54,934 nucleotides of DNA. Source: Candidatus Zixiibacteriota bacterium (GTDB lineage Bacteria; Zixibacteria; MSB-5A5; GN15; PGXB01). The notes beneath the pieces were generated by a model, which was not told the DNA's origin, made no database searches, and saw only the letters and a program-made list of their open reading frames with translations. The translations under genes and the position numbers were made by a program. The stretch spans positions 1 through 54,934 of the forward strand of contig JAFGTT010000022.1 in assembly GCA_016933955.1 (NCBI GenBank). The letters run 5' to 3'. This document shows positions 1-54,934 of this stretch, piece after piece; positions within the stretch are counted from its first letter, which is position 1, and every line of letters starts with the position of its first letter.

Positions 1-140
1 GCAGACGCCTTCGTCTGCCCCGTTTGATTTAACAAAATGCATGGCTGAGTAGCTCAAAGCCTTGCACTCCTTATTATTTCTATTTTTATTTTAACAACAT
101 CCCCCCTTTCATTTTCTCCACCACTTCACCCTTATTCCAT
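1..140. other. Left-edge intergenic stretch with a small hairpin
   Basis: No gene is visible. Positions 1-18 form a perfect hairpin: GCAGACG pairs with CGTCTGC around a CCTT loop. It could be the tail of a terminator or stem-loop belonging to a gene left of the window, but no clear T-tract follows. The rest is C- and T-rich sequence without recognisable signals. Confidence 0.4.
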
Positions 141-446
141 CCCCCGCCCCGATTTATATGAAAACCAATTTACCCAAAGCAATTGCCGCCAAAAACATTT
201 TTACTGACAAAACGAACCCATTTTTATCAATATGCCCCGGGCAACTCAGAAAATTTATCTCAAGGATGAAACGAACCCATTTTAAAAATCGGGCCCCCGC
301 CCCGATTTATATGAAAACCAATTTACCCAAAGCAATTGCCGCCAAAAACATTTTTACTGAAAAAACGAACCCATTTTTATCAATATGCCCCGGGCAACTC
401 AGAAAATTTATCTCAAGGATGAAACGAACCCATTTTAAAAATCGGG
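141..446. repeat. Tandem duplication of a 153-bp unit with inverted ends
   Basis: Positions 141-293 and 294-446 are the same 153-bp sequence, with one difference that I can see (TGACAAAAC in the first, TGAAAAAAC in the second). Within each copy the core begins CCCGATTT (148 and 301) and ends AAATCGGG (to 293 and 446), an 8-bp inverted pair like the ends of a small MITE. Each copy also repeats the string ACGAACCCATTTT internally. Because 153 is a multiple of three, an open frame runs through both copies from 158 to 463. It has no ribosome binding site and simply repeats itself, so I treat it as a by-product of the duplication and not as a gene. Confidence 0.9.
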
Positions 447-543
447 TGCCTTACCCGCCGTGACAGGATCCGCGAAAATGTCTTGCCTGACCGTTGAAGA
501 AAATCATATCTTCAACCCGAAATTGGGAAGGAAGCAGTTATCG

Positions 544-2241
544 ATGCTCAGCATTCGTAAAATCAGCGTTATCGGCCAGCGCTACCGGCATTTCAACCGG
601 TACAAAAAAATCCTCAATGTCGTTATCAAGTACGGTTTCGGGGACTTGATCGACCGTCTTAAAATCGAGCAGTATTTCAAAATCGGACTGAAAATTGTCC
701 CCGAAGAACAACTACACCAGATTCAGAACCTGACCACAGCGGAACGGGTTCGCAAAATCCTTGAGGAACTCGGCCCGACCTTCGTCAAACTGGCCCAGAT
801 TCTCTCGACCCGTCCCGACCTGATCCCGCTGGAGTATATCGCCGAGTTTACCAAACTCCAGGACCGGGTCCCGGTTTTCCCGTACGAGGAAGTCGTCAAG
901 GTTATCGAAAACGAAACCGGACGTAAACCCGAGGAGTTGTTCGACAAATTTGAACCGGAACCCTATGCCGCCGCCTCGATCGGACAGGTGCACCGGGCGG
1001 TTATGTCCGACGGTGAGGAAGTTGCGGTCAAGGTCCAGCGGCCGGGAATCGTCAAGACCATCGAGATCGACCTGGAAATTATGCTCCATCTGGCCGGCCT
1101 GGCCGAACAGCATATCAAGGAACTGGAGCAATTCCGCCCGTCCCGGATTGTCGCGGAATTCGCCCGGACTATCGAAAAGGAAATCGACTACAATACCGAA
1201 GCCACCCACATGGAGCATTTCGCCCGCATGTTTATCAATGATCCGACCGTTTATGTTCCCCGCGTGTACCGCGAACTGACCACCGAGCGGATGCTGACCA
1301 TGGAATATGTCGAAGGGATCAAGGTTTCCGAAATCGAGGCTCTCCGGCAGGCCGGGTACAACCTCAAAGAAATCGCCGGCCGCGGGGCCGTCCTGATCAT
1401 GAAACAGATTTTCGAGTACGGTTTCTTCCATGCCGACCCGCACCCCGGCAATGTCTTCATTCTCGACAACAATGTCATCTGCTATCTCGATTTCGGTATG
1501 ATGGGCCGGATCAGCCTGATGGAACGGGAGCAGTTCGCCGAACTTCTGATGCGGGTGGTCAACCGCGAGGAAAAAAAGGCGGCCGAGATTTTCCTGGAAC
1601 TGACCGATTATGACGAGGAGCCGGACCGCAACCTGCTGGAACGCGATCTGGCCGACCTGATCGACCGGTTTCTTTACCTGCCGCTCAATGAAATCGATAC
1701 CGGCAAACTGCTCCACCAGCTTCTCCATGTGGTTTCAAAGCATGGCCTTAGTCTCAAGCCGCATCTTTACCTGATGATGAAGGCGATGGGGACGGTCGAG
1801 GGGATCGGCCGCCGTCTCGATGCCGATTTCGAAATCGGCGGGCACGCCGGGCCGTTTGTCAAAAAAATTCAGTTGAACCGCCTCAATCCCAAAAGAATTG
1901 TCGGCGATATGATGGACTCCGGCATGGAACTGCTCCATCTCCTGCGCGAGATCCCCGCCGAACTGCGAACCCTGGTCAAACAGGTCCGCGACGGCCGGGC
2001 CAAAATCCAGTTCGAGCATCGCGGTCTGGACCATATGATCGCCTCCCATGAAAAAATCAGCAACCGCATCGTTTTCGCCATTGTCCTGGCCGCCCTCATT
2101 ATCGGTTCCTCGCTGATAATTCACTCCGATATCCCGCCCCGTCTCGGCGGAATCCCCGTGATCGGGCTGTTCGGATTTCTGGTGGCGGGACTGATGGGGT
2201 TCTGGCTTTTAATTTCGATCCTCCGTAGCGGCCGTATGTGA
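544..2241 (+). CDS. ABC1/AarF/UbiB family atypical kinase-like protein
   Basis: This is a full-length member of the UbiB/AarF/ABC1 atypical kinase family, whose members support ubiquinone or other isoprenoid-lipid metabolism at the membrane. Hallmarks are visible: the Ala-rich loop with SIGQVHRA near residue 144, the catalytic HADPHPGN near residue 296, and DFGMMG near residue 314. Two hydrophobic helices close the C-terminus. I chose ATG 544 because GGAAGGAAG lies about 10 bases upstream and the protein then begins at the usual point; the frame is open back to a GTG at 460, giving 28 unconvincing extra residues. About 565 residues is normal for the family. It stands alone; the flavodoxins follow 96 bases later. 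The substrate cannot be told from sequence. Confidence 0.93.
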   Translation: MLSIRKISVIGQRYRHFNRYKKILNVVIKYGFGDLIDRLKIEQYFKIGLKIVPEEQLHQIQNLTTAERVRKILEELGPTFVKLAQILSTRPDLIPLEYIAEFTKLQDRVPVFPYEEVVKVIENETGRKPEELFDKFEPEPYAAASIGQVHRAVMSDGEEVAVKVQRPGIVKTIEIDLEIMLHLAGLAEQHIKELEQFRPSRIVAEFARTIEKEIDYNTEATHMEHFARMFINDPTVYVPRVYRELTTERMLTMEYVEGIKVSEIEALRQAGYNLKEIAGRGAVLIMKQIFEYGFFHADPHPGNVFILDNNVICYLDFGMMGRISLMEREQFAELLMRVVNREEKKAAEIFLELTDYDEEPDRNLLERDLADLIDRFLYLPLNEIDTGKLLHQLLHVVSKHGLSLKPHLYLMMKAMGTVEGIGRRLDADFEIGGHAGPFVKKIQLNRLNPKRIVGDMMDSGMELLHLLREIPAELRTLVKQVRDGRAKIQFEHRGLDHMIASHEKISNRIVFAIVLAALIIGSSLIIHSDIPPRLGGIPVIGLFGFLVAGLMGFWLLISILRSGRM

Positions 2242-2337
2242 GTCGAAACACTCCCTCTATGGAAATTCCTCCGAACAATTGCCGCTCCGGCGCTGTTTAT
2301 AAGAAATTAAATAACGAAGCCAAAAAGGAGACTGCAT

Positions 2338-2853
2338 ATGCCCCGGATAGGAATCTTTTACGGAAGCACCACCGGTAATACCGAGGAAGTCGTCAATATG
2401 CTGGCCGGGCGACTGACCGAACACGGATTCGAAGTCGTTATCCACGATATCGTCCGGCAGGAACTCGAGGATATGATGCACTATGATAATCTTATCCTGG
2501 CCTCGCCCACCTGGAATATGGGTGAACTCCAGGAGGATTGGGAGGTGGTTTTCGAGGAATTTTCCAGACTCGATTTCACCGGCAAAAAAGTGGCTTTTCT
2601 CGGTCTGGGCGATCAGGCCGGGCATTCGGAGACTTTTCTCAACGGGATCGGCCTGCTGGCCCGCCCGGTGGAAAAAAACGGCGCCGAAATCGTCGGAATG
2701 TGGCCGCGTGAGGATTATGAATACGAAAATTCCGAAGCCGAACGGGGCGAGATGTTTATCGGGCTGGCTATCGACCAGGATTCGGAAGAAGACCAAACTG
2801 CCGAACGGCTGGACCGCTGGGTAACCATGATTACGGGGCAATTCGGTCAATGA
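2338..2853 (+). CDS. Flavodoxin, long-chain type (copy 1)
   Basis: A 171-residue flavodoxin, a soluble FMN electron carrier that can replace ferredoxin. The phosphate-binding loop STTGNTEEV lies near residues 9-17. The FMN-contacting segments follow: SPTWNMGELQ at about 59-68, then LGLGDQ at about 90. The insertion before the C-terminal helix makes it the long-chain form. AAAGGAG stands about 9 bases before the ATG. A second, clearly homologous flavodoxin follows after 168 bases, so the pair arose by tandem duplication. The electron donor and acceptor partners are not nearby. The gap between the pair includes an inverted pair GACAGC/GCTGTC near 2953-2977. Confidence 0.95.
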   Translation: MPRIGIFYGSTTGNTEEVVNMLAGRLTEHGFEVVIHDIVRQELEDMMHYDNLILASPTWNMGELQEDWEVVFEEFSRLDFTGKKVAFLGLGDQAGHSETFLNGIGLLARPVEKNGAEIVGMWPREDYEYENSEAERGEMFIGLAIDQDSEEDQTAERLDRWVTMITGQFGQ

Positions 2854-3021
2854 TATCCTATCTTCAAAACCGGGTCAGTTTTAAATCGTGCTTGTATTAT
2901 GGTTCAAAACAGTCCAATATCCGGGGCCGGCCGGCGTATTTATTGAAAATCCTGACAGCCCAGGGGGGGTGCTGTCGGGAACCTTTGAAAAAGGAAACCC
3001 ATAAATTCGGGGAATTTAATT

Positions 3022-3537
3022 ATGCATAAAATTGGTTTGTTTTACGGCACCACCACCGGCAATACCGAAGAGGTCGCCCGTATCCTGGCCCAGGAACTTG
3101 AAAATGTCGGCCTTGATGTGGATATGTACGATGTGGCCGATACCGATCTGCAGACTATGGCTCATTATGATCGCATGATTCTGGTCTCCCCGACCTGGAG
3201 CCGCGGGAGTCTGCCCGATGACTGGGAAACTATCTACACCGATTTTGCCCATCTCGATTTTTCCGGGAAAAGAGTCGCTTTCCTGGGACTGGGTGATCAG
3301 GTCGGTTATCCCGATTATTTTGTCGATTCCATTGGCAAATTGGCTCGCCCGGTCTATTTGAACGGCGGCCAGGTGGTCGGACAGTGGCCCAATAAAGAAT
3401 ATTTCTTCAATCGGTCCGATGCCTCCGAAGGCGATTATTTCGTCGGACTGGCTATCGATCAGGATAACGAGGACTTCCTCACCAAAGATCGTATCCGGGC
3501 CTGGGTGGCCGATCTTAAAAAACAATTCGCCGATTAG
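3022..3537 (+). CDS. Flavodoxin, long-chain type (copy 2)
   Basis: The second of two tandem flavodoxins, also 171 residues, with the FMN phosphate loop TTTGNTEEV, the SPTWSRGSLPDDW segment and LGLGDQVGYPDYFVD. It is an electron carrier in the cytoplasm. It aligns end to end with the upstream copy but differs at many surface positions (for example YDVADTDLQTMAHYD against HDIVRQELEDMMHYD), so the duplication is not recent and the copies may serve different partners or conditions. Downstream at 3556-3589 a 10-bp perfect inverted repeat (TCCCGCCGGA/TCCGGCGGGA, 14-base loop) may end the transcript, although no T-run follows it. Confidence 0.95.
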   Translation: MHKIGLFYGTTTGNTEEVARILAQELENVGLDVDMYDVADTDLQTMAHYDRMILVSPTWSRGSLPDDWETIYTDFAHLDFSGKRVAFLGLGDQVGYPDYFVDSIGKLARPVYLNGGQVVGQWPNKEYFFNRSDASEGDYFVGLAIDQDNEDFLTKDRIRAWVADLKKQFAD

Positions 3538-3828
3538 GAACTTTGAATGTCTTCTTCCCGCCGGATGATATAACCTTACTCCGGCGGGACTGCGTGATGC
3601 CCGATCTCAAGGCCTTTTTCAGGGCCCTCCGGGGCTCGATTATTCCGGGGGAAAAATTAATTGCATCCCCTCCCCGACAGGGCTATTATTCACTCAAGTA
3701 TTCGTTTGCTTCTTAAATGAGGTTCCCGGGGGATGATCTGATGGACAAAACGCCGTTTGATTTATTTTTCATGAAATACACGCGGCAATCATCCTGTCCG
3801 GGTATCGGAATGCTCGAAGGGAATATAT

Positions 3829-4905
3829 ATGGATATCCTGGAATCGCTACTGGAAGGATTTAAGGCGCTGATTCCAGCCGGAATCGCCATTGCCGGATTT
3901 GCGCTTTTGCTTTTCGGGTTCCGTTACCTGATGGAAAAACGGTCTTCACGATCCGAGGGTCATATTGTCCGCCGCCAAATGATTACTATTCTGCTGTCAT
4001 TTGTCGGCCTGTTGGTGATAATCCTGGTCAGTCCTATGAGCGAAAACAAGCAGGGCCAATTATTGGGCCTGATCGGTATCCTTCTTTCAGCGGCCATCGC
4101 CCTGTCCTCGACCACATTCGTCGGCAATGCCATGGCCGGTCTGATGTTGCGAGCGGTACACAGTTTCAAGATTGGTGATTTTATTAAAATCGGCGATTAT
4201 TTCGGACGTGTCTCCGAACGCGGCCTGTTTCATATCGAAATCCAGACCGAAGATCGCGACCTGATTACCCTCCCCAATCTTTATCTTGTTACCAACCCGG
4301 TCCGCGTTGTTCGATCATCGGGGACAATTGTCTGGTCCGAGGTTTCGCTGGGATACGATATTCCGCGTAAAAAAATCGAAAAATTACTCCTTGAGGCGGC
4401 TAGAGCCGCAGGATTGAAAGAACCCTTCGTATATGTTATGAATCTGGGAGATTTTTCGGTCGTTTACCGTGTTTCCGGGATGCTTGAAGAAGTCAAGCAA
4501 CTTCTTTCAACCCGGTCGAGCCTGCGTGAGATGATGCTTGATAGTCTCCATCAGGGCGGAATCGAAATCGTTTCGCCGACCTTCATGAATACCCGGCCGC
4601 TGACTCCTGATAACGTTTTCATCCCCATAAGAACTCGCGAGGATCGTGATTATGATGATAATGAGCAGGAGGGAGTACTGCCCGAAAATTTAGTATTTGA
4701 CAAGGCCGAACAGGCCGAGTCGATTGAGAAACTCAGGGAACGCCTTGACTCTCTTGGACATGATATTGAGCAATTGAAAGCGGATATTTCGCCGGCCGCC
4801 GATGATACTCAGAAAGAAAAACTGAAGGAGAAAATCGAATTCCTTAAAACCCGCCGTGAACGTCTGGCCGAATATATCAAGCGGCGCGAGCAGGAGAAGA
4901 AATAA
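3829..4905 (+). CDS. MscS-family mechanosensitive channel with C-terminal coiled coil
   Basis: A 358-residue inner-membrane protein of the small-conductance mechanosensitive channel family, which releases solutes under osmotic downshock. Three hydrophobic segments lie at roughly residues 13-33, 48-66 and 75-105, the last being Ala/Gly-rich like the MscS pore helix. The beta domain follows, with FKIGDFIKIGDYFGRV near residue 113 and an alpha/beta cytoplasmic part. The last 60 or so residues are charged and predicted coiled coil (AESIEKLRERLDSLGHDIEQ), an extension not found in minimal MscS. It precedes a CorA gene by 60 bases in the same direction, so the two may be cotranscribed. Confidence 0.85.
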   Translation: MDILESLLEGFKALIPAGIAIAGFALLLFGFRYLMEKRSSRSEGHIVRRQMITILLSFVGLLVIILVSPMSENKQGQLLGLIGILLSAAIALSSTTFVGNAMAGLMLRAVHSFKIGDFIKIGDYFGRVSERGLFHIEIQTEDRDLITLPNLYLVTNPVRVVRSSGTIVWSEVSLGYDIPRKKIEKLLLEAARAAGLKEPFVYVMNLGDFSVVYRVSGMLEEVKQLLSTRSSLREMMLDSLHQGGIEIVSPTFMNTRPLTPDNVFIPIRTREDRDYDDNEQEGVLPENLVFDKAEQAESIEKLRERLDSLGHDIEQLKADISPAADDTQKEKLKEKIEFLKTRRERLAEYIKRREQEKK

Positions 4906-4965
4906 TCGCTATAACCTGCCGGGTAATGTTTCATCATTGCGGATACCATCAGAAGGGAGGTTAGG

Positions 4966-6048
4966 ATGGTTCACCTGTACAAACGAATTTCCAGAAAAAA
5001 AGGTCTTAGACCCGGATCGGTGGTATTCGTCGGCGACCAAAAAGTTGCGAAGACGAAAATTACTATTATTGATTATAATGAGATCGAAATAAAGGAAATG
5101 ACGGTTGAAAAGATCGAGGATTGCTTCCCCTTCAGGGACAGCCCGACCGTAACCTGGATCAACATCGACGGCCTCCATGATACCTCGGTTATTGAGAAAC
5201 TCGGGACTCGTTACGGATTACACCCCCTGGTTATGGAGGATATCGCCAACACCGGCCAGCGCCCGAAACTCGAGGAGGGTGACGGTTATGTTTTCATCGT
5301 TTTGAAAATGCTCCGTATCGAACCGGAAACCTATATACTAAAATCGGAACAGGTCAGCCTGGTGTTAGGCGAGAATTTCGTGATCTCGTTTCAGGAAATG
5401 ACCGGTGATGTATTTGATTCGGTCCGGGATCGAATCAGGAAAACTTCGCCGCGGGTCAGGTTCATGAACCCCGACTATCTGGCTCATGCCCTGATGGATG
5501 CCATTGTCGATAACTACTTCCTGGTGCTGGAAGTGATGGGGGAAAGTATCGAATCGCTTGAAGAGGAACTGGTCACCCGTCCGAAACCGGCCAACCTGGA
5601 ATTGATCCATGAATTGAAACGCGAATTGATCTATATGAGAAAAGCCATCTGGCCGTTGCGCGAAGTCGTCGGCGGCCTGGAACGGCTGGAGTCGACCATA
5701 ATCCATAAACAGACCAGAGCCTATCTCCGGGATTTGTACGAACATGTTATTCAGGTGATCGATACGGTGGAAACCTTTCGCGATATGGTTTCCGGTCTTC
5801 TTGACATTTACCTCTCCAGCGTCAGCAACAAGATGAACGAGGTCATGAAAGTGCTGACCATAATCGCCACCGTTTTCATTCCTCTTGGTTTTCTGGCCGG
5901 AGTATACGGCATGAATTTTGACACTTCCGCCAGCGGTCTTAATATGCCGGAACTGGGCTTACCCTATGGTTATCTATTATTCTGGGGTTTGGCGGTTCTG
6001 ATTGGCGGGGGAATGTTTCTTTTCTTCAGAAAAAAAGGGTGGTTTTAG
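4966..6048 (+). CDS. corA: CorA-family magnesium/cobalt transport protein
   Basis: A 360-residue CorA-type divalent cation channel of the inner membrane. The soluble N-terminal alpha/beta funnel is followed by a long stalk helix and two C-terminal transmembrane helices. The signature GVYGMNFD, which forms the pore mouth, is near residue 318. GGGAGG lies five bases before the ATG. It sits between two MscS-family channel genes in the same direction, which suggests a small membrane or ion-homeostasis group, though that is inference from position only. No magnesium riboswitch is visible in the 60-base gap upstream. Confidence 0.94.
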   Translation: MVHLYKRISRKKGLRPGSVVFVGDQKVAKTKITIIDYNEIEIKEMTVEKIEDCFPFRDSPTVTWINIDGLHDTSVIEKLGTRYGLHPLVMEDIANTGQRPKLEEGDGYVFIVLKMLRIEPETYILKSEQVSLVLGENFVISFQEMTGDVFDSVRDRIRKTSPRVRFMNPDYLAHALMDAIVDNYFLVLEVMGESIESLEEELVTRPKPANLELIHELKRELIYMRKAIWPLREVVGGLERLESTIIHKQTRAYLRDLYEHVIQVIDTVETFRDMVSGLLDIYLSSVSNKMNEVMKVLTIIATVFIPLGFLAGVYGMNFDTSASGLNMPELGLPYGYLLFWGLAVLIGGGMFLFFRKKGWF

Positions 6049-6125
6049 AAAAAACCAGCGCCATCCCAAAAAATTCCCCCTGTAATGCAATGGGGAGTAT
6101 AAGATTATAAACACAGGAGAAGGGT

Positions 6126-7031
6126 ATGGATTTACATGATTTAATCGGAATTATCATGGATTGGCTGATCACCACCGGTTTTAAATTGCTTCTGATTATT
6201 ATCCTGATCTTTTTATCTCTGAAAATCGCACGGATTTTAATCAACCGCGTTTTTGCTTCCTTAACCAAGGATGGTCTCGCAGGCGAATCAAAAAAACGGG
6301 CCGATACCCTCAGCTCTCTGATTCGCAATATCGTCAGCGTTATTATCATATCAATCGGGCTTGTCATGGTTCTCGGTCAACTCGGTATTCAGATCGGCCC
6401 CATTCTGGCCGCGGCTGGAATTGCCGGTGTAGCTATCGGTTTTGGTGCCCAGCATTTGGTCCAGGATATAATCAGCGGTTTTTTTATTCTGCTCGAAGAT
6501 GAAATCCGTGTCGGCGATGTTATTGAAATAGCCGGCAAGGGCGGTCTGGTGGAAAATGTCAGCCTGCGGATGACGACTCTGAGAGACCTGGCGGGCAATG
6601 TGCATTATATTCGCAATGGCCAGATTGATATAGTGACCAATATGACCAAAGAATTTTCATATTATGTTTTTGATATTGGAGTGGCCTACCGGGAAAATGT
6701 CGATGAGGTAATGGAAATAATCAGGGAAATCGACGAAGATATACGCCTCGATCCTCAATTCAAAGATGACATTCTGGAGCCGATGGAAATCATGGGACTG
6801 GACAAATTCGCCGATTCGGCCGTTATAATCAAAGCCCGGATCAAAACCAAACCGATCAAACAATGGCGAGTAGCCCGGGAATTCAATCGTCGTTTGAAAA
6901 AAACCTTCGATGAGCACCATATCGAAATCCCCTTCCCTCACCTGACTATATATGCAGGCGAGAATAAGGAAGGACAGGCGGCTTCATTTAAATTATCTCT
7001 GAATGGCAAAAATGCCGCCATTGGCGGATAA
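6126..7031 (+). CDS. MscS-family mechanosensitive ion channel
   Basis: A 301-residue MscS-like channel, distinct from the one at 3829. Transmembrane segments lie near residues 10-35 and 60-82, followed by the Gly/Ala-rich pore helix (AAAGIAGVAIGFGAQHLVQD, about 94-113). The beta domain then begins with GFFILLEDEIRVGDVIEIAGKG. The C-terminal alpha/beta portion ends with the usual EIPFPH motif at about 277. AGGAG lies upstream of the ATG at a good distance. It is the third membrane transport gene in a row and is followed by a hairpin at 7051 shared with the convergent ferritin-like gene. Confidence 0.92.
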   Translation: MDLHDLIGIIMDWLITTGFKLLLIIILIFLSLKIARILINRVFASLTKDGLAGESKKRADTLSSLIRNIVSVIIISIGLVMVLGQLGIQIGPILAAAGIAGVAIGFGAQHLVQDIISGFFILLEDEIRVGDVIEIAGKGGLVENVSLRMTTLRDLAGNVHYIRNGQIDIVTNMTKEFSYYVFDIGVAYRENVDEVMEIIREIDEDIRLDPQFKDDILEPMEIMGLDKFADSAVIIKARIKTKPIKQWRVAREFNRRLKKTFDEHHIEIPFPHLTIYAGENKEGQAASFKLSLNGKNAAIGG

Positions 7032-7050
7032 ACCATCGGAGATAAAAAAA

Positions 7051-7072
7051 CCGCCGGGATTATTCCCGGCGG
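7051..7072 (-). terminator. Rho-independent terminator of the ferritin-like gene
   Basis: CCGCCGGGA and TCCCGGCGG form a perfect 9-bp stem with a TTAT loop. Read on the minus strand it is followed by TTTTTTTATC (7041-7050 on the plus strand is GATAAAAAAA), so it is a textbook terminator for the minus-strand gene ending at 7094. It may also slow plus-strand transcripts from the MscS gene. Confidence 0.85.
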
Positions 7073-7093
7073 CCTCATATTTAATAAAAGCGA

Positions 7094-7516
7094 TTACAGC
7101 TCGAGAGCGGTCTGCAGATCGCGCTGGTGCTCTTCTTCCATAATCAGGATATCTTCCAGAGCCCGGCGCAGACCGTACAGTTTCAATTCCTCGGCCTGGG
7201 CAATACGCTCGGTATAACGGCGGACGGCATCGGTTTCCCCGGCCAGGTCCTGTTCCAGCATGGTCTTGCTGTTTTCGGAAGTGCTCGTTTTTTCCACCTT
7301 GGTGGTCGGGACACCGCCGAGATAATCGATTTGCCCCGCCAGCGTGACGGCGTGTTGCATCTCTTCCTGGGAATGAATAATCAATTCCTTGATAACTCCC
7401 TCGTAATGCGGGCCGGTCATCACCGCCGCATGTTGCACATACTGGATGGCGGCGGCGAATTCCCATTCCAGATCCTTATTAAGATTTTCCAGCAATTTTT
7501 TCTTCGTGATAGGCAT
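7094..7516 (-). CDS. Ferritin-like (bacterioferritin-type) diiron domain protein
   Basis: About 141 residues, a four-helix ferritin-like protein. Candidate iron ligands are visible: Glu in LEWEFAAAIQY (helix 1), the SQEEMQHA pair (helix 2), Glu in GETDAVRRY (helix 3) and MEEEHQRD (helix 4), which fits the paired E...ExxH pattern of the superfamily. The likely role is iron or peroxide handling. I start it at 7516, where GGAGG (7521-7526, read on the minus strand) stands upstream; the frame is open back to 7582 but those 22 residues lack homology-like features. At 141 residues it is a little shorter than classical bacterioferritin (about 155-160), so it may be a relative and not true Bfr. Confidence 0.85.
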   Translation of the reverse strand: MPITKKKLLENLNKDLEWEFAAAIQYVQHAAVMTGPHYEGVIKELIIHSQEEMQHAVTLAGQIDYLGGVPTTKVEKTSTSENSKTMLEQDLAGETDAVRRYTERIAQAEELKLYGLRRALEDILIMEEEHQRDLQTALEL

Positions 7517-7682
7517 AAATTCCTCCATGTTTTCTAATAGAATGATGGCATCATATAAAGAAAACCGGGATAAGTCAAACATAATCTGGACGATTCAGGC
7601 AGTAACCACACCGTCCGGGTTTATGTTTCATATACCCGATTAAAAAGGCAGAAAATTATTTTTCGAGTTGAAGATCCCGGCA

Positions 7683-8174
7683 TCAGACAAACATGTCCTC
7701 AGCCTCACGAACCTTGTGCTCGGCTTCCAGCCAGTCGCCGAGATCGTTGCCGTTGGTATAGCCGCGGCGTTCATAGAGAGAATAGGCGACTTTTTCCACC
7801 AGCTGACGTCCCTGATTAGTGCTGACTCCGCCGTTTAAATCGATGGTAGCCTCGGTTCCATCCTTTGTTTTGACCTTAAGCCGGGCGTCAAAGCCGTGAT
7901 CATCCGTCTCAACCATGATCTTGGCCGGTTCCCTGAAAGCAATGATCGGCTGGGTGACCATTTCGGGATCGGCCCATCCGGCATAAATCTTAATGCCGTC
8001 GATCAATCGGCCTTTCTTTTCCAATGAGAGACCCATCAGAGAAAAACTGCCCGAAAGTTCCGTCTGGATGTTTTTCTTATCTTTGACATTGACGTTGAAA
8101 ACCCGGTGCCGATTATCGGAACTGAATTTTCTAATAAACTTCGACCAGGTGTTTCTCTTGACTTCCTTGATCAT
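7683..8174 (-). CDS. DUF5335-like domain with C-terminal DUF2934-like segment
   Basis: A 163-residue soluble protein. From memory of the families, residues 5-115 resemble DUF5335 (start NTWSKFIRKFSSDNRHRVFNV, a central SLMGLSLEKKGRLIDGIKIY, then IAFREPAKIMVE). The tail, about 125-158 (VEKVAYSLYERRG, then NDLGDWLEAEHKVREAE), resembles the plant-and-bacterial DUF2934 motif. Neither family has a firm function. The combination of the two in one chain is notable. GGAGG lies before the ATG. It is transcribed with or just upstream of the ferritin-like gene, with a gap of about 165 bases. Domain names need a profile search; the gene itself is secure. Confidence 0.6.
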   Translation of the reverse strand: MIKEVKRNTWSKFIRKFSSDNRHRVFNVNVKDKKNIQTELSGSFSLMGLSLEKKGRLIDGIKIYAGWADPEMVTQPIIAFREPAKIMVETDDHGFDARLKVKTKDGTEATIDLNGGVSTNQGRQLVEKVAYSLYERRGYTNGNDLGDWLEAEHKVREAEDMFV

Positions 8175-8385
8175 AACAACCTCCTGTATACTGAATGCAT
8201 ATTTTCAAATATTGTCATTACGGTGTCAGATTATACGCCGGAAACTATCTGCTGGCTACAAAAAAACTGCGCCATTTTCTAATCTTATTACGCTGGGATT
8301 TGATTTTTATTATAATCCTTCTTAATAAAAATCCAGATTCTATTAAAGTCTTCGGCAAATTCGCTGTGAAAATAAGCTAATTGGT

Positions 8386-9597
8386 CTATTTATCGGAGGT
8401 TAATACAATCAGTGGCGCCTCGGTCGGGCAACCCAGGCGGAAAGGAAACCAGTGGCCGATTCCGGATGTCAAATACATTTGCCCGCCTTCTCTGGTATAT
8501 TTACCCCACAAATAGCGCTCCGGCATAAAGGATGTCCAGAAACTTTGACCGGCATATCCAACCTGCCCGCCATGGGTATGACCCGACAGGGTCAGATCAA
8601 TTTTCAAATCGGCGGCCGGATCGAAACCTTCCGGACGATGGGACATGAGAATTTTGAAGGAATCGGATGGGGCTCCGCTGACAGCCTCTTCAATGGTTTG
8701 ATATAAAAAATCCCGATTATCTTTTCCCATATATCGCGGATCATCGGCTCCGGAAATATAAGCCGTTGCCCCATCAATATTTATACCAACTCCGGAGCTC
8801 CTTAAAAGGGGTATCGGGCTATGGTCAAAAATTTCGATAACATCGCGAATACCTCGATAATATTCATGATTGCCCAGCGAAGCATATTTCCCGAAACGAG
8901 TTTTTAATCCATCCACCAGTTTGAGGACATCAGATAGGATGGTCAAATCATCGGCAATATCTCCGGTATATAATAGTAAATCAGGGGAATACTTTTCGGC
9001 CTTAACCAGTATTTCCTCCAGATCATCAAGGTTTTTATAAATTCCCAGATGGGAGTCCGACAGATGAAGAATTTTGAAGCCCTCCATTTGAGGCGGAAGA
9101 TTTTTAAACTTCATGGCTATTCGGGGAATCTCGGTTTTGCCGTAGGCATGAATTACCCCGGAACCCCCGGCGCTCATACCGGCCAGCGGCAGAGCCGCGG
9201 CCAGTCCCTTTAAAACCCGACGCCGGTTGGAATCGACCAATTTTGTCGCTGTTTTTTTCCGCGATCGGCCTTCCATTCGCAATAGCAGGCTGTTAATTAT
9301 GCCCGACAGAGGCAGGGTAACAGCCAGACCCATAAGGAAAACCAGCATGGTTATCGCCAAGGTGGAACCTATTCCAGTCCATAAAAGCAGATCAGTGAGT
9401 CTGCCGCCCGACCAGATGGCGACTCCGATGATACCCCAAAAGGGCATTATGATTATGGCCCTGCGGATTAATCTGTTATTCCACCAGGATTTATTTAAGT
9501 ATTTCAATATTATCAGATCAACAATGGCAAAAAAGGCCAGAACCGATATACTGAACAAAGATAACCAGAAAAGTCGCATCAGTCTCCCGAAATTCAA
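8386..9597 (-). CDS. Membrane-anchored calcineurin-like metallophosphoesterase
   Basis: A 403-residue protein with about four hydrophobic helices in the first 105 residues and a calcineurin-like phosphoesterase domain after them. Metal-ligand motifs are complete: LSDSHLG (about 179), YTGDIADD (about 211), LGNHEYY (about 241), SHRPEGFD (about 316) and SGHTHGGQVG (about 340). An RR-containing hydrophobic stretch (RRRVLKGLAAALPLAG, about 126-141) precedes the catalytic domain, as in YkuE-type enzymes that are exported or membrane-tethered, so the active site probably faces the periplasm. The substrate is unknown; lipid or UDP-sugar pyrophosphates are handled by some relatives. The start lies divergent from the riboswitch operon. 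Confidence 0.9.
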   Translation of the reverse strand: MNFGRLMRLFWLSLFSISVLAFFAIVDLIILKYLNKSWWNNRLIRRAIIIMPFWGIIGVAIWSGGRLTDLLLWTGIGSTLAITMLVFLMGLAVTLPLSGIINSLLLRMEGRSRKKTATKLVDSNRRRVLKGLAAALPLAGMSAGGSGVIHAYGKTEIPRIAMKFKNLPPQMEGFKILHLSDSHLGIYKNLDDLEEILVKAEKYSPDLLLYTGDIADDLTILSDVLKLVDGLKTRFGKYASLGNHEYYRGIRDVIEIFDHSPIPLLRSSGVGINIDGATAYISGADDPRYMGKDNRDFLYQTIEEAVSGAPSDSFKILMSHRPEGFDPAADLKIDLTLSGHTHGGQVGYAGQSFWTSFMPERYLWGKYTREGGQMYLTSGIGHWFPFRLGCPTEAPLIVLTSDK

Positions 9598-9670
9598 TTA
9601 TCGAATCGGATACAATTATTAATTATAATCGATTAATGAGGCTCCGAGTTCAGCAAAAGCAAAAAAAGAC

Positions 9671-9699
9671 TTGATTTTAAGGTTAATCTAAACTTAAAT
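9671..9699 (+). promoter_or_regulatory. Candidate sigma70-type promoter for the TPP riboswitch operon
   Basis: TTGATT (9671-9676), 17 bases, then TTAAAT (9694-9699), in an AT-rich stretch just before the aptamer. The fit is moderate and the A/T bias makes chance matches likely, but a promoter must lie here because the upstream gene is divergent. Confidence 0.4.
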
Positions 9700-9717
9700 T
9701 ATAAAAAATAAAATATA

Positions 9718-9801
9718 GATCCGTTGGGGGTGGCCCAAAAGGCCTGAGATTATACCCCCCGAACCTGACCCGGATAATACCGGCGTAGGGAAACGGGAAA
9801 T
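9718..9801 (+). promoter_or_regulatory. TPP (thiamine pyrophosphate) riboswitch aptamer, THI element
   Basis: All conserved blocks of the THI-box are present in order: GGGGGTGGCCC...GGCCTGAGATTATACCC (CTGAGA at 9744-9749), GAACCTGA (9761-9768), then CCGGATAATACCGG and GCGTAGGGA (9783-9791). CCGTT (9721-9725) and AACGG (9792-9796) close the aptamer as stem P1. Such RNAs bind thiamine pyrophosphate and turn off downstream genes. A terminator hairpin follows within 25 bases. It controls the TonB-dependent receptor and symporter behind it, which predicts that both serve thiamine or thiamine-precursor uptake. Confidence 0.96.
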
Positions 9802-9820
9802 CATGACAGATTCCTCATGT

Positions 9821-9860
9821 CCACTATACCGGTCTATTGCCGGGAGGTGGTTTTTTATTT
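9821..9860 (+). terminator. Riboswitch expression platform: conditional terminator
   Basis: CCAC (9821-9824) pairs with GTGG (9847-9850) and CCGG (9829-9832) with CCGG (9840-9843), separated by a small internal loop, and the stem is followed directly by TTTTTTATTT (9851-9860). This is the expected off-switch of the TPP riboswitch. The competing antiterminator pairing could not be settled by eye. Confidence 0.7.
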
Positions 9861-9886
9861 GGCCCAATGAAAGTAAGGAGTCCGTC

Positions 9887-12358
9887 ATGAGACCTGTCAG
9901 CCTTCTCATAACAGCATTTATGTTATTGTTATTTAATAACATAAATGCAATTACAATCGGCGGCCGAGTTCTTGACCGCGATCGCAATCCGATTGAAGGA
10001 GTCACTGTTCAAACCGAGCAGACCGCTTTCATTACCCAAACGGATAAAAGCGGCCATTTTGAAATCAACACCGGTGACAAAACTACCGCCAGTCTCACTT
10101 TCAGCCATATCGGTTATCAACCGAGTATGATCAGCCTGAAAAAAGCCAAAGATTTGACTGATCTCGAAATCATACTCGATTATGCCATTTATCCCGGACA
10201 GAAAATCCGGGTGACAGCCATGCGGGCGATCACCGGTTTGACCCCGGTTGCCTTTGCCGATTTCACCCCGGATGAAATCAAACGGGATTACACGGTCGAA
10301 GATTTCCCGGTCCTTCTGGAAAGTACCCCGAACATGTATGCTATATCATACACCGGCGGGGCGGTCGGAGCCAGCGATTATAAAATCCGCGGGTTCGACT
10401 ACAAACGAGTCGGGGTGTATGTCAACGGGATTCCGCTCAACGATCCCGAGGATCGCTTCACCTATTTTTACGATCTGCCTGATTTTGCCTCGAATGTCGC
10501 CGATATTCAGGTACAACGCGGGGTGGGTAACTCGCTTTACGGCGATGCCACTTTCGGGGGATCAATCAATATCGCGTCGGCCGGACTCGATCAGACCCGG
10601 CGGATTGGGGTCAGTACCGGCTACGGACGATATACCGCCGACGATGAACTGACCGCAGCCATGCGGCGTCAAACGGTCGAATATTCTTCGGGACTGATCG
10701 ACGGTCACTGGTCGCTGGCGGGACGGTACTCCAAACTCTACAGCGGCGGTTACCGTGATCATGGCTGGTATGACGGCTGGTCGTACTACCTGTCGCTGTC
10801 CCGTCTCGATAACAATATGACTACCACCGTTAACCTGTATGGTGGACCGATGCAGGCGGCTCTGGCTTTCGATGGTATCGACCGGGCTACCGAAATGGCC
10901 GACCGCCGCACCAACTGGACCTGGTACGAAAACGAAAAGGATGATTTTAATCAACCTCATTACGAACTTCATAACACCTACAGGATCAACGATAAAATCT
11001 CGGTCAAGAACACCCTCTATTATATCCGGGGTAAAGGTTTTTATGAGCAGTACAAGGATGATCGTGATATCTATGAGTACAATATCCCGCCGGAGGCTTT
11101 AATCGACCCAGGTCTTACCGAAGTCGACCTGGTGCGCCAGAAATGGGTGGCCAAAAACCAGTACGGCTGGAACCCGAGGCTGGATATCGACCATTCCCGC
11201 GGTACCGCCTCGCTGGGCGGATCGTTTTATTATTTCGATGCGGAACACTGGGGCCAGGTTATCTGGGCGGAAAATTTGAACAACCGGCTCGATCCGCGTC
11301 ATCGCTACTATGAATATTTCGGGACCAAATACTCGGCCTCGATCTATGCCCTCGATTATTATTCCCTGACCGATAAAATCCGCCTCATGGGTAACCTTCA
11401 ACTGCGCTATCTGAAATACGATTTCGACCAAACCCGGCTGGGTGCTCTACCGGGTTACCGGTATGATATCGACTGGGTATTTCTTTCGCCACGCGCCGGA
11501 ATCACCTACCTGCCGAATGACCGGACCGATATCTATTTCAGTTTCGCGGCCGCCTCCCGTGAGCCGGCCGATGTTACCATCTACGATGCCGAGGAAGTCG
11601 GTGCCTTTCCGTCACTGGCCGTGGATAATATCGTCGAAACCGCCTCAGGAGATACGGTGTACTACTTCGGCGATCCCCTGATCGATCCCGAACGAGTCTA
11701 TAATTTCGAGCTGGGCGGTAATGTCAGGGGTGATTCCTACCGGATCGGAGTCAACCTGTTCTGGATGGAGTTCTATAACGAAATCGTTCCGGGTAACGGT
11801 ATCGATGATGACGGCCGGCCGCGGATCACCAATGCCGACCGGTCAGTTCATTCCGGAATCGAATTTGATGGCGCTCTGCGTCCCCATCGGTATCTCGAGC
11901 TTTCCGCCAACGCCGCCTACAATTACAACCGGCTGAAAGACTTCGTGATAGAAAATGATAATGACTGGGACGGGCAGGTCGATGAAATCGTTGATTACTC
12001 CGGTAATCCCACCGCCGGTTTTCCAGAATATCTGGCCAACCTGACAGCCGATTTTGACTGTAATCCGGTTCGTCTCACCTATCACCTGCGATCAGTCGGC
12101 AAACAATATATCGAAAACGGCAATAACGACAGCCTGTCGATCGGGGATTACATGGTTTCATCGCTATCCGGTTCGTTCTCAATCGGGAGATTTTCCGGCC
12201 TGGGAAGGTTGACCATTACCGGGACCGTCAATAACCTCTTTAACGCCAAATACGAGCAAGGGGGATATTCATATCTGTACGATGGCGTCATGGCCGGAGA
12301 ATATTACCCCGCCGCCGAACGGAATTTTTACTTCGAGCTGAAATGGGAGTTGGAATAG
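9887..12358 (+). CDS. TonB-dependent outer-membrane receptor, probable thiamine uptake
   Basis: An 823-residue receptor. A signal peptide (MRPVSLLITAFMLLLFNNINA) is followed by a carboxypeptidase-regulatory-like domain at about 24-100. The TonB plug is at about 115-235, with DYKIRGFDYKRVGVYVNGIP and VQRGVGNSLYGDATFGGSIN. The rest is a beta barrel with a typical C-terminal segment ending in an alternating aromatic strand (NFYFELKWELE). ATG 9887 is the start because TAAGGAG lies just before it; an in-frame ATG at 9803 falls inside the riboswitch. It would move a scarce solute across the outer membrane using TonB energy. The TPP riboswitch points to thiamine or a precursor as cargo. Confidence 0.93.
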   Translation: MRPVSLLITAFMLLLFNNINAITIGGRVLDRDRNPIEGVTVQTEQTAFITQTDKSGHFEINTGDKTTASLTFSHIGYQPSMISLKKAKDLTDLEIILDYAIYPGQKIRVTAMRAITGLTPVAFADFTPDEIKRDYTVEDFPVLLESTPNMYAISYTGGAVGASDYKIRGFDYKRVGVYVNGIPLNDPEDRFTYFYDLPDFASNVADIQVQRGVGNSLYGDATFGGSINIASAGLDQTRRIGVSTGYGRYTADDELTAAMRRQTVEYSSGLIDGHWSLAGRYSKLYSGGYRDHGWYDGWSYYLSLSRLDNNMTTTVNLYGGPMQAALAFDGIDRATEMADRRTNWTWYENEKDDFNQPHYELHNTYRINDKISVKNTLYYIRGKGFYEQYKDDRDIYEYNIPPEALIDPGLTEVDLVRQKWVAKNQYGWNPRLDIDHSRGTASLGGSFYYFDAEHWGQVIWAENLNNRLDPRHRYYEYFGTKYSASIYALDYYSLTDKIRLMGNLQLRYLKYDFDQTRLGALPGYRYDIDWVFLSPRAGITYLPNDRTDIYFSFAAASREPADVTIYDAEEVGAFPSLAVDNIVETASGDTVYYFGDPLIDPERVYNFELGGNVRGDSYRIGVNLFWMEFYNEIVPGNGIDDDGRPRITNADRSVHSGIEFDGALRPHRYLELSANAAYNYNRLKDFVIENDNDWDGQVDEIVDYSGNPTAGFPEYLANLTADFDCNPVRLTYHLRSVGKQYIENGNNDSLSIGDYMVSSLSGSFSIGRFSGLGRLTITGTVNNLFNAKYEQGGYSYLYDGVMAGEYYPAAERNFYFELKWELE

Positions 12359-12366
12359 AGTAACCC

Positions 12367-13749
12367 TTGACCGTTATAGATTACATAATTATCCTGGCCT
12401 ATCTGGGCGCCCTGGTGTTTCTGGGGATTGTCCGCCGGTCGGATAAAAACGAGACTGCGGCCGATTTTATTCTGGGCGGACGCATGTTGACTCTGCCGGC
12501 TTTTATCGCCACCCTGGTTTCAACCTGGTATGGCGGTATTCTCGGGATCGGGGAGTACAGCTACAATTATGGTCTTTCCACCTGGCTGGTGTTCGGAGTG
12601 CCGTACTATCTGGCCGCCATCCTGTTTGCCCTTTTTATAGCCAAAAAGGCACGCCGTTCCGATATCCTGACTATTCCCGACCGGCTCGATAATGTCTATG
12701 GCCGGCCGACAGCCGTGGCCGGGTCGATCATCCTCTTTCTGATGACCCTCCCGGGAGCCTATATTCTGATGCTGGCGGTACTGCTTAAAGTGCTGTGGGG
12801 TTGGCCGCTCTGGCAGGGGGCGATTGCCGGAACCATTTTTTCTCTATTTTATGTTCATCTCGGGGGATTCCGATCGGTGGTCCGGACCGACCTGCTTCAG
12901 TTTTTACTTATGTTTCTCGGTTTTTTCATATTACTGGCGGTTCTAGTCGGGCGTTACGGCGGCCTGGGATTTGTACAAAATTCCGTCCCGACTGAAAACC
13001 TCACCTGGCACGGCGGTAACAGCCCCATGTATATCGCCGTATGGTATGTCATTGCCCTGGCCACCCTGATCGAACCGTCGTTTTATCAACGATGTTACGC
13101 CGCCAGATCCGAAGCCGTCGCCAAAAAAGGGATTTTAATATCAGTAATTTTCTGGATTGTCTTCGATTTTATGACTACCTCCTGCGGCCTCTATGCCCGC
13201 GCCCTGCTTCCCGATCTGGCCGATCCGGCCGCCTCCTATCCGGCCCTGGCCGTCAAAGTTCTTCCGGCCGGTCTTCTGGGTATTTTCGCTCTGGCCCTGC
13301 TGGCAACAATTATGTCGACAGTCGACTCCTATTCTTTCCTGGCCGCCTCGACTTTCAGCCGTGATATTGTCTGGCGGATTTTCCGGGTTCCCGATGAAAA
13401 AATGAAATACTATACACGAATCGGGCTGGCTCTTTCAGCCGTTCTGGCGGTCACGGCCGCCCTCTTTTTCCGATCAATTGTCGATATCTGGCATCATTTT
13501 GGGTCGGTCGGGACTCCGGCTCTTCTGGTTCCGCTCTTTTTTGCTTTCAACGGACGCCGCCGGATGCCGCCCAAAACGGCCTTCATTTCGGTGATTGTCT
13601 CGGGCGGATTGTCACTGGCCTGGCTTATTTCGGGATTTTGGGGAGCCGAGGGCGAATACTGGCTGGGGATTCAGCCGATCTTTCCCGGCCTGGCCGTTTC
13701 CATTCTCTTTTATCTTTTAGGAAGCAAAAGGGTTGAAAATGTTACCTGA
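12367..13749 (+). CDS. Sodium:solute symporter family permease, probable thiamine/precursor transporter
   Basis: A 460-residue inner-membrane protein of the sodium:solute symporter superfamily, almost wholly hydrophobic with about a dozen helices. Family features seen are ADFILGGRMLTLPAFIATLVSTW near residue 31, GGFRSVVRTDLLQF near 160, and LLATIMSTVDSYSFLAASTFSRD near 310, which holds the conserved sodium-site helix. The start is TTG at 12367, eight bases after the receptor stop, with only a weak ribosome binding site, so translation is probably coupled to the receptor. With the TPP riboswitch upstream, the pair is best read as an outer- plus inner-membrane thiamine uptake route. The family also carries sugars, pantothenate and others, so the cargo is inferred. 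Confidence 0.88.
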   Translation: MTVIDYIIILAYLGALVFLGIVRRSDKNETAADFILGGRMLTLPAFIATLVSTWYGGILGIGEYSYNYGLSTWLVFGVPYYLAAILFALFIAKKARRSDILTIPDRLDNVYGRPTAVAGSIILFLMTLPGAYILMLAVLLKVLWGWPLWQGAIAGTIFSLFYVHLGGFRSVVRTDLLQFLLMFLGFFILLAVLVGRYGGLGFVQNSVPTENLTWHGGNSPMYIAVWYVIALATLIEPSFYQRCYAARSEAVAKKGILISVIFWIVFDFMTTSCGLYARALLPDLADPAASYPALAVKVLPAGLLGIFALALLATIMSTVDSYSFLAASTFSRDIVWRIFRVPDEKMKYYTRIGLALSAVLAVTAALFFRSIVDIWHHFGSVGTPALLVPLFFAFNGRRRMPPKTAFISVIVSGGLSLAWLISGFWGAEGEYWLGIQPIFPGLAVSILFYLLGSKRVENVT

Positions 13750-13829
13750 CATGATTATTTTAGTCCTCAAATGATTTCCCTGAGTAACGTGTTTGCTGAT
13801 GATATACCATATTTAAATCTGGCAGGAGT

Positions 13830-15005
13830 ATGATAAATCTTGAGAGGATCCAGGGCTTTCTGAAATCGGAAAAAATCGATGCCTGGTTGATGGCCGATTT
13901 CCACGCCCGTAATAATATCGCTGTCGATCTGCTCGATCTGACCGCCCATATCACCCGGCGTTCCTTTTATCTGATCCCGGCCGACGGTCAACCGGTGGCG
14001 TTGGTACACAATATCGAAAAAGACCGTTTTGTTCATCTCCCGGGCCGGAAACTAACCTTTTCTTCCTATAAAAGCCTTGAGACACATCTGGCCGCCATGC
14101 TTTCCGGTTATACCCGGGTGGCTATGGAGTATTCACCCAAAGGCCGCCTGCCGTATATCGGGCTGGTTGATGCCGGGACAATCGAACTGGTCAAATCAAT
14201 CGGTGTTGAAATTGTTTCCTCGGCCGATATTGTCTCCTTCTTCCAGGCCCGGATGACATCCGACCAGATCAAGATGCATAAAAAAGCCGCCGTCCTTATC
14301 AACCGGATCAAAGATGATATCTTTGATTTCATCTCCGACTCGCTACGCAAGAAGCAGCATCTCAACGAGCGGATGGTGGTTTTGAGAATTTTGCGTAAGT
14401 TCGAAGAAAACGGCATGATTACCGATTTTCCCCCCTGTTGTGCTATCGATGCCGATATCTGTAATCCACATTATGAGCCGAGTGAATCGAAATCATCACC
14501 GATTATCGAAGGCTCGCTGGTATTGATCGATCTCTGGGCCAAACTTAAGATTCCAAACTCAATCTTTGCCGATATCACCTGGATGGCCTATGCCGGGGAA
14601 AGCGTTCCCGATGAATACCGGCGGCTTTTTGAAGTGGTAACTTTCGCCCGCGATAAAGCTGTCAATTTTCTCCGGCAGAAATTTGTCGAGGGACCGGTGT
14701 ATGGCTACGAGGTCGATAATGCCTGCCGCTCGGTTATTGAAGAAGCCGGATATGGCGATTATTTCTTCCATCGCACCGGCCATTCGATTCTCGAGAATGT
14801 CCATGGTCCGGGGCCGAATATCGACAACCTGGAAACCGAGGATCGACGAAAACTCCTGGCCGGGCACCTTTTCTCGATTGAACCGGGTATCTATCTGGAT
14901 AATTTCGGCTTTCGTTCCGAGATTGACTGCCTGCTGACCGAGGATGGACCCGAGGTTACAACCCTGCCGATGCAGACCGAAATCCTGCCTCTTATGCGGA
15001 GTTGA
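13830..15005 (+). CDS. M24-family metallopeptidase (Xaa-Pro peptidase-like)
   Basis: A 391-residue protein with a creatinase-like N-terminal domain and a pita-bread M24 catalytic domain. All five expected metal ligands appear: Asp in VLIDLWAK (about 233), Asp in FADITW (about 246), His in RTGHS (about 317), Glu in SIEPGIYL (about 351) and Glu in FRSEID (about 362). It probably removes N-terminal residues next to proline or hydrolyses related C-N bonds. CAGGAG stands before the ATG. It lies 80 bases after the symporter and may or may not share its transcript. The M24 group includes non-proline enzymes, so substrate specificity is open. Confidence 0.88.
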   Translation: MINLERIQGFLKSEKIDAWLMADFHARNNIAVDLLDLTAHITRRSFYLIPADGQPVALVHNIEKDRFVHLPGRKLTFSSYKSLETHLAAMLSGYTRVAMEYSPKGRLPYIGLVDAGTIELVKSIGVEIVSSADIVSFFQARMTSDQIKMHKKAAVLINRIKDDIFDFISDSLRKKQHLNERMVVLRILRKFEENGMITDFPPCCAIDADICNPHYEPSESKSSPIIEGSLVLIDLWAKLKIPNSIFADITWMAYAGESVPDEYRRLFEVVTFARDKAVNFLRQKFVEGPVYGYEVDNACRSVIEEAGYGDYFFHRTGHSILENVHGPGPNIDNLETEDRRKLLAGHLFSIEPGIYLDNFGFRSEIDCLLTEDGPEVTTLPMQTEILPLMRS

Positions 15006-15122
15006 TCGACCCCGATGGCGGTGTGATGGAATTAAATATTGATAATAGTTGCCGGTTTTACTAAACTGCCTTTGACCTCCGGTCATAAACCGGATTCGAA
15101 CCCGGTCGCCGAGATTTTTTAT

Positions 15123-15674
15123 ATGTATTTTACACCGCGCATGGTCCAGATTGTGGCCGATCAATATGGCTATCCGCCGGTGATTAAGATGGATGCTCCG
15201 GTGGACGAACAGGAATACAATTTTATCCGATCCACCCAGACCTTTGGCCGCTGTCACGATATCACCGTTTATGCCTTCAAGAATAATAAGATTGTTGTCA
15301 ATGCCAAGCATCATTATCCGGACGGTCTCTACCGGGCGCCATCGGGTGGATTGAAGCCGGGCGAAGATTTTCACGAGGGTGTACATCGCGAGATGTACGA
15401 GGAAACCGGGACAAAAATTGAACTGGTCAAATATATCCTGCAGGTCAATGTATATTTCTCATGCGGGCGGAAACTCCTTCCCTGGCGGACCCATGTTTTC
15501 ACAGCCAGATATATATCGGGCCGGATTCGGCCGATCGACATCCGGGAAATCCGAGAAGTGAAACTGGCCGATCTCTCGGAATTCGAGCAATACAAAAAGA
15601 TTATCTCCGGCATGGAATCAGGTGGGCTGTCCTACCGGGCCCGGTTGCATGATGAAGTGCTGAGATTTTTATAG
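15123..15674 (+). CDS. NUDIX hydrolase
   Basis: A NUDIX-domain protein of about 184 residues. The Nudix box GX5EX7REUXEEXGU is perfect: GGLKPGEDFHEG then VHREMYEETG (about residues 73-95), with the metal-binding REMYEE. These enzymes cleave nucleoside diphosphates linked to another moiety. The start is uncertain: the frame is open to a TTG at 15039, but ATG 15123 is the first convincing start. There is no strong ribosome binding site. Upstream, 15085-15110 contains a tRNA-like TTCGAA stem on the minus strand that does not form a real tRNA. Twelve bases separate it from the methyltransferase gene downstream, with which it probably forms an operon. Confidence 0.85.
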   Translation: MYFTPRMVQIVADQYGYPPVIKMDAPVDEQEYNFIRSTQTFGRCHDITVYAFKNNKIVVNAKHHYPDGLYRAPSGGLKPGEDFHEGVHREMYEETGTKIELVKYILQVNVYFSCGRKLLPWRTHVFTARYISGRIRPIDIREIREVKLADLSEFEQYKKIISGMESGGLSYRARLHDEVLRFL

Positions 15675-15685
15675 CGGAGACAGCG

Positions 15686-16255
15686 ATGGAAAGACATGTT
15701 ATCGACCGGCAATATGTTGAACTCCAGTCATTTGGTTACCAGGGGCGGCTGCTCGATATCGGGGGCGGCGGTGAGGGAATCATCGGGCAACTGCTGGGGA
15801 ATGATATTTTCGCTATTGATATTAGACGGTCGGAACTCGATGAGGCTCCGCCGGGCCCGATCAAGATTGTCATGGATGCGCGCTGTCTGGCTTTCCCCGA
15901 TCAAACATTTGAGGTCGTGACCGCCTTTTATTCTCTGATGTATATGGATCGCGGCGATCACGAGCAGGTTTTCAGCCAGATCGCCCGGGTCCTGAAACCC
16001 GGCGGGATATTTTTGGTCTGGGATAATATTATCCCGCCGTATCGACCGGGGGATAAGGAGATTTATATGATTCCTCTGGAAATTAAAATCGACGATCGCA
16101 CTATAAAAACCGGCTATGGAACACGATGGGAAAACCGCCGCCAGAATTGTGAATATTTCGTCGATCTGGCCGAAATGGCCGGTCTGCAATATCTGGCTTC
16201 GTCCTCAAGTCAGCAGAATTTTTATATCAGGTTCTGGCGGCCGATGGAAGGATAA
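15686..16255 (+). CDS. Class I SAM-dependent methyltransferase
   Basis: A 189-residue methyltransferase. Motif I is Gly-rich (LLDIGGGGEG, about 22-31), followed by AIDIRRSELDEAP for the adenosine-ribose acidic residue (about 43) and the UbiE-like LKPGGIFLVWDNI (about 109-121). It would transfer a methyl group from S-adenosylmethionine to a small molecule or lipid; the acceptor cannot be told. GGAGACAGCG precedes the ATG. It follows the NUDIX gene by a few bases in the same direction and the two are probably cotranscribed. Confidence 0.85.
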   Translation: MERHVIDRQYVELQSFGYQGRLLDIGGGGEGIIGQLLGNDIFAIDIRRSELDEAPPGPIKIVMDARCLAFPDQTFEVVTAFYSLMYMDRGDHEQVFSQIARVLKPGGIFLVWDNIIPPYRPGDKEIYMIPLEIKIDDRTIKTGYGTRWENRRQNCEYFVDLAEMAGLQYLASSSSQQNFYIRFWRPMEG

Positions 16256-16287
16256 ATTGTCATGATATTTTGGGTTTAAGGTGACTT

Positions 16288-16522
16288 ATGACAAAGGAAA
16301 ATCAACCTAATTTTATCTGTCCCATTTGTTCGACGGCAAAACCTTTAAGTGAAGGCCGGTCCGCGGAATTGATACTTGGCCCGGTCGGAGATTGAAATAA
16401 GACAACTCCATGCCAAACTGGATCAACTGATGAACCATTCCTGGCAGAGATTGCTTAAAATCCAGCAGGTTCAAGTCGAATTGATGGGCGATATGGCTAA
16501 TCTTAAAGAAGGCAAACGATAA
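16288..16522 (+). pseudogene. DUF1003 membrane-protein remnant with internal deletion and frameshift
   Basis: ATG 16288 opens a 35-codon frame containing CPICSTAKPLSEGRSAELI, which matches my memory of DUF1003 N-termini (a CxxC motif and PLSE..). It stops at 16395. In the next frame, 16376-16522 encodes LARSEIEIRQLHAKL followed by HSWQRLLKIQQVQVELM, which matches DUF1003 C-termini (AE-EI-QLH-KLD...QW--LL-IQQ-Q). The hydrophobic core of about 80-100 residues that should join them is missing. I read this as a deletion of the membrane part of the gene that also shifted the frame. The first half could still make a 35-residue CxxC peptide. Confidence 0.7.
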
Positions 16523-16657
16523 GAAGCTTCCGCTCGCTTCATCGAGCCATCAACAGCAAAAATCAAGAATCCGGATCCCACCAATTTTCACGTCGGCCCA
16601 TGGGGAACCAGAATGCCCCGGAATATGTTAAAAAAGAAAAACAACCGGGGCAGAGTC

Positions 16658-17239
16658 ATGAGAAAGCAATTAAAAACCAAAAGATTCGGCAAATCAGGAA
16701 ATTACCATATTGCCCTTCTGATATTTCTTATTCTGATGCTTATCTCGTGTCGCCAAAAGGAGATAGCGGCGCAAAGCTGTGATGTTGAATCGGGAATACC
16801 GGCCGGGGAGATGTTAAAACAGGAGTCCGACATGAAGTTTGAAGTTAATAAAAGCGATGACCAATGGCGCGGGGAATTAACCCCGGAGCAGTATCTAATA
16901 ACGCGTCAAAAGGGAACCGAACCGGCTTTCACAGGTCAATATTACCATTTCAAAGGTGATGGGGTCTATAAATGTGTCTGTTGCGGCAATGAGTTGTTCG
17001 CTTCGGATACCAAATACGAATCCGGTTCGGGCTGGCCGAGCTTTTGGAAGCCACTCTCCGACAATAATATCCGCGAGTTAAAAGATGACCGGATGGGGAT
17101 GGTGCGGACCGAGGTGATCTGCAGTAAATGTGGGGCGCATCTGGGACATGTTTTCGATGATGGCCCGAAGCCAACCGGACAACGCTATTGTATTAACTCG
17201 GCCGCACTCGATTTCGTTGCGGACTCAAAAGAAAAATAG
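16658..17239 (+). CDS. msrB: Peptide-methionine (R)-S-oxide reductase MsrB, lipoprotein form
   Basis: An MsrB that repairs oxidised methionine in proteins. Two zinc-binding pairs are present (CVCC near residue 105, CSKC near 154). So are the substrate loop [10 protein letters not shown] and the catalytic RYCINSAAL (Cys near 177). Before the domain lies an unusual export signal: a basic N-region, then [14 protein letters not shown], a lipobox, so the enzyme is probably tethered to the outer face of a membrane and guards envelope proteins. I prefer ATG 16658 (GGGG about 7 bases upstream); in-frame ATGs at 16613 and 16628 are alternatives. A terminator follows at 17277. Confidence 0.9.
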
Positions 17240-17276
17240 AAGTGCGGCCCGCGTTTTAATTTCGATTTCAATTAAA

Positions 17277-17310
17277 TCAGGGTTTTCATATCCCTGACTT
17301 TTTTCTTTCT
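17277..17310 (+). terminator. Rho-independent terminator after msrB
   Basis: TCAGGG (17277-17282) pairs with CCCTGA (17292-17297), followed by CTTTTTTCTTTCT. It lies 38 bases after the msrB stop. Confidence 0.75.
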
Positions 17311-17454
17311 AATTCAGCCAAAAATAGTATATTTGTACATAAGGCATTCAATATCTGATTTCTAAATTTATTCGGACCGAAAACAGCTTCCATGTTCGCA
17401 AATAATTAAGAGCCCGTTCGGCTATGATGATTGATTGAAATAAAAGGAGGTTTT

Positions 17455-17796
17455 ATGCGGACCTTTGTCCTGATGGTCAAACTGGCCTCGGCCAATGCCC
17501 AGCTGGTCGAGATCGGCGCCAAGCATAAAGAAAGATTTCAGATGGGGCATAAATGGATCAAGGAAATCGAGGAACGATGCCCCAAACTTCGCTTCAAGGA
17601 TCATTATGCTCTAATGGGCTACTGGGACTCGATGCATATCTATGAAGCGCCTGATGAGGAAACTGCGGCTGTGGTCTCCATGATGACTCGTTCCCATGGC
17701 GCCGCTCAGGTCGAAAGCTGGGTAGCCTTACCCTACGAAAGGATCCTGAAATTGACCGATGATTTGCAGTGCCCCGATGGCAAGAAACGGAAATGA
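17455..17796 (+). CDS. GYD-domain protein
   Basis: A 113-residue soluble protein of the GYD superfamily, small alpha/beta ferredoxin-like proteins of unknown function. The family name motif region appears as ALMGYWDSMHIYEAPDEETA (about 56-75). AAGGAGG stands 5 bases before ATG 17455; the frame is open to 17431 but that would absorb the ribosome binding site. It is a single-gene transcript bounded by the msrB terminator and its own terminator at 17818. The long intergenic space upstream has no clear promoter match. Confidence 0.75.
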   Translation: MRTFVLMVKLASANAQLVEIGAKHKERFQMGHKWIKEIEERCPKLRFKDHYALMGYWDSMHIYEAPDEETAAVVSMMTRSHGAAQVESWVALPYERILKLTDDLQCPDGKKRK

Positions 17797-17817
17797 CTTT
17801 TATTACATACTCCAAAA

Positions 17818-17889
17818 AAACAGGCCTCGGCTTTTTTATCCAGTTGCCGGAGGCCTGTTTTCATTTTGCCGGAGGCCTGTTTTCATTTT
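17818..17889. terminator. Bidirectional terminator with a duplicated 22-bp arm
   Basis: AAACAGGCCTC (17818-17828) pairs with GAGGCCTGTTT at 17850-17860, extended by GGC/GCC inside. It can pair equally with a second copy at 17872-17882. The 22-bp block starting GCCGGAGGCCTG is tandemly repeated (17846-17867 and 17868-17889). T-rich tails follow each arm on the plus strand (TTTTCATTTT), and a T7 tail lies on the minus strand (17814-17820 is all A). It lies between the convergent GYD and Yip1 genes and can serve both. Confidence 0.85.
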
Positions 17890-17903
17890 ACGAATAATTC
17901 AAA

Positions 17904-18488
17904 TCAACGCATAATGGCATAGACAATTGCCATTATAGCACCTACTATCAGCCCGATTATAACATAGATTATTATGGCTACCACCAGACTGACGACAAAG
18001 TACCCGACCAGCTTATCCGCCGGGGGTTCTTTAATAATGCGCATCCCGAGGTATAACAAATACAATGAGTACAACCCGACAATCGACAGCCACGAAATTG
18101 GTGGAAGAATGGCGAATATGCCGGCGATCCATGAAGCCGTCCACGAGAAGACGGCCACCTTCATGGAATCTTCCATATTTTTTCCGGCCCCGAATGATGG
18201 CGCCAGCATATCGATAATGTAAGCCATCAGGTAAACACCACCAAGCGAGAGCATGAACATGAAAACAGCCTGGATCAATCCGGCAAATACAGGCGTCCGG
18301 CCATACAGACTAAAAGCAGCGTGACCGATAATCGAGTTGCCAATGAAGCCGGCGATGGCCGGGATGGCCGCCAGGATTATGGCATACTGGGTAAACATCT
18401 CCGCCACCGTCAGTTTCTCGGCCTTGATAACTTCCCATTCCGCCGACGGCTGGATCAGGATATTTTTTGCTCTGTCAACAATATTCAT
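17904..18488 (-). CDS. Yip1-family integral membrane protein
   Basis: A 194-residue membrane protein with about five helices. The N-terminal soluble part (MNIVDRAKNILIQPSAEWEV) is the typical opening of bacterial YIP1-domain proteins, and the helices contain the Pro- and Gly-rich turns of that family. Function in bacteria is not established. GGAGGAAGCTGA precedes the ATG. It converges with the GYD gene across a shared terminator and diverges from the small membrane protein at 18664. Confidence 0.8.
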   Translation of the reverse strand: MNIVDRAKNILIQPSAEWEVIKAEKLTVAEMFTQYAIILAAIPAIAGFIGNSIIGHAAFSLYGRTPVFAGLIQAVFMFMLSLGGVYLMAYIIDMLAPSFGAGKNMEDSMKVAVFSWTASWIAGIFAILPPISWLSIVGLYSLYLLYLGMRIIKEPPADKLVGYFVVSLVVAIIIYVIIGLIVGAIMAIVYAIMR

Positions 18489-18663
18489 TCAGCTTCCTCC
18501 AGATTTGAATAACCAGAACCTATAATATGAATGGAATAAGTTCAAAAAACAAATCCTAAAAATAAAATAATTATACCGAACCGGATTCCCGGCAGAGGTG
18601 TTATTGTTATATTTAAATTTAGGATTGTTTATCATTTAGTAATTTTGGAAGGAGATGATCTTA

Positions 18664-19047
18664 ATGAATATGCGGCTGGTTACTATTGTATATGCGGTTT
18701 TGATGATTCTGCTGGGTTTGATTGGCTATTTCGGCCTGGGTCGGATCAGTATAACTGCCCTCATTCCAGCTTTTTTCGGTATAGTCATATGCCTGATAGC
18801 CTTGATAGCGGCCGATCCCAATAGGCTAAAACATGCCATGCATATCTCGACCGCTCTGGCCTTGATTGCTTTCCTCGCGACCATCGGCGGATTATACAAA
18901 ATGCTTATAATGCTGTCAGGGGGCGGGGTCGTCCGCCCGGCCGCGACTATCAGCCAGGGCATTATGGCCTTGTTGTCATTCCTTTATGTCAGTATGGCGG
19001 TCAGATCGTTTGTTACCGCCCGACTGCTTAAAGGAAACGACAATTAG
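18664..19047 (+). CDS. Small four-helix membrane protein, unknown
   Basis: About 127 residues with four hydrophobic segments (roughly 4-25, 28-46, 56-82, 96-118), a pattern like small integral proteins of the TMEM14/UPF0136 type, but I cannot assign a family with confidence. GGAAGGAG at 18646-18653 suits ATG 18664 (10 bases) and not the ATG at 18655, which overlaps it. No conserved polar motif stands out. It is the only plus-strand gene in a minus-strand stretch and converges on the STAS gene. Confidence 0.65.
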   Translation: MNMRLVTIVYAVLMILLGLIGYFGLGRISITALIPAFFGIVICLIALIAADPNRLKHAMHISTALALIAFLATIGGLYKMLIMLSGGGVVRPAATISQGIMALLSFLYVSMAVRSFVTARLLKGNDN

Positions 19048-19085
19048 CCGCCCCGGATATTAATAAACATTAAGTCAGATCGTAA

Positions 19086-19451
19086 TCATGATGTCCCCGC
19101 TGTCAGACCGGCAGGGTTGAAAGAATTTATGGCATCGTCAAGCGAATCATGAGTCTCGAATACCGATACCAGGCGCGTGATCGTTAAAAGTGACTTAATG
19201 TTGTCGGTTACATTGACGATTTTCATACTGCCGGAATTTTTCGTGACAGCCGTCATGGCCGAAATCAACATTCCCATGCCGATGGAATCCATCCACTTGG
19301 TTTTGCCCAGATCAATAACCAGCTTTTTGAAACCGCCGTTAAGATACTCATAAACCTTACCATGAAACATGGTGGCATCCCGACCACCCATGATTCTGCC
19401 CTCAAGGGCAATTATAGCCACTCCATCCCGGAAATCATCAGTCATCTTCAT
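19086..19451 (-). CDS. STAS-domain anti-sigma factor antagonist (SpoIIAA-like)
   Basis: About 121 residues forming one STAS domain: beta strand VAIIALEGRIMG, then LVIDLGKTKWMDSIGMGMLI with the phosphorylatable Ser of the DSxGxG loop near residue 57. Proteins of this kind bind and neutralise anti-sigma kinases, switching by serine phosphorylation. No partner kinase or phosphatase gene is adjacent, so it probably works with one encoded elsewhere. The first ATG (19457) touches the GGAGG; the second (19451) is at the right distance, so I start there. Confidence 0.85.
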   Translation of the reverse strand: MKMTDDFRDGVAIIALEGRIMGGRDATMFHGKVYEYLNGGFKKLVIDLGKTKWMDSIGMGMLISAMTAVTKNSGSMKIVNVTDNIKSLLTITRLVSVFETHDSLDDAINSFNPAGLTAGTS

Positions 19452-19641
19452 TGTCATCCTCCAGGATTAAAGTACGATCCGCCGTGAAGCAGATGATGTT
19501 GTGTGCCATTATATACGGAGCAACATTGTTTTTGTTGCAGTTAAAAATGTTCAATGTATATACAGATTCTGTTTAATACATTGATCTGGGCCTGTATTGT
19601 TTAATACTGGAAAAGAAATTATGAGGATATCGTAAGCCACC

Positions 19642-20127
19642 TTATATCCGGGGCGGCCTGATCCCGAGAATTCGTAAATAGTGATTTATCTGACTCCGGT
19701 GATGGATATCATGTTCGAACAGGTGGGTGAAAATCCAGTAGCCGGTTTGCTCGATTTTCCACTTCCTGCCTTCGTGCGAGCCTTCTCTCTTATACGTTTT
19801 TTCAAAGGCCTCTTTTGGCTCGGCGAAAAACCGCTCCAGCCGTTTCCAGTGTTCCTCGAGGTGATTTTTAATTACTTTTTTATCAGGACATTTCTCGCCC
19901 GGCACGGCCAGTTCCACCGCCTTGTTGCCTTTCATGATTTCATCGTACCACCAATCTGAGGTTTCACAAATATGCAGAAACAACTGGCCCAGGGGAATCA
20001 TGTTATCCGCCGGAATCCAGTCGCCTTTATCTTCCGGCATCAGTTCCAGAGCCTCCATGATGGAGTTCCTGATATTATCCCGCCAGAAATTTATCTGGAG
20101 TTCGAGCAGAACATTTTTATCAGCCAT
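19642..20127 (-). CDS. DinB-family protein
   Basis: A 161-residue four-helix-bundle protein of the DinB/YfiT metalloenzyme superfamily. The histidine metal ligands are visible: LFLHICETSDWWYDEI (about 46-61) and THLFEHDIHHRSQI (about 133-146), with the hallmark LFEHDIHHR. Members are thiol-dependent transferases or are induced by DNA damage; which activity applies here is unknown. It is a lone gene. The C-terminus NHYLRILGIRPPRI is also typical. Confidence 0.85.
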   Translation of the reverse strand: MADKNVLLELQINFWRDNIRNSIMEALELMPEDKGDWIPADNMIPLGQLFLHICETSDWWYDEIMKGNKAVELAVPGEKCPDKKVIKNHLEEHWKRLERFFAEPKEAFEKTYKREGSHEGRKWKIEQTGYWIFTHLFEHDIHHRSQINHYLRILGIRPPRI

Positions 20128-20237
20128 AATTTCTCCGGGTCAATGAGTTTTAATATTTGATTTATTTTATTTATATCAGACGCTTCAGATATCATATTTT
20201 ATTTCCAAAGATATTCAATAGCCAGGCGGCTCGCCCT

Positions 20238-21881
20238 TTAATCCACCAGCTTTGTTTCCGGGACAGCTTCATTGGCGACCGGCAGTCTGAATTGTTCCGG
20301 GCGAAGTTTAATAACATCGCGAAGCCAGCTTTCGGGATAGCCGACCCCCTCCGGACTGCCGGTCGAATCCTTGACATAACCATCATTATACTTCATAATC
20401 AAAAATTCACCCAACTCGCGCCACTTCTCCACCACCATCTCGCCATTGATTACCGAGTAATCGGTCAGGTATTGAGTCATCAATGGCAAATCCGTTTTAT
20501 AAAGCTCCAGGGCGGTTTTTTCGACGGTCGGTTGCAATGATATAAACTGCCTTTCAAGCTCGCCCTGAATGGCCTGGATATCCTTAATCATGTATGAGTA
20601 TTTCAGATTACAGAAATTGGAAACGAAATTGAATACCCACCAGGCTGATTCCCATGAAAATTCCTGGAGAGAGCCAATTGTAAACGATTTGGGAATATCG
20701 ATAATTCCGCAATAAAGGGGAATATAACATGTGAACCAGGTATCATCGACACCATACCAGTATACCCCGCCAATCGGATCGGGAAGCCAGCCCCGCGACT
20801 GCGAAACAAATGTGAATCCGGTCTGCTGGGTGGAGATCGGCCGCTCCCAGGCGTATTCGACCGAATCAACCGTGAAATACATCGGCCGCCAGCGATATGG
20901 CGAACCGAACGGACCGGCATCGACACCGACCGTCATATCGAAAGGAGTCCCTTCATAATGATCGCGCATCAGCGCGAAAACATCGGCCAGTGAAAGCTTC
21001 TTATCCGGTTTAATCCAGAGGGGATATGGTTCGGCACCTTCAACCGCACGGGTATAATCAGGGGAAAGATTTAGCGATGGGGCCGCGCGGCGGAAAATAC
21101 TCCAGACCCGCGCCGAACCATAACGTTGATTTTTCGGCGTTGACGGACAGTAAGCTTCGTTGAATAAAAACGGCCGTCCAAACTTCGGCTGGTAGTATCC
21201 ATGCTCCACGGCAAAAGATACGACATTATCGGAATACAGGCAGTTTTTCGGATCATCCATCGGAAATCGCCCGATCCTGGCCTTGTTGGCATGGGCCGAG
21301 ATGTAGCCATCGGGAATCCGAAGCGCCACCCAGATAGCCCCCCGGCCGCCCGAACCGGTTCCGATCATCTCCATAATCCAGGCTTCCTCGGTGTCGGCAA
21401 TTGAGAATGATTCACCGGTGGCGCAATAACCGTATTCGGAAACCAGATCGGTCATCACCCGGATAGCTTCCCGGGCGGTCCGCGCCCGTTGTAGAGCCAA
21501 CCCTATTAAATCCCAGTAATGCAGCAGGCCGTCATCATTGCGCAGTTCCTCGCGGCCGTCGAAAGTGGTTTCACTGATAGCCAGCTGGTGCTCGTTCATC
21601 ATACCGACCACGGCGTAAGTATGTTCAACCTGCCGGATATATCCGCGGGTATTACCATGCCAGTCTTCGATAGCCAGCGAATCACCCGCCGGGTAATCGG
21701 CGGCCGCGGTATATTCCAGGTGGGGATGGAATTCACCATCACAGGTGTATGTAATCATCACCGATTTATCGGTTGAGGCCCCCTTGGTGACTAAAAGATT
21801 GGTGCAGGCATCGATATCCTTTGAACCCGGACCGCCAAGCCCGAAAACCAGAGCTGCCGTCAAATACAAAAATTTTTTCAT
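20238..21881 (-). CDS. C69-family peptidase (dipeptidase), secreted
   Basis: A 547-residue peptidase of family C69 (PepD-like, N-terminal nucleophile fold). A signal peptide-like start (MKKFLYLTAALVFGLGG) leads to DACTNLLVTKGAS, where Cys26 is the expected nucleophile after processing. Other family blocks follow: YTCDGEFHPHL, GMMNEHQLAISETTF, GYCATGESFSIADTEEAWIME, FNEAYCPSTPKN and the LADVFALMRDHYEGTPFD segment. It probably hydrolyses short peptides in the periplasm or outside. It stands alone, divergent from nothing close. Some relatives work on bile acids or penicillin-type amides, but the size and motifs favour dipeptidase. Confidence 0.9.
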   Translation of the reverse strand: MKKFLYLTAALVFGLGGPGSKDIDACTNLLVTKGASTDKSVMITYTCDGEFHPHLEYTAAADYPAGDSLAIEDWHGNTRGYIRQVEHTYAVVGMMNEHQLAISETTFDGREELRNDDGLLHYWDLIGLALQRARTAREAIRVMTDLVSEYGYCATGESFSIADTEEAWIMEMIGTGSGGRGAIWVALRIPDGYISAHANKARIGRFPMDDPKNCLYSDNVVSFAVEHGYYQPKFGRPFLFNEAYCPSTPKNQRYGSARVWSIFRRAAPSLNLSPDYTRAVEGAEPYPLWIKPDKKLSLADVFALMRDHYEGTPFDMTVGVDAGPFGSPYRWRPMYFTVDSVEYAWERPISTQQTGFTFVSQSRGWLPDPIGGVYWYGVDDTWFTCYIPLYCGIIDIPKSFTIGSLQEFSWESAWWVFNFVSNFCNLKYSYMIKDIQAIQGELERQFISLQPTVEKTALELYKTDLPLMTQYLTDYSVINGEMVVEKWRELGEFLIMKYNDGYVKDSTGSPEGVGYPESWLRDVIKLRPEQFRLPVANEAVPETKLVD

Positions 21882-22048
21882 AATATTATCCTCCCAGAGT
21901 TGAAAATTATCTATAAATGTAATTTATAAGGTTATATAAGCGCAAGAATCAATATACATCTGGATGGATATAAACAAAACTGTAACCGTGGTCAATGCTC
22001 GGGTTTCTCTTCAAAACCGATAAAAAAGCACAGTCCCCCGGATCCGGG

Positions 22049-23663
22049 TCAATCTTCGTCAAGTGACTCCTGGATTTTCCGAACGAATTCTTTGCCGCCT
22101 ATTACGGTGATCACCACCGTCAAAACACCCAGTGTAATAATAATAGTGGCAAATCCGATCAGGACAATCTCCCTGGCAATGTTCAATTCAATCAGGGACA
22201 TGGTCGAAAATAAGAAAAGCAGCATGGCTTTCGAGAATCTGGCTACCAGGGTCGGGCGAGGAACATTCTCCCGTCGCAAAGCCCGAAGCATGGACCGTGA
22301 TGCCCAGAAAGACCCGCTGTCCTCATATTCCTTAACCCAGATAACCGGGCCTTTAACATTTTCTGTTATGGCCTGCGAAAGTGATTTACCCAGAAGCAAT
22401 TCGATTAAATCACCCGTCCTACCACCCATTAAGACCAGATCAACCCCGATGGCCTGTGCCATAATGGCCCGATAGATATCTTTTTCGAGAATGATCTTCA
22501 GCTCCGCCGAAGGGCTGTTTTCCGCAATTATCTGTTTGACCTGGTCAATCCGTTCGGTTTTTTTGTTTTCCGCAATATCCGGCCCAAGGACCAGGGCTAT
22601 TTTGAGGCGGGCATGAAAATACTCGGCTAATGCCGGAGCAATCTCGGTCGCCAAACGGGTGTGAATATCCCCCCCAAAAGGTATAAGGTATAAGGATACT
22701 ATTAATTCGGCGGTGCTCAAAATCACCATGAGGGACGGCTACTTCACTGGGCGATTTTTGAAGAACCGTATCGATCAATGATGAAAATAAGCGATCCATG
22801 AAATTGGGTTGCTTCTGGCGGCCGATCAGGATGAAATTGCAGTTTTCTTCGATGGCCGTTTCGACAATACCCAGCGAAATTCGATGCGATACTTCAATAA
22901 CAGAGCGGGCCGGAATATCATACTCCTCAGCCAGAGTTTCGGCTTTATCAAACATCGGTCGTACCCGCGCCGCTTCATCAAGCCCCGCCATCAATTTTTG
23001 ATCTTCCCGGACTTCAATGACATGCAGGGAAATTATGGTCGCATGGTGTTTCTTGGCGATGGCAATGGCCAGATGCGTCAGGCTTTCAACGGTGTCGGGG
23101 TTGGAAAGACCGACCAGAATGCTGTAATCCTTGCGTTCTATCCGATCCAGCGCCTTGATCTTGCGGATATGCTCCACTTCTCTTTTCGAGGAATAGGTTT
23201 TGTATGTCAGAAGCCACACCCCGTCGGCCAGCAGTTTCTGATGACCCAGAAAACCCCACTGAGGCAGAGTTATCCCAAGTTCGTTGAAAACGAATTTAAA
23301 ATAGGCTCAGAAACCAAGCGCGTAAAGACTGCATGCAACGGCGTGCGCGAACCAGCTCATCCATCCGGATATAAATCCGTTCCACCATGGCAGACCCTCT
23401 TTAACCCATAAATAGCCGCCACCGGCATCATGATAACATGAACCAAGTTCAGCATATGACATGGCTGTCAATAGCGCCACCAGACCATTAAGGATAAAGG
23501 TTATCAATAATGCGGGGCCGGCAACGCCGGCGGCAATGCCGATCAAGACGAAAATTCCGGCTCCGATCATGGCCCCCATGCCAATCAAAGCGGCGTCTAT
23601 AAGGGTCATTTCCCGGCTGAGGCGGACCTCCGTATCAAATTTCCTTGTAGAGGCTTTTCCCAT
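22049..23663 (-). pseudogene. Amino-acid permease (APC)/UspA fusion, decayed
   Basis: The frame starting at 23663 is a clear APC-superfamily N-terminus with three helices (LIDAALIGMGAMIGAGIFVL, then YAELGSCYHDAGGGYLW) and stops at a TGA (complement of 23307-23309) after SLYALGF. Translation past that stop continues in frame as AYFKFVFNELGITLPQWGF, then jumps to a linker and a UspA domain (YSILVGLSNPDTVESLTHLA...), so about nine helices are missing. A second UspA domain follows in another frame, beginning LIPFGGDIHTRLATEIAPAL and ending with a C-terminal hydrophobic pair. The frame change comes from a tandem 7-mer GTATAAG at 22681-22694; removing one copy restores SILIPFGGDI. Three lesions mean the gene is dead. 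Confidence 0.88.
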
Positions 23664-24462
23664 ATATACCGTTGCCGGGTTTTCAGCCTTGACAAGACAG
23701 GTAAGACATATTTTATCGCATCAAGGGCGGCGATGGAGCCGCCCGCAAAGTCGATCACCTGGCCAAAATCATAAATGACCTTACCATACTTAGAAATTAT
23801 AATGACGGCTATAATATGGAACATCTCAAATACCTTTTCCTTCTACTGTCATCATTTTGGTCGATGCCCATGTCCCGATGCACTGTGACCTCGGTGATGA
23901 TTCTCCCGGATCAAGACAGCCATCATCGGGGAAACCGTCGGGGGGAAGATAGTAAGGGGAACCGTACATTCGAAAATAGAAACCATGTAGAAAGAGGCCT
24001 GTTCACCGGTAGCCATTGCCAAACACATTCCGGGTCTGGATCACCAGCACTAATACGGACAATCGACCCACGCATCCGAATTGGTAACTTTTGATATTAA
24101 CAATAAAGATCACATCAAAGAGATTAAGACCTGCTCGTTTGACGATGACGACCTGATGGAATATATGATCGAAATCTGTATCGAATCCAAACAGCGAAGT
24201 CTGGAGATTTTTTCTCCGGCCGATTCGGATAAGATCGATGATAATAAACTGAAGATTCTAACCCGCGGAATATTCGCCGATGCGATCGGAAATCTGATCT
24301 TCATCCGGGTCTGTATCCGGTCATGTTAAATGCGCGATAATTGAAGCGAGCGGGATTTTTTGGCCAAAAGAGCCGGAGGGAAAGTCAAAAACAATATCAA
24401 ATCCGTTCGGGAGACGTAATGTTGATGGCGGACCGGATAGCCGCCGAAGATCACCAATTTCG
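23664..24462. other. Gene-poor, probably decayed stretch
   Basis: No convincing intact gene. On the minus strand 23664-23824 reads IIISKYGKVIYDFGQVIDFAGGS-like sequence that looks protein-coding but matches no family I know and has no clear start or context. Around 23820-23980 two minus-strand frames alternate in coding-like style (for example RIITEVTVHRDMGIDQ), as expected of a frameshifted remnant. Together with the neighbouring permease pseudogene this looks like a region under decay next to the origin cluster. Confidence 0.4.
24081..24329 (+). CDS. Small open frame, hypothetical
   Basis: An 82-codon frame from a TTG, with acidic, coding-like sequence (DHIKEIKTCSFDDDDLMEYM, then SKQRSLEIFSPADS). 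No ribosome binding site is visible and no ATG lies upstream in frame, so it may be a fragment of a lost gene. No family recognised. Confidence 0.25.
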   Translation: MVTFDINNKDHIKEIKTCSFDDDDLMEYMIEICIESKQRSLEIFSPADSDKIDDNKLKILTRGIFADAIGNLIFIRVCIRSC

Positions 24463-24491
24463 CTTGACGAAAGACGGATTTTGGGTATATT
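24463..24491 (+). promoter_or_regulatory. Sigma70-type promoter of the rpmH operon
   Basis: TTGACG (24463-24468), a 17-base spacer, then TATATT (24486-24491). One mismatch in each box and ideal spacing. The ATG of rpmH lies 37 bases beyond the -10, giving a short leader. It would drive rpmH, rnpA, yidD and possibly the whole cluster. Confidence 0.75.
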
Positions 24492-24527
24492 GACTTTTCT
24501 ATATTTGATTGAGAAGGTAATGGAAAT

Positions 24528-24680
24528 ATGAAAAGAACATTTCAGCCGTCCAACAGAAAAAAACTGAACGACCACGGCTTCAGAAAAAGAAATTCGACCC
24601 GCGGGGGCAAACTGGTTCTGGCCAGAAGGCGGGCCAAAGGCAGAAAAAGACTGACCGTTTCGGTCAAAAAGAAAAAATAG
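24528..24680 (+). CDS. rpmH: Ribosomal protein bL34
   Basis: A 50-residue, highly basic protein of the large ribosomal subunit. It starts [13 protein letters not shown] and contains the family signature [19 protein letters not shown]. It is slightly longer than the usual 44-46 residues because of a lysine-rich tail (SVKKKK). The ATG is preceded by GAGAAGG at about 10 bases. It heads the conserved rpmH-rnpA-yidD-yidC-mnmE order found near replication origins; dnaA, often the next neighbour, is not upstream here. Confidence 0.97.
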
Positions 24681-24681
24681 G

Positions 24682-25023
24682 TTGCCCCGCCACAGCCTGA
24701 AAGGCAGGAAGCTGATTCGGGACCTGCTGGAGAATTCCCGGCGAGTCTCATCCGACCGATTGACTCTTCATTATCAGATCGGATTGCAGGAGGCCGGCGA
24801 TGATTACCTGGTGGCTTTCCTTATTCCGGGCCGGGCCGGTAAGGCTGTTCAGCGGAATCGAATTAAACGCTGGTTGCGTGAGGATTTCCGGGATCTGCAA
24901 AAACAAAGGAAAGTTAACGGCGGTTTTATAGTCAGATTCAAAAGCATGGCGGAGAATGCCGATCACCCGGAACTCTCCGGCGAATTGGCAAAGCTGTACA
25001 GCGCGATTATGCCCAATGAATAA
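24682..25023 (+). CDS. rnpA: Ribonuclease P protein component
   Basis: A 113-residue basic protein that assists the RNase P RNA in cutting tRNA 5' leaders. The signature is complete: [16 protein letters not shown] near residues 54-69. It starts with TTG at 24682, one base after the rpmH stop, so it is translated by coupling. The first residues ([21 protein letters not shown]) fit the family's N-terminal basic strand. The last codons overlap the yidD start. Confidence 0.95.
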
Positions 25024-25264
25024 TCTTAAAATTCCCATATTCAGTTATCCGCTGATTATTCTTATTAAAATTTACCGGCTTACCCTGGCGCCGATAATCG
25101 GCAATCAGTGCCGTTTTTATCCCACCTGCTCCCATTATGCCGAGGAAGCTCTCAGGCAGTATGGCCCGATTCGCGGATCAATTATGGGCATAAAAAGGAT
25201 TTTCCGCTGCCATCCCTGGCACGAAGGCGGCTATGACCCGGTTCCGGAAAGAACCAAACAGTAA
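25016..25264 (+). CDS. yidD: Membrane protein insertion efficiency factor YidD
   Basis: An 82-residue YidD, a small membrane-associated protein that helps YidC insert inner-membrane proteins. Family motifs are clear: [20 protein letters not shown], then [15 protein letters not shown] and [17 protein letters not shown] 25016 overlaps the end of rnpA (ATGAATAA), which is the common arrangement; a longer frame from 24956 lies inside rnpA and is rejected. Confidence 0.96.
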
Positions 25265-25281
25265 ATAAATGGAGTAATGTT

Positions 25282-27015
25282 TTGGACAAAAGAACGATAA
25301 TTGTGATTATTCTCCTGGGGGCCTTGGTGATTTTCTGGTTCCCAATCATGCAGGGACTGGGTCTGATGGAAAAACGGCAGGCGCCGCCCCCGACAACCAG
25401 CCAGCCAACCGAACAGGTCGAACCGATCCATGATACTCCGGAACCGGAGCTTGATCAGCAATTATCCGAAACCATGGCGACTGAAACCGAAACGACTCCT
25501 CAAATCCGGCAGGCATCTATTGACACTGCCACCCAAGTGCCAGAGGATACAATCTTTATCGAAACCAATGTCTTTCAGGTGGTCATGTCCAATCATGGCG
25601 GGGCACCGATATCCATCAAGCTCAAAGATTATCAATATGCCTGGGATTCATCGCGGATTGAGATGTTGCCGGACAACAAAATGGCCTCGCCGGAAATTAA
25701 ATTTAATGGCGGTCAGATCAACGCCAATAAATTTGTATATACCCCCTCAAGGCCCGACCGCAAACGTTTGATAACAAGCGGAAGTGTCGACGTAACATAT
25801 ACATATAACGATAATTCGGGGACCTCGGTTGTTAAAAGATACCGCTTTTATGCCGATCGGTATGATTTCGATCTGATAGTCGAAGTGAAAAACCCGGAGA
25901 ATTTAAATCTCAATCGCAAATACTCCCTGGAATGGAATAATAAACTGGGACCCACCGAATTGTATCTACAGGATGATTATAACTCCATGTGGGCTATGGC
26001 AATGGAGGGAAACGAGCGGGTCAAACTCGATGATTATAAAGACAATATGTTCAGCCGGATGGATGATGGGGTAACCAGTTGGATCGCATCACGGTCCAAA
26101 TATTTCTCGGTTATTTTACTTCCCCGTTCACGGTCTGCGGCCGGCGCCAAAGCCTCCGGGATTAAATTCGAGCATTTTGCGGATAATCAGAAAGTCAATG
26201 CCCGAAAACTGGCCATCGGATTGGTTATGGAGCCGCCGCGTGATTCGGCCATGGTCGACAGTTTCACCGTCTATGTTGGCCCGATGGACTATGAGCTTTT
26301 AAAAGAGGTCAACAGTGATGTGGTTGATGTGATCGATATCGGCACCACCCCCTTTGTTGGATGGATAATAAAAATATTCGCCATTCCGATCATATGGCTG
26401 TTGCCAAGGATGTATGCCGTCATTCCCAATTACGGGTTTGTCATTATTATTTTCTCCTTGATTATAAAGCTTATCACCTGGCCGTTGACCAAGAAAACTG
26501 TTCGCTCGATGGCGGCCATGAAAGATTTACAGCCGAAAATGGAGGAATTGAAACAAAAGCACAAAAATAATCCTCAGGCTTTAAACCGGGAGATGATGAA
26601 GCTGTACAAGGAGATGGGTATAAATCCTCTTTCCGGGTGTTTGCCCTATCTGCCGCAGATGCCTCTCTTTTTCGCGCTTTTTGCGGTCTTCCGCTCGACC
26701 ATTCTGCTTCGCCAAGCTCCCTTTATATTGTGGTGGAATGATCTTTCCCGGGGAGCTCTCTCCTTCACCGATCCCTATATTATCCTGGTAATTTTGATGG
26801 CGGGGCTGATGTTTGTCCAGCAGAAGATGACCATGACTGATCCCAAGAATAAGGCTTTGATTTATGTAATGCCCCTCATGATGGGATTCTTTTTCTACAA
26901 GGCCTCGGCCGGTCTGGTCCTGTACTGGACCTGTTTTTCCCTGTTTTCTTTCCTGGAGCAGGTGCTTTTCAAAAAAAGCCGGTCGGCTGAAAAAGCCGTC
27001 CCGGCGGTAAAATAG
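25282..27015 (+). CDS. yidC: Membrane protein insertase YidC
   Basis: A 577-residue Gram-negative type YidC that folds and inserts inner-membrane proteins with or without the Sec translocon. A first helix (IVIILLGALVIFWFPIMQGL) is followed by a Gln/Glu/Pro-rich linker and the large periplasmic beta domain (about 85-350). The conserved core of five helices begins near TPFVGWIIKIFAIPIIW, with the cytoplasmic coiled hairpin LQPKMEELKQKHKNNPQAL and the NPLSGCLPYLPQMPLFFALF motif. It starts at TTG 25282 with GGAG upstream. The basic tail FKKSRSAEKAVPAVK may contact ribosomes. Confidence 0.95.
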   Translation: MDKRTIIVIILLGALVIFWFPIMQGLGLMEKRQAPPPTTSQPTEQVEPIHDTPEPELDQQLSETMATETETTPQIRQASIDTATQVPEDTIFIETNVFQVVMSNHGGAPISIKLKDYQYAWDSSRIEMLPDNKMASPEIKFNGGQINANKFVYTPSRPDRKRLITSGSVDVTYTYNDNSGTSVVKRYRFYADRYDFDLIVEVKNPENLNLNRKYSLEWNNKLGPTELYLQDDYNSMWAMAMEGNERVKLDDYKDNMFSRMDDGVTSWIASRSKYFSVILLPRSRSAAGAKASGIKFEHFADNQKVNARKLAIGLVMEPPRDSAMVDSFTVYVGPMDYELLKEVNSDVVDVIDIGTTPFVGWIIKIFAIPIIWLLPRMYAVIPNYGFVIIIFSLIIKLITWPLTKKTVRSMAAMKDLQPKMEELKQKHKNNPQALNREMMKLYKEMGINPLSGCLPYLPQMPLFFALFAVFRSTILLRQAPFILWWNDLSRGALSFTDPYIILVILMAGLMFVQQKMTMTDPKNKALIYVMPLMMGFFFYKASAGLVLYWTCFSLFSFLEQVLFKKSRSAEKAVPAVK

Positions 27016-27022
27016 CCTGACC

Positions 27023-28410
27023 ATGAAAAAAAAAAGACCATTGTTGATTTCGGCCGCGAAACTATCGCGGCCATAATTACCCCGCCCGGCGAGGGCGGGA
27101 TCGGGGCGATTCGTATCGCCGGCCCCGGTTCTCAGAAAATAATCGATAAGATATTCCGACCTGCTCACGATAACCGCTTTGCACCGGAACCGTTCCGTAT
27201 GTACCATGGTCATATAATAAACAAATCAAGCGATGTTGTTGACGAAGTGACAACGGTGTTCATGCCAGCCGGACGCTCCTACACCGGTCAGGATCAGGCG
27301 GAAATCTTCTGTCATGGCGGGCAATATGTTCTGAAACGAATCCTGGCGGTTATCTTTGATCATGACGTTCGCCCGGCCGAACCGGGCGAATTCACCCGTC
27401 GTGCTTTTCTGGCCGGTCGGATTGATCTGACCCGGGCCGAGGCTGTGGCCGATCTAATTGCTTCCAAAACCGAATTTGCCTATAGCGCCGCTCGACACAA
27501 CCTGCTGGGTTTTTATTCCGAGCGTCTCAACAATCTCCGAACCAGAATTATTGCTCTCCTTTCCGAAATGGAAGCGGCTCTCGACTTCCCCGAAGAGGAT
27601 TTCGAAACAACCGATCGGGATAGACAGATACAGGCCTTGAAGGAAATTATTAATGAAATTAAAAGCCTCTCAGAATCATATCGATCTGGAAAAATAATCA
27701 GAGAGGGTTACCATATAGCCATAGCGGGTCGACCCAATGCCGGAAAATCATCGCTTTTTAATCTTCTGCTAAATCAAAACCGAGCCATTATTGCTCCCAC
27801 TCCAGGAACCACCCGGGATTACCTGACCGAGTGGATTGATTTGGGTGGAGTCGCTGTTGCCATAACTGACACGGCTGGACTGCGCGGGCGGGCCGGTCTG
27901 ATCGAAAAAGCCGGCCAGGAAACGGCCAGAAGGATATTAAAGGACGCCGATCTGGTTATCTGGATTGTAGATATAGCTCGTAGGAGATGGCGCGAGGAAC
28001 TCGCCGGAGATCTTGATGAAATCCCATTCTCAAAAGATATATTAATAGCTATCAACAAGATAGATAAACGACAGGGTTTTATTAATGATATTGAAGGAGC
28101 GGTGGCGATTTCATGTCGGAATAAAACAGGATTGAGTCATCTGAAAAAAACTCTTTTGAACGGTATTAATATCGATATGCCGGATTTAACCGATCGCCTG
28201 GTGGTAACCTCGGAAAGGCATAGGAAAAAACTGGATAATTGTCTGAAATTTCTTAAAAAGGCCGAAAAAGGTTTTAAAAATATTATCCCGCCGGAATTGA
28301 TCGTATCAGAATTACGATCGGGTATAAATGAAATTGACGAGATAACCGGCAGGATATATAATGAGGAAATTCTGGAGCAAATTTTTTCGAGGTTTTGTAT
28401 CGGGAAATAG
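27023..28410 (+). CDS. mnmE: tRNA modification GTPase MnmE (start separated by an A10 tract)
   Basis: MnmE with MnmG makes the 5-carboxymethylaminomethyl group on wobble uridine of tRNAs. The N-terminal domain (ETIAAIITPPGEGGIGAIRI), central helices and G domain are complete: P-loop GRPNAGKSS, switch TTRDYL, DTAG, NKID, and the C-terminal FCIGK with the farnesyl-like Cys. The natural start ATG 27023 is followed by ten A residues and is out of frame with the body; one more A would give MKKKKTIVDFGRETIAA. The in-frame body runs from 27016 (after the yidC stop) with no ATG, GTG or TTG before domain start, the best alternative being ATT 27040. So either the gene relies on slippage at the A-tract or the tract length is a sequence error. 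Confidence 0.9.
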
Positions 28411-28413
28411 GCG

Positions 28414-30309
28414 TTGTTTCACGTGAAGCATTTTGATTTTGACATTATTGTGGTTGGCGGCGGACATGCCGGGGTTGAAGCGGCCCTGGCCGGGTCGCGA
28501 ATGGGCAAAACGGTCGGGCTGATTACCATGGATAAGAACAAATTAGCCCTGATGTCCTGCAACCCGGCTATTGGCGGGTTGGGCAAATCGCAGATTGTGG
28601 CCGAAATCGACTCCCTGGGCGGCCTTATGGGGCAGGCCATTGATGCCACCGGAATCCAGTTTCGTAAACTTAACCTCTCCCGAGGTCCAGCGGTCTGGGC
28701 TACCCGGGCCCAGGCGGATCGGATCAAATATACTCAATATGTTTCGGATTTTGTCAAAGCCGATCCCAATGTGACCATAATCGAGGATATTGCTTCGGCT
28801 CTTGTTTCCAAGGGCGATCGTGTTATCGGAATCGAAACCGAATCGGGCCGGAAATATTTCTCCGGAGCGGTAATCCTCTGCACCGGGACTTTTCTGGGCG
28901 GATTGATACATATTGGTGAAAAGCAAATTAAAGCCGGTCGGGTGGGTGAACCGGCCGCCTACGGATTGACCGAATCGCTTAAAGCTCATGGATTTGAAGT
29001 CGGCCGCCTGAAAACCGGAACCCCGCCGCGGCTCAATGGCAGGAGTATCGATTTTACTCGTTGCGAGATTCAGCCGGGGATGGAACCGATCCCGTTTTTC
29101 TCATACAAAACTCATCCTTATCACATTAATCAGGTGCCCTGTTATCTAACCTATACCAATGACCGCACTCGCGAAATAATCTCCAGAAACATGCTTCGCT
29201 CGCCGATGTTTTCCGGGCAAATACATTCGGTTGGACCGCGCTATTGCCCGTCAATTGAGGACAAAATCTATCGCTTCAGCGAAAAACCGAGACATCAGAT
29301 TTTCCTGGAACCGGAGGGCAATGGAACCGATGAAATCTACCCCAATGGTTTCTCGACTTCTCTTCCCGAGGAAGTTCAGCACGAGGCCATCCGAACCATT
29401 GCGGGTCTGGAAGAAGCCACTATCACCAGGCCGGGGTATGCCATTGAGTATGATTATTGTCCCGCCTATCAACTCAAACCGACCCTGGAATCGAAACAAC
29501 TGGAGAATCTTTTTATGGCCGGCCAGATCAACGGGACTTCGGGCTATGAAGAAGCCGGGGGGCTGGGTTTGATGGCGGCCATTAACGCTGTCCTGAAGAT
29601 TGATAACCATCCGCCATTTATAATCGACAGGGCTGATGCCTACCTTGGCGTAATGATTGATGATATAATAACTCATTCAACTACAGAACCTTACCGCATG
29701 TTCACTTCTCGCGCCGAATACCGCTTGAGGCTCCGTGAGGATAATGCCCGGGATCGTCTGTTTCCTAATGCGCATCAGCTGGGACTGATTCCTGAGTCTG
29801 ATTATGAGGACTTTATCAGGCTCAGGGAAATCACCGATCGGGAGATTCGACGTCTCAAACGAACCACTGTGGCTGTTTCAAAACTGGATGGGTTATCGCA
29901 CCATTTTGTCCGGCGGGAAACTATCTCTCTGGCCGATCTGCTGAAAGTCCCTGGAGTAACCTATAGTGAGATAGAACCGTTAGACAGCGGCGGAAATGAA
30001 TTGATATCGGAACAAGTAAAAGAGCGGGCGGCTGTCAGTATCAAATATGCCGGTTATATCAAAAAGCAGGAGCGCGAGGTCGAGAAATTCCGCCGTCTGG
30101 AAAACGAACTGATTCCCGATGCTCTGGTTTATCGGCAATTGAACGGTTTGCGCAATGAGGCAAAAGAAAAATTTGAGAAAATAAGACCCCGATCACTGGG
30201 CCAGGCCGGCCGGATCGAAGGTGTTACAACCGGAGATATTGCGGCTCTTTCGATTCATGTCAGGAAATTCCGGATAACCCAGTCCAGACCATCAGCGACC
30301 AACCAATGA
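28414..30309 (+). CDS. mnmG: tRNA uridine-5-carboxymethylaminomethyl(34) synthesis enzyme MnmG (GidA)
   Basis: A 631-residue FAD enzyme that partners MnmE in wobble-uridine modification. The dinucleotide-binding fold VVGGGHAGVEAALAGSRMG lies near residue 11. The signatures CNPAIGGLGKSQIVAEID, GRLKTGTPPRL and GQINGTSGYEEAGGLGLMA are intact, and the C-terminal helical domain is present (TTGDIAALSIHVRK). It starts at TTG 28414 (MFHVKHFDF). The start overlaps a near-consensus parS site at 28415-28430. It follows mnmE by three bases and overlaps rsmG by four. Confidence 0.96.
   Translation: MFHVKHFDFDIIVVGGGHAGVEAALAGSRMGKTVGLITMDKNKLALMSCNPAIGGLGKSQIVAEIDSLGGLMGQAIDATGIQFRKLNLSRGPAVWATRAQADRIKYTQYVSDFVKADPNVTIIEDIASALVSKGDRVIGIETESGRKYFSGAVILCTGTFLGGLIHIGEKQIKAGRVGEPAAYGLTESLKAHGFEVGRLKTGTPPRLNGRSIDFTRCEIQPGMEPIPFFSYKTHPYHINQVPCYLTYTNDRTREIISRNMLRSPMFSGQIHSVGPRYCPSIEDKIYRFSEKPRHQIFLEPEGNGTDEIYPNGFSTSLPEEVQHEAIRTIAGLEEATITRPGYAIEYDYCPAYQLKPTLESKQLENLFMAGQINGTSGYEEAGGLGLMAAINAVLKIDNHPPFIIDRADAYLGVMIDDIITHSTTEPYRMFTSRAEYRLRLREDNARDRLFPNAHQLGLIPESDYEDFIRLREITDREIRRLKRTTVAVSKLDGLSHHFVRRETISLADLLKVPGVTYSEIEPLDSGGNELISEQVKERAAVSIKYAGYIKKQEREVEKFRRLENELIPDALVYRQLNGLRNEAKEKFEKIRPRSLGQAGRIEGVTTGDIAALSIHVRKFRITQSRPSATNQ
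28415..28430. promoter_or_regulatory. parS-like centromere site (15 of 16)
   Basis: TGTTTCACGTGAAGCA differs from the ParB-binding palindrome TGTTTCACGTGAAACA at one base (G for A). It spans the start codon of mnmG, where its coding sense gives FHVKH. Confidence 0.75.
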
Positions 30310-30944
30310 TACATCTTTCCGAAGACAACGCCGGTATTCCGTTTTATCATTCGCGGGAAATTATTTCCAGATATAGGCTTGACGAAATCATTCCGGAATA
30401 TATCCGGACCGTCCTTGATTTTAACAAGTATGTCAATATTGTTTCACGTGAAACAACCCCGGTCAATCTGGTTCGTCTGGCGGCCGACTGTCTGATTCCA
30501 TTTGATATCCTCGGCAGGCCCGAAGGCAGGTTCTTTGATATTGGCTCCGGCGGGGGATTGCCCGGCCTTATTCTGCTTCTGACCCACCCCCATCTTGAGG
30601 CTGTCTTAATCGAAAGAACAGGAAAAAAGGCGACCTTTCTCCGCGATGCAATCAAGCATTTTGACCTTAAAGCCCGGGTGATAGAGAAGGATTTTATTGA
30701 AGCGGCCGGTCAAATGGATCCCGGTTCCTTTCCCCTGGGAACGATGAAGCTGGTTCGCCTGGATTTGAAAATACTCGGCCGGGCGATTAGTCTCCTCAAA
30801 CCATCCGGGAATTTTATCTACTATGCCGATTTTGATTCGGCCGCGATCAAAATCCCGCCCGGTTTTAGGGCTGGCTCCCACCGATATTATCTGGATGATA
30901 ATAAACAACTTCGCACCTTCACTATCTTTTCGGCCGAGGCTTGA
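30306..30944 (+). CDS. rsmG: 16S rRNA (guanine-N7)-methyltransferase RsmG (GidB)
   Basis: A 212-residue Rossmann-fold methyltransferase that makes m7G527 in 16S rRNA. The SAM site RFFDIGSGGGLPGLILLLTHP lies near residues 75-95, followed by LIERTGKKATFLRDAI. The ATG overlaps the mnmG stop (ATGA), the normal arrangement. The N-terminal part contains the helix NKYVNIVSRETTPVNLVRLA; the exact parS site at 30440-30455 encodes its VSRET. Confidence 0.94.
   Translation: MIHLSEDNAGIPFYHSREIISRYRLDEIIPEYIRTVLDFNKYVNIVSRETTPVNLVRLAADCLIPFDILGRPEGRFFDIGSGGGLPGLILLLTHPHLEAVLIERTGKKATFLRDAIKHFDLKARVIEKDFIEAAGQMDPGSFPLGTMKLVRLDLKILGRAISLLKPSGNFIYYADFDSAAIKIPPGFRAGSHRYYLDDNKQLRTFTIFSAEA
30440..30455. promoter_or_regulatory. 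parS: parS centromere site, perfect consensus
   Basis: TGTTTCACGTGAAACA is the exact 16-bp ParB-binding palindrome, inside rsmG and about 570 bases before parA. It marks this locus as the chromosome partition centre, close to the origin. Confidence 0.95.
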
Positions 30945-31023
30945 TTTTTTCCTTGCAAAAGGTGTTTTAACATCGTAATCTCTTGTCGTAAAACTGAGTA
31001 GAATTAAGAATACAGAGGTATAA

Positions 31024-31782
31024 GTGGCGAAAATTATCGCTGTGGCCAATCAAAAAGGAGGGGTGGGCAAAACCACCACCGCCATCAATCTGTCCTCCTG
31101 CCTGGCAGTGGCCGAAAAAAAGACGCTTTTGATAGATATTGACCCGCAGGCCAATGCCACCTCGGGAGTCGGGCTCGAAAAGACCCGGATCGAAGCCGGG
31201 ATCTATGATACTCTGATCCGCCGTAAAAATCTTGCCGATGTCATATTATCGACGGATTTGTCCTCATTAAACGTCGCCCCGTCGTCGATCGCCCTGGTCG
31301 GCGCCGAGGTCGAGATGGTCGGCATGATTTCCCGTGAAAAAATCCTGGCCGGGGTCATTGCTCCAATAGTGGATAAATATGACTATATTATTATCGACTG
31401 CCCGCCGTCGCTCGGCCTGCTGACGCTCAATGCCCTGACCGCGGCCCATTCGGTCATGATCCCCATCCAGTGCGAGTATTATGCTCTGGAGGGTTTGGGT
31501 CAGTTGCTCCATACCATCAAGTTGGTACAGAGCAGTCTTAACCCGGCGCTCGAAATAGAGGGCGTCCTGCTGACCATGTACGATCGGCGGCTCAATCTTT
31601 CGAGGCAGGTGGCCGATGAGGCCCGCAAATTTTTCAACAACCGGGTGTATGATACAATAATAAACCGCAATGTTCGTCTTTCGGAAGCACCGAGCTTCGG
31701 GAAGCCGATTATCCTGTACGATATTCTTTCCAGCGGTGCAGAAAATTACATGGCTTTGACCAAGGAGGTATTAAGCCGATGA
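31024..31782 (+). CDS. parA: Chromosome partitioning ATPase ParA (Soj)
   Basis: A 252-residue ParA/Soj ATPase that binds nucleoid DNA and moves ParB-parS complexes. The deviant Walker A ANQKGGVGKTTTAINLSS begins near residue 8. DIDPQANATSG and YDYIIIDCPPSLGLLTLNAL (Walker B region) follow, then EGVLLTMYDRRLNLSRQVA. It starts with GTG 31024 (GAGGTATAA upstream). Its last codons overlap parB by four bases. A possible weak promoter (TTGCAA, 17 bases, TAATCT at 30953-30981) lies in the 79-base gap after rsmG. Confidence 0.96.
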   Translation: MAKIIAVANQKGGVGKTTTAINLSSCLAVAEKKTLLIDIDPQANATSGVGLEKTRIEAGIYDTLIRRKNLADVILSTDLSSLNVAPSSIALVGAEVEMVGMISREKILAGVIAPIVDKYDYIIIDCPPSLGLLTLNALTAAHSVMIPIQCEYYALEGLGQLLHTIKLVQSSLNPALEIEGVLLTMYDRRLNLSRQVADEARKFFNNRVYDTIINRNVRLSEAPSFGKPIILYDILSSGAENYMALTKEVLSR

Positions 31783-32633
31783 GTGGCAAAATTGTCCTGG
31801 GGCGCGGGCTGGAAGCCCTTATTCCGAGCCAGCGGGAAGAGGAGAAAAGTCCCGGCGGCGCGAAATATATCAACCTGCCGCTGACCGTGATCTCGCCCAA
31901 TCCGATGCAGCCCCGACAGGACTTTGATGATAGCAGTCTGGGAGAACTGGCCGAATCGTTTAAAAGCCAGGGAGTCCTGCAACCCATCCTGGTGAAAAGC
32001 GCCGACCAGGGTTATATCCTGATCGCCGGCGAACGCCGTTACCGGGCAGCTCATATCGCCGGTCTGGACAGAATTCCCGCGATCGTGATCGAGGAAAAAG
32101 ACGAGTCCGAGATGCTCCAGATGGCGTTAGTGGAAAATCTTCAGCGCGAGGATTTAAATCCTCTCGAAACCGCCGAAGCCTTCCGGCATCTGATGGATGA
32201 AGCCGGCCTGACCCAGAACCAGCTGGCCGTGGTAGTCGGCAAAAGCCGCGCCGCTGTTGCCAATATGCTTCGTCTGCTGGGATTGCCGGACAAGATCAAG
32301 CATATGATCCGTGAGGGTAAACTGAGCGAGGGCCACGCTCGTGCCATTCTGGCTGTTGATGGCGAGCTGTCGCAGGTGCGTCTGGCCGAGCGGATCGTTT
32401 CGGAAAATATGTCGGTTCGTTCCGCCGAGGATACCGCCCGTAAGGGTAAACGGCGGAAACTGGTGCCCAAAAGAAAAGTGCCGGCCTTAGTCGAGGCTGA
32501 AAATTATTTGAAACAGCTTCTCGGAACGGCGGTAAAAATAACCACACGCCTGAAACGCGGTAAAATTGAAATAGAGTTCTACGGCGAGGAAGATCTGGAC
32601 CGTCTTCTGGAGCTGTTCAGGAAGATTAATTGA
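31779..32633 (+). CDS. parB: Chromosome partitioning protein ParB (Spo0J)
   Basis: A 284-residue ParB. The N-terminal CTP-binding domain holds NPMQPRQDFDD and the catalytic-like GERRYRAAHIAG (about 84-95). Next comes ENLQREDLNPLETAEAF, then the helix-turn-helix TQNQLAVVVGKSRAAVANML (about 146-165) that reads parS. The C-terminal dimer domain follows a basic linker (GKRRKLVPKRKVP). Two parS sites within the upstream 3.4 kb are its obvious targets. It starts at ATGA overlapping parA. Confidence 0.96.
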   Translation: MSGKIVLGRGLEALIPSQREEEKSPGGAKYINLPLTVISPNPMQPRQDFDDSSLGELAESFKSQGVLQPILVKSADQGYILIAGERRYRAAHIAGLDRIPAIVIEEKDESEMLQMALVENLQREDLNPLETAEAFRHLMDEAGLTQNQLAVVVGKSRAAVANMLRLLGLPDKIKHMIREGKLSEGHARAILAVDGELSQVRLAERIVSENMSVRSAEDTARKGKRRKLVPKRKVPALVEAENYLKQLLGTAVKITTRLKRGKIEIEFYGEEDLDRLLELFRKIN

Positions 32634-32647
32634 ATCGAGTTTGACTA

Positions 32648-33436
32648 ATGGCCAAATATTTCAGTCTGATGATTGTCCCCGACGGTGTCGAGAGTCCGTT
32701 CGGGATTAAAATGCGCGCCTGGCTGTTTAAAACGCTGGTAGTGCTGGCGATTCTCTTTGTCATCGCGGTTATTTTGTTCTTTTCATTTTATGGAAAGATT
32801 ATAGCTCGCGCCGCTTTGGCCGATAGATTAGAAAAAGAAAACGAGGATTTGAAAAGATACAAGTACAAGGTGGGGTTACTCGAAGAAAAAATGAATGATA
32901 CCCGCGAAATCGTCGGCCGGATATCACAACTGGCCGGAGTCGATATCGAACTTCCGGAACTGCCGTCGGATTCGGTCCTCTTTGCAAGCTTCGAGAAAAC
33001 TCCCCCGGCCATAATGACCCGATCGGTGGCCGCCGGCGATGGTCGTCCGGACGGTCTGCCTCTTCAGGGCTATATGACCAGGGGATTTCGCGATGATTCG
33101 GCGGGATACCACCCCGGCATCGATATCGCCGCCACGATCGGCACCCCGGTTCTGGCGACCGCATCGGGAACGGTGACCTTCGCAGGCGAGGATTCCGTGT
33201 ATGGCCTGATAGTCATTATCGAGCATGATGACGGTATCTCGACCCTGTACGGTCACAATAGTGAAATTTTGGTCGAAGAAGGCAGCGAGGTTTTGGTCGG
33301 AGGACGGATTGCTCTCTCGGGCAATACCGGTAAATCGACGGCACCGCACCTGCACTATGAAATAAGGGAAAATAATCAACCGGTAAACCCTTTAAAATAT
33401 ATCAGCTATGATGAAGAATCCCATGAGCAAAAATGA
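32648..33436 (+). CDS. M23 (LytM-type) peptidase with membrane anchor and coiled coil
   Basis: A 262-residue murein-hydrolase family protein. One transmembrane helix (TLVVLAILFVIAVILFFSFY, about 30-49) and a short coiled coil (about 55-88) precede the M23 domain. The domain has YHPGIDIAATIGTPVLA (ligands His and Asp), IVIEHDDGISTLYGHNS and APHLHYEIREN (HxH). All zinc ligands are kept, so it is probably an active peptidoglycan endopeptidase facing the periplasm. Its end overlaps the region before bactofilin, and the two are likely cotranscribed; linked M23 and bactofilin genes occur in several shape-determining loci. Confidence 0.92.
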   Translation: MAKYFSLMIVPDGVESPFGIKMRAWLFKTLVVLAILFVIAVILFFSFYGKIIARAALADRLEKENEDLKRYKYKVGLLEEKMNDTREIVGRISQLAGVDIELPELPSDSVLFASFEKTPPAIMTRSVAAGDGRPDGLPLQGYMTRGFRDDSAGYHPGIDIAATIGTPVLATASGTVTFAGEDSVYGLIVIIEHDDGISTLYGHNSEILVEEGSEVLVGGRIALSGNTGKSTAPHLHYEIRENNQPVNPLKYISYDEESHEQK

Positions 33437-33446
33437 AGGTGGAGTA

Positions 33447-33845
33447 ATGAACACAATCATCGGTAAGGACGCCGTTTTTACCGGAACCCTCGACATCAAG
33501 GGATCAGTGCGTGTCGATGGGACCGTTAAAGGCAAAATCGTATGTTCCGACACCGTGACCGTTGGTTCCGGCGGGCTGGTCGAGGCCGATATTGAGGCCC
33601 AGATCGCTGTAGTAGCCGGAAAACTGGTCGGCAATGTAGTCGCCAATGAAAAAGTCGAACTTCAGGCTAAATCAGATATTGAAGGCGATATCAAGACCAA
33701 ATCGCTGGTGGTGGAACAGGGTGCGATATTTTGCGGCGGTTGCCAGATGAAGGAAGGGAGATCTAATCTCGGCTTTATTCCTCCCGAGGAGAAAAAAGAC
33801 TCTCTTATTGTCAAAGATAAGCCCAAAGAGGAAATTAAGAAGTAA
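33447..33845 (+). CDS. Bactofilin
   Basis: A bactofilin (about 132 residues), a beta-helix cytoskeletal protein that polymerises without nucleotide and scaffolds envelope enzymes. The core is seen from TIIGKDAVFTGTLDIKGSVR through GLVEADIEAQIAVVAGKLVG to SLVVEQGAIFCGGCQM, with the hydrophobic repeat every six to seven residues. I start at ATG 33447 because AAGGTGGAG stands just before it; upstream ATGs (33408, 33411, 33423) overlap the M23 gene and lack a site. Next to an M23 peptidase, it probably recruits that hydrolase to a cell-shape site. Confidence 0.9.
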   Translation: MNTIIGKDAVFTGTLDIKGSVRVDGTVKGKIVCSDTVTVGSGGLVEADIEAQIAVVAGKLVGNVVANEKVELQAKSDIEGDIKTKSLVVEQGAIFCGGCQMKEGRSNLGFIPPEEKKDSLIVKDKPKEEIKK

Positions 33846-34090
33846 GTCTGGACGGACAGGCTTCAATATGTGGACAACTCCGCGATTTTGTGGATAGCCA
33901 ACAATCCTATTGAAAGAGTGAGGCTTGCATCATTTTTTTAAAGCCCTAATTTGGTGGCTTTTCCACAACTCATCCTCTCTTTTGGACTTATGATAATTAT
34001 TAAGGTTCCCTTGAAATTTCTCGGGGGCCGAATCCTGTAACGGCCGCTCTGCGGCCGAAAGCTTTTTCCCGAGTCTACGGAGGATACCAA
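33846..34090. other. Candidate origin of replication (DnaA-box-like cluster)
   Basis: This 245-base gap holds three 9-mers that are one base from the DnaA box TTATCCACA: TGTGGACAA (33869-33877), TGTGGATAG (33889-33897) and TTTTCCACA (33959-33967). An A/T-rich run (TTATGATAATTATTAAGG, near 33988-34005) lies beside them. It is 3.4 kb from the perfect parS and just past parAB. No dnaA gene is near. The gap also serves as the leader of the moxR gene. Confidence 0.45.
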
Positions 34091-35092
34091 ATGACCGAAA
34101 GTAAGAATGATCTTAAAGCCGTCGAACAACTTAATGATGCCTATAAAAAAATCAGAAGCGAAATAGCCAAAGTAATTGTCGGCCAGGATAAGGTAATCGA
34201 ACAACTGCTGATTGCCCTTCTGTCAGGAGGGCATTGTCTGCTGGTGGGTGTTCCCGGCTTGGCCAAGACTCTTTTGATCTCAACTCTGGCCGAAATTCTC
34301 GATCTGAAATTTAATCGTATTCAGTTTACCCCGGATTTAATGCCATCCGATATCACCGGGACTGAAATTCTTGAGGAAGATCGCGCCTCCGGGAGCAGAT
34401 TATTCAAATTCGTCAAGGGTCCTGTCTTTGCCAATGTCATTCTGGCAGATGAAATCAACCGCACTCCGCCTAAAACGCAAGCGGCGCTTTTGCAGGCCAT
34501 GCAGGAGCACGAAGTCACCTCGGCCGGACAAACTTTCACTCTCGAAGAACCTTTCTTTGTCCTAGCAACCCAGAATCCAATTGAACAGGAGGGGACTTAT
34601 CCCTTGCCGGAAGCGCAGTTGGATCGATTTATGTTTCATGTCGGGGTGGACTATCCTTCTTCTGAGGAAGAGGAGTTGATGGTCAAAAAGACAACCGTGA
34701 CGCTTGATTATAAACTCGATAAGATTTTGGGCGGTAAAGAAATAATAGATTTACAGCAATTGGTTCGAAGGGTTCCGGTCTCCGATCATCTGATCCATTA
34801 TGCGGTCGAGATTGCTCGGTCAACCCGCCCCAATGAAAAAAACGCGCCTGATTTTATTAAAAACTGGGTTTCCTGGGGAGCCGGTCCGAGAGCCTCGCAG
34901 TATCTGATTCTGGCCGCAAAAACCAGGGCGATTCTGGATGGCCGTCCGACTCCGGGACCCGAGGATATCTGTTTTGCCGCCCTGCCGGTTCTGCGCCACA
35001 GGATTGTGACATCATTCAATGCCGAGGCCGACGGAGTCGATACTCCGGCTATTGTTACCCGTCTGCTGGAAGCAGTCAAAGAAAAAAGCTGA
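34091..35092 (+). CDS. MoxR-family AAA+ ATPase
   Basis: A 333-residue MoxR ATPase, a chaperone-like enzyme usually paired with DUF58 and VWA-domain proteins. Walker A is GVPGLAKT (about 53-60), Walker B VILADEINRTPPKTQ (about 117), sensor 1 VLATQNPIEQEG (about 157), and the sensor 2/lid region with QLDRFMFHVGVDYP. TACGGAGG precedes the ATG. Its usual partner, a DUF58 gene, lies 3.4 kb away at 38480, separated by two membrane-protein genes and a restriction cassette. Confidence 0.94.
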   Translation: MTESKNDLKAVEQLNDAYKKIRSEIAKVIVGQDKVIEQLLIALLSGGHCLLVGVPGLAKTLLISTLAEILDLKFNRIQFTPDLMPSDITGTEILEEDRASGSRLFKFVKGPVFANVILADEINRTPPKTQAALLQAMQEHEVTSAGQTFTLEEPFFVLATQNPIEQEGTYPLPEAQLDRFMFHVGVDYPSSEEEELMVKKTTVTLDYKLDKILGGKEIIDLQQLVRRVPVSDHLIHYAVEIARSTRPNEKNAPDFIKNWVSWGAGPRASQYLILAAKTRAILDGRPTPGPEDICFAALPVLRHRIVTSFNAEADGVDTPAIVTRLLEAVKEKS

Positions 35093-35160
35093 TTTCAAAC
35101 CGGAATGGATGCCGGTTTATACTATTATATATAGGTATATATAGGCCATAGGAGGGAATC

Positions 35161-35784
35161 ATGTTCAACGATTTCAATCTTACCAAACTGCCGCCGTACG
35201 GCAAAACTTTTATCGCCTTTTTCGCCGTCCTGGTCATGTTCCTCGTTGTCTGGATGACCGTGATCGGGTTAATGAGTATCGGTATTATCGGCGAATTGAA
35301 CACCGATCTGGATGATTATGAAGCTGGCGAAGGTTACGGCGAATATGATACCGAAGCCGATTTTAACACCATTCTATCCGACGACAGTGCCGTGACCGCC
35401 CCGGAATGGGCCGATTCGGGCGAACAGGAACCGATTGAATATGACGACCTTGACAAATTTGAGGAGTACGCCCGGCAACAGGAATGTCAGTTGATGTGGC
35501 TCCAGTTCGAAGGGAATATGGCCGAGGCGATCGGACATATCACCACTCAATCCCTGTTGTACTTTGTGGTTTGTCTGCTTTTTGCATTTAGCACCTACCC
35601 GGTAACCCTGAAGAAATGGTTTTTTATTATTCTGGGTATTTTGATAATCGGTCATCTGTTCGGTTTATCCGGTAAGGGATTCTGCTGGCCGGCCAATTTC
35701 CTTACCTATTTTTGCGGACCGGTCATACTGGTGATGTTTTTTATCATGTCGCTGATGATTCTGGTCAATTTAAGGAAAAAATAA
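35161..35784 (+). CDS. Membrane protein in the moxR locus, unknown
   Basis: A 207-residue protein: one N-terminal helix (TFIAFFAVLVMFLVVWMTVIGLM), a very acidic middle section (about 45-105, rich in Asp and Glu), then two or three C-terminal helices. No family recognised. TAGGAGG precedes the ATG by five bases. It lies between moxR and the next membrane gene, six bases away, so these three probably form one operon. The acidic segment should lie on one side of the membrane and might bind cations or a partner. Confidence 0.7.
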   Translation: MFNDFNLTKLPPYGKTFIAFFAVLVMFLVVWMTVIGLMSIGIIGELNTDLDDYEAGEGYGEYDTEADFNTILSDDSAVTAPEWADSGEQEPIEYDDLDKFEEYARQQECQLMWLQFEGNMAEAIGHITTQSLLYFVVCLLFAFSTYPVTLKKWFFIILGILIIGHLFGLSGKGFCWPANFLTYFCGPVILVMFFIMSLMILVNLRKK

Positions 35785-35790
35785 ATCGCG

Positions 35791-36387
35791 ATGATTCCCG
35801 ATGAGTTCAAGAAGATTGAGTTCGCAAAAACTTATGATCTTCTTAAAAGTTACGGCCGCGTTTATTTTGCCGTCCTGATCACATATATAATAGTATATCC
35901 GGCTATCTGGGCCGCGTATTTTATTCTACGGGGCGGGCAATCAGCGTCCATGGCCGACTATTTTCCGGCCATCGGTATTATTCTGGGGATAATGTTTATT
36001 TTCCTGCTGATTCACATCCGGCTGTATTTTTGCCTGATGCTCCGGCGGCTCGAATTTTTAAAACATTTTTTTCTTTTCACCAACATGGAGTTCTGGCAGG
36101 ACTACCCGCTGTCGTATCGCCGCGCCGGAAACAAAATTGAATATCCGGCCATATACGCAAATATCCTGAGTTTGAAAGGGCTCTCGATAACGGCCCTGAC
36201 AATTATTTCGCTGGGCAACACCTTTTTATTTTATCAAATGGATCTGGCGCGATATGGTGTCGGCGATGGATTGAAACTGGTCCTGAGTATGGTTCTTTTT
36301 GTCCTGCACCTGATTTTGATAGCACTGTATTCGCTTTCGCTGAACAGCAATCTGGAGAAAAATTTCACTGATGAGGACACGGCCTGA
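35791..36387 (+). CDS. Polytopic membrane protein in the moxR locus, unknown
   Basis: A 198-residue protein with four hydrophobic segments at about 27-47, 60-85, 125-150 and 165-185. No motif allows a family call. It follows the previous gene by six bases and ends just before the AT-rich restriction cassette, so it is probably the last gene of the moxR operon left of the insertion. It has a short charged tail (EKNFTDEDTA). Confidence 0.65.
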   Translation: MIPDEFKKIEFAKTYDLLKSYGRVYFAVLITYIIVYPAIWAAYFILRGGQSASMADYFPAIGIILGIMFIFLLIHIRLYFCLMLRRLEFLKHFFLFTNMEFWQDYPLSYRRAGNKIEYPAIYANILSLKGLSITALTIISLGNTFLFYQMDLARYGVGDGLKLVLSMVLFVLHLILIALYSLSLNSNLEKNFTDEDTA

Positions 36388-36420
36388 TAACTTGCGGCGA
36401 ATAGATAATTAATAAAAATC

Positions 36421-36432
36421 CAGTTAGATTAA
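36421..36432. repeat. Left flanking repeat of the restriction cassette
   Basis: CAGTTAGATTAA, which matches CAGTTACATTAA at 38457-38468 in 11 of 12 bases. The pair brackets the two restriction-modification genes. It could be a target-site or recombination footprint, or chance in AT-rich sequence. Confidence 0.35.
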
Positions 36433-36504
36433 TTATTAATGTGATTGTGAACCTAATTTACCTATATTATTTAAATAAATTGGGAAATTTAAATTGGTAT
36501 TTTT

Positions 36505-37803
36505 ATGAATACAGAACACAGAATATTCTTTGGAGATTCACGAAAACTTGATGTCATTAATGATGAATCTATCCATTTGGTGATAACATCGCCACCTTAT
36601 TGGCAACTAAAGGATTATGAAGTAGACAACCAAATTGGATTCAATGACTCTTATGAAGAATATATTAATAATCTTAATCTGGTCTGGTCGGAATGTTATC
36701 GAGTATTGCATAAGGGTTGCAGGCTTTGTATTAATATAGGGGATCAATTTGCCAGATCAGTTTATTACGGCCGCTATAAAATAATCCCAATACGAACCGA
36801 AATTATAAAATTCTGCGAAACTATCGGTTTTGACTATATGGGAGCAATAATATGGCAGAAAGTGACAACCTGCAATACTACCGGTGGAGCAACAATTATG
36901 GGTTCATTTCCATATCCAAGAAATGGCATCCTGAAGTTGGATTATGAATTTATTTTGGTTTTTAAGAAACCCGGGTTACCTCCAAAGGTCGGGAATGGAG
37001 TGAAATTAGCATCGAAGATGTCAATCGAAGAATGGAATCTTTATTTCAACGGTCATTGGAATTTTGCGGGTGAAAAGCAAAATGGCCATATCGCAATGTT
37101 TCCGGAGGAATTACCGAAAAGACTAATAAAAATGTTTTCTTTTGTTGGCGATACCATATTTGATCCGTTCTTGGGAAGTGGAACTACCGCTCTTGCAGCA
37201 AGAAATGAGGGTCGTAATTCAATAGGCTTCGAAATGAATTCTCAATATAAAAAACACATCAAGAAGAAACTAGGTTTGAATAATGGCGATCTTTTTAATA
37301 AGGAAAACCGGTTTGAATTTATAGAATTGAAGCAGAATGAAATTAATTTAATAGAAAGAATCAGTAAATTACCATATAAATTTAAGGATCCGGTTAAATT
37401 TAACAAGAAAATAGATGTAAAAAAACTGACATTTGGATCTAAGATCGATTCTAAAACGAGTAATTATAAGATAGATTATTGTATCATTGATGAAATTCTG
37501 GGTGATAATCTGCTCAAGACAAGAAATGGGTTGACACTTAAATTACTTGGTATTAAAGCAAGAAAGTCAAAATTGAATGAATTTAATAATTATTTGAATC
37601 GAACCGTCAAGGGGAGAAGAGTGATTTTAAAGTTTGATAATGACTGCTATGACACTGAAAACAACCTGTTGGTCTATATGTACCTGATTAACAAAACATT
37701 TATTAATGCTCATTTGATTAAAAAGGGGTTTGCTGAAATCGATGATAATTACCGCATTTCAAACAGAACCCTTTTGAAGCTTCGGAGTGAGATACATGCC
37801 TAA
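36505..37803 (+). CDS. Type II DNA methyltransferase (beta class) fused to SNase-like domain
   Basis: A 432-residue protein. The methyltransferase part has motif IV TSPPYWQLKDYE near residue 28 and motif I FDPFLGSGTTALAARNEG near residue 218; this order is the beta class, and SPPYW favours N4-cytosine over N6-adenine methylation. Residues about 320-430 look like a staphylococcal nuclease (SNase) fold: a GDNLLKTRNGLTLKLLGI strand pair, then KGRRVILKFDNDCYD, LLVYMYLINKTFINAHLIKKG and FAEIDD. The catalytic Arg, Asp, Glu and second Arg of SNases are replaced, so it is probably a DNA-binding or recognition module. It overlaps the endonuclease gene. Low GC and an A-rich codon style set it apart from neighbours. 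Confidence 0.9.
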   Translation: MNTEHRIFFGDSRKLDVINDESIHLVITSPPYWQLKDYEVDNQIGFNDSYEEYINNLNLVWSECYRVLHKGCRLCINIGDQFARSVYYGRYKIIPIRTEIIKFCETIGFDYMGAIIWQKVTTCNTTGGATIMGSFPYPRNGILKLDYEFILVFKKPGLPPKVGNGVKLASKMSIEEWNLYFNGHWNFAGEKQNGHIAMFPEELPKRLIKMFSFVGDTIFDPFLGSGTTALAARNEGRNSIGFEMNSQYKKHIKKKLGLNNGDLFNKENRFEFIELKQNEINLIERISKLPYKFKDPVKFNKKIDVKKLTFGSKIDSKTSNYKIDYCIIDEILGDNLLKTRNGLTLKLLGIKARKSKLNEFNNYLNRTVKGRRVILKFDNDCYDTENNLLVYMYLINKTFINAHLIKKGFAEIDDNYRISNRTLLKLRSEIHA

Positions 37804-38431
37804 AGAGTGGATACTCAACTCTGCGACCAATAGATTTCAACTAAATTTTAAAAGAAATGTCGGTGCAGTTTCCGAAGCAATACGGAAGTGTGCACCAAAA
37901 AACCTGAAAGAATGGGAAAGATATTATTCCGAAAACGTCTTCTCTAACGAACACCTGGTTGATTTGGGAAGGAAATTATATGCCAAGATTACAGAAGTTC
38001 TTGTTGCTGAAATAGATGATATAACGGAAGAAGACTGTATTAAATATATATATAATTTGGTTATTAATAGAACTTATGATGGTTACACAACAGAAATAAG
38101 AACAATTTACGGGCAGTTGCAAGAAATACTTGGTGTGAAAATTAGGCCGGCTCCCGATGAATGGGACAGGTTATATAATGTCGATTTTTTTATAACTGTA
38201 AAAGGTCGACATATTGGCCTTCAGATTAAGCCAGCAAGTAATGTGTCTCATATTGCACAAATATTTAAGGAAAGAGAGCTTCAAAAAAATACTCATGCGA
38301 ATTTCTTCAAAAAATATGGCGGGAATGTTTTTTATGTGATCTCCGTTAAAAAGGATAAAAGTAAATTTATTCAAAATACTGAAGTTATAGATGAAATAAA
38401 GAAAGAAATAAAAAGACTTGAGCAAATTTAA
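37796..38431 (+). CDS. MjaI-like type II restriction endonuclease
   Basis: A 211-residue protein that I recognise as MjaI-family-like from its opening, ILNSATNRFQLNFKRNVG then VSEAIRKCAPKNLKEWERYY, and from DEWDRLYNVDFFITVKGRH. A PD-(D/E)XK-type active site is visible as VDFFITVKGRHIGLQIKP (about 129-146: Asp...Gln-x-Lys). MjaI cuts CTAG, so the likely target is CTAG, protected by the fused methyltransferase. GGAGTGA lies before ATG 37796, which overlaps the methyltransferase stop by eight bases. The sequence is AT-rich like its partner, consistent with horizontal transfer as a unit. Confidence 0.85.
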   Translation: MPKEWILNSATNRFQLNFKRNVGAVSEAIRKCAPKNLKEWERYYSENVFSNEHLVDLGRKLYAKITEVLVAEIDDITEEDCIKYIYNLVINRTYDGYTTEIRTIYGQLQEILGVKIRPAPDEWDRLYNVDFFITVKGRHIGLQIKPASNVSHIAQIFKERELQKNTHANFFKKYGGNVFYVISVKKDKSKFIQNTEVIDEIKKEIKRLEQI

Positions 38432-38456
38432 ACATACTTCTACGTTTTTATTAAGT

Positions 38457-38468
38457 CAGTTACATTAA
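38457..38468. repeat. Right flanking repeat of the restriction cassette
   Basis: CAGTTACATTAA, partner of 36421-36432. It lies 12 bases before the DUF58 start codon, in the space where a ribosome binding site would be expected. Confidence 0.35.
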
Positions 38469-38479
38469 AATAATAGAAT

Positions 38480-39379
38480 ATGCCCAATCTCGAATACCGA
38501 AAATATCTCGATCCCGAAGTGGTCGGGAAACTCAAGGGGATGGAACTCAAGGCCCGGATGGTGGTTGAGGGATTTATTGCCGGATTGCATAAATCACCCT
38601 ACCATGGTTTTTCGGTCGAATTCGCCGAACACCGCCAGTATATGCCCGGCGATAATATCCGCGATATCGACTGGAAGGTGTATGCCAAATCCGACCGGTT
38701 TTATATCAAACAATACGAGGAAGAAACCAACCTGAAGGCCTACCTGCTTCTGGACTGCTCGGCCTCGATGAGTTACACCTCCGGCGGTCCGGTCAAGCAC
38801 GACTACGCCTCCACCCTGGCCGCGGCGCTGTCGCTTCTGATGCTGAAGCAACGGGATGCTGTGGGACTGGTGACCTTTGACGAAACCATCCGGCGCTATG
38901 TGCCGCCGCGTTCAAAATCGGGACACCTGCATATTCTTCTCCAGGAACTGGCCAACCAGACCCCTTCATCCAAGACCGATATAGGTTCTGCCCTTCACGA
39001 AATGGCCGAACGAATTCATCGCCGGGGATTAATAGTTCTCTTTTCCGATCTGCTCGATAATCCGGCCGCCATCATCTCCGGTCTGAAACATTTCCGCCAT
39101 CGCAACCATGAGATGATCCTGTTTCATATCCTCGATCCCCGCGAACGAGATTTCGCTTTCCCGCGCGAGGCGGTTTTCAAGGACCTCGAAACCGGCGAAG
39201 AGATTACCACTTTACCCTGGCAGATTAAGAAACATTATGCCCGCCTGACGCGTGAATATTGCGACCATATCGCCGCCGAATGCCGCCAGAGCCGGATCGA
39301 TTATCATCTGATCGACACCTCGGTCCCGTTTGACCTGGCTCTCTATGCCTTCCTGGCCAAACGAGAGCGGTTGTATTAA
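38480..39379 (+). CDS. DUF58 / VWA-like protein, MoxR partner
   Basis: A 299-residue DUF58 protein. The hallmark segment LKARMVVEGFIAGLHKSPYHG with FAEHRQYMPGDNIRDIDWKV leads into a von Willebrand A-like domain: LLLDCSASMSYTSGG (MIDAS-type DxSxS, about 93) and VLFSDLLDN (about 187). It works with MoxR ATPases in poorly understood assembly or envelope roles. The usual neighbour moxR is at 34091, now separated. There is no Shine-Dalgarno sequence before the ATG, only AT-rich sequence shared with the inserted cassette. Confidence 0.93.
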   Translation: MPNLEYRKYLDPEVVGKLKGMELKARMVVEGFIAGLHKSPYHGFSVEFAEHRQYMPGDNIRDIDWKVYAKSDRFYIKQYEEETNLKAYLLLDCSASMSYTSGGPVKHDYASTLAAALSLLMLKQRDAVGLVTFDETIRRYVPPRSKSGHLHILLQELANQTPSSKTDIGSALHEMAERIHRRGLIVLFSDLLDNPAAIISGLKHFRHRNHEMILFHILDPRERDFAFPREAVFKDLETGEEITTLPWQIKKHYARLTREYCDHIAAECRQSRIDYHLIDTSVPFDLALYAFLAKRERLY

Positions 39380-39395
39380 TTTCGCCGGCCTGTTG

Positions 39396-39731
39396 TTATT
39401 TCCATTCCAGATAAACCCAGGTACCGAAACTCTTGCTTTCTTTCCATCCGGTCGTATGACAGCTGCCCAGAAAGGCCCATTGTTTGCAGGTAATCTTAAA
39501 TTTTACATAAGATCCGCCGTCCAGCCGCAGCCCGACCGTGACCGGCGGCTTATCATAGATATTGACCGACTTGTTTCCGTTGCCGGTGACAGTCTGAAGT
39601 GGATTTTTGGGGCCGCCCAGGTAGGTACACGTCCAGTTACCATCGGATTTGATCTCGACTATTTGATCGCCGCACCCGGATGTTATAATCGCGATAAGGG
39701 AAAATATCGCAATCAGGGTTAGAGTCCGCAT
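39396..39731 (-). CDS. Small predicted lipoprotein
   Basis: A 111-residue lipoprotein. The signal (MRTLTLIAIFSLIAIITSGC) ends in a lipobox ITSGC, with Cys20 as the lipid site. The mature part is mostly beta and has two further Cys (residues 35 and 82; a third at 91) that could form a disulfide. No family recognised. It converges with the DUF58 gene, 16 bases apart. Confidence 0.75.
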   Translation of the reverse strand: MRTLTLIAIFSLIAIITSGCGDQIVEIKSDGNWTCTYLGGPKNPLQTVTGNGNKSVNIYDKPPVTVGLRLDGGSYVKFKITCKQWAFLGSCHTTGWKESKSFGTWVYLEWK

Positions 39732-39917
39732 AATTGCCTCCCCTGCTTGATGATATATTATTGATTTTTCGGTGTGAAAACTATGATGATCAATCTGATG
39801 TCAATCAAAGGCTAACTTTTTATATATGTCAATATAATTTTTCATTATAATGGATTTATCACAAGTCAGTTTTAATCCAGAAATCTCCGGCCGGACCGGA
39901 TCAGGGAAGGAGTTAAC

Positions 39918-40979
39918 ATGAACAGATCCATTAGCATTGCCGGATTGGCGCTGATTATCATGGCGCTGATACCTGCGGCACATACCGCGGCCGCCACCGA
40001 TTTTAGCGGTGATCTGACAATTGCCCAGGGGAAAGATACTCTGATTGGGAATATCAAGGTCAGCGATGAGTTCTATAAAATGGATTTCACTCCGTCCGGA
40101 CAACCGATTATCGTCATTGTCGACCGCACTAAAAGCGTCACCCATGTTTATAATACCCAGGAAAAACAATTCCGTGAAATGGGGAGCCAGGATCAAACCA
40201 GCCTGATGAATGATCCTTTTCAGAGTGCCGTCTATACCGCCTCGATTGCCAAAAAAGAAAGTCTCGGGATCGAAAAAATAGGACAGCAGGAGTGCGATAA
40301 GTTCAAATATTCCAGCAGTGGTCAGGATATAATGATCGTCTGGATAGCACGGGAATTCAATTTCCCCATTAAAATCCAGAATTTGGTGATGGCTGATTAT
40401 AGCGCGAAAATAACCAATATCAAAACCGGTAAAATAGACCGGGCCGAATTCAAGGGTCCCGAAGGCTATACGCCTTTCAGCGAGTCATCATCGGGGGGCT
40501 CACAGGATATCGATATTGTCAATGCCGCCGGGATGGGTAATATCGAGGTCATAAAAAAGCATCTGGATGCGGGAGTCGATATAAATTTCGATTCCGGCGA
40601 TGGCTACACACCATTATTAATGGCCGCCATGTACGGCCGGGATAAGGCCGTCAAATTTCTTGTCGAGGCCGGGGCCGATGTCAACCTGGTCACCGGGACA
40701 GGCCAGTCGGCGATACTGGCGGCATCTCAATACGGTAAAACCGAGATCGTCAAAATGCTGGTGGAGGCCGGGGCCGATGTCAACATGGTCTATGGATCGG
40801 GAAGCACCACCATCTTGAGAGAGGCGATCAAGTACGGCCACGTCGATCTGGTTAAATATCTAATCGAAGCCGGGGCCGACACCAGGTTCAAGAATGCTCA
40901 GGGTGAACCGCTGATGAGTGTCGCCAATAAAAGCGATGCTAAAATGATGGAAGTCCTGAAAGCCGCCGGAATAGACTAA
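39918..40979 (+). CDS. Exported protein with DUF4412-like domain and ankyrin repeats
   Basis: A 353-residue protein. A signal peptide (MNRSISIAGLALIIMALIPAAHTAAA) is followed by a domain of about 160 residues (FSGDLTIAQGKDTLIGNIKV to IKTGKIDRAEFKGPEGYTPF) that resembles DUF4412-type, LolA-like proteins. Four ankyrin repeats then follow (about 195-350), with the typical TPLLMAAMYGRDKAVKFLVEAGADVN rhythm and repeated EAGADVN. Periplasmic ankyrin proteins usually act by binding a partner. GGAGTTAAC precedes the ATG. Neighbours give no clue to the partner. Confidence 0.85.
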   Translation: MNRSISIAGLALIIMALIPAAHTAAATDFSGDLTIAQGKDTLIGNIKVSDEFYKMDFTPSGQPIIVIVDRTKSVTHVYNTQEKQFREMGSQDQTSLMNDPFQSAVYTASIAKKESLGIEKIGQQECDKFKYSSSGQDIMIVWIAREFNFPIKIQNLVMADYSAKITNIKTGKIDRAEFKGPEGYTPFSESSSGGSQDIDIVNAAGMGNIEVIKKHLDAGVDINFDSGDGYTPLLMAAMYGRDKAVKFLVEAGADVNLVTGTGQSAILAASQYGKTEIVKMLVEAGADVNMVYGSGSTTILREAIKYGHVDLVKYLIEAGADTRFKNAQGEPLMSVANKSDAKMMEVLKAAGID

Positions 40980-41161
40980 AAAGCGGCTTCGGTAATTTTA
41001 AATATTGCTTTATACCCGGATGGTAAGGTCGCCCGAATGAAATCATAAATCAACGCGACAGAAGTGTTATTTATGTCTGAAACCATCTTGAATAACAAAC
41101 GTATCAGTCTATAATTGTCATTTATAAACTCGATTCCTTCTTTTGGGAGACCGACTGATAC

Positions 41162-43522
41162 ATGAAAAAATATTATCCCTTCACGATAATCATCAATGTA
41201 ATTCTGATGATTCTTTCTGCGGCATCTTCCTTCGCGGGAATTATCACGGGGACAATCTATGATTTCGACAGCGGCCAGCCAATTTCCGCCGCCACTGTTC
41301 GAGTGGAAGGAACCGGCCGCTCCATGCTGGCCAATGACCAGGGGCAGTACCGCCTGCGACTCGATCCCGGAAAATATCAACTGAAGTTCAGCCATATCGC
41401 CCATTACTCGGAAACAGTCGAAATCGAAATTCCCGACAGCAATATCACTCTTGATGTCCGGTTGAGGCAGTCGGTTCAAATACTCAAAGGAATGAAAGTT
41501 TATCAGCGGGCCTATGACCCGGCCCAGAAGATAATCGTCCAGGCTATCGACCGCAAAAAGGACCTTCTCTCCCTGCTTCACGACTATTCTTTCGAGGCCT
41601 ACGCCCGGCTGGTAGTCAAGGATAAATCGAAAGCTGATTCCAACGCCATTATTCTGATCACCGAGACTCAACTGATTTCTTACTGGGAAGCACCGGATAA
41701 ATACAAGGAAATTATTCTGGCCCGCAAACAAACCTCAAACCTTCCCGCCGAAGGAAACATGGTCACGGTCGGCGGAATTCTGGATTTCAACGGCAACCGG
41801 ATGGAAATCGAGCGTTACTCGGTGGTCTCGCCAACCGCTTATGATGCCCTGGATCATTATAATTATTATCTGATCGATACCATTTATGTCGATAACAAAG
41901 CCATTTTCCGACTGGAGATCGAACCCAAAAACCAGAATGAGCCGCTTTTTGTCGGCACCATCGATATTGTCGATTCCTCCTTTGCCGTGGTGGGAGTCGA
42001 TGTTGGTTTCAGCGAGGGGGTCGAGCTACCCTATTTCTATGATATTCGATACACTCAGAAGTATGCTGAGTTTGATAATAATATCTGGATGCCCATCGAA
42101 ATCACCCTCGGAGGAACCATCAATATTGGTTTCCCCGGTATTCCGGTCATGACCATCGATTACCGCGCCGCCCTTCACCGTTATTTGTTTGATGCCGATG
42201 TGCCCGAAGTTGCTTTCGATGAATATGCCATTGAGGTCGATGAAAACGCCGACGATGTCGATTCGCTGGAATGGGCCTCCGGCCAGTTGATCCCTCTGAC
42301 CGGAGAGGAAGAATACGGTTACACGCGGATCGATTCGCTCGAAAATGAATCCAAACCGCTTCCGGTAACGATCATTAGATATACCATGATGGGGTTAATA
42401 GCCCTTCTCTCCAATTATGACTTATTCCATTACAACCGGGTCGAGGGCGCCTATCTCGGCCTTGGCCTTTATAATCTCGCTATTACTCCGGAACTTAGCC
42501 TTCATCTGAAAAGCGGTTATGCTTTCGATGGCGAATACTGGCAACATAATTATGGATTTAGATATTTGCTGAATAAACGTCAACGCTTATGGGTCGGAGC
42601 GGAATACCATGACGAAATCGTCCAGCGTCCGACTGTCGTATCGGGAGATTTTTATAATTCCACCTTTTTCGCATTCTGGAGCAAAATAGATCATGTTGAT
42701 TATTTCCGTGAAAAGGGTTACCGGCTGAGTCTCGGCGCGAAACTTCTCAATCATACCAGAATGACTCTGTCATACAACGACTTCAATCAATACAGCGTCT
42801 CCAATCACGCCACCTACAGTCTGTTCGATAAAGATAAGGAATTTCGTAAGAATCCTGAAATTACAGAGGGGAAATTACGCTCACTTGGGGCGGAGTTGGT
42901 CTGGGACAGCCGTCAGCTTGCAAAATTCAAAAAGGGGGAGAGACCGCTTAACAGTTTGCCCTATACTATTGTGAAAGCAGGCGGGGAACTGGCCGATCCC
43001 GATCTGATTGGAAATGATTTTCATTTTTCGCGTTACTATATATCGCTTGATCACAATTTCCGCCTGTTCAATTTCGGTTTTACCAATCTTACCGCCTATG
43101 CCGGCGGCTCTGATTATGATTTATCGCCCCAGAGATATTTTACGGTGGACCATGGCGGTGAAATAAGTTTTATCGAGTCTGCGTTCTGGACCACCGGCGA
43201 AACCAATTTCATAGGCAACCGGGTCGGTTCTGTCCATCTCAGTCACGATTTCGGCCGCTACCTGTTTCGCAAAAGCGGTTTGCCGCTGATAAAAGATTTG
43301 CCCCTGACCCTGAGTGTTCATGGCGGAGCTTTCTGGACCGATTTCAAGAACCATCTTCCGCAGACCGATGACCGGCTCTCTTTGGTAGCCGGGAAGCCGT
43401 ATCGGGAACTTGGCTTCGGAATCGGTTTTCCACAACTTCTGGGATTAAAGCTGATGTTGACCTGGCAGTTGTCGAATTATCCGACCGAGGATTTCTCTTT
43501 CGGTTTAAATATGGGATTTTAG
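41162..43522 (+). CDS. DUF5686-family outer-membrane beta-barrel protein
   Basis: A 786-residue outer-membrane protein. A signal peptide is followed by a carboxypeptidase-regulatory-like domain (IITGTIYDFDSGQPISAATV, to about residue 105). Then comes YDPAQKIIVQAIDRKKDLLS and YSFEAYARLVVKDKS, which is the DUF5686 hallmark (YSFxAYxK). The C-terminal half is a beta barrel rich in aromatic strands, ending FSFGLNMGF. DUF5686 proteins are common in the FCB group next to TonB systems, but their role is unsettled. It probably lies alone, 182 bases after the ankyrin gene. Confidence 0.85.
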   Translation: MKKYYPFTIIINVILMILSAASSFAGIITGTIYDFDSGQPISAATVRVEGTGRSMLANDQGQYRLRLDPGKYQLKFSHIAHYSETVEIEIPDSNITLDVRLRQSVQILKGMKVYQRAYDPAQKIIVQAIDRKKDLLSLLHDYSFEAYARLVVKDKSKADSNAIILITETQLISYWEAPDKYKEIILARKQTSNLPAEGNMVTVGGILDFNGNRMEIERYSVVSPTAYDALDHYNYYLIDTIYVDNKAIFRLEIEPKNQNEPLFVGTIDIVDSSFAVVGVDVGFSEGVELPYFYDIRYTQKYAEFDNNIWMPIEITLGGTINIGFPGIPVMTIDYRAALHRYLFDADVPEVAFDEYAIEVDENADDVDSLEWASGQLIPLTGEEEYGYTRIDSLENESKPLPVTIIRYTMMGLIALLSNYDLFHYNRVEGAYLGLGLYNLAITPELSLHLKSGYAFDGEYWQHNYGFRYLLNKRQRLWVGAEYHDEIVQRPTVVSGDFYNSTFFAFWSKIDHVDYFREKGYRLSLGAKLLNHTRMTLSYNDFNQYSVSNHATYSLFDKDKEFRKNPEITEGKLRSLGAELVWDSRQLAKFKKGERPLNSLPYTIVKAGGELADPDLIGNDFHFSRYYISLDHNFRLFNFGFTNLTAYAGGSDYDLSPQRYFTVDHGGEISFIESAFWTTGETNFIGNRVGSVHLSHDFGRYLFRKSGLPLIKDLPLTLSVHGGAFWTDFKNHLPQTDDRLSLVAGKPYRELGFGIGFPQLLGLKLMLTWQLSNYPTEDFSFGLNMGF

Positions 43523-43560
43523 ATATTTTTTGGAGTCGGATTTCACCGGTTACGCATAAT

Positions 43561-44478
43561 CTATAATTCCCGGTAAATCAATTCTACCAGCCAGGCTTTC
43601 ATGGCGGTTTCATTGGTGGGCTTTTTGACCGGGGTTACCATCTCGCTGGACAAATCAATCAGTTGCTTAATTTCGGGGGACTCCAGATTTTCTTCCGCGG
43701 CCGCCACCACCGTGCGCGAGGCTACCGCTTGGATATCATCAAGGCCGGTCCGATTCAGCGGCAAGCCGTAAAGTTTCAGATACCACCAGTAATATAATCG
43801 GTTATAAAAAGGTATTGGCCAGGCGCCTTTTTCCTGTTTCATCATGTTTATCCAGCGGGCGGCGGTGATAAAGGGATCGATCGCCACCACCAGCTCCTCG
43901 CGCTGTTCCTTCCGGGCGGCGCTTAAAACGGCATCGCCGCCGATTCCGAAACCAACCGTGATAAGCGGGTGCCGATCGCGCTCATGAAATTTGAGATATA
44001 TCAGAAGCTGGTTGAGATCATCCGATTCGTAAAATCCGGCCGTGTGATAGGTGCCGCCCGATAATCCGGTGGCCCGCAGGTCATAGAGTACCACCGCCAG
44101 GCCGGAGTCAAGCAAGGGCGATAAATAGGGAGCGAAAGCCGTCCGATCCGTATCGGAGCTGTTAAGAAAAACCACTGTTCCCCTGACCGAATCATATATG
44201 GCCGAATCGGGGGCAAAATAAAGGCAGGCCAGCCGCAGGTTATCATCGGTCGTAACTGTAAAGGTATCAGGGTTCAGGCCCAGTTCGACAAAATAAGCCG
44301 CGTCATTGACCGGGGCATAATCAGGATCATCAAACGTATCGCGGTCGGATCGGCAGGTCAGCCCGGGCACAGTTATCAGGGGGTATATTATGTAAAAGAA
44401 TATAAAGGCGACAACTATAACCAGGACGGTCGCCGTCAAAACCGTTTCTCTGGTCTTTTTGCTCATCAGTTTGGCCAT
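43561..44478 (-). CDS. Membrane-anchored alpha/beta-hydrolase-fold protein lacking the nucleophile Ser
   Basis: About 305 residues. One transmembrane helix (ATVLVIVVAFIFFYIIYPLI) anchors a domain with alpha/beta-hydrolase features: LRLACLYFAPDSA, GTVVFLNSSDTDR (oxyanion region), LAVVLYDLRATGLSGG, and the elbow ITVGFGIGGDAVLSAARK. The elbow reads GFGIG where GxSxG is expected, so Ser is replaced by Gly and the usual mechanism is not possible; a nearby His for the triad was not found. It is probably a binding or structural member. ATG 44478 is preferred; 44529 and 44466 are alternatives. Confidence 0.75.
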   Translation of the reverse strand: MAKLMSKKTRETVLTATVLVIVVAFIFFYIIYPLITVPGLTCRSDRDTFDDPDYAPVNDAAYFVELGLNPDTFTVTTDDNLRLACLYFAPDSAIYDSVRGTVVFLNSSDTDRTAFAPYLSPLLDSGLAVVLYDLRATGLSGGTYHTAGFYESDDLNQLLIYLKFHERDRHPLITVGFGIGGDAVLSAARKEQREELVVAIDPFITAARWINMMKQEKGAWPIPFYNRLYYWWYLKLYGLPLNRTGLDDIQAVASRTVVAAAEENLESPEIKQLIDLSSEMVTPVKKPTNETAMKAWLVELIYREL

Positions 44479-44839
44479 ATTCAGTATTATCCTGTTATTG
44501 CGGTTTGAGTTTGTTCGTTCAGGATACAAAAATTAGTCGGTTCGGCCAACAATATTTTCATTGGATTTTAGTTCGGGTTATTAAAATCACCGGATTTCCT
44601 AAAAAAAAACCAAAAAAACAGCAATATTATTGAAATAATTTTTCACTAATTTGCCTCCGGAAAGGAGAAAAATAGTACCAAATCAAGGGGCCGAATTTAG
44701 GAATGATTTTGCAGACATTATGTTTCGTAATTCATGCCGCGCCGGATTTGTTGCCCCGCGGACCTCTGAAAACAAAGGGGCCACAGGATTTGGTCGGGAA
44801 TTTGCTGATAAAAAACTGCAGAAAATCAGGATTTTCTTA

Positions 44840-44868
44840 TTGACATAAGAGACCTTAGTGTTTATATT
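44840..44868 (+). promoter_or_regulatory. Strong sigma70-type promoter of the secreted-protein cluster
   Basis: TTGACA (44840-44845), exactly 17 bases, then TATATT (44863-44868). The -35 is perfect and the -10 has one mismatch. It is the best promoter match I saw in the window and drives the leader and genes starting at 45201. Confidence 0.8.
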
Positions 44869-45200
44869 GCCTTTCGGATGATAGGTGTAATGTCCGCAGC
44901 ATAACCTTGTTAAAACAATAAGGTGAACATTATTTGGTCTTCTGATAACTCTGAAGAATACAGTACAATTAAGAGAATCCAGCTTTAAGGCGGCGGGGGG
45001 CCTTCTTAAAGAAAGCAACTGCGCGTTAGCTTGTTAGGACCTGCGAAACTGGAAGATTGGATAAAAAAGCCGATAGTTGGTAGTAGAACGGCTGTCGCTT
45101 TTTTACAACCGGAATTTGTAACCCAAGGGTGTGCTATTTAGGCCGGAATTGCTAAGGGATTGCTGTCAACACGATTGAATCTCAACCAAGGAGGAAAAGA
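44869..45200 (+). other. Long structured 5' leader of the secreted-protein cluster
   Basis: About 330 bases of leader RNA without an open frame. It ends in GGAGGAAAAGA, the ribosome binding site of 45201, and contains a long hairpin followed by T6 (45063-45104) that could act as a conditional terminator. The preceding gap 44530-44839 shows no gene. The leader's compact G/A-rich segments (for example GCAACTGCGCG and GGACCTGCGAAACTGG, near 45016-45053) look structured, but I cannot match them to a riboswitch class. Confidence 0.5.
45063..45104 (+). terminator. Hairpin with T6 inside the leader (possible attenuator)
   Basis: AAAAAAG-c-CGATAG (45063-45076) pairs with CTGTCG-CTTTTTT (45092-45104), 13 pairs with one bulge and a G-U, around a 15-base loop. 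The T6 gives it terminator character on both strands. It stands between the promoter at 44840 and the first gene, so it would stop transcription unless overridden. Confidence 0.65.
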
Positions 45201-46304
45201 ATGTCCTTCAGCTCTTTGCCCTCACGGCTAAACTGGACGTTTCTTTTGGTCTGTGCCATAATTGTTCTGGCGTTTTCCCCGACTGTCGCGCAGTTCCCCG
45301 ACCTGGTTGTCCAGGTAGGCGATACTACGGCCATGCCCGGCGAACAAAATACGGTCATCTCCGTATTCGCCAAAAATTATGCCGACACTGTCGCCGGATT
45401 TGAAGTCTGGCTGTTGCTGAATAAGAATTATATCTGCGAGTTTCAAACCGACACGGCCACTTTTGCCGACACCACTTATTACAGTTGTATTTCATGGAAC
45501 GGACCAGACTGTGAAGAGTGGCGGGATATCACCGATTCTGTGATTCTTGACCCGCTCTACCCCTACGACTCGATTAATATCGATGAATATCCGGCTGTCA
45601 TCGGTAATTTCGATACCACCGGCACCCTGATTTCCGGGTGGGAATATGTCCGGTCCAATTCCATGTCCGGGGGACCCTATGATATCAAAGTGGTCGGACA
45701 GGCCAACCAGTTAAAACCCCCGTACACCACTGGCATCGGCTATCCGCAGGTAGGCGAAAAACCGCTGTTTAAGATTCTGGCCGATGTTTATGATATTCCC
45801 GACGAAATGACCGACCGGACGGTGACCATTTACGTCCAGGCCACCACGGCCGATAATTTTAGTTTCTCCGATGAAAAGGGAAACGCTATCGGAATCCTGA
45901 CCGACACCATTTACGATACCACCTGGTATGAGTGCCTGGTCTGGGAGGGTGGAATCTGCACGCTCTGGGAAGAGGTCGAAGAGGGCCCGACCGACAGTTT
46001 TGTCATTTCCGATACCATTTTAAACGGTCATATCGACACTTCGAAAGTTTATATATTCAACGGTTCATTGACCATTGAGTTGCCGCCGCCTTATGACTGC
46101 GGCGATGTCAACTGCAGTAACAGTGTCAATATCCTGGATGCTACTTATATGATCAACTACCTCTATCGCGGCGGACCGGCACCCTGTGTTGCCGATCTGA
46201 TGGATGTCAATTGCGATACCAAACGTAATATCCTGGATGCCACTTATCTGATTAACTACCTCTATCGCGGCGGCCCGAGCCCGCACTGCCCGCCGGGTTG
46301 CTGA
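45201..46304 (+). CDS. Secreted protein: cohesin-like domain plus dockerin
   Basis: A 367-residue exported protein. After the signal peptide (LLVCAIIVLAFSPTVAQF) comes a beta-rich module starting DLVVQVGDTTAMPGEQNTV then AGFEVWLLL, the style of a cohesin-like sandwich. The end (about 300-367) holds two near-identical dockerin-like repeats: CGDVNCSNSVNILDATYMIN, YLYRGGPAP, then MDVNCDTKRNILDATYLIN, YLYRGGPSP, with Asp/Asn calcium loops. Unlike its neighbours it has no YPNPFNP tail, ending in SPHCPPGC. GGAGG stands before the ATG. It is the first gene after the strong promoter and may be the subunit held by others through its dockerin. Confidence 0.85.
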   Translation: MSFSSLPSRLNWTFLLVCAIIVLAFSPTVAQFPDLVVQVGDTTAMPGEQNTVISVFAKNYADTVAGFEVWLLLNKNYICEFQTDTATFADTTYYSCISWNGPDCEEWRDITDSVILDPLYPYDSINIDEYPAVIGNFDTTGTLISGWEYVRSNSMSGGPYDIKVVGQANQLKPPYTTGIGYPQVGEKPLFKILADVYDIPDEMTDRTVTIYVQATTADNFSFSDEKGNAIGILTDTIYDTTWYECLVWEGGICTLWEEVEEGPTDSFVISDTILNGHIDTSKVYIFNGSLTIELPPPYDCGDVNCSNSVNILDATYMINYLYRGGPAPCVADLMDVNCDTKRNILDATYLINYLYRGGPSPHCPPGC

Positions 46305-46617
46305 TCATGAGAGAGAAATAAATTGATTTTAATTGGGAGCTAATATTTGACTAATAACAGTTAACTTAACTTGCAACCAAAAACAAGAAAGGAGGTGAAA
46401 CTTAAGAGAGGTAATTTGATAGACACGCGCTCAGAAGAAAGAGATCTACATTACTACTTTTTCTTGCCGGAATTCAACGTCTCTCCTCGGCTTGGTGGCT
46501 CTCGCCGTTGAAGACAAGAGTGATTTCGGACTCGAGGGGGATGTTAACTGACTCAAAACGAGTCATTGCTTTGAGTTTAGTATGACAAATGCTAACGAAA
46601 CAAAACAGGAGTACAGC
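46305..46617 (+). other. Leader and spacer with alternative hairpins and an orphan SD
   Basis: No real gene. At 46389-46398 the sequence AAGGAGGTGA is a perfect anti-16S match, but no start codon follows at a usable distance. Near 46549-46576 two stems compete: TGACTC/GAGTCA (46549-46565) or ACTCAAA/TTTGAGT (46551-46576). They lie 30 bases before the true ribosome binding site of the next gene (CAGGAG, near 46605-46610). This may be a translational control element. Confidence 0.4.
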
Positions 46618-49392
46618 ATGAAACGCGTTTTGTTTACACTCGTTTTCGCATCATTACTTCTTTCTTTTGGGCTGGCTTACGGAATGTCCATTGTCCCGTC
46701 TGTTCCTGATTCCTTTAAGTGGGATGACGGCGGCACGATGAAAATCAAGGCCGGCCAGGAATTCTATATCGATATCAGCATCGCGAACTCCGGTTCGACC
46801 GGTGATCCTGATACCGATAAGGCCGGAATCTCGATGCCGTTCCAGTTTTATGGCACCGGGGCTGTCGTTACTGCCAACCATGTTGACAAGGGTTATGAAT
46901 GGCCTGCCAGCAGTATGCTTAATGGTGTCGTCAGTACCGGCGACGGAAGTCTTCTGCTGATGAACGGCTTCCAGGTCGGCGGTTTCTGGACTCTTGGCAA
47001 CTTCTTCTTTGCCTTTGGCTGGGATGGAACTCTTCCCGACACCCTCAACTACTCGGGCGCCGGATTCCCCGGCTTTGTCGTTAACCACACCGGCACCGAC
47101 ACCCCGACCGGTTTGGAACGTCTTAGGATCTTCCTCAATGTTCCGATGGCTGTTGATGAAGAAGGCGAAATCTGTATTGACAGTTGCGCCCACATTCCCG
47201 ATCAGGATCCTGATGGCAAGTTGAACTGGTTGTTCGACCCGCCGCTTCCTGAGTGGACCCAGACCTGCTGGCCGGTGAAATTCCAGCCGGACCCACTGCC
47301 GACTTTCACTAACTGCCCGCCAGTCGATGACGGCATTCAGTTTGATGTAGCTTACAGCTATGATTTCAACGCGGTTGATGGCACCCCCGTAACTCCGGGC
47401 GGCGTTACCTTCGCGATGATTTCCGGTCCCGGTGGAATTGATGCCACCTCCGGTCTCTATGAATGGGATCCGGCATGCGCTGATGTTGGTTCGAACGACG
47501 TTGTCGTTGGTGTGACCGATGCCGCCCATGCGGGCACCTATACCGATTGCGCTTTCACTATTACGGTGGAAAACACCGCTCCGGAAATTCAGCCGCCGGC
47601 GAAAGACACTATTTCAGTCGGCACCGAGGGTGTCGCGACAGTGGTATTCACTTCTAATGATGTCAATATCGGCGACACTGAAGAATGGTCAACCAGTGAC
47701 GGAGTCATTGTTTATGATGGCGTGACCGGTAAGGCCACCCTTACCTATACCGCTCCATCTGCCGCTGGTGATTATTCTGTGACTGTAACAGTCGAGGATT
47801 GCGCCGGTGACACCGACACCTATACCGTTGTCTTCCACGTTATCAGCGCCGTTCCTTATGACATCGTGATTGAAAAGGTTCACGGCCAGCATCAGGGTGT
47901 CCATGGCTACATCAGTGTTTTCAAGGGTGACGGTTCTGAAGACATGTTTGGTTGGGATTTTCTGATTGGTTACGACCAGTCGGCCCTGACCTTTATCGGC
48001 GCTATCAAGGGCGCTATCTTCACGGATCCGGCCTATGATTGGGAATACTTCACCTATCGTTACAACTACAACGGCAACTGCGGTTCGGCCTGCCCGAGCG
48101 GCTTGCTCCGTGTGGTTGCTATGGCCGAGTCCAACGATGGGCCGAATCATCCCGAAGAGTTGTTTATCCCGGATTATGATCCTTGCACCTTTGAGGATTC
48201 TCTGGGTATTCTGTTCACCCTCGACTTCCTGATCAGCTCGGATTATAACTTCCAGTCACAGTTCGCTCCCGTCAGCTTCTACTGGATGGATTGCGGTGAC
48301 AACACCATCGCCTACAACCCCAGTGAACTTGATGACGAGAACGCCGTTTACACGGCCGTGGCTGATGAAGTTTATGCCTATGGCGGCGATGATGAAACCA
48401 TTTATTGCGAGACCTATCGCCTGATGGTTATTCCGACCTCCATGAGCAAAGAATTCCCGACCTACTATGGTGCCGATGTTGTTGGTGAAAACTGCCTTGA
48501 TGACGCCGGTGTGTATCCTCCCGGTCACGCGTTAGCGGGTGAGCCGAAACCGGCTCCAGTACCGTTCATTCGGTTCTTCAACGGCGGCTTCGACATCATT
48601 CCGGTCAGCGAGCTCGATGATCGTGGTGACGTTAACCTGAACGGCATTCCAAACGAAATTGCCGACGCGGTTGTCTTCACCAACTACTTCATCGTTGGTT
48701 ACAATGCATTCACCATCAATATTGATGGTCAGGCTGCGGCCACCGAAGTCAATGGCGACGGTGTTGCCCTGACGGTTGCGGATTTGGTTTACCTGATCCG
48801 TGTCATCATCGGCGATGCCCTGCCTCTGCCCGCCGCCAAGATCAATCCTGGTCTGGTTGCTGAAGTTATCGACGCTAACGATGCTATCATCGTCAACGCC
48901 GAACTCGGTGCCGCCCAGTTTGTTCTGGAAGGCAATGTGGATGTGACTCTCGGTTCCGGTGCGGCTGGAATGGAGATGATCAGCGCGGTTCGCGATAACA
49001 ACACCTACGTGTTGGTTTACAGCATGGAGAAGGGTATGTCCGCCTCCGGTGAAATTCTGATCACCAACGGCAACCTGATTTCCATGGAAGCGGCCAACTA
49101 TGATGGTTTTGCTTACACAACCAAGATCATTCCTGCGGAATTTGCTTTGAACAACTACCCGAACCCGTTTAACCCGATGACCACCATCGCTCTCTCACTG
49201 CCGGTGGCCTCCAACTACAATGTCGGCATCTTCAACGTTGTCGGTCAGAAAGTTGGTGAGTTCAGCGGTCACAGCGAAGCTGGTACCGTCAATCTGGTTT
49301 GGGATGCTTCAAATCAGGCCTCAGGTATCTACTTCTACAAAGCGGAAGCTGGTAAGTATTCCGTGACCAAGAAGATGGTCCTGATTAAGTAA
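46618..49392 (+). CDS. Large secreted protein: Ig-like, cohesin-like, dockerin and sorting tail
   Basis: About 924 residues. The signal peptide (MKRVLFTLVFASLLLSFGLAYG) is followed by a beta-rich region, a putative Ig/cadherin-type repeat (TAPEIQPPAKDTISVGTEGV) and a cohesin-like module (DIVIEKVHGQHQGVHGYISV, with FLIGYDQSALTFIG). A calcium dockerin lies at about 670-735 (DDRGDVNLNGIPNEIADAVV and VNGDGVALTVADLVYLIRV). A C-terminal sorting domain (NNYPNPFNPMTTI to SVTKKMVLIK) is the type IX-like tag. It therefore carries both a cohesin-like and a dockerin module in one chain. The start is ATG 46618 (AGGAG upstream); 46582 is a longer in-frame ATG that I reject. Codons are more C-ending than its neighbours, a possible sign of high expression. 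Confidence 0.88.
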   Translation: MKRVLFTLVFASLLLSFGLAYGMSIVPSVPDSFKWDDGGTMKIKAGQEFYIDISIANSGSTGDPDTDKAGISMPFQFYGTGAVVTANHVDKGYEWPASSMLNGVVSTGDGSLLLMNGFQVGGFWTLGNFFFAFGWDGTLPDTLNYSGAGFPGFVVNHTGTDTPTGLERLRIFLNVPMAVDEEGEICIDSCAHIPDQDPDGKLNWLFDPPLPEWTQTCWPVKFQPDPLPTFTNCPPVDDGIQFDVAYSYDFNAVDGTPVTPGGVTFAMISGPGGIDATSGLYEWDPACADVGSNDVVVGVTDAAHAGTYTDCAFTITVENTAPEIQPPAKDTISVGTEGVATVVFTSNDVNIGDTEEWSTSDGVIVYDGVTGKATLTYTAPSAAGDYSVTVTVEDCAGDTDTYTVVFHVISAVPYDIVIEKVHGQHQGVHGYISVFKGDGSEDMFGWDFLIGYDQSALTFIGAIKGAIFTDPAYDWEYFTYRYNYNGNCGSACPSGLLRVVAMAESNDGPNHPEELFIPDYDPCTFEDSLGILFTLDFLISSDYNFQSQFAPVSFYWMDCGDNTIAYNPSELDDENAVYTAVADEVYAYGGDDETIYCETYRLMVIPTSMSKEFPTYYGADVVGENCLDDAGVYPPGHALAGEPKPAPVPFIRFFNGGFDIIPVSELDDRGDVNLNGIPNEIADAVVFTNYFIVGYNAFTINIDGQAAATEVNGDGVALTVADLVYLIRVIIGDALPLPAAKINPGLVAEVIDANDAIIVNAELGAAQFVLEGNVDVTLGSGAAGMEMISAVRDNNTYVLVYSMEKGMSASGEILITNGNLISMEAANYDGFAYTTKIIPAEFALNNYPNPFNPMTTIALSLPVASNYNVGIFNVVGQKVGEFSGHSEAGTVNLVWDASNQASGIYFYKAEAGKYSVTKKMVLIK

Positions 49393-49913
49393 GTGTAAAC
49401 TATTACACATTTCTCCCCGGGGAGGTTCAACCTCCCCGAGGGGGAAAAATAAGGGAGAGTGATTGACACCAGGATAGATAAAGAGAAAAGATTTTAGTTA
49501 TACAAAGTTGAGAATTTGAAGATGGCCCTGAAAACCTGCAAATATCTGATCCCTAAGAAGGATAGGGGCTTTTTTGTTTGTACAAGGACTGTCGATTTAT
49601 TTACTTGCAAGGTTTTGCATCATAAAAGCAATATCAGTACTAAATTTTCAATTCTACCCGCCACATCTTTAAATAATCATTTTTATCGCCATCAAAAGGA
49701 CGTGTAATTGATCGTAGCTAACTTTTGGATTTTTTTGACGCTTTTTTAACCTGTTGTTGAAACAGAAGATAGGAGAATATGCTCAGGATATAGAGGGCCC
49801 TGGAGAAGGTTTTTTCGGGAATTGTTTTGGATTTGAACGATAATTTAATTCGGCCCTGTCTTGGTCTGTGAGTTGCTTGATGGGAGGGCGGAGCAATCCG
49901 CATTTGAGGTAAT
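49393..49913 (+). other. 521-base gap with hairpins
   Basis: No gene. Just after the stop is a small perfect hairpin, GTGTAA/TTACAC (49393-49408), then a GC stem CGGGGAGG/CCTCCCCG (49418-49438) without a T-run. A real terminator follows at 49551-49575. TTGACA at 49463 has no matching -10 at the usual distance. The rest is A/T-rich and could hold a promoter for the next gene, but I see no good one. Confidence 0.5.
49551..49575 (+). terminator. Rho-independent terminator
   Basis: CCCTA (49551-49555) and TAGGG (49563-49567) with AGAAGGA as loop, followed by GC then TTTTTT and GTTTG. It probably ends the transcript of 46618, or is an attenuator before 49914. Confidence 0.65.
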
Positions 49914-51914
49914 ATGTTAGCTGGATATAGATTAACACATAAGATGGCGATTTTCCTGATAATCCTGGGACTGCTATGCCCGGCTTTATCAGCGGCCAAT
50001 GACGCCCCCAGTTTGAAGCCGGTTCCCCGGCAGTATCTTCTTGAGGGACAATTGCTTGAATTGAATATAGAATCAATCGACGGCGATGGCGACCCGATTC
50101 AACTCGGCGTTACCGCCCGGCCCAATGGCGCTTCGTTTGTCGATAATGGCGACGGCACCGGGCAGTTGATCTGGCAACCCGATTTTATCGGGCCGAATTC
50201 CTCGGTCGGATCGCCGTTTTCAGTGACTTTCTGGGCCGGTGACGGCCTTAATTATGATTTGATTCAGACTGAAATCGTGGTGATTAACAATAACCGCAAA
50301 CCGATCATTTCCGGACCCGACACCGTGACGGTAGCTTCAGGTTCTATACTCGACCTGGATTTGAGTGGTTCTGATATCGATCAGGATCCGCTTAGCTGGA
50401 GCACGGTCACGATGCCGGAGGGAATGGAATTAACACGCGGTGAGTCAGCCCATTTTACCTGGGCTACCACTTTTGCCGATTCCGGCATGCATTACCTGAC
50501 CGCCCTCCTGACTGATCAATTTGGCGCCACTGATACGGCCACGGTTATTCTCCACGTTTTGCAGACCGAAGTCTATGCCCTGAAAATCGATACTCTTTCG
50601 GTTTACCCCGGCGAAAATGTTGAGATCAATGTCGAACTGATGAATTTGGAAGAGGTTTCAGGCATCAATCTGGTGATCAATTTTGATCCCTCGGCCATGA
50701 TTTTCGGTTCTCTCACGCGCACGAACACCAGAACTGAAAACTTTGAATATTTTACCTACCAGTTGAACAGCCGTGGTATCCCCGGGGATATTAAAATTAT
50801 CGGGGTGGCTGATCTGGAAAATAGCGTTGCGACGCCGGGTCTTGAGGTGGGCGATGGGCCGGTGGTCCGGATGGGATTTTATATCACCGGCGATCTCACT
50901 TTTGCCGGCTACTCGATACCCGTCAAATTCGCTTTCCGGGATAATCTGGAACAGAATGACAATACCATGACTGATCCGGATGGTGCGCGCATCGACCAGG
51001 ATCAGATTGATTATTACGATGGATATGTTAAAATCAAAGCGTCTTCCCAGGACGGGATCGGCGATATCAACCTCAACGGTCTGACTTATGAAATAGGTGA
51101 CGTTATTTATTTCACCAATTATTTTGCGGATCCGTCCCGTTATCCATTGTCCCCGGAACAGATTCTTAATTCCGATGTCAATGGTGACGGCTATGCTCCC
51201 AATGTGGCCGACCTGGTTTACCTGGTCAATCGACTGATGAATATCCTTCCGGGGAGCTCCAAAATCTCTCCCGGGGAAGCCCTGGTGGATATTGCCTTCG
51301 GGCCGACTTCGAACGGATTAGGTTTCAGTTACCGATCTGTCAGCGAACTCGGCGCCGTGGCCCTGGTATTGAAGGCCAATCAGCCGATCGATCAGCCGCT
51401 CGAAGTCAAATCCGCGATGCTTGATTTGGGGATGCAAATAAAAATGTCGATCGACGGCGATCTGGTAAGGATTATTATTTACAGCGATGAGGCTGTCCGG
51501 ATGCCGTCGGGACTGAATACTTTTATGGAAATCGAAAATGATTTGAGTTTAACCATAGATGAAATCCAGCTTTCATCGGCCGACGGGTTTATCTTGACCC
51601 CGGTTATGAAAGACGATCCGGGAGAACTGCTTCCGGCCGGCTTTGAATTGTATCAGAATTATCCCAATCCCTTCAACCCGGCTACGGAAATAAGTTTCAG
51701 TACTCCCCAATCGGCTCCGGTCAGCCTGAAGATCTACAATATTCTCGGGCAGGAAATCCGGAGTCTGGTCGATGAGGTGCTTCCGGCGGGGAACCACCTG
51801 GTGACCTGGAACGGCCGTGATGACGCCGGCCGGATGGTTTCCAGCGGGATTTATTTCTACAGCTTGAGTACCGAGTCATATTCAGCGCGAAAAAAAATGA
51901 TCCTTCTTAAGTGA
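49914..51914 (+). CDS. Secreted protein: Ig-like repeats, cohesin-like, dockerin and sorting tail
   Basis: A 666-residue exported protein. The N-terminus (KMAIFLIILGLLCPALSAAND) is a signal peptide, with ATG 49914 after GAGG or ATG 49944 as start. Two Ig/He_PIG-like repeats follow (APSLKPVPRQYLLEGQLLEL, then IDGDGDPIQLGVTARPNGAS). A cohesin-like module begins YALKIDTLSVYPGENVEINV. The dockerin (about 380-450) reads GDINLNGLTYEIGDVIYFTN and DVNGDGYAPNVADLVYLVN. The tail (NYPNPFNPATEISF to ARKKMILLK) is the sorting domain. It has the same architecture as its left neighbour with different repeats. It is translated directly into the next gene (12 bases apart). Confidence 0.88.
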   Translation: MLAGYRLTHKMAIFLIILGLLCPALSAANDAPSLKPVPRQYLLEGQLLELNIESIDGDGDPIQLGVTARPNGASFVDNGDGTGQLIWQPDFIGPNSSVGSPFSVTFWAGDGLNYDLIQTEIVVINNNRKPIISGPDTVTVASGSILDLDLSGSDIDQDPLSWSTVTMPEGMELTRGESAHFTWATTFADSGMHYLTALLTDQFGATDTATVILHVLQTEVYALKIDTLSVYPGENVEINVELMNLEEVSGINLVINFDPSAMIFGSLTRTNTRTENFEYFTYQLNSRGIPGDIKIIGVADLENSVATPGLEVGDGPVVRMGFYITGDLTFAGYSIPVKFAFRDNLEQNDNTMTDPDGARIDQDQIDYYDGYVKIKASSQDGIGDINLNGLTYEIGDVIYFTNYFADPSRYPLSPEQILNSDVNGDGYAPNVADLVYLVNRLMNILPGSSKISPGEALVDIAFGPTSNGLGFSYRSVSELGAVALVLKANQPIDQPLEVKSAMLDLGMQIKMSIDGDLVRIIIYSDEAVRMPSGLNTFMEIENDLSLTIDEIQLSSADGFILTPVMKDDPGELLPAGFELYQNYPNPFNPATEISFSTPQSAPVSLKIYNILGQEIRSLVDEVLPAGNHLVTWNGRDDAGRMVSSGIYFYSLSTESYSARKKMILLK

Positions 51915-51925
51915 GGTGCAGATAT

Positions 51926-54616
51926 ATGAATGCCAAATTGAAAACCGAAAAAAATAATCCACTGAGGTTCATGCTAAGATGGAGCCGAATCCCTCTGTTG
52001 GTTCTACTCCTGATGCTTTTGATAGGAAACACCGGCCACGCCCAATTGGTTGATAGTGTCAACTATAAACTCGCTATGGGGAATTTCAAAGGCCTGGCCG
52101 GGGATACTGTTCGCTGCCCTATCAAACTTAAGAATCTGTTGTCTATTGGGGCCTTCATGATTCGTCTTGAATTCGACACCACCCTGCTCAAACCTGTTTA
52201 TGTCGGAACCGATGCCGCGACAGTCGTATTTGACTCACTGGAACTGGTCGGCCGGGGATTAGGTACAATTCACATCGACTCTACCAGCGGTAGTCCGCCC
52301 TGGGAAACAGATTATACGGTTTTCGCCCGATATGATTCGCTTAAACCATATCCCAACCAGAAAGCGATGTTTATTTCGTTTTTCCCGCCGTATCCACCTG
52401 ATACGACCGAATACATCCGTAATCTCTGGGGTTCTCCTCGACTCACGCCCGAAACCAGCGACCCCTCGACTATTTTAAATCTGCTGTTCCAGGTGAAATC
52501 AACGGCCACGCTGGGGCAGGTGGGGTACCTTTATATAAAGAACAGCCAAGATGAACCGCGTGAGGTACAGCTCTCGGATACCACCGGACTTATTTATATT
52601 CAGCCGGGGTACGGTTATCCCCAGTTCGCTTATTGCACTTTTACGGTCGGAGAACCGGACAACAGCTCCCCCGTTATTTCGGTCAGTCCGGATTCATACA
52701 ATGTCACCGCCGGCCAGCCGGTGTCCTTTAATGTCAACGTAACTGATGCTGATGGCGATGATGTAACCCTGACGGGAAGCGGGATACCCACGGGAGCCTC
52801 GTTTAGTCCGGCCACCAATGCCGCTACGCCGCTGACTCAGGCTTTCAGCTGGACCCCTACTTCCACTGATAACGGGACATATTCCATAACTTTTACGGCT
52901 GACGATGGTATTTCATCTCCGGGAACCAAAACCGTGACCATCATTGTCGGCGGAACTACCGTCAATAATCCGGTCATAACAGTTCAGACCTCTTTTGCCC
53001 TAACCCAGGGTGAGTTACTAACCTTTACCGCTTCGGCCACGGATCCTAACGGCGATAATCTCTGTCTCAAAGCACTGTCTCTTCCCGCCGGGGCAAAATT
53101 CGGAACAGCTGATTCCGTCTGCGGTACCGGCAGTGTTTCCGGTCAGTTTATCTGGACCCCGAGTTTCTCTCAGAAAGGCGATTTTGCAGTTACTTTCATG
53201 GCTGTCGATGCCACCAGTTTAACCACGACCAAAACGGTAAATATTTATGTGGAAGAAATCGATCGAGATCGTTTATATTCTTCCTCATCTTATGGACAGA
53301 GTCCGGTTGGCGGGATTGCCGGGGCGACACCAGTGGTCTTTCCGATCGATCTGGCCACCACCAAGACCGTGTACGGTGTTAACTTCCGCATGAAATATCC
53401 CGGCTCGGTGGCCCAACTCGATTCCATTAATGTTACCGATCGAATTCCTGAATACGTCGTGTGGGAGACAATCGGCCAAGTTCCGGATACCGTTAATGTT
53501 ATCACCTATGGTCTGGCCAGTGAACCGGTGGTGGAGGGCTCGTCCACGGCCATCCTCAATGCCTTTTTCAGTATGGATTCCCTGGCCGAACCGGGCAATT
53601 ACTGGATACATCTGTTCGATGCCTGGGAAGCTGTCAGTCCCAGTTATCAGGATTCATCCCTTCCGCTGGTGGTCGATTCCGGTATTATCCAAGTGGACCG
53701 CATGGGCGATGTTACCCTGGAGGGACGTATCGACGTGGCCGATGCGACCTCGGTCGTTTCGCATATTCTTGGTCATCATACGCTTCCGTACCGGAATTTC
53801 GCCACGGCCAATGTGATAACCGACAGTATTGTCAACGTGGTGGATCTGGTGGCGATCACCTACCTGGTTCTGGGTCTTGATTTCACGCCACCGTCGCCAG
53901 CTCCCGCCGGCAGTCAAATGGCCACGATTGATATCGAATATGATGATTTAATGTCGGGACAATTAACCAAACTGAATGTTCGCGGCGAATTCCCCGATGC
54001 TGTCGCCGGGATAGAGCTTCAGATAGACTATGATCCCGCCGCCATCGAACTGGATAGGCCTGAAATGGCTGCCGAAGTTGATAATTTTATTCTTGATTAT
54101 AACGATGATGGCAATGGTCGATTGAAGGTGCTTCTTTTCACTTTCCAGCCATGGAAAACCAGTTCGACCATCCCGGCCGGGTTGTCGGATATTATCCGGA
54201 TTCCGGCTTTAACCAAGAAAGAAATCAAGTCCGATGATATATCCAAAGTGAGAATCACGCGGGCCTATCTTTCCAATCCCAGCGCCCGCGATATCCCGAT
54301 CGAAGGAATCAATCCGCTTTTACCGACCACCTTCACACTCAACCAGAATTATCCCAATCCCTTCAACCCGACCACGAAGATTGATTTTGAAATCGGTCAG
54401 AGCGATTACTCGCAACAGCATGTCCGGCTTGAAGTCTATAATATCCTCGGTCGGAAGGTCAGAACGCTGGTCGACGATGATATGACCACCGGATCGTATA
54501 GCGTTATTTGGGATGCCACCGATGGCGACGGTACCAGAGTCGCGACCGGAATTTACCTTTATCGATTGGAAGTCGGCGATAAATCCCAGTCCAAAAAGAT
54601 GCTTTTACTTAAGTAA
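51926..54616 (+). CDS. Large secreted protein: Ig-like repeats, cohesin-like, dockerin and sorting tail
   Basis: About 896 residues. A signal peptide (SRIPLLVLLLMLLIGNTGHAQ) is followed by a cohesin-like module (NYKLAMGNFKGLAGDTVRCP, then IRLEFDTTLLKPVYVG) and two Ig/He_PIG repeats (SPDSYNVTAGQPVSFNVNVT and SFALTQGELLTFTASATDPN). A second cohesin-like module comes next (GIAGATPVVFPIDLATTK), then a dockerin-like stretch (MGDVTLEGRIDVADATSVVS) and the sorting tail (NQNYPNPFNPTTKIDF to SKKMLLLK). ATG 51926 follows GAGGTG at 7 bases; the frame also opens at GTG 51911 over the previous stop. It is the largest and most repeat-rich protein here after 46618. Confidence 0.87.
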   Translation: MNAKLKTEKNNPLRFMLRWSRIPLLVLLLMLLIGNTGHAQLVDSVNYKLAMGNFKGLAGDTVRCPIKLKNLLSIGAFMIRLEFDTTLLKPVYVGTDAATVVFDSLELVGRGLGTIHIDSTSGSPPWETDYTVFARYDSLKPYPNQKAMFISFFPPYPPDTTEYIRNLWGSPRLTPETSDPSTILNLLFQVKSTATLGQVGYLYIKNSQDEPREVQLSDTTGLIYIQPGYGYPQFAYCTFTVGEPDNSSPVISVSPDSYNVTAGQPVSFNVNVTDADGDDVTLTGSGIPTGASFSPATNAATPLTQAFSWTPTSTDNGTYSITFTADDGISSPGTKTVTIIVGGTTVNNPVITVQTSFALTQGELLTFTASATDPNGDNLCLKALSLPAGAKFGTADSVCGTGSVSGQFIWTPSFSQKGDFAVTFMAVDATSLTTTKTVNIYVEEIDRDRLYSSSSYGQSPVGGIAGATPVVFPIDLATTKTVYGVNFRMKYPGSVAQLDSINVTDRIPEYVVWETIGQVPDTVNVITYGLASEPVVEGSSTAILNAFFSMDSLAEPGNYWIHLFDAWEAVSPSYQDSSLPLVVDSGIIQVDRMGDVTLEGRIDVADATSVVSHILGHHTLPYRNFATANVITDSIVNVVDLVAITYLVLGLDFTPPSPAPAGSQMATIDIEYDDLMSGQLTKLNVRGEFPDAVAGIELQIDYDPAAIELDRPEMAAEVDNFILDYNDDGNGRLKVLLFTFQPWKTSSTIPAGLSDIIRIPALTKKEIKSDDISKVRITRAYLSNPSARDIPIEGINPLLPTTFTLNQNYPNPFNPTTKIDFEIGQSDYSQQHVRLEVYNILGRKVRTLVDDDMTTGSYSVIWDATDGDGTRVATGIYLYRLEVGDKSQSKKMLLLK

Positions 54617-54637
54617 GGAAACAGGAGGGCTGGGAAA

Positions 54638-54934
54638 ATGAAAAAGTTTGTTAGACTTGACAGAATGAAACTGCGATCCGTTTTCGGTTTGCTGGCGATT
54701 TTAATATTGGCTTGCCCCAATGTTATGGCGCAGGCCAATGAATTGCCGGTTCTTGATCCGATCGGATCACAGACGATAGATGAAAATCTTAATCTGAGTT
54801 TCTCGATTTCAGCATCGGATGTCGAAAGCACACCGGTGCTAACCACTTCGACACTACCGACCGGGGCCTCATTTACGGATAACACCGATGGGACGGGGAC
54901 GTTCAGCTGGACCCCGGATTACACCCAGTCGGGA
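54638..54934 (+). CDS. Secreted protein with Ig-like repeat (cut by window end)
   Basis: The first 99 codons of another member of the family; no stop is reached. The signal peptide (SVFGLLAILILACPNVMAQ) leads into an Ig/He_PIG-like repeat (LPVLDPIGSQTIDENLNLSF, then LPTGASFTDNTDGTGTFSWT), the same repeat style as in 51926. ACAGGAGGG precedes the ATG. The ending and any dockerin or sorting tail lie outside the window. Confidence 0.85.
   Translation, partial: MKKFVRLDRMKLRSVFGLLAILILACPNVMAQANELPVLDPIGSQTIDENLNLSFSISASDVESTPVLTTSTLPTGASFTDNTDGTGTFSWTPDYTQSG

Follow-up and report, generated by a model that had tools for sequence, protein, structure and literature searches.

We propose that in Zixibacteriota, cohesins displayed by T9SS-tailed proteins bind dockerin-ended proteins and keep them on the cell surface. 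In the locus described here, three tailed proteins (P2, P3, and P4) would hold a tandem-Ig fibre (P5) and a small dockerin protein (P1), a reading to which, judging from sequence, we give a probability of roughly 60%.

A conserved locus of putative surface proteins

The window (the whole 54,934-nucleotide stretch analysed) is the entire contig C22 of a 3.38 Mb host genome. As a preliminary description of this DNA had stated, the right end of the contig encodes four complete, exported-looking proteins and a cut fifth: on the plus strand, we found four complete ORFs (P1–P4), followed by a truncated one with its ATG at 54638 (Table 1). The N-termini of P1–P4 are signal-peptide-like by inspection, and P5 is incomplete because C22 ends there. 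A DUF5686 protein with a carboxypeptidase-regulatory-like domain (41162-43522) lies immediately upstream of the locus, and the protein at 39918-40979 looks exported and has ankyrin repeats at its C-terminus.

Table 1. Proteins and modules of the locus, with the match supporting each assignment
Feature	Position	Strand	Match
P1: signal peptide, beta-rich domain, terminal canonical dockerin, no T9SS tail	45201..46304	+	
P1 beta-rich N-terminal domain, weak cohesin likeness	about 45270-46079	+	
P1 dockerin, two calcium-loop repeats	46101..46262	+	Dockerin_1 (PF00404) 1.1e-9
P2: signal peptide, beta domains, cohesin, DocB, X domain, T9SS type A tail	46582..49392	+	
P2 cohesin, aa 428-577	47863..48312	+	iterated local profile 8e-26; missed by Pfam
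P2 DocB, variant dockerin, 13-residue loops	48625..48825	+	homologous P3 module tested against PDB
P2 T9SS sorting tail	49156..49380	+	PF18962 1.2e-10; TIGR04183 over cut-off
P3: signal peptide, two Ig-like (Big_9) domains, cohesin, DocB, X domain, T9SS tail	49914..51914	+	
P3 cohesin	50571..51047	+	Pfam 1e-7; PDB cohesins, best 1.5e-8
P3 DocB, variant dockerin	51051..51269	+	PDB dockerin 5m2o 5.7e-4
P3 X domain, beta-rich	51270..51653	+	no known relative found
P3 T9SS sorting tail	51660..51902	+	PF18962 1.3e-6; TIGR04183 over cut-off
P4: signal peptide, cohesin, He_PIG domains, cohesin, degenerate dockerin, cohesin, T9SS tail	51911..54616	+	
P4 cohesin 1	52076..52522	+	iterated local and genome-wide cohesin profiles
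P4 cohesin 2	53306..53620	+	iterated local and genome-wide cohesin profiles
P4 degenerate dockerin	53705..53881	+	orthologues match local dockerin profile
P4 cohesin 3	53927..54277	+	iterated local and genome-wide cohesin profiles
P4 T9SS sorting tail	54350..54601	+	PF18962 9.5e-6; TIGR04183 over cut-off
P5, cut by contig end: signal peptide, first Ig-like repeat	54638..54934	+	

We sampled 16 orthologous loci from relatives in several Zixibacteriota families. The order P1–P2–P3–P4 was kept in 13 of them, and in the remaining three, P1 and P2 were absent nearby or off the contig. An Ig-like repeat ORF comes after P4 in most of the 16. Downstream of the locus, relatives encode dockerin-ended proteins (a subtilase among them in two tested loci) as well as short T9SS-tailed proteins. 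The latter were considered as anchors, but they are not Pfam cohesins and hence were not counted. In one relative (G010, L192:9605-13110), four mutually similar T9SS-tailed proteins of 278-280 aa stand in tandem downstream of the locus, and the tail is the only Pfam domain in the two tested.

In relatives, P5 consists of tandem Ig repeats and reaches thousands of residues. Some of these matches rest on Ig repeats common to P3 and P4. Among the relatives whose contigs allowed reading through, P5 was a single ORF with a dockerin at its end in G064 (3,242 aa) and G010 (5,949 aa). In G044, G086, and G039, a long Ig-repeat ORF was directly followed by another, which had the dockerin at its end; gene splitting and assembly errors in the repeats would explain this arrangement indistinguishably. 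In the host assembly, we found no sequence joined to C22 that would complete P5, and no cohesin was seen in P5. From the relatives, we infer a dockerin for host P5 or for the next gene. That this dockerin comes from relatives, and from a separate ORF in some, counts against our proposal.

Cohesins, dockerins, and sorting tails within single chains

In P2, P3, and P4 alike, cohesin, dockerin-type module, and T9SS tail can be firmly assigned. The Pfam search that the preliminary description had proposed as a check matched Dockerin_1 in P1, cohesin (PF00963) over the cut-off in P3 (1e-7) and P4 (8.8e-11), He_PIG in P4, and tails in P2–P4. It gave no cohesin in P1 or in P2, where the sorting tail alone reached the cut-off, and no Dockerin_1 match for the internal modules of P2, P3, and P4, even at E up to 1. 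YPNPFNP-type tails had been noted in three proteins but not in the first, and TIGR04183 confirmed exactly this pattern; the PF18962 score of P4 (26.3 bits) was slightly below the 27-bit cut-off.

A local cohesin profile, seeded with the six Pfam cohesin matches of the whole genome and then iterated, added the P2 cohesin and resolved three cohesins in P4. The P3 cohesin profile matched 33 PDB sequences, 30 of which are named cohesin, scaffoldin, or anchoring protein; the other three comprised two labelled endoglucanase and one unrelated oxygenase (E 0.8). At the level of sequence profiles, the cohesin identity originally proposed therefore stands for P3 and P4 with Pfam and for P2 with the local profile, but not for P1.

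In both P2 and P3, a module that we call DocB sits between the cohesin and the X domain. We regard DocB as a probable relative of dockerin with 13-residue loops, and these loops may be the reason why Pfam overlooks it. Among 16 orthologues, the D and N ligand positions of DocB never vary, and a PDB profile search placed dockerins on top (5m2o at 5.7e-4, further ones weaker), while also matching a serine protease and a limonene synthase at E 0.5-0.7. In the P4 dockerin, the second loop begins with Asn. The dockerin-like calcium repeats described earlier are thus canonical in P1 and variant in P2 and P3, with a degenerate second loop in P4. The X domain had no PDB relative by sequence, and its profile comparison was not cohesin-like. 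The cohesin–DocB–X unit stays together in most of the phylum, with the P3 query matching 123 of 132 genomes. Placed beside a cohesin, DocB is a candidate partner for another chain, a candidate partner for its neighbour in the same chain, or a candidate linker.

P1 carries the dockerin that had been described for the tail-less first protein, and this dockerin is of the same class as the terminal dockerins found genome-wide. Its N-terminal domain appears only weakly cohesin-like: HHalign against the P3 cohesin gave 88% over 70 columns, and neither Pfam nor a PDB profile search returned a cohesin match. P1 perhaps holds both kinds of module. The claim that at least four chains combine the two is accordingly upheld for P2, P3, and P4 but not confirmed for P1 or P5. 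In AlphaFold models of P1 (alignment of 2 sequences) and P3 (alignment of 5 sequences), the cohesin–dockerin region was mostly at pLDDT <50, and Foldseek with the low-confidence P3 model returned generic multi-Ig matches alone, with TM up to about 0.3. As previously noted, the four complete proteins contain no carbohydrate-active domain.

Dockerins, tails, and cohesins across the host genome

Genome-wide, the host has 76 Dockerin_1 matches, 46 T9SS-tailed proteins, and six Pfam cohesin matches. In 67 proteins without a T9SS tail, the dockerin match lies within 50 residues of the C-terminus, followed in 31 of the 67 by exactly 10 residues. A single host protein has both a dockerin and a T9SS tail, and its dockerin is internal. 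A crude signal-peptide script passed 63 of the 67 dockerin-ended and 42 of the 46 tailed proteins, compared to 51 of 460 internal control stretches. SprA is present (2.4e-162), and the secretin model of the type II system gave matches below the cut-off only.

Both dockerin repeats were parsed in 59 terminal copies, and both follow one consensus, D-x-N-x-S/N/D-G-x-V/I-N-I-L-D-V/A-T-Y-L-I-N-Y-L-Y-K/R. Position 11 is L in 53 and 54 of the 59 copies and position 19 is Y in 59 and 56; the parser demanded the pattern at positions 1, 3, 9, and 12, so that evidence comes from the remaining positions alone. By this sequence comparison, the terminal dockerins are one class, near-uniform at surface positions as well as calcium-loop residues. 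Such symmetric repeats resemble those of dual-mode cellulosomal dockerins. There were also individual departures from the usual arrangement. Four proteins (L122, L123, L115, and L109; C29_26901p, C6_12077p, C14_28434m, and C36_5094m) have a dockerin directly after the signal peptide, and the first of these, C29_26901p, resembles a papain-type peptidase by eye. Elsewhere, five dockerin-ended genes stand in a row (L069, C7:4019-20880), and one of them, C7_16409p, has two cohesin–DocB units ahead of its terminal dockerin.

Host cohesins are divergent, with 11-25% identity to the P3 cohesin. A genome-wide profile built from 21 seed domains, all from tagged proteins, found 22 domains in 18 proteins (11 T9SS-tailed, six dockerin-ended, and one neither), adding just one protein beyond the seeds. 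The unseeded Pfam search found five proteins, all of them tagged. The only untagged cohesin in the host genome belongs to a 201-aa protein on contig C12 (L244:1464-2069), which has a signal peptide and a cohesin but neither T9SS tail nor dockerin. Given that six dockerin-ended proteins also bear cohesins, the roles of the two groups are not fully separate. Moreover, dockerins far outnumber cohesins in this genome, an excess that counts against the attachment model.

Minimal anchors and peptidase cargo

We sampled 20 loci from 20 relatives, picked because a short ORF there has a Pfam cohesin. Of these loci, 18 encode signal–cohesin–tail proteins 272-332 aa long, some two or three in tandem; because these loci were selected for short ORFs, the share says nothing on cohesins as a whole. 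At the other two, one ORF was contig-truncated and tail-less and one had no local-profile match. The host encodes two such minimal anchors (C30_13933p and C38_133897p) and a two-cohesin version (C4_28996p). With one cohesin, a tail, and no dockerin, minimal anchors have no evident part besides receptor and anchor.

This widespread short family suits an anchor rather than the polymer that the preliminary description envisaged, in which dockerins and cohesins bind head to tail between or within chains to give a matrix, leaving P1 a free subunit. P2–P4 do have cohesins next to a dockerin-type module, and the retention of the cohesin–DocB–X unit across the phylum fits such assembly. However, the loop length and helix sequence of DocB are unlike those of the terminal class, meaning that its cohesin partners may be different ones, and the minimal anchors lack a dockerin altogether. 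The low-confidence AlphaFold models support neither this assembly nor attachment. Self-polymerisation is not indicated, and we consider it unlikely.

The proteins that end in a dockerin are rich in peptidases. For 66 dockerin-ended proteins, the 25 commonest Pfam families, where one protein may count in several, include the peptidase families S8 (5), C25 (4), M14 (3), M6 (2), C1 (2), M28 (2), M20 (2), and C10 (1), as well as FG-GAP repeats. The 46 tailed proteins include S8 (6), C25 (2), M6 (2), C1 (1), and FG-GAP. Since S8, C25, M6, and C1 occur in both sets, the two C-terminal modules are found on the same catalytic families. Among the 25 commonest families of the dockerin-ended set, none was a carbohydrate-active enzyme family, so that peptidases are found here in place of the dockerin-bearing plant-polysaccharide enzymes that define a cellulosome. 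The earlier expectation of a structural or adhesive role rather than digestion is thus too narrow, since it leaves out this peptidase-rich pool.

Distribution across the phylum

Across 132 genomes, cohesin was detected in 118, dockerin in 127 (often at least about 44 dockerins per genome), and SprA in 129. The five dockerin-less genomes, from families f6 and f17, all lack cohesin and all have SprA. If genomes are treated as independent, the chance of this joint absence is 6e-6, with just two families involved. Conversely, dockerins without any Pfam cohesin occur in nine genomes, which counts against the attachment model. Three of the nine, from one genus (G025, G026, and G027), have 20-41 dockerins; their cohesins may have been lost, may be divergent, or may have been replaced by a different partner.

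The joint absence also bears on whether these modules are structural linkers, that is, calcium-stabilised spacers and sandwich domains with no specific binding between chains. The divergence of the cohesins, the degenerate P4 dockerin, and a DocB that always adjoins a cohesin in the same chain would all suit linkers. Yet linkers would not be expected to be absent together in two families, nor would terminal dockerins be near-uniform in both repeats, surface positions included, and held at a fixed distance from the C-terminus. Consequently, we regard this explanation as improbable.

A proposed surface-attachment system

We therefore return to attachment as the preferred reading, in which the locus would be one node of a genome-wide, cellulosome-like surface-attachment system of Zixibacteriota that uses T9SS as its anchor. 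T9SS-tailed proteins, from minimal anchors up to P2–P4, would be secreted and fixed outside by their tails, presenting their cohesins. Dockerin-ended, tail-less proteins (P1, many peptidases, and P5 or its neighbour) would then dock on these cohesins with calcium. At this locus, the fibre held on the surface by the P2–P4 cohesins would be tandem-Ig P5, and P1 would be a smaller subunit with a dockerin. The model builds on the domain content, the synteny, the nearly exclusive C-terminal modules, the presence of nearly all cohesins in tagged proteins, and SprA. It predicts binding, the pairing of cohesin with dockerin, a part for calcium, a surface location, and a route for dockerin proteins across the outer membrane.

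For that route, dockerin proteins with Sec signals but no T9SS tail might bind cohesin–tail carriers in the periplasm and cross the outer membrane with them through T9SS, making the dockerin a second-hand secretion signal, but we hold such hitch-hiking to be rather improbable. Least probable in our judgement is a terminal dockerin acting as the secretion or sorting signal of an unknown machine or a type II system, with the cohesins of tailed proteins serving otherwise: 67 tail-less proteins of Sec-signal type do end in one module at a constant end distance, and the same peptidase families bear tail or dockerin, but the dockerin has a known partner in the cohesin, the genome displays cohesins on tailed proteins, and no complete type II secretin was found over the cut-off.

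If attachment is correct, an uncultivated phylum arranges much of its secretome by a T9SS-anchored receptor and a dockerin plug, the latter fitted to peptidases and large fibres. The logic of the cellulosome would then reach protein digestion and adhesion in Gram-negative bacteria, raising the question of how dockerin proteins pass over the outer membrane and offering further cohesin–dockerin pairs for engineering.

Comparison with known systems

In clostridial primary and adaptor scaffoldins such as CipA, one chain combines cohesin and dockerin, and the two modules couple exported enzymes like a plug and its socket. Structures of these scaffoldins are among the matches of the P3 cohesin profile. 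However, the clostridial cellulosome has Gram-positive SLH/sortase anchoring and cellulase cargo, whereas the Zixibacteriota proteins have T9SS tails and peptidases. The premise of the preliminary description that the two partners sit on separate proteins in known cellulosomes does not hold, as scaffoldins contain both. So do chains of ANME archaea (PMC9012536). The ANME system is non-cellulosomal and includes many dockerins, with chains of one dockerin and up to five cohesins; unlike Zixibacteriota, these are archaea with an S-layer context and substrate-binding proteins as dockerin cargo (PMC9012536).

A close parallel is Candidatus Stygibacter (Cloacimonadota), for which a cohesin scaffoldin with a C-terminal surface-attachment domain has been proposed, along with S8 and C25 peptidases and glycoside hydrolases that end in dockerins (PMC8542988). 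In both cases, dockerin-ended S8 and C25 peptidases are thus proposed to sit on cell-attached cohesins. Still, in Stygibacter a single large scaffoldin carries tandem cohesins and CBMs, and glycoside hydrolases belong to the system (PMC8542988), while Zixibacteriota have numerous small anchors of one cohesin each, proteins that mix cohesin and DocB, an Ig-fibre locus, and no carbohydrate-active family among those listed.

With T9SS type A cargo such as gingipains, P2–P4 share the type A sorting domain, and the host has SprA. Unlike gingipain-type cargo, C25 and other peptidase families here also occur with a dockerin replacing the tail. Cohesin and dockerin in one chain have been described before (PMC9012536), and the anchoring of cohesins by a C-terminal domain has been proposed before (PMC8542988). 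In the literature that we searched, no paper combined Zixibacteria, dockerin, and cohesin. What appears new, as far as that search shows, is the extent of the arrangement in Zixibacteriota, together with the minimal anchors, the conserved Ig-fibre locus, and the DocB variant.
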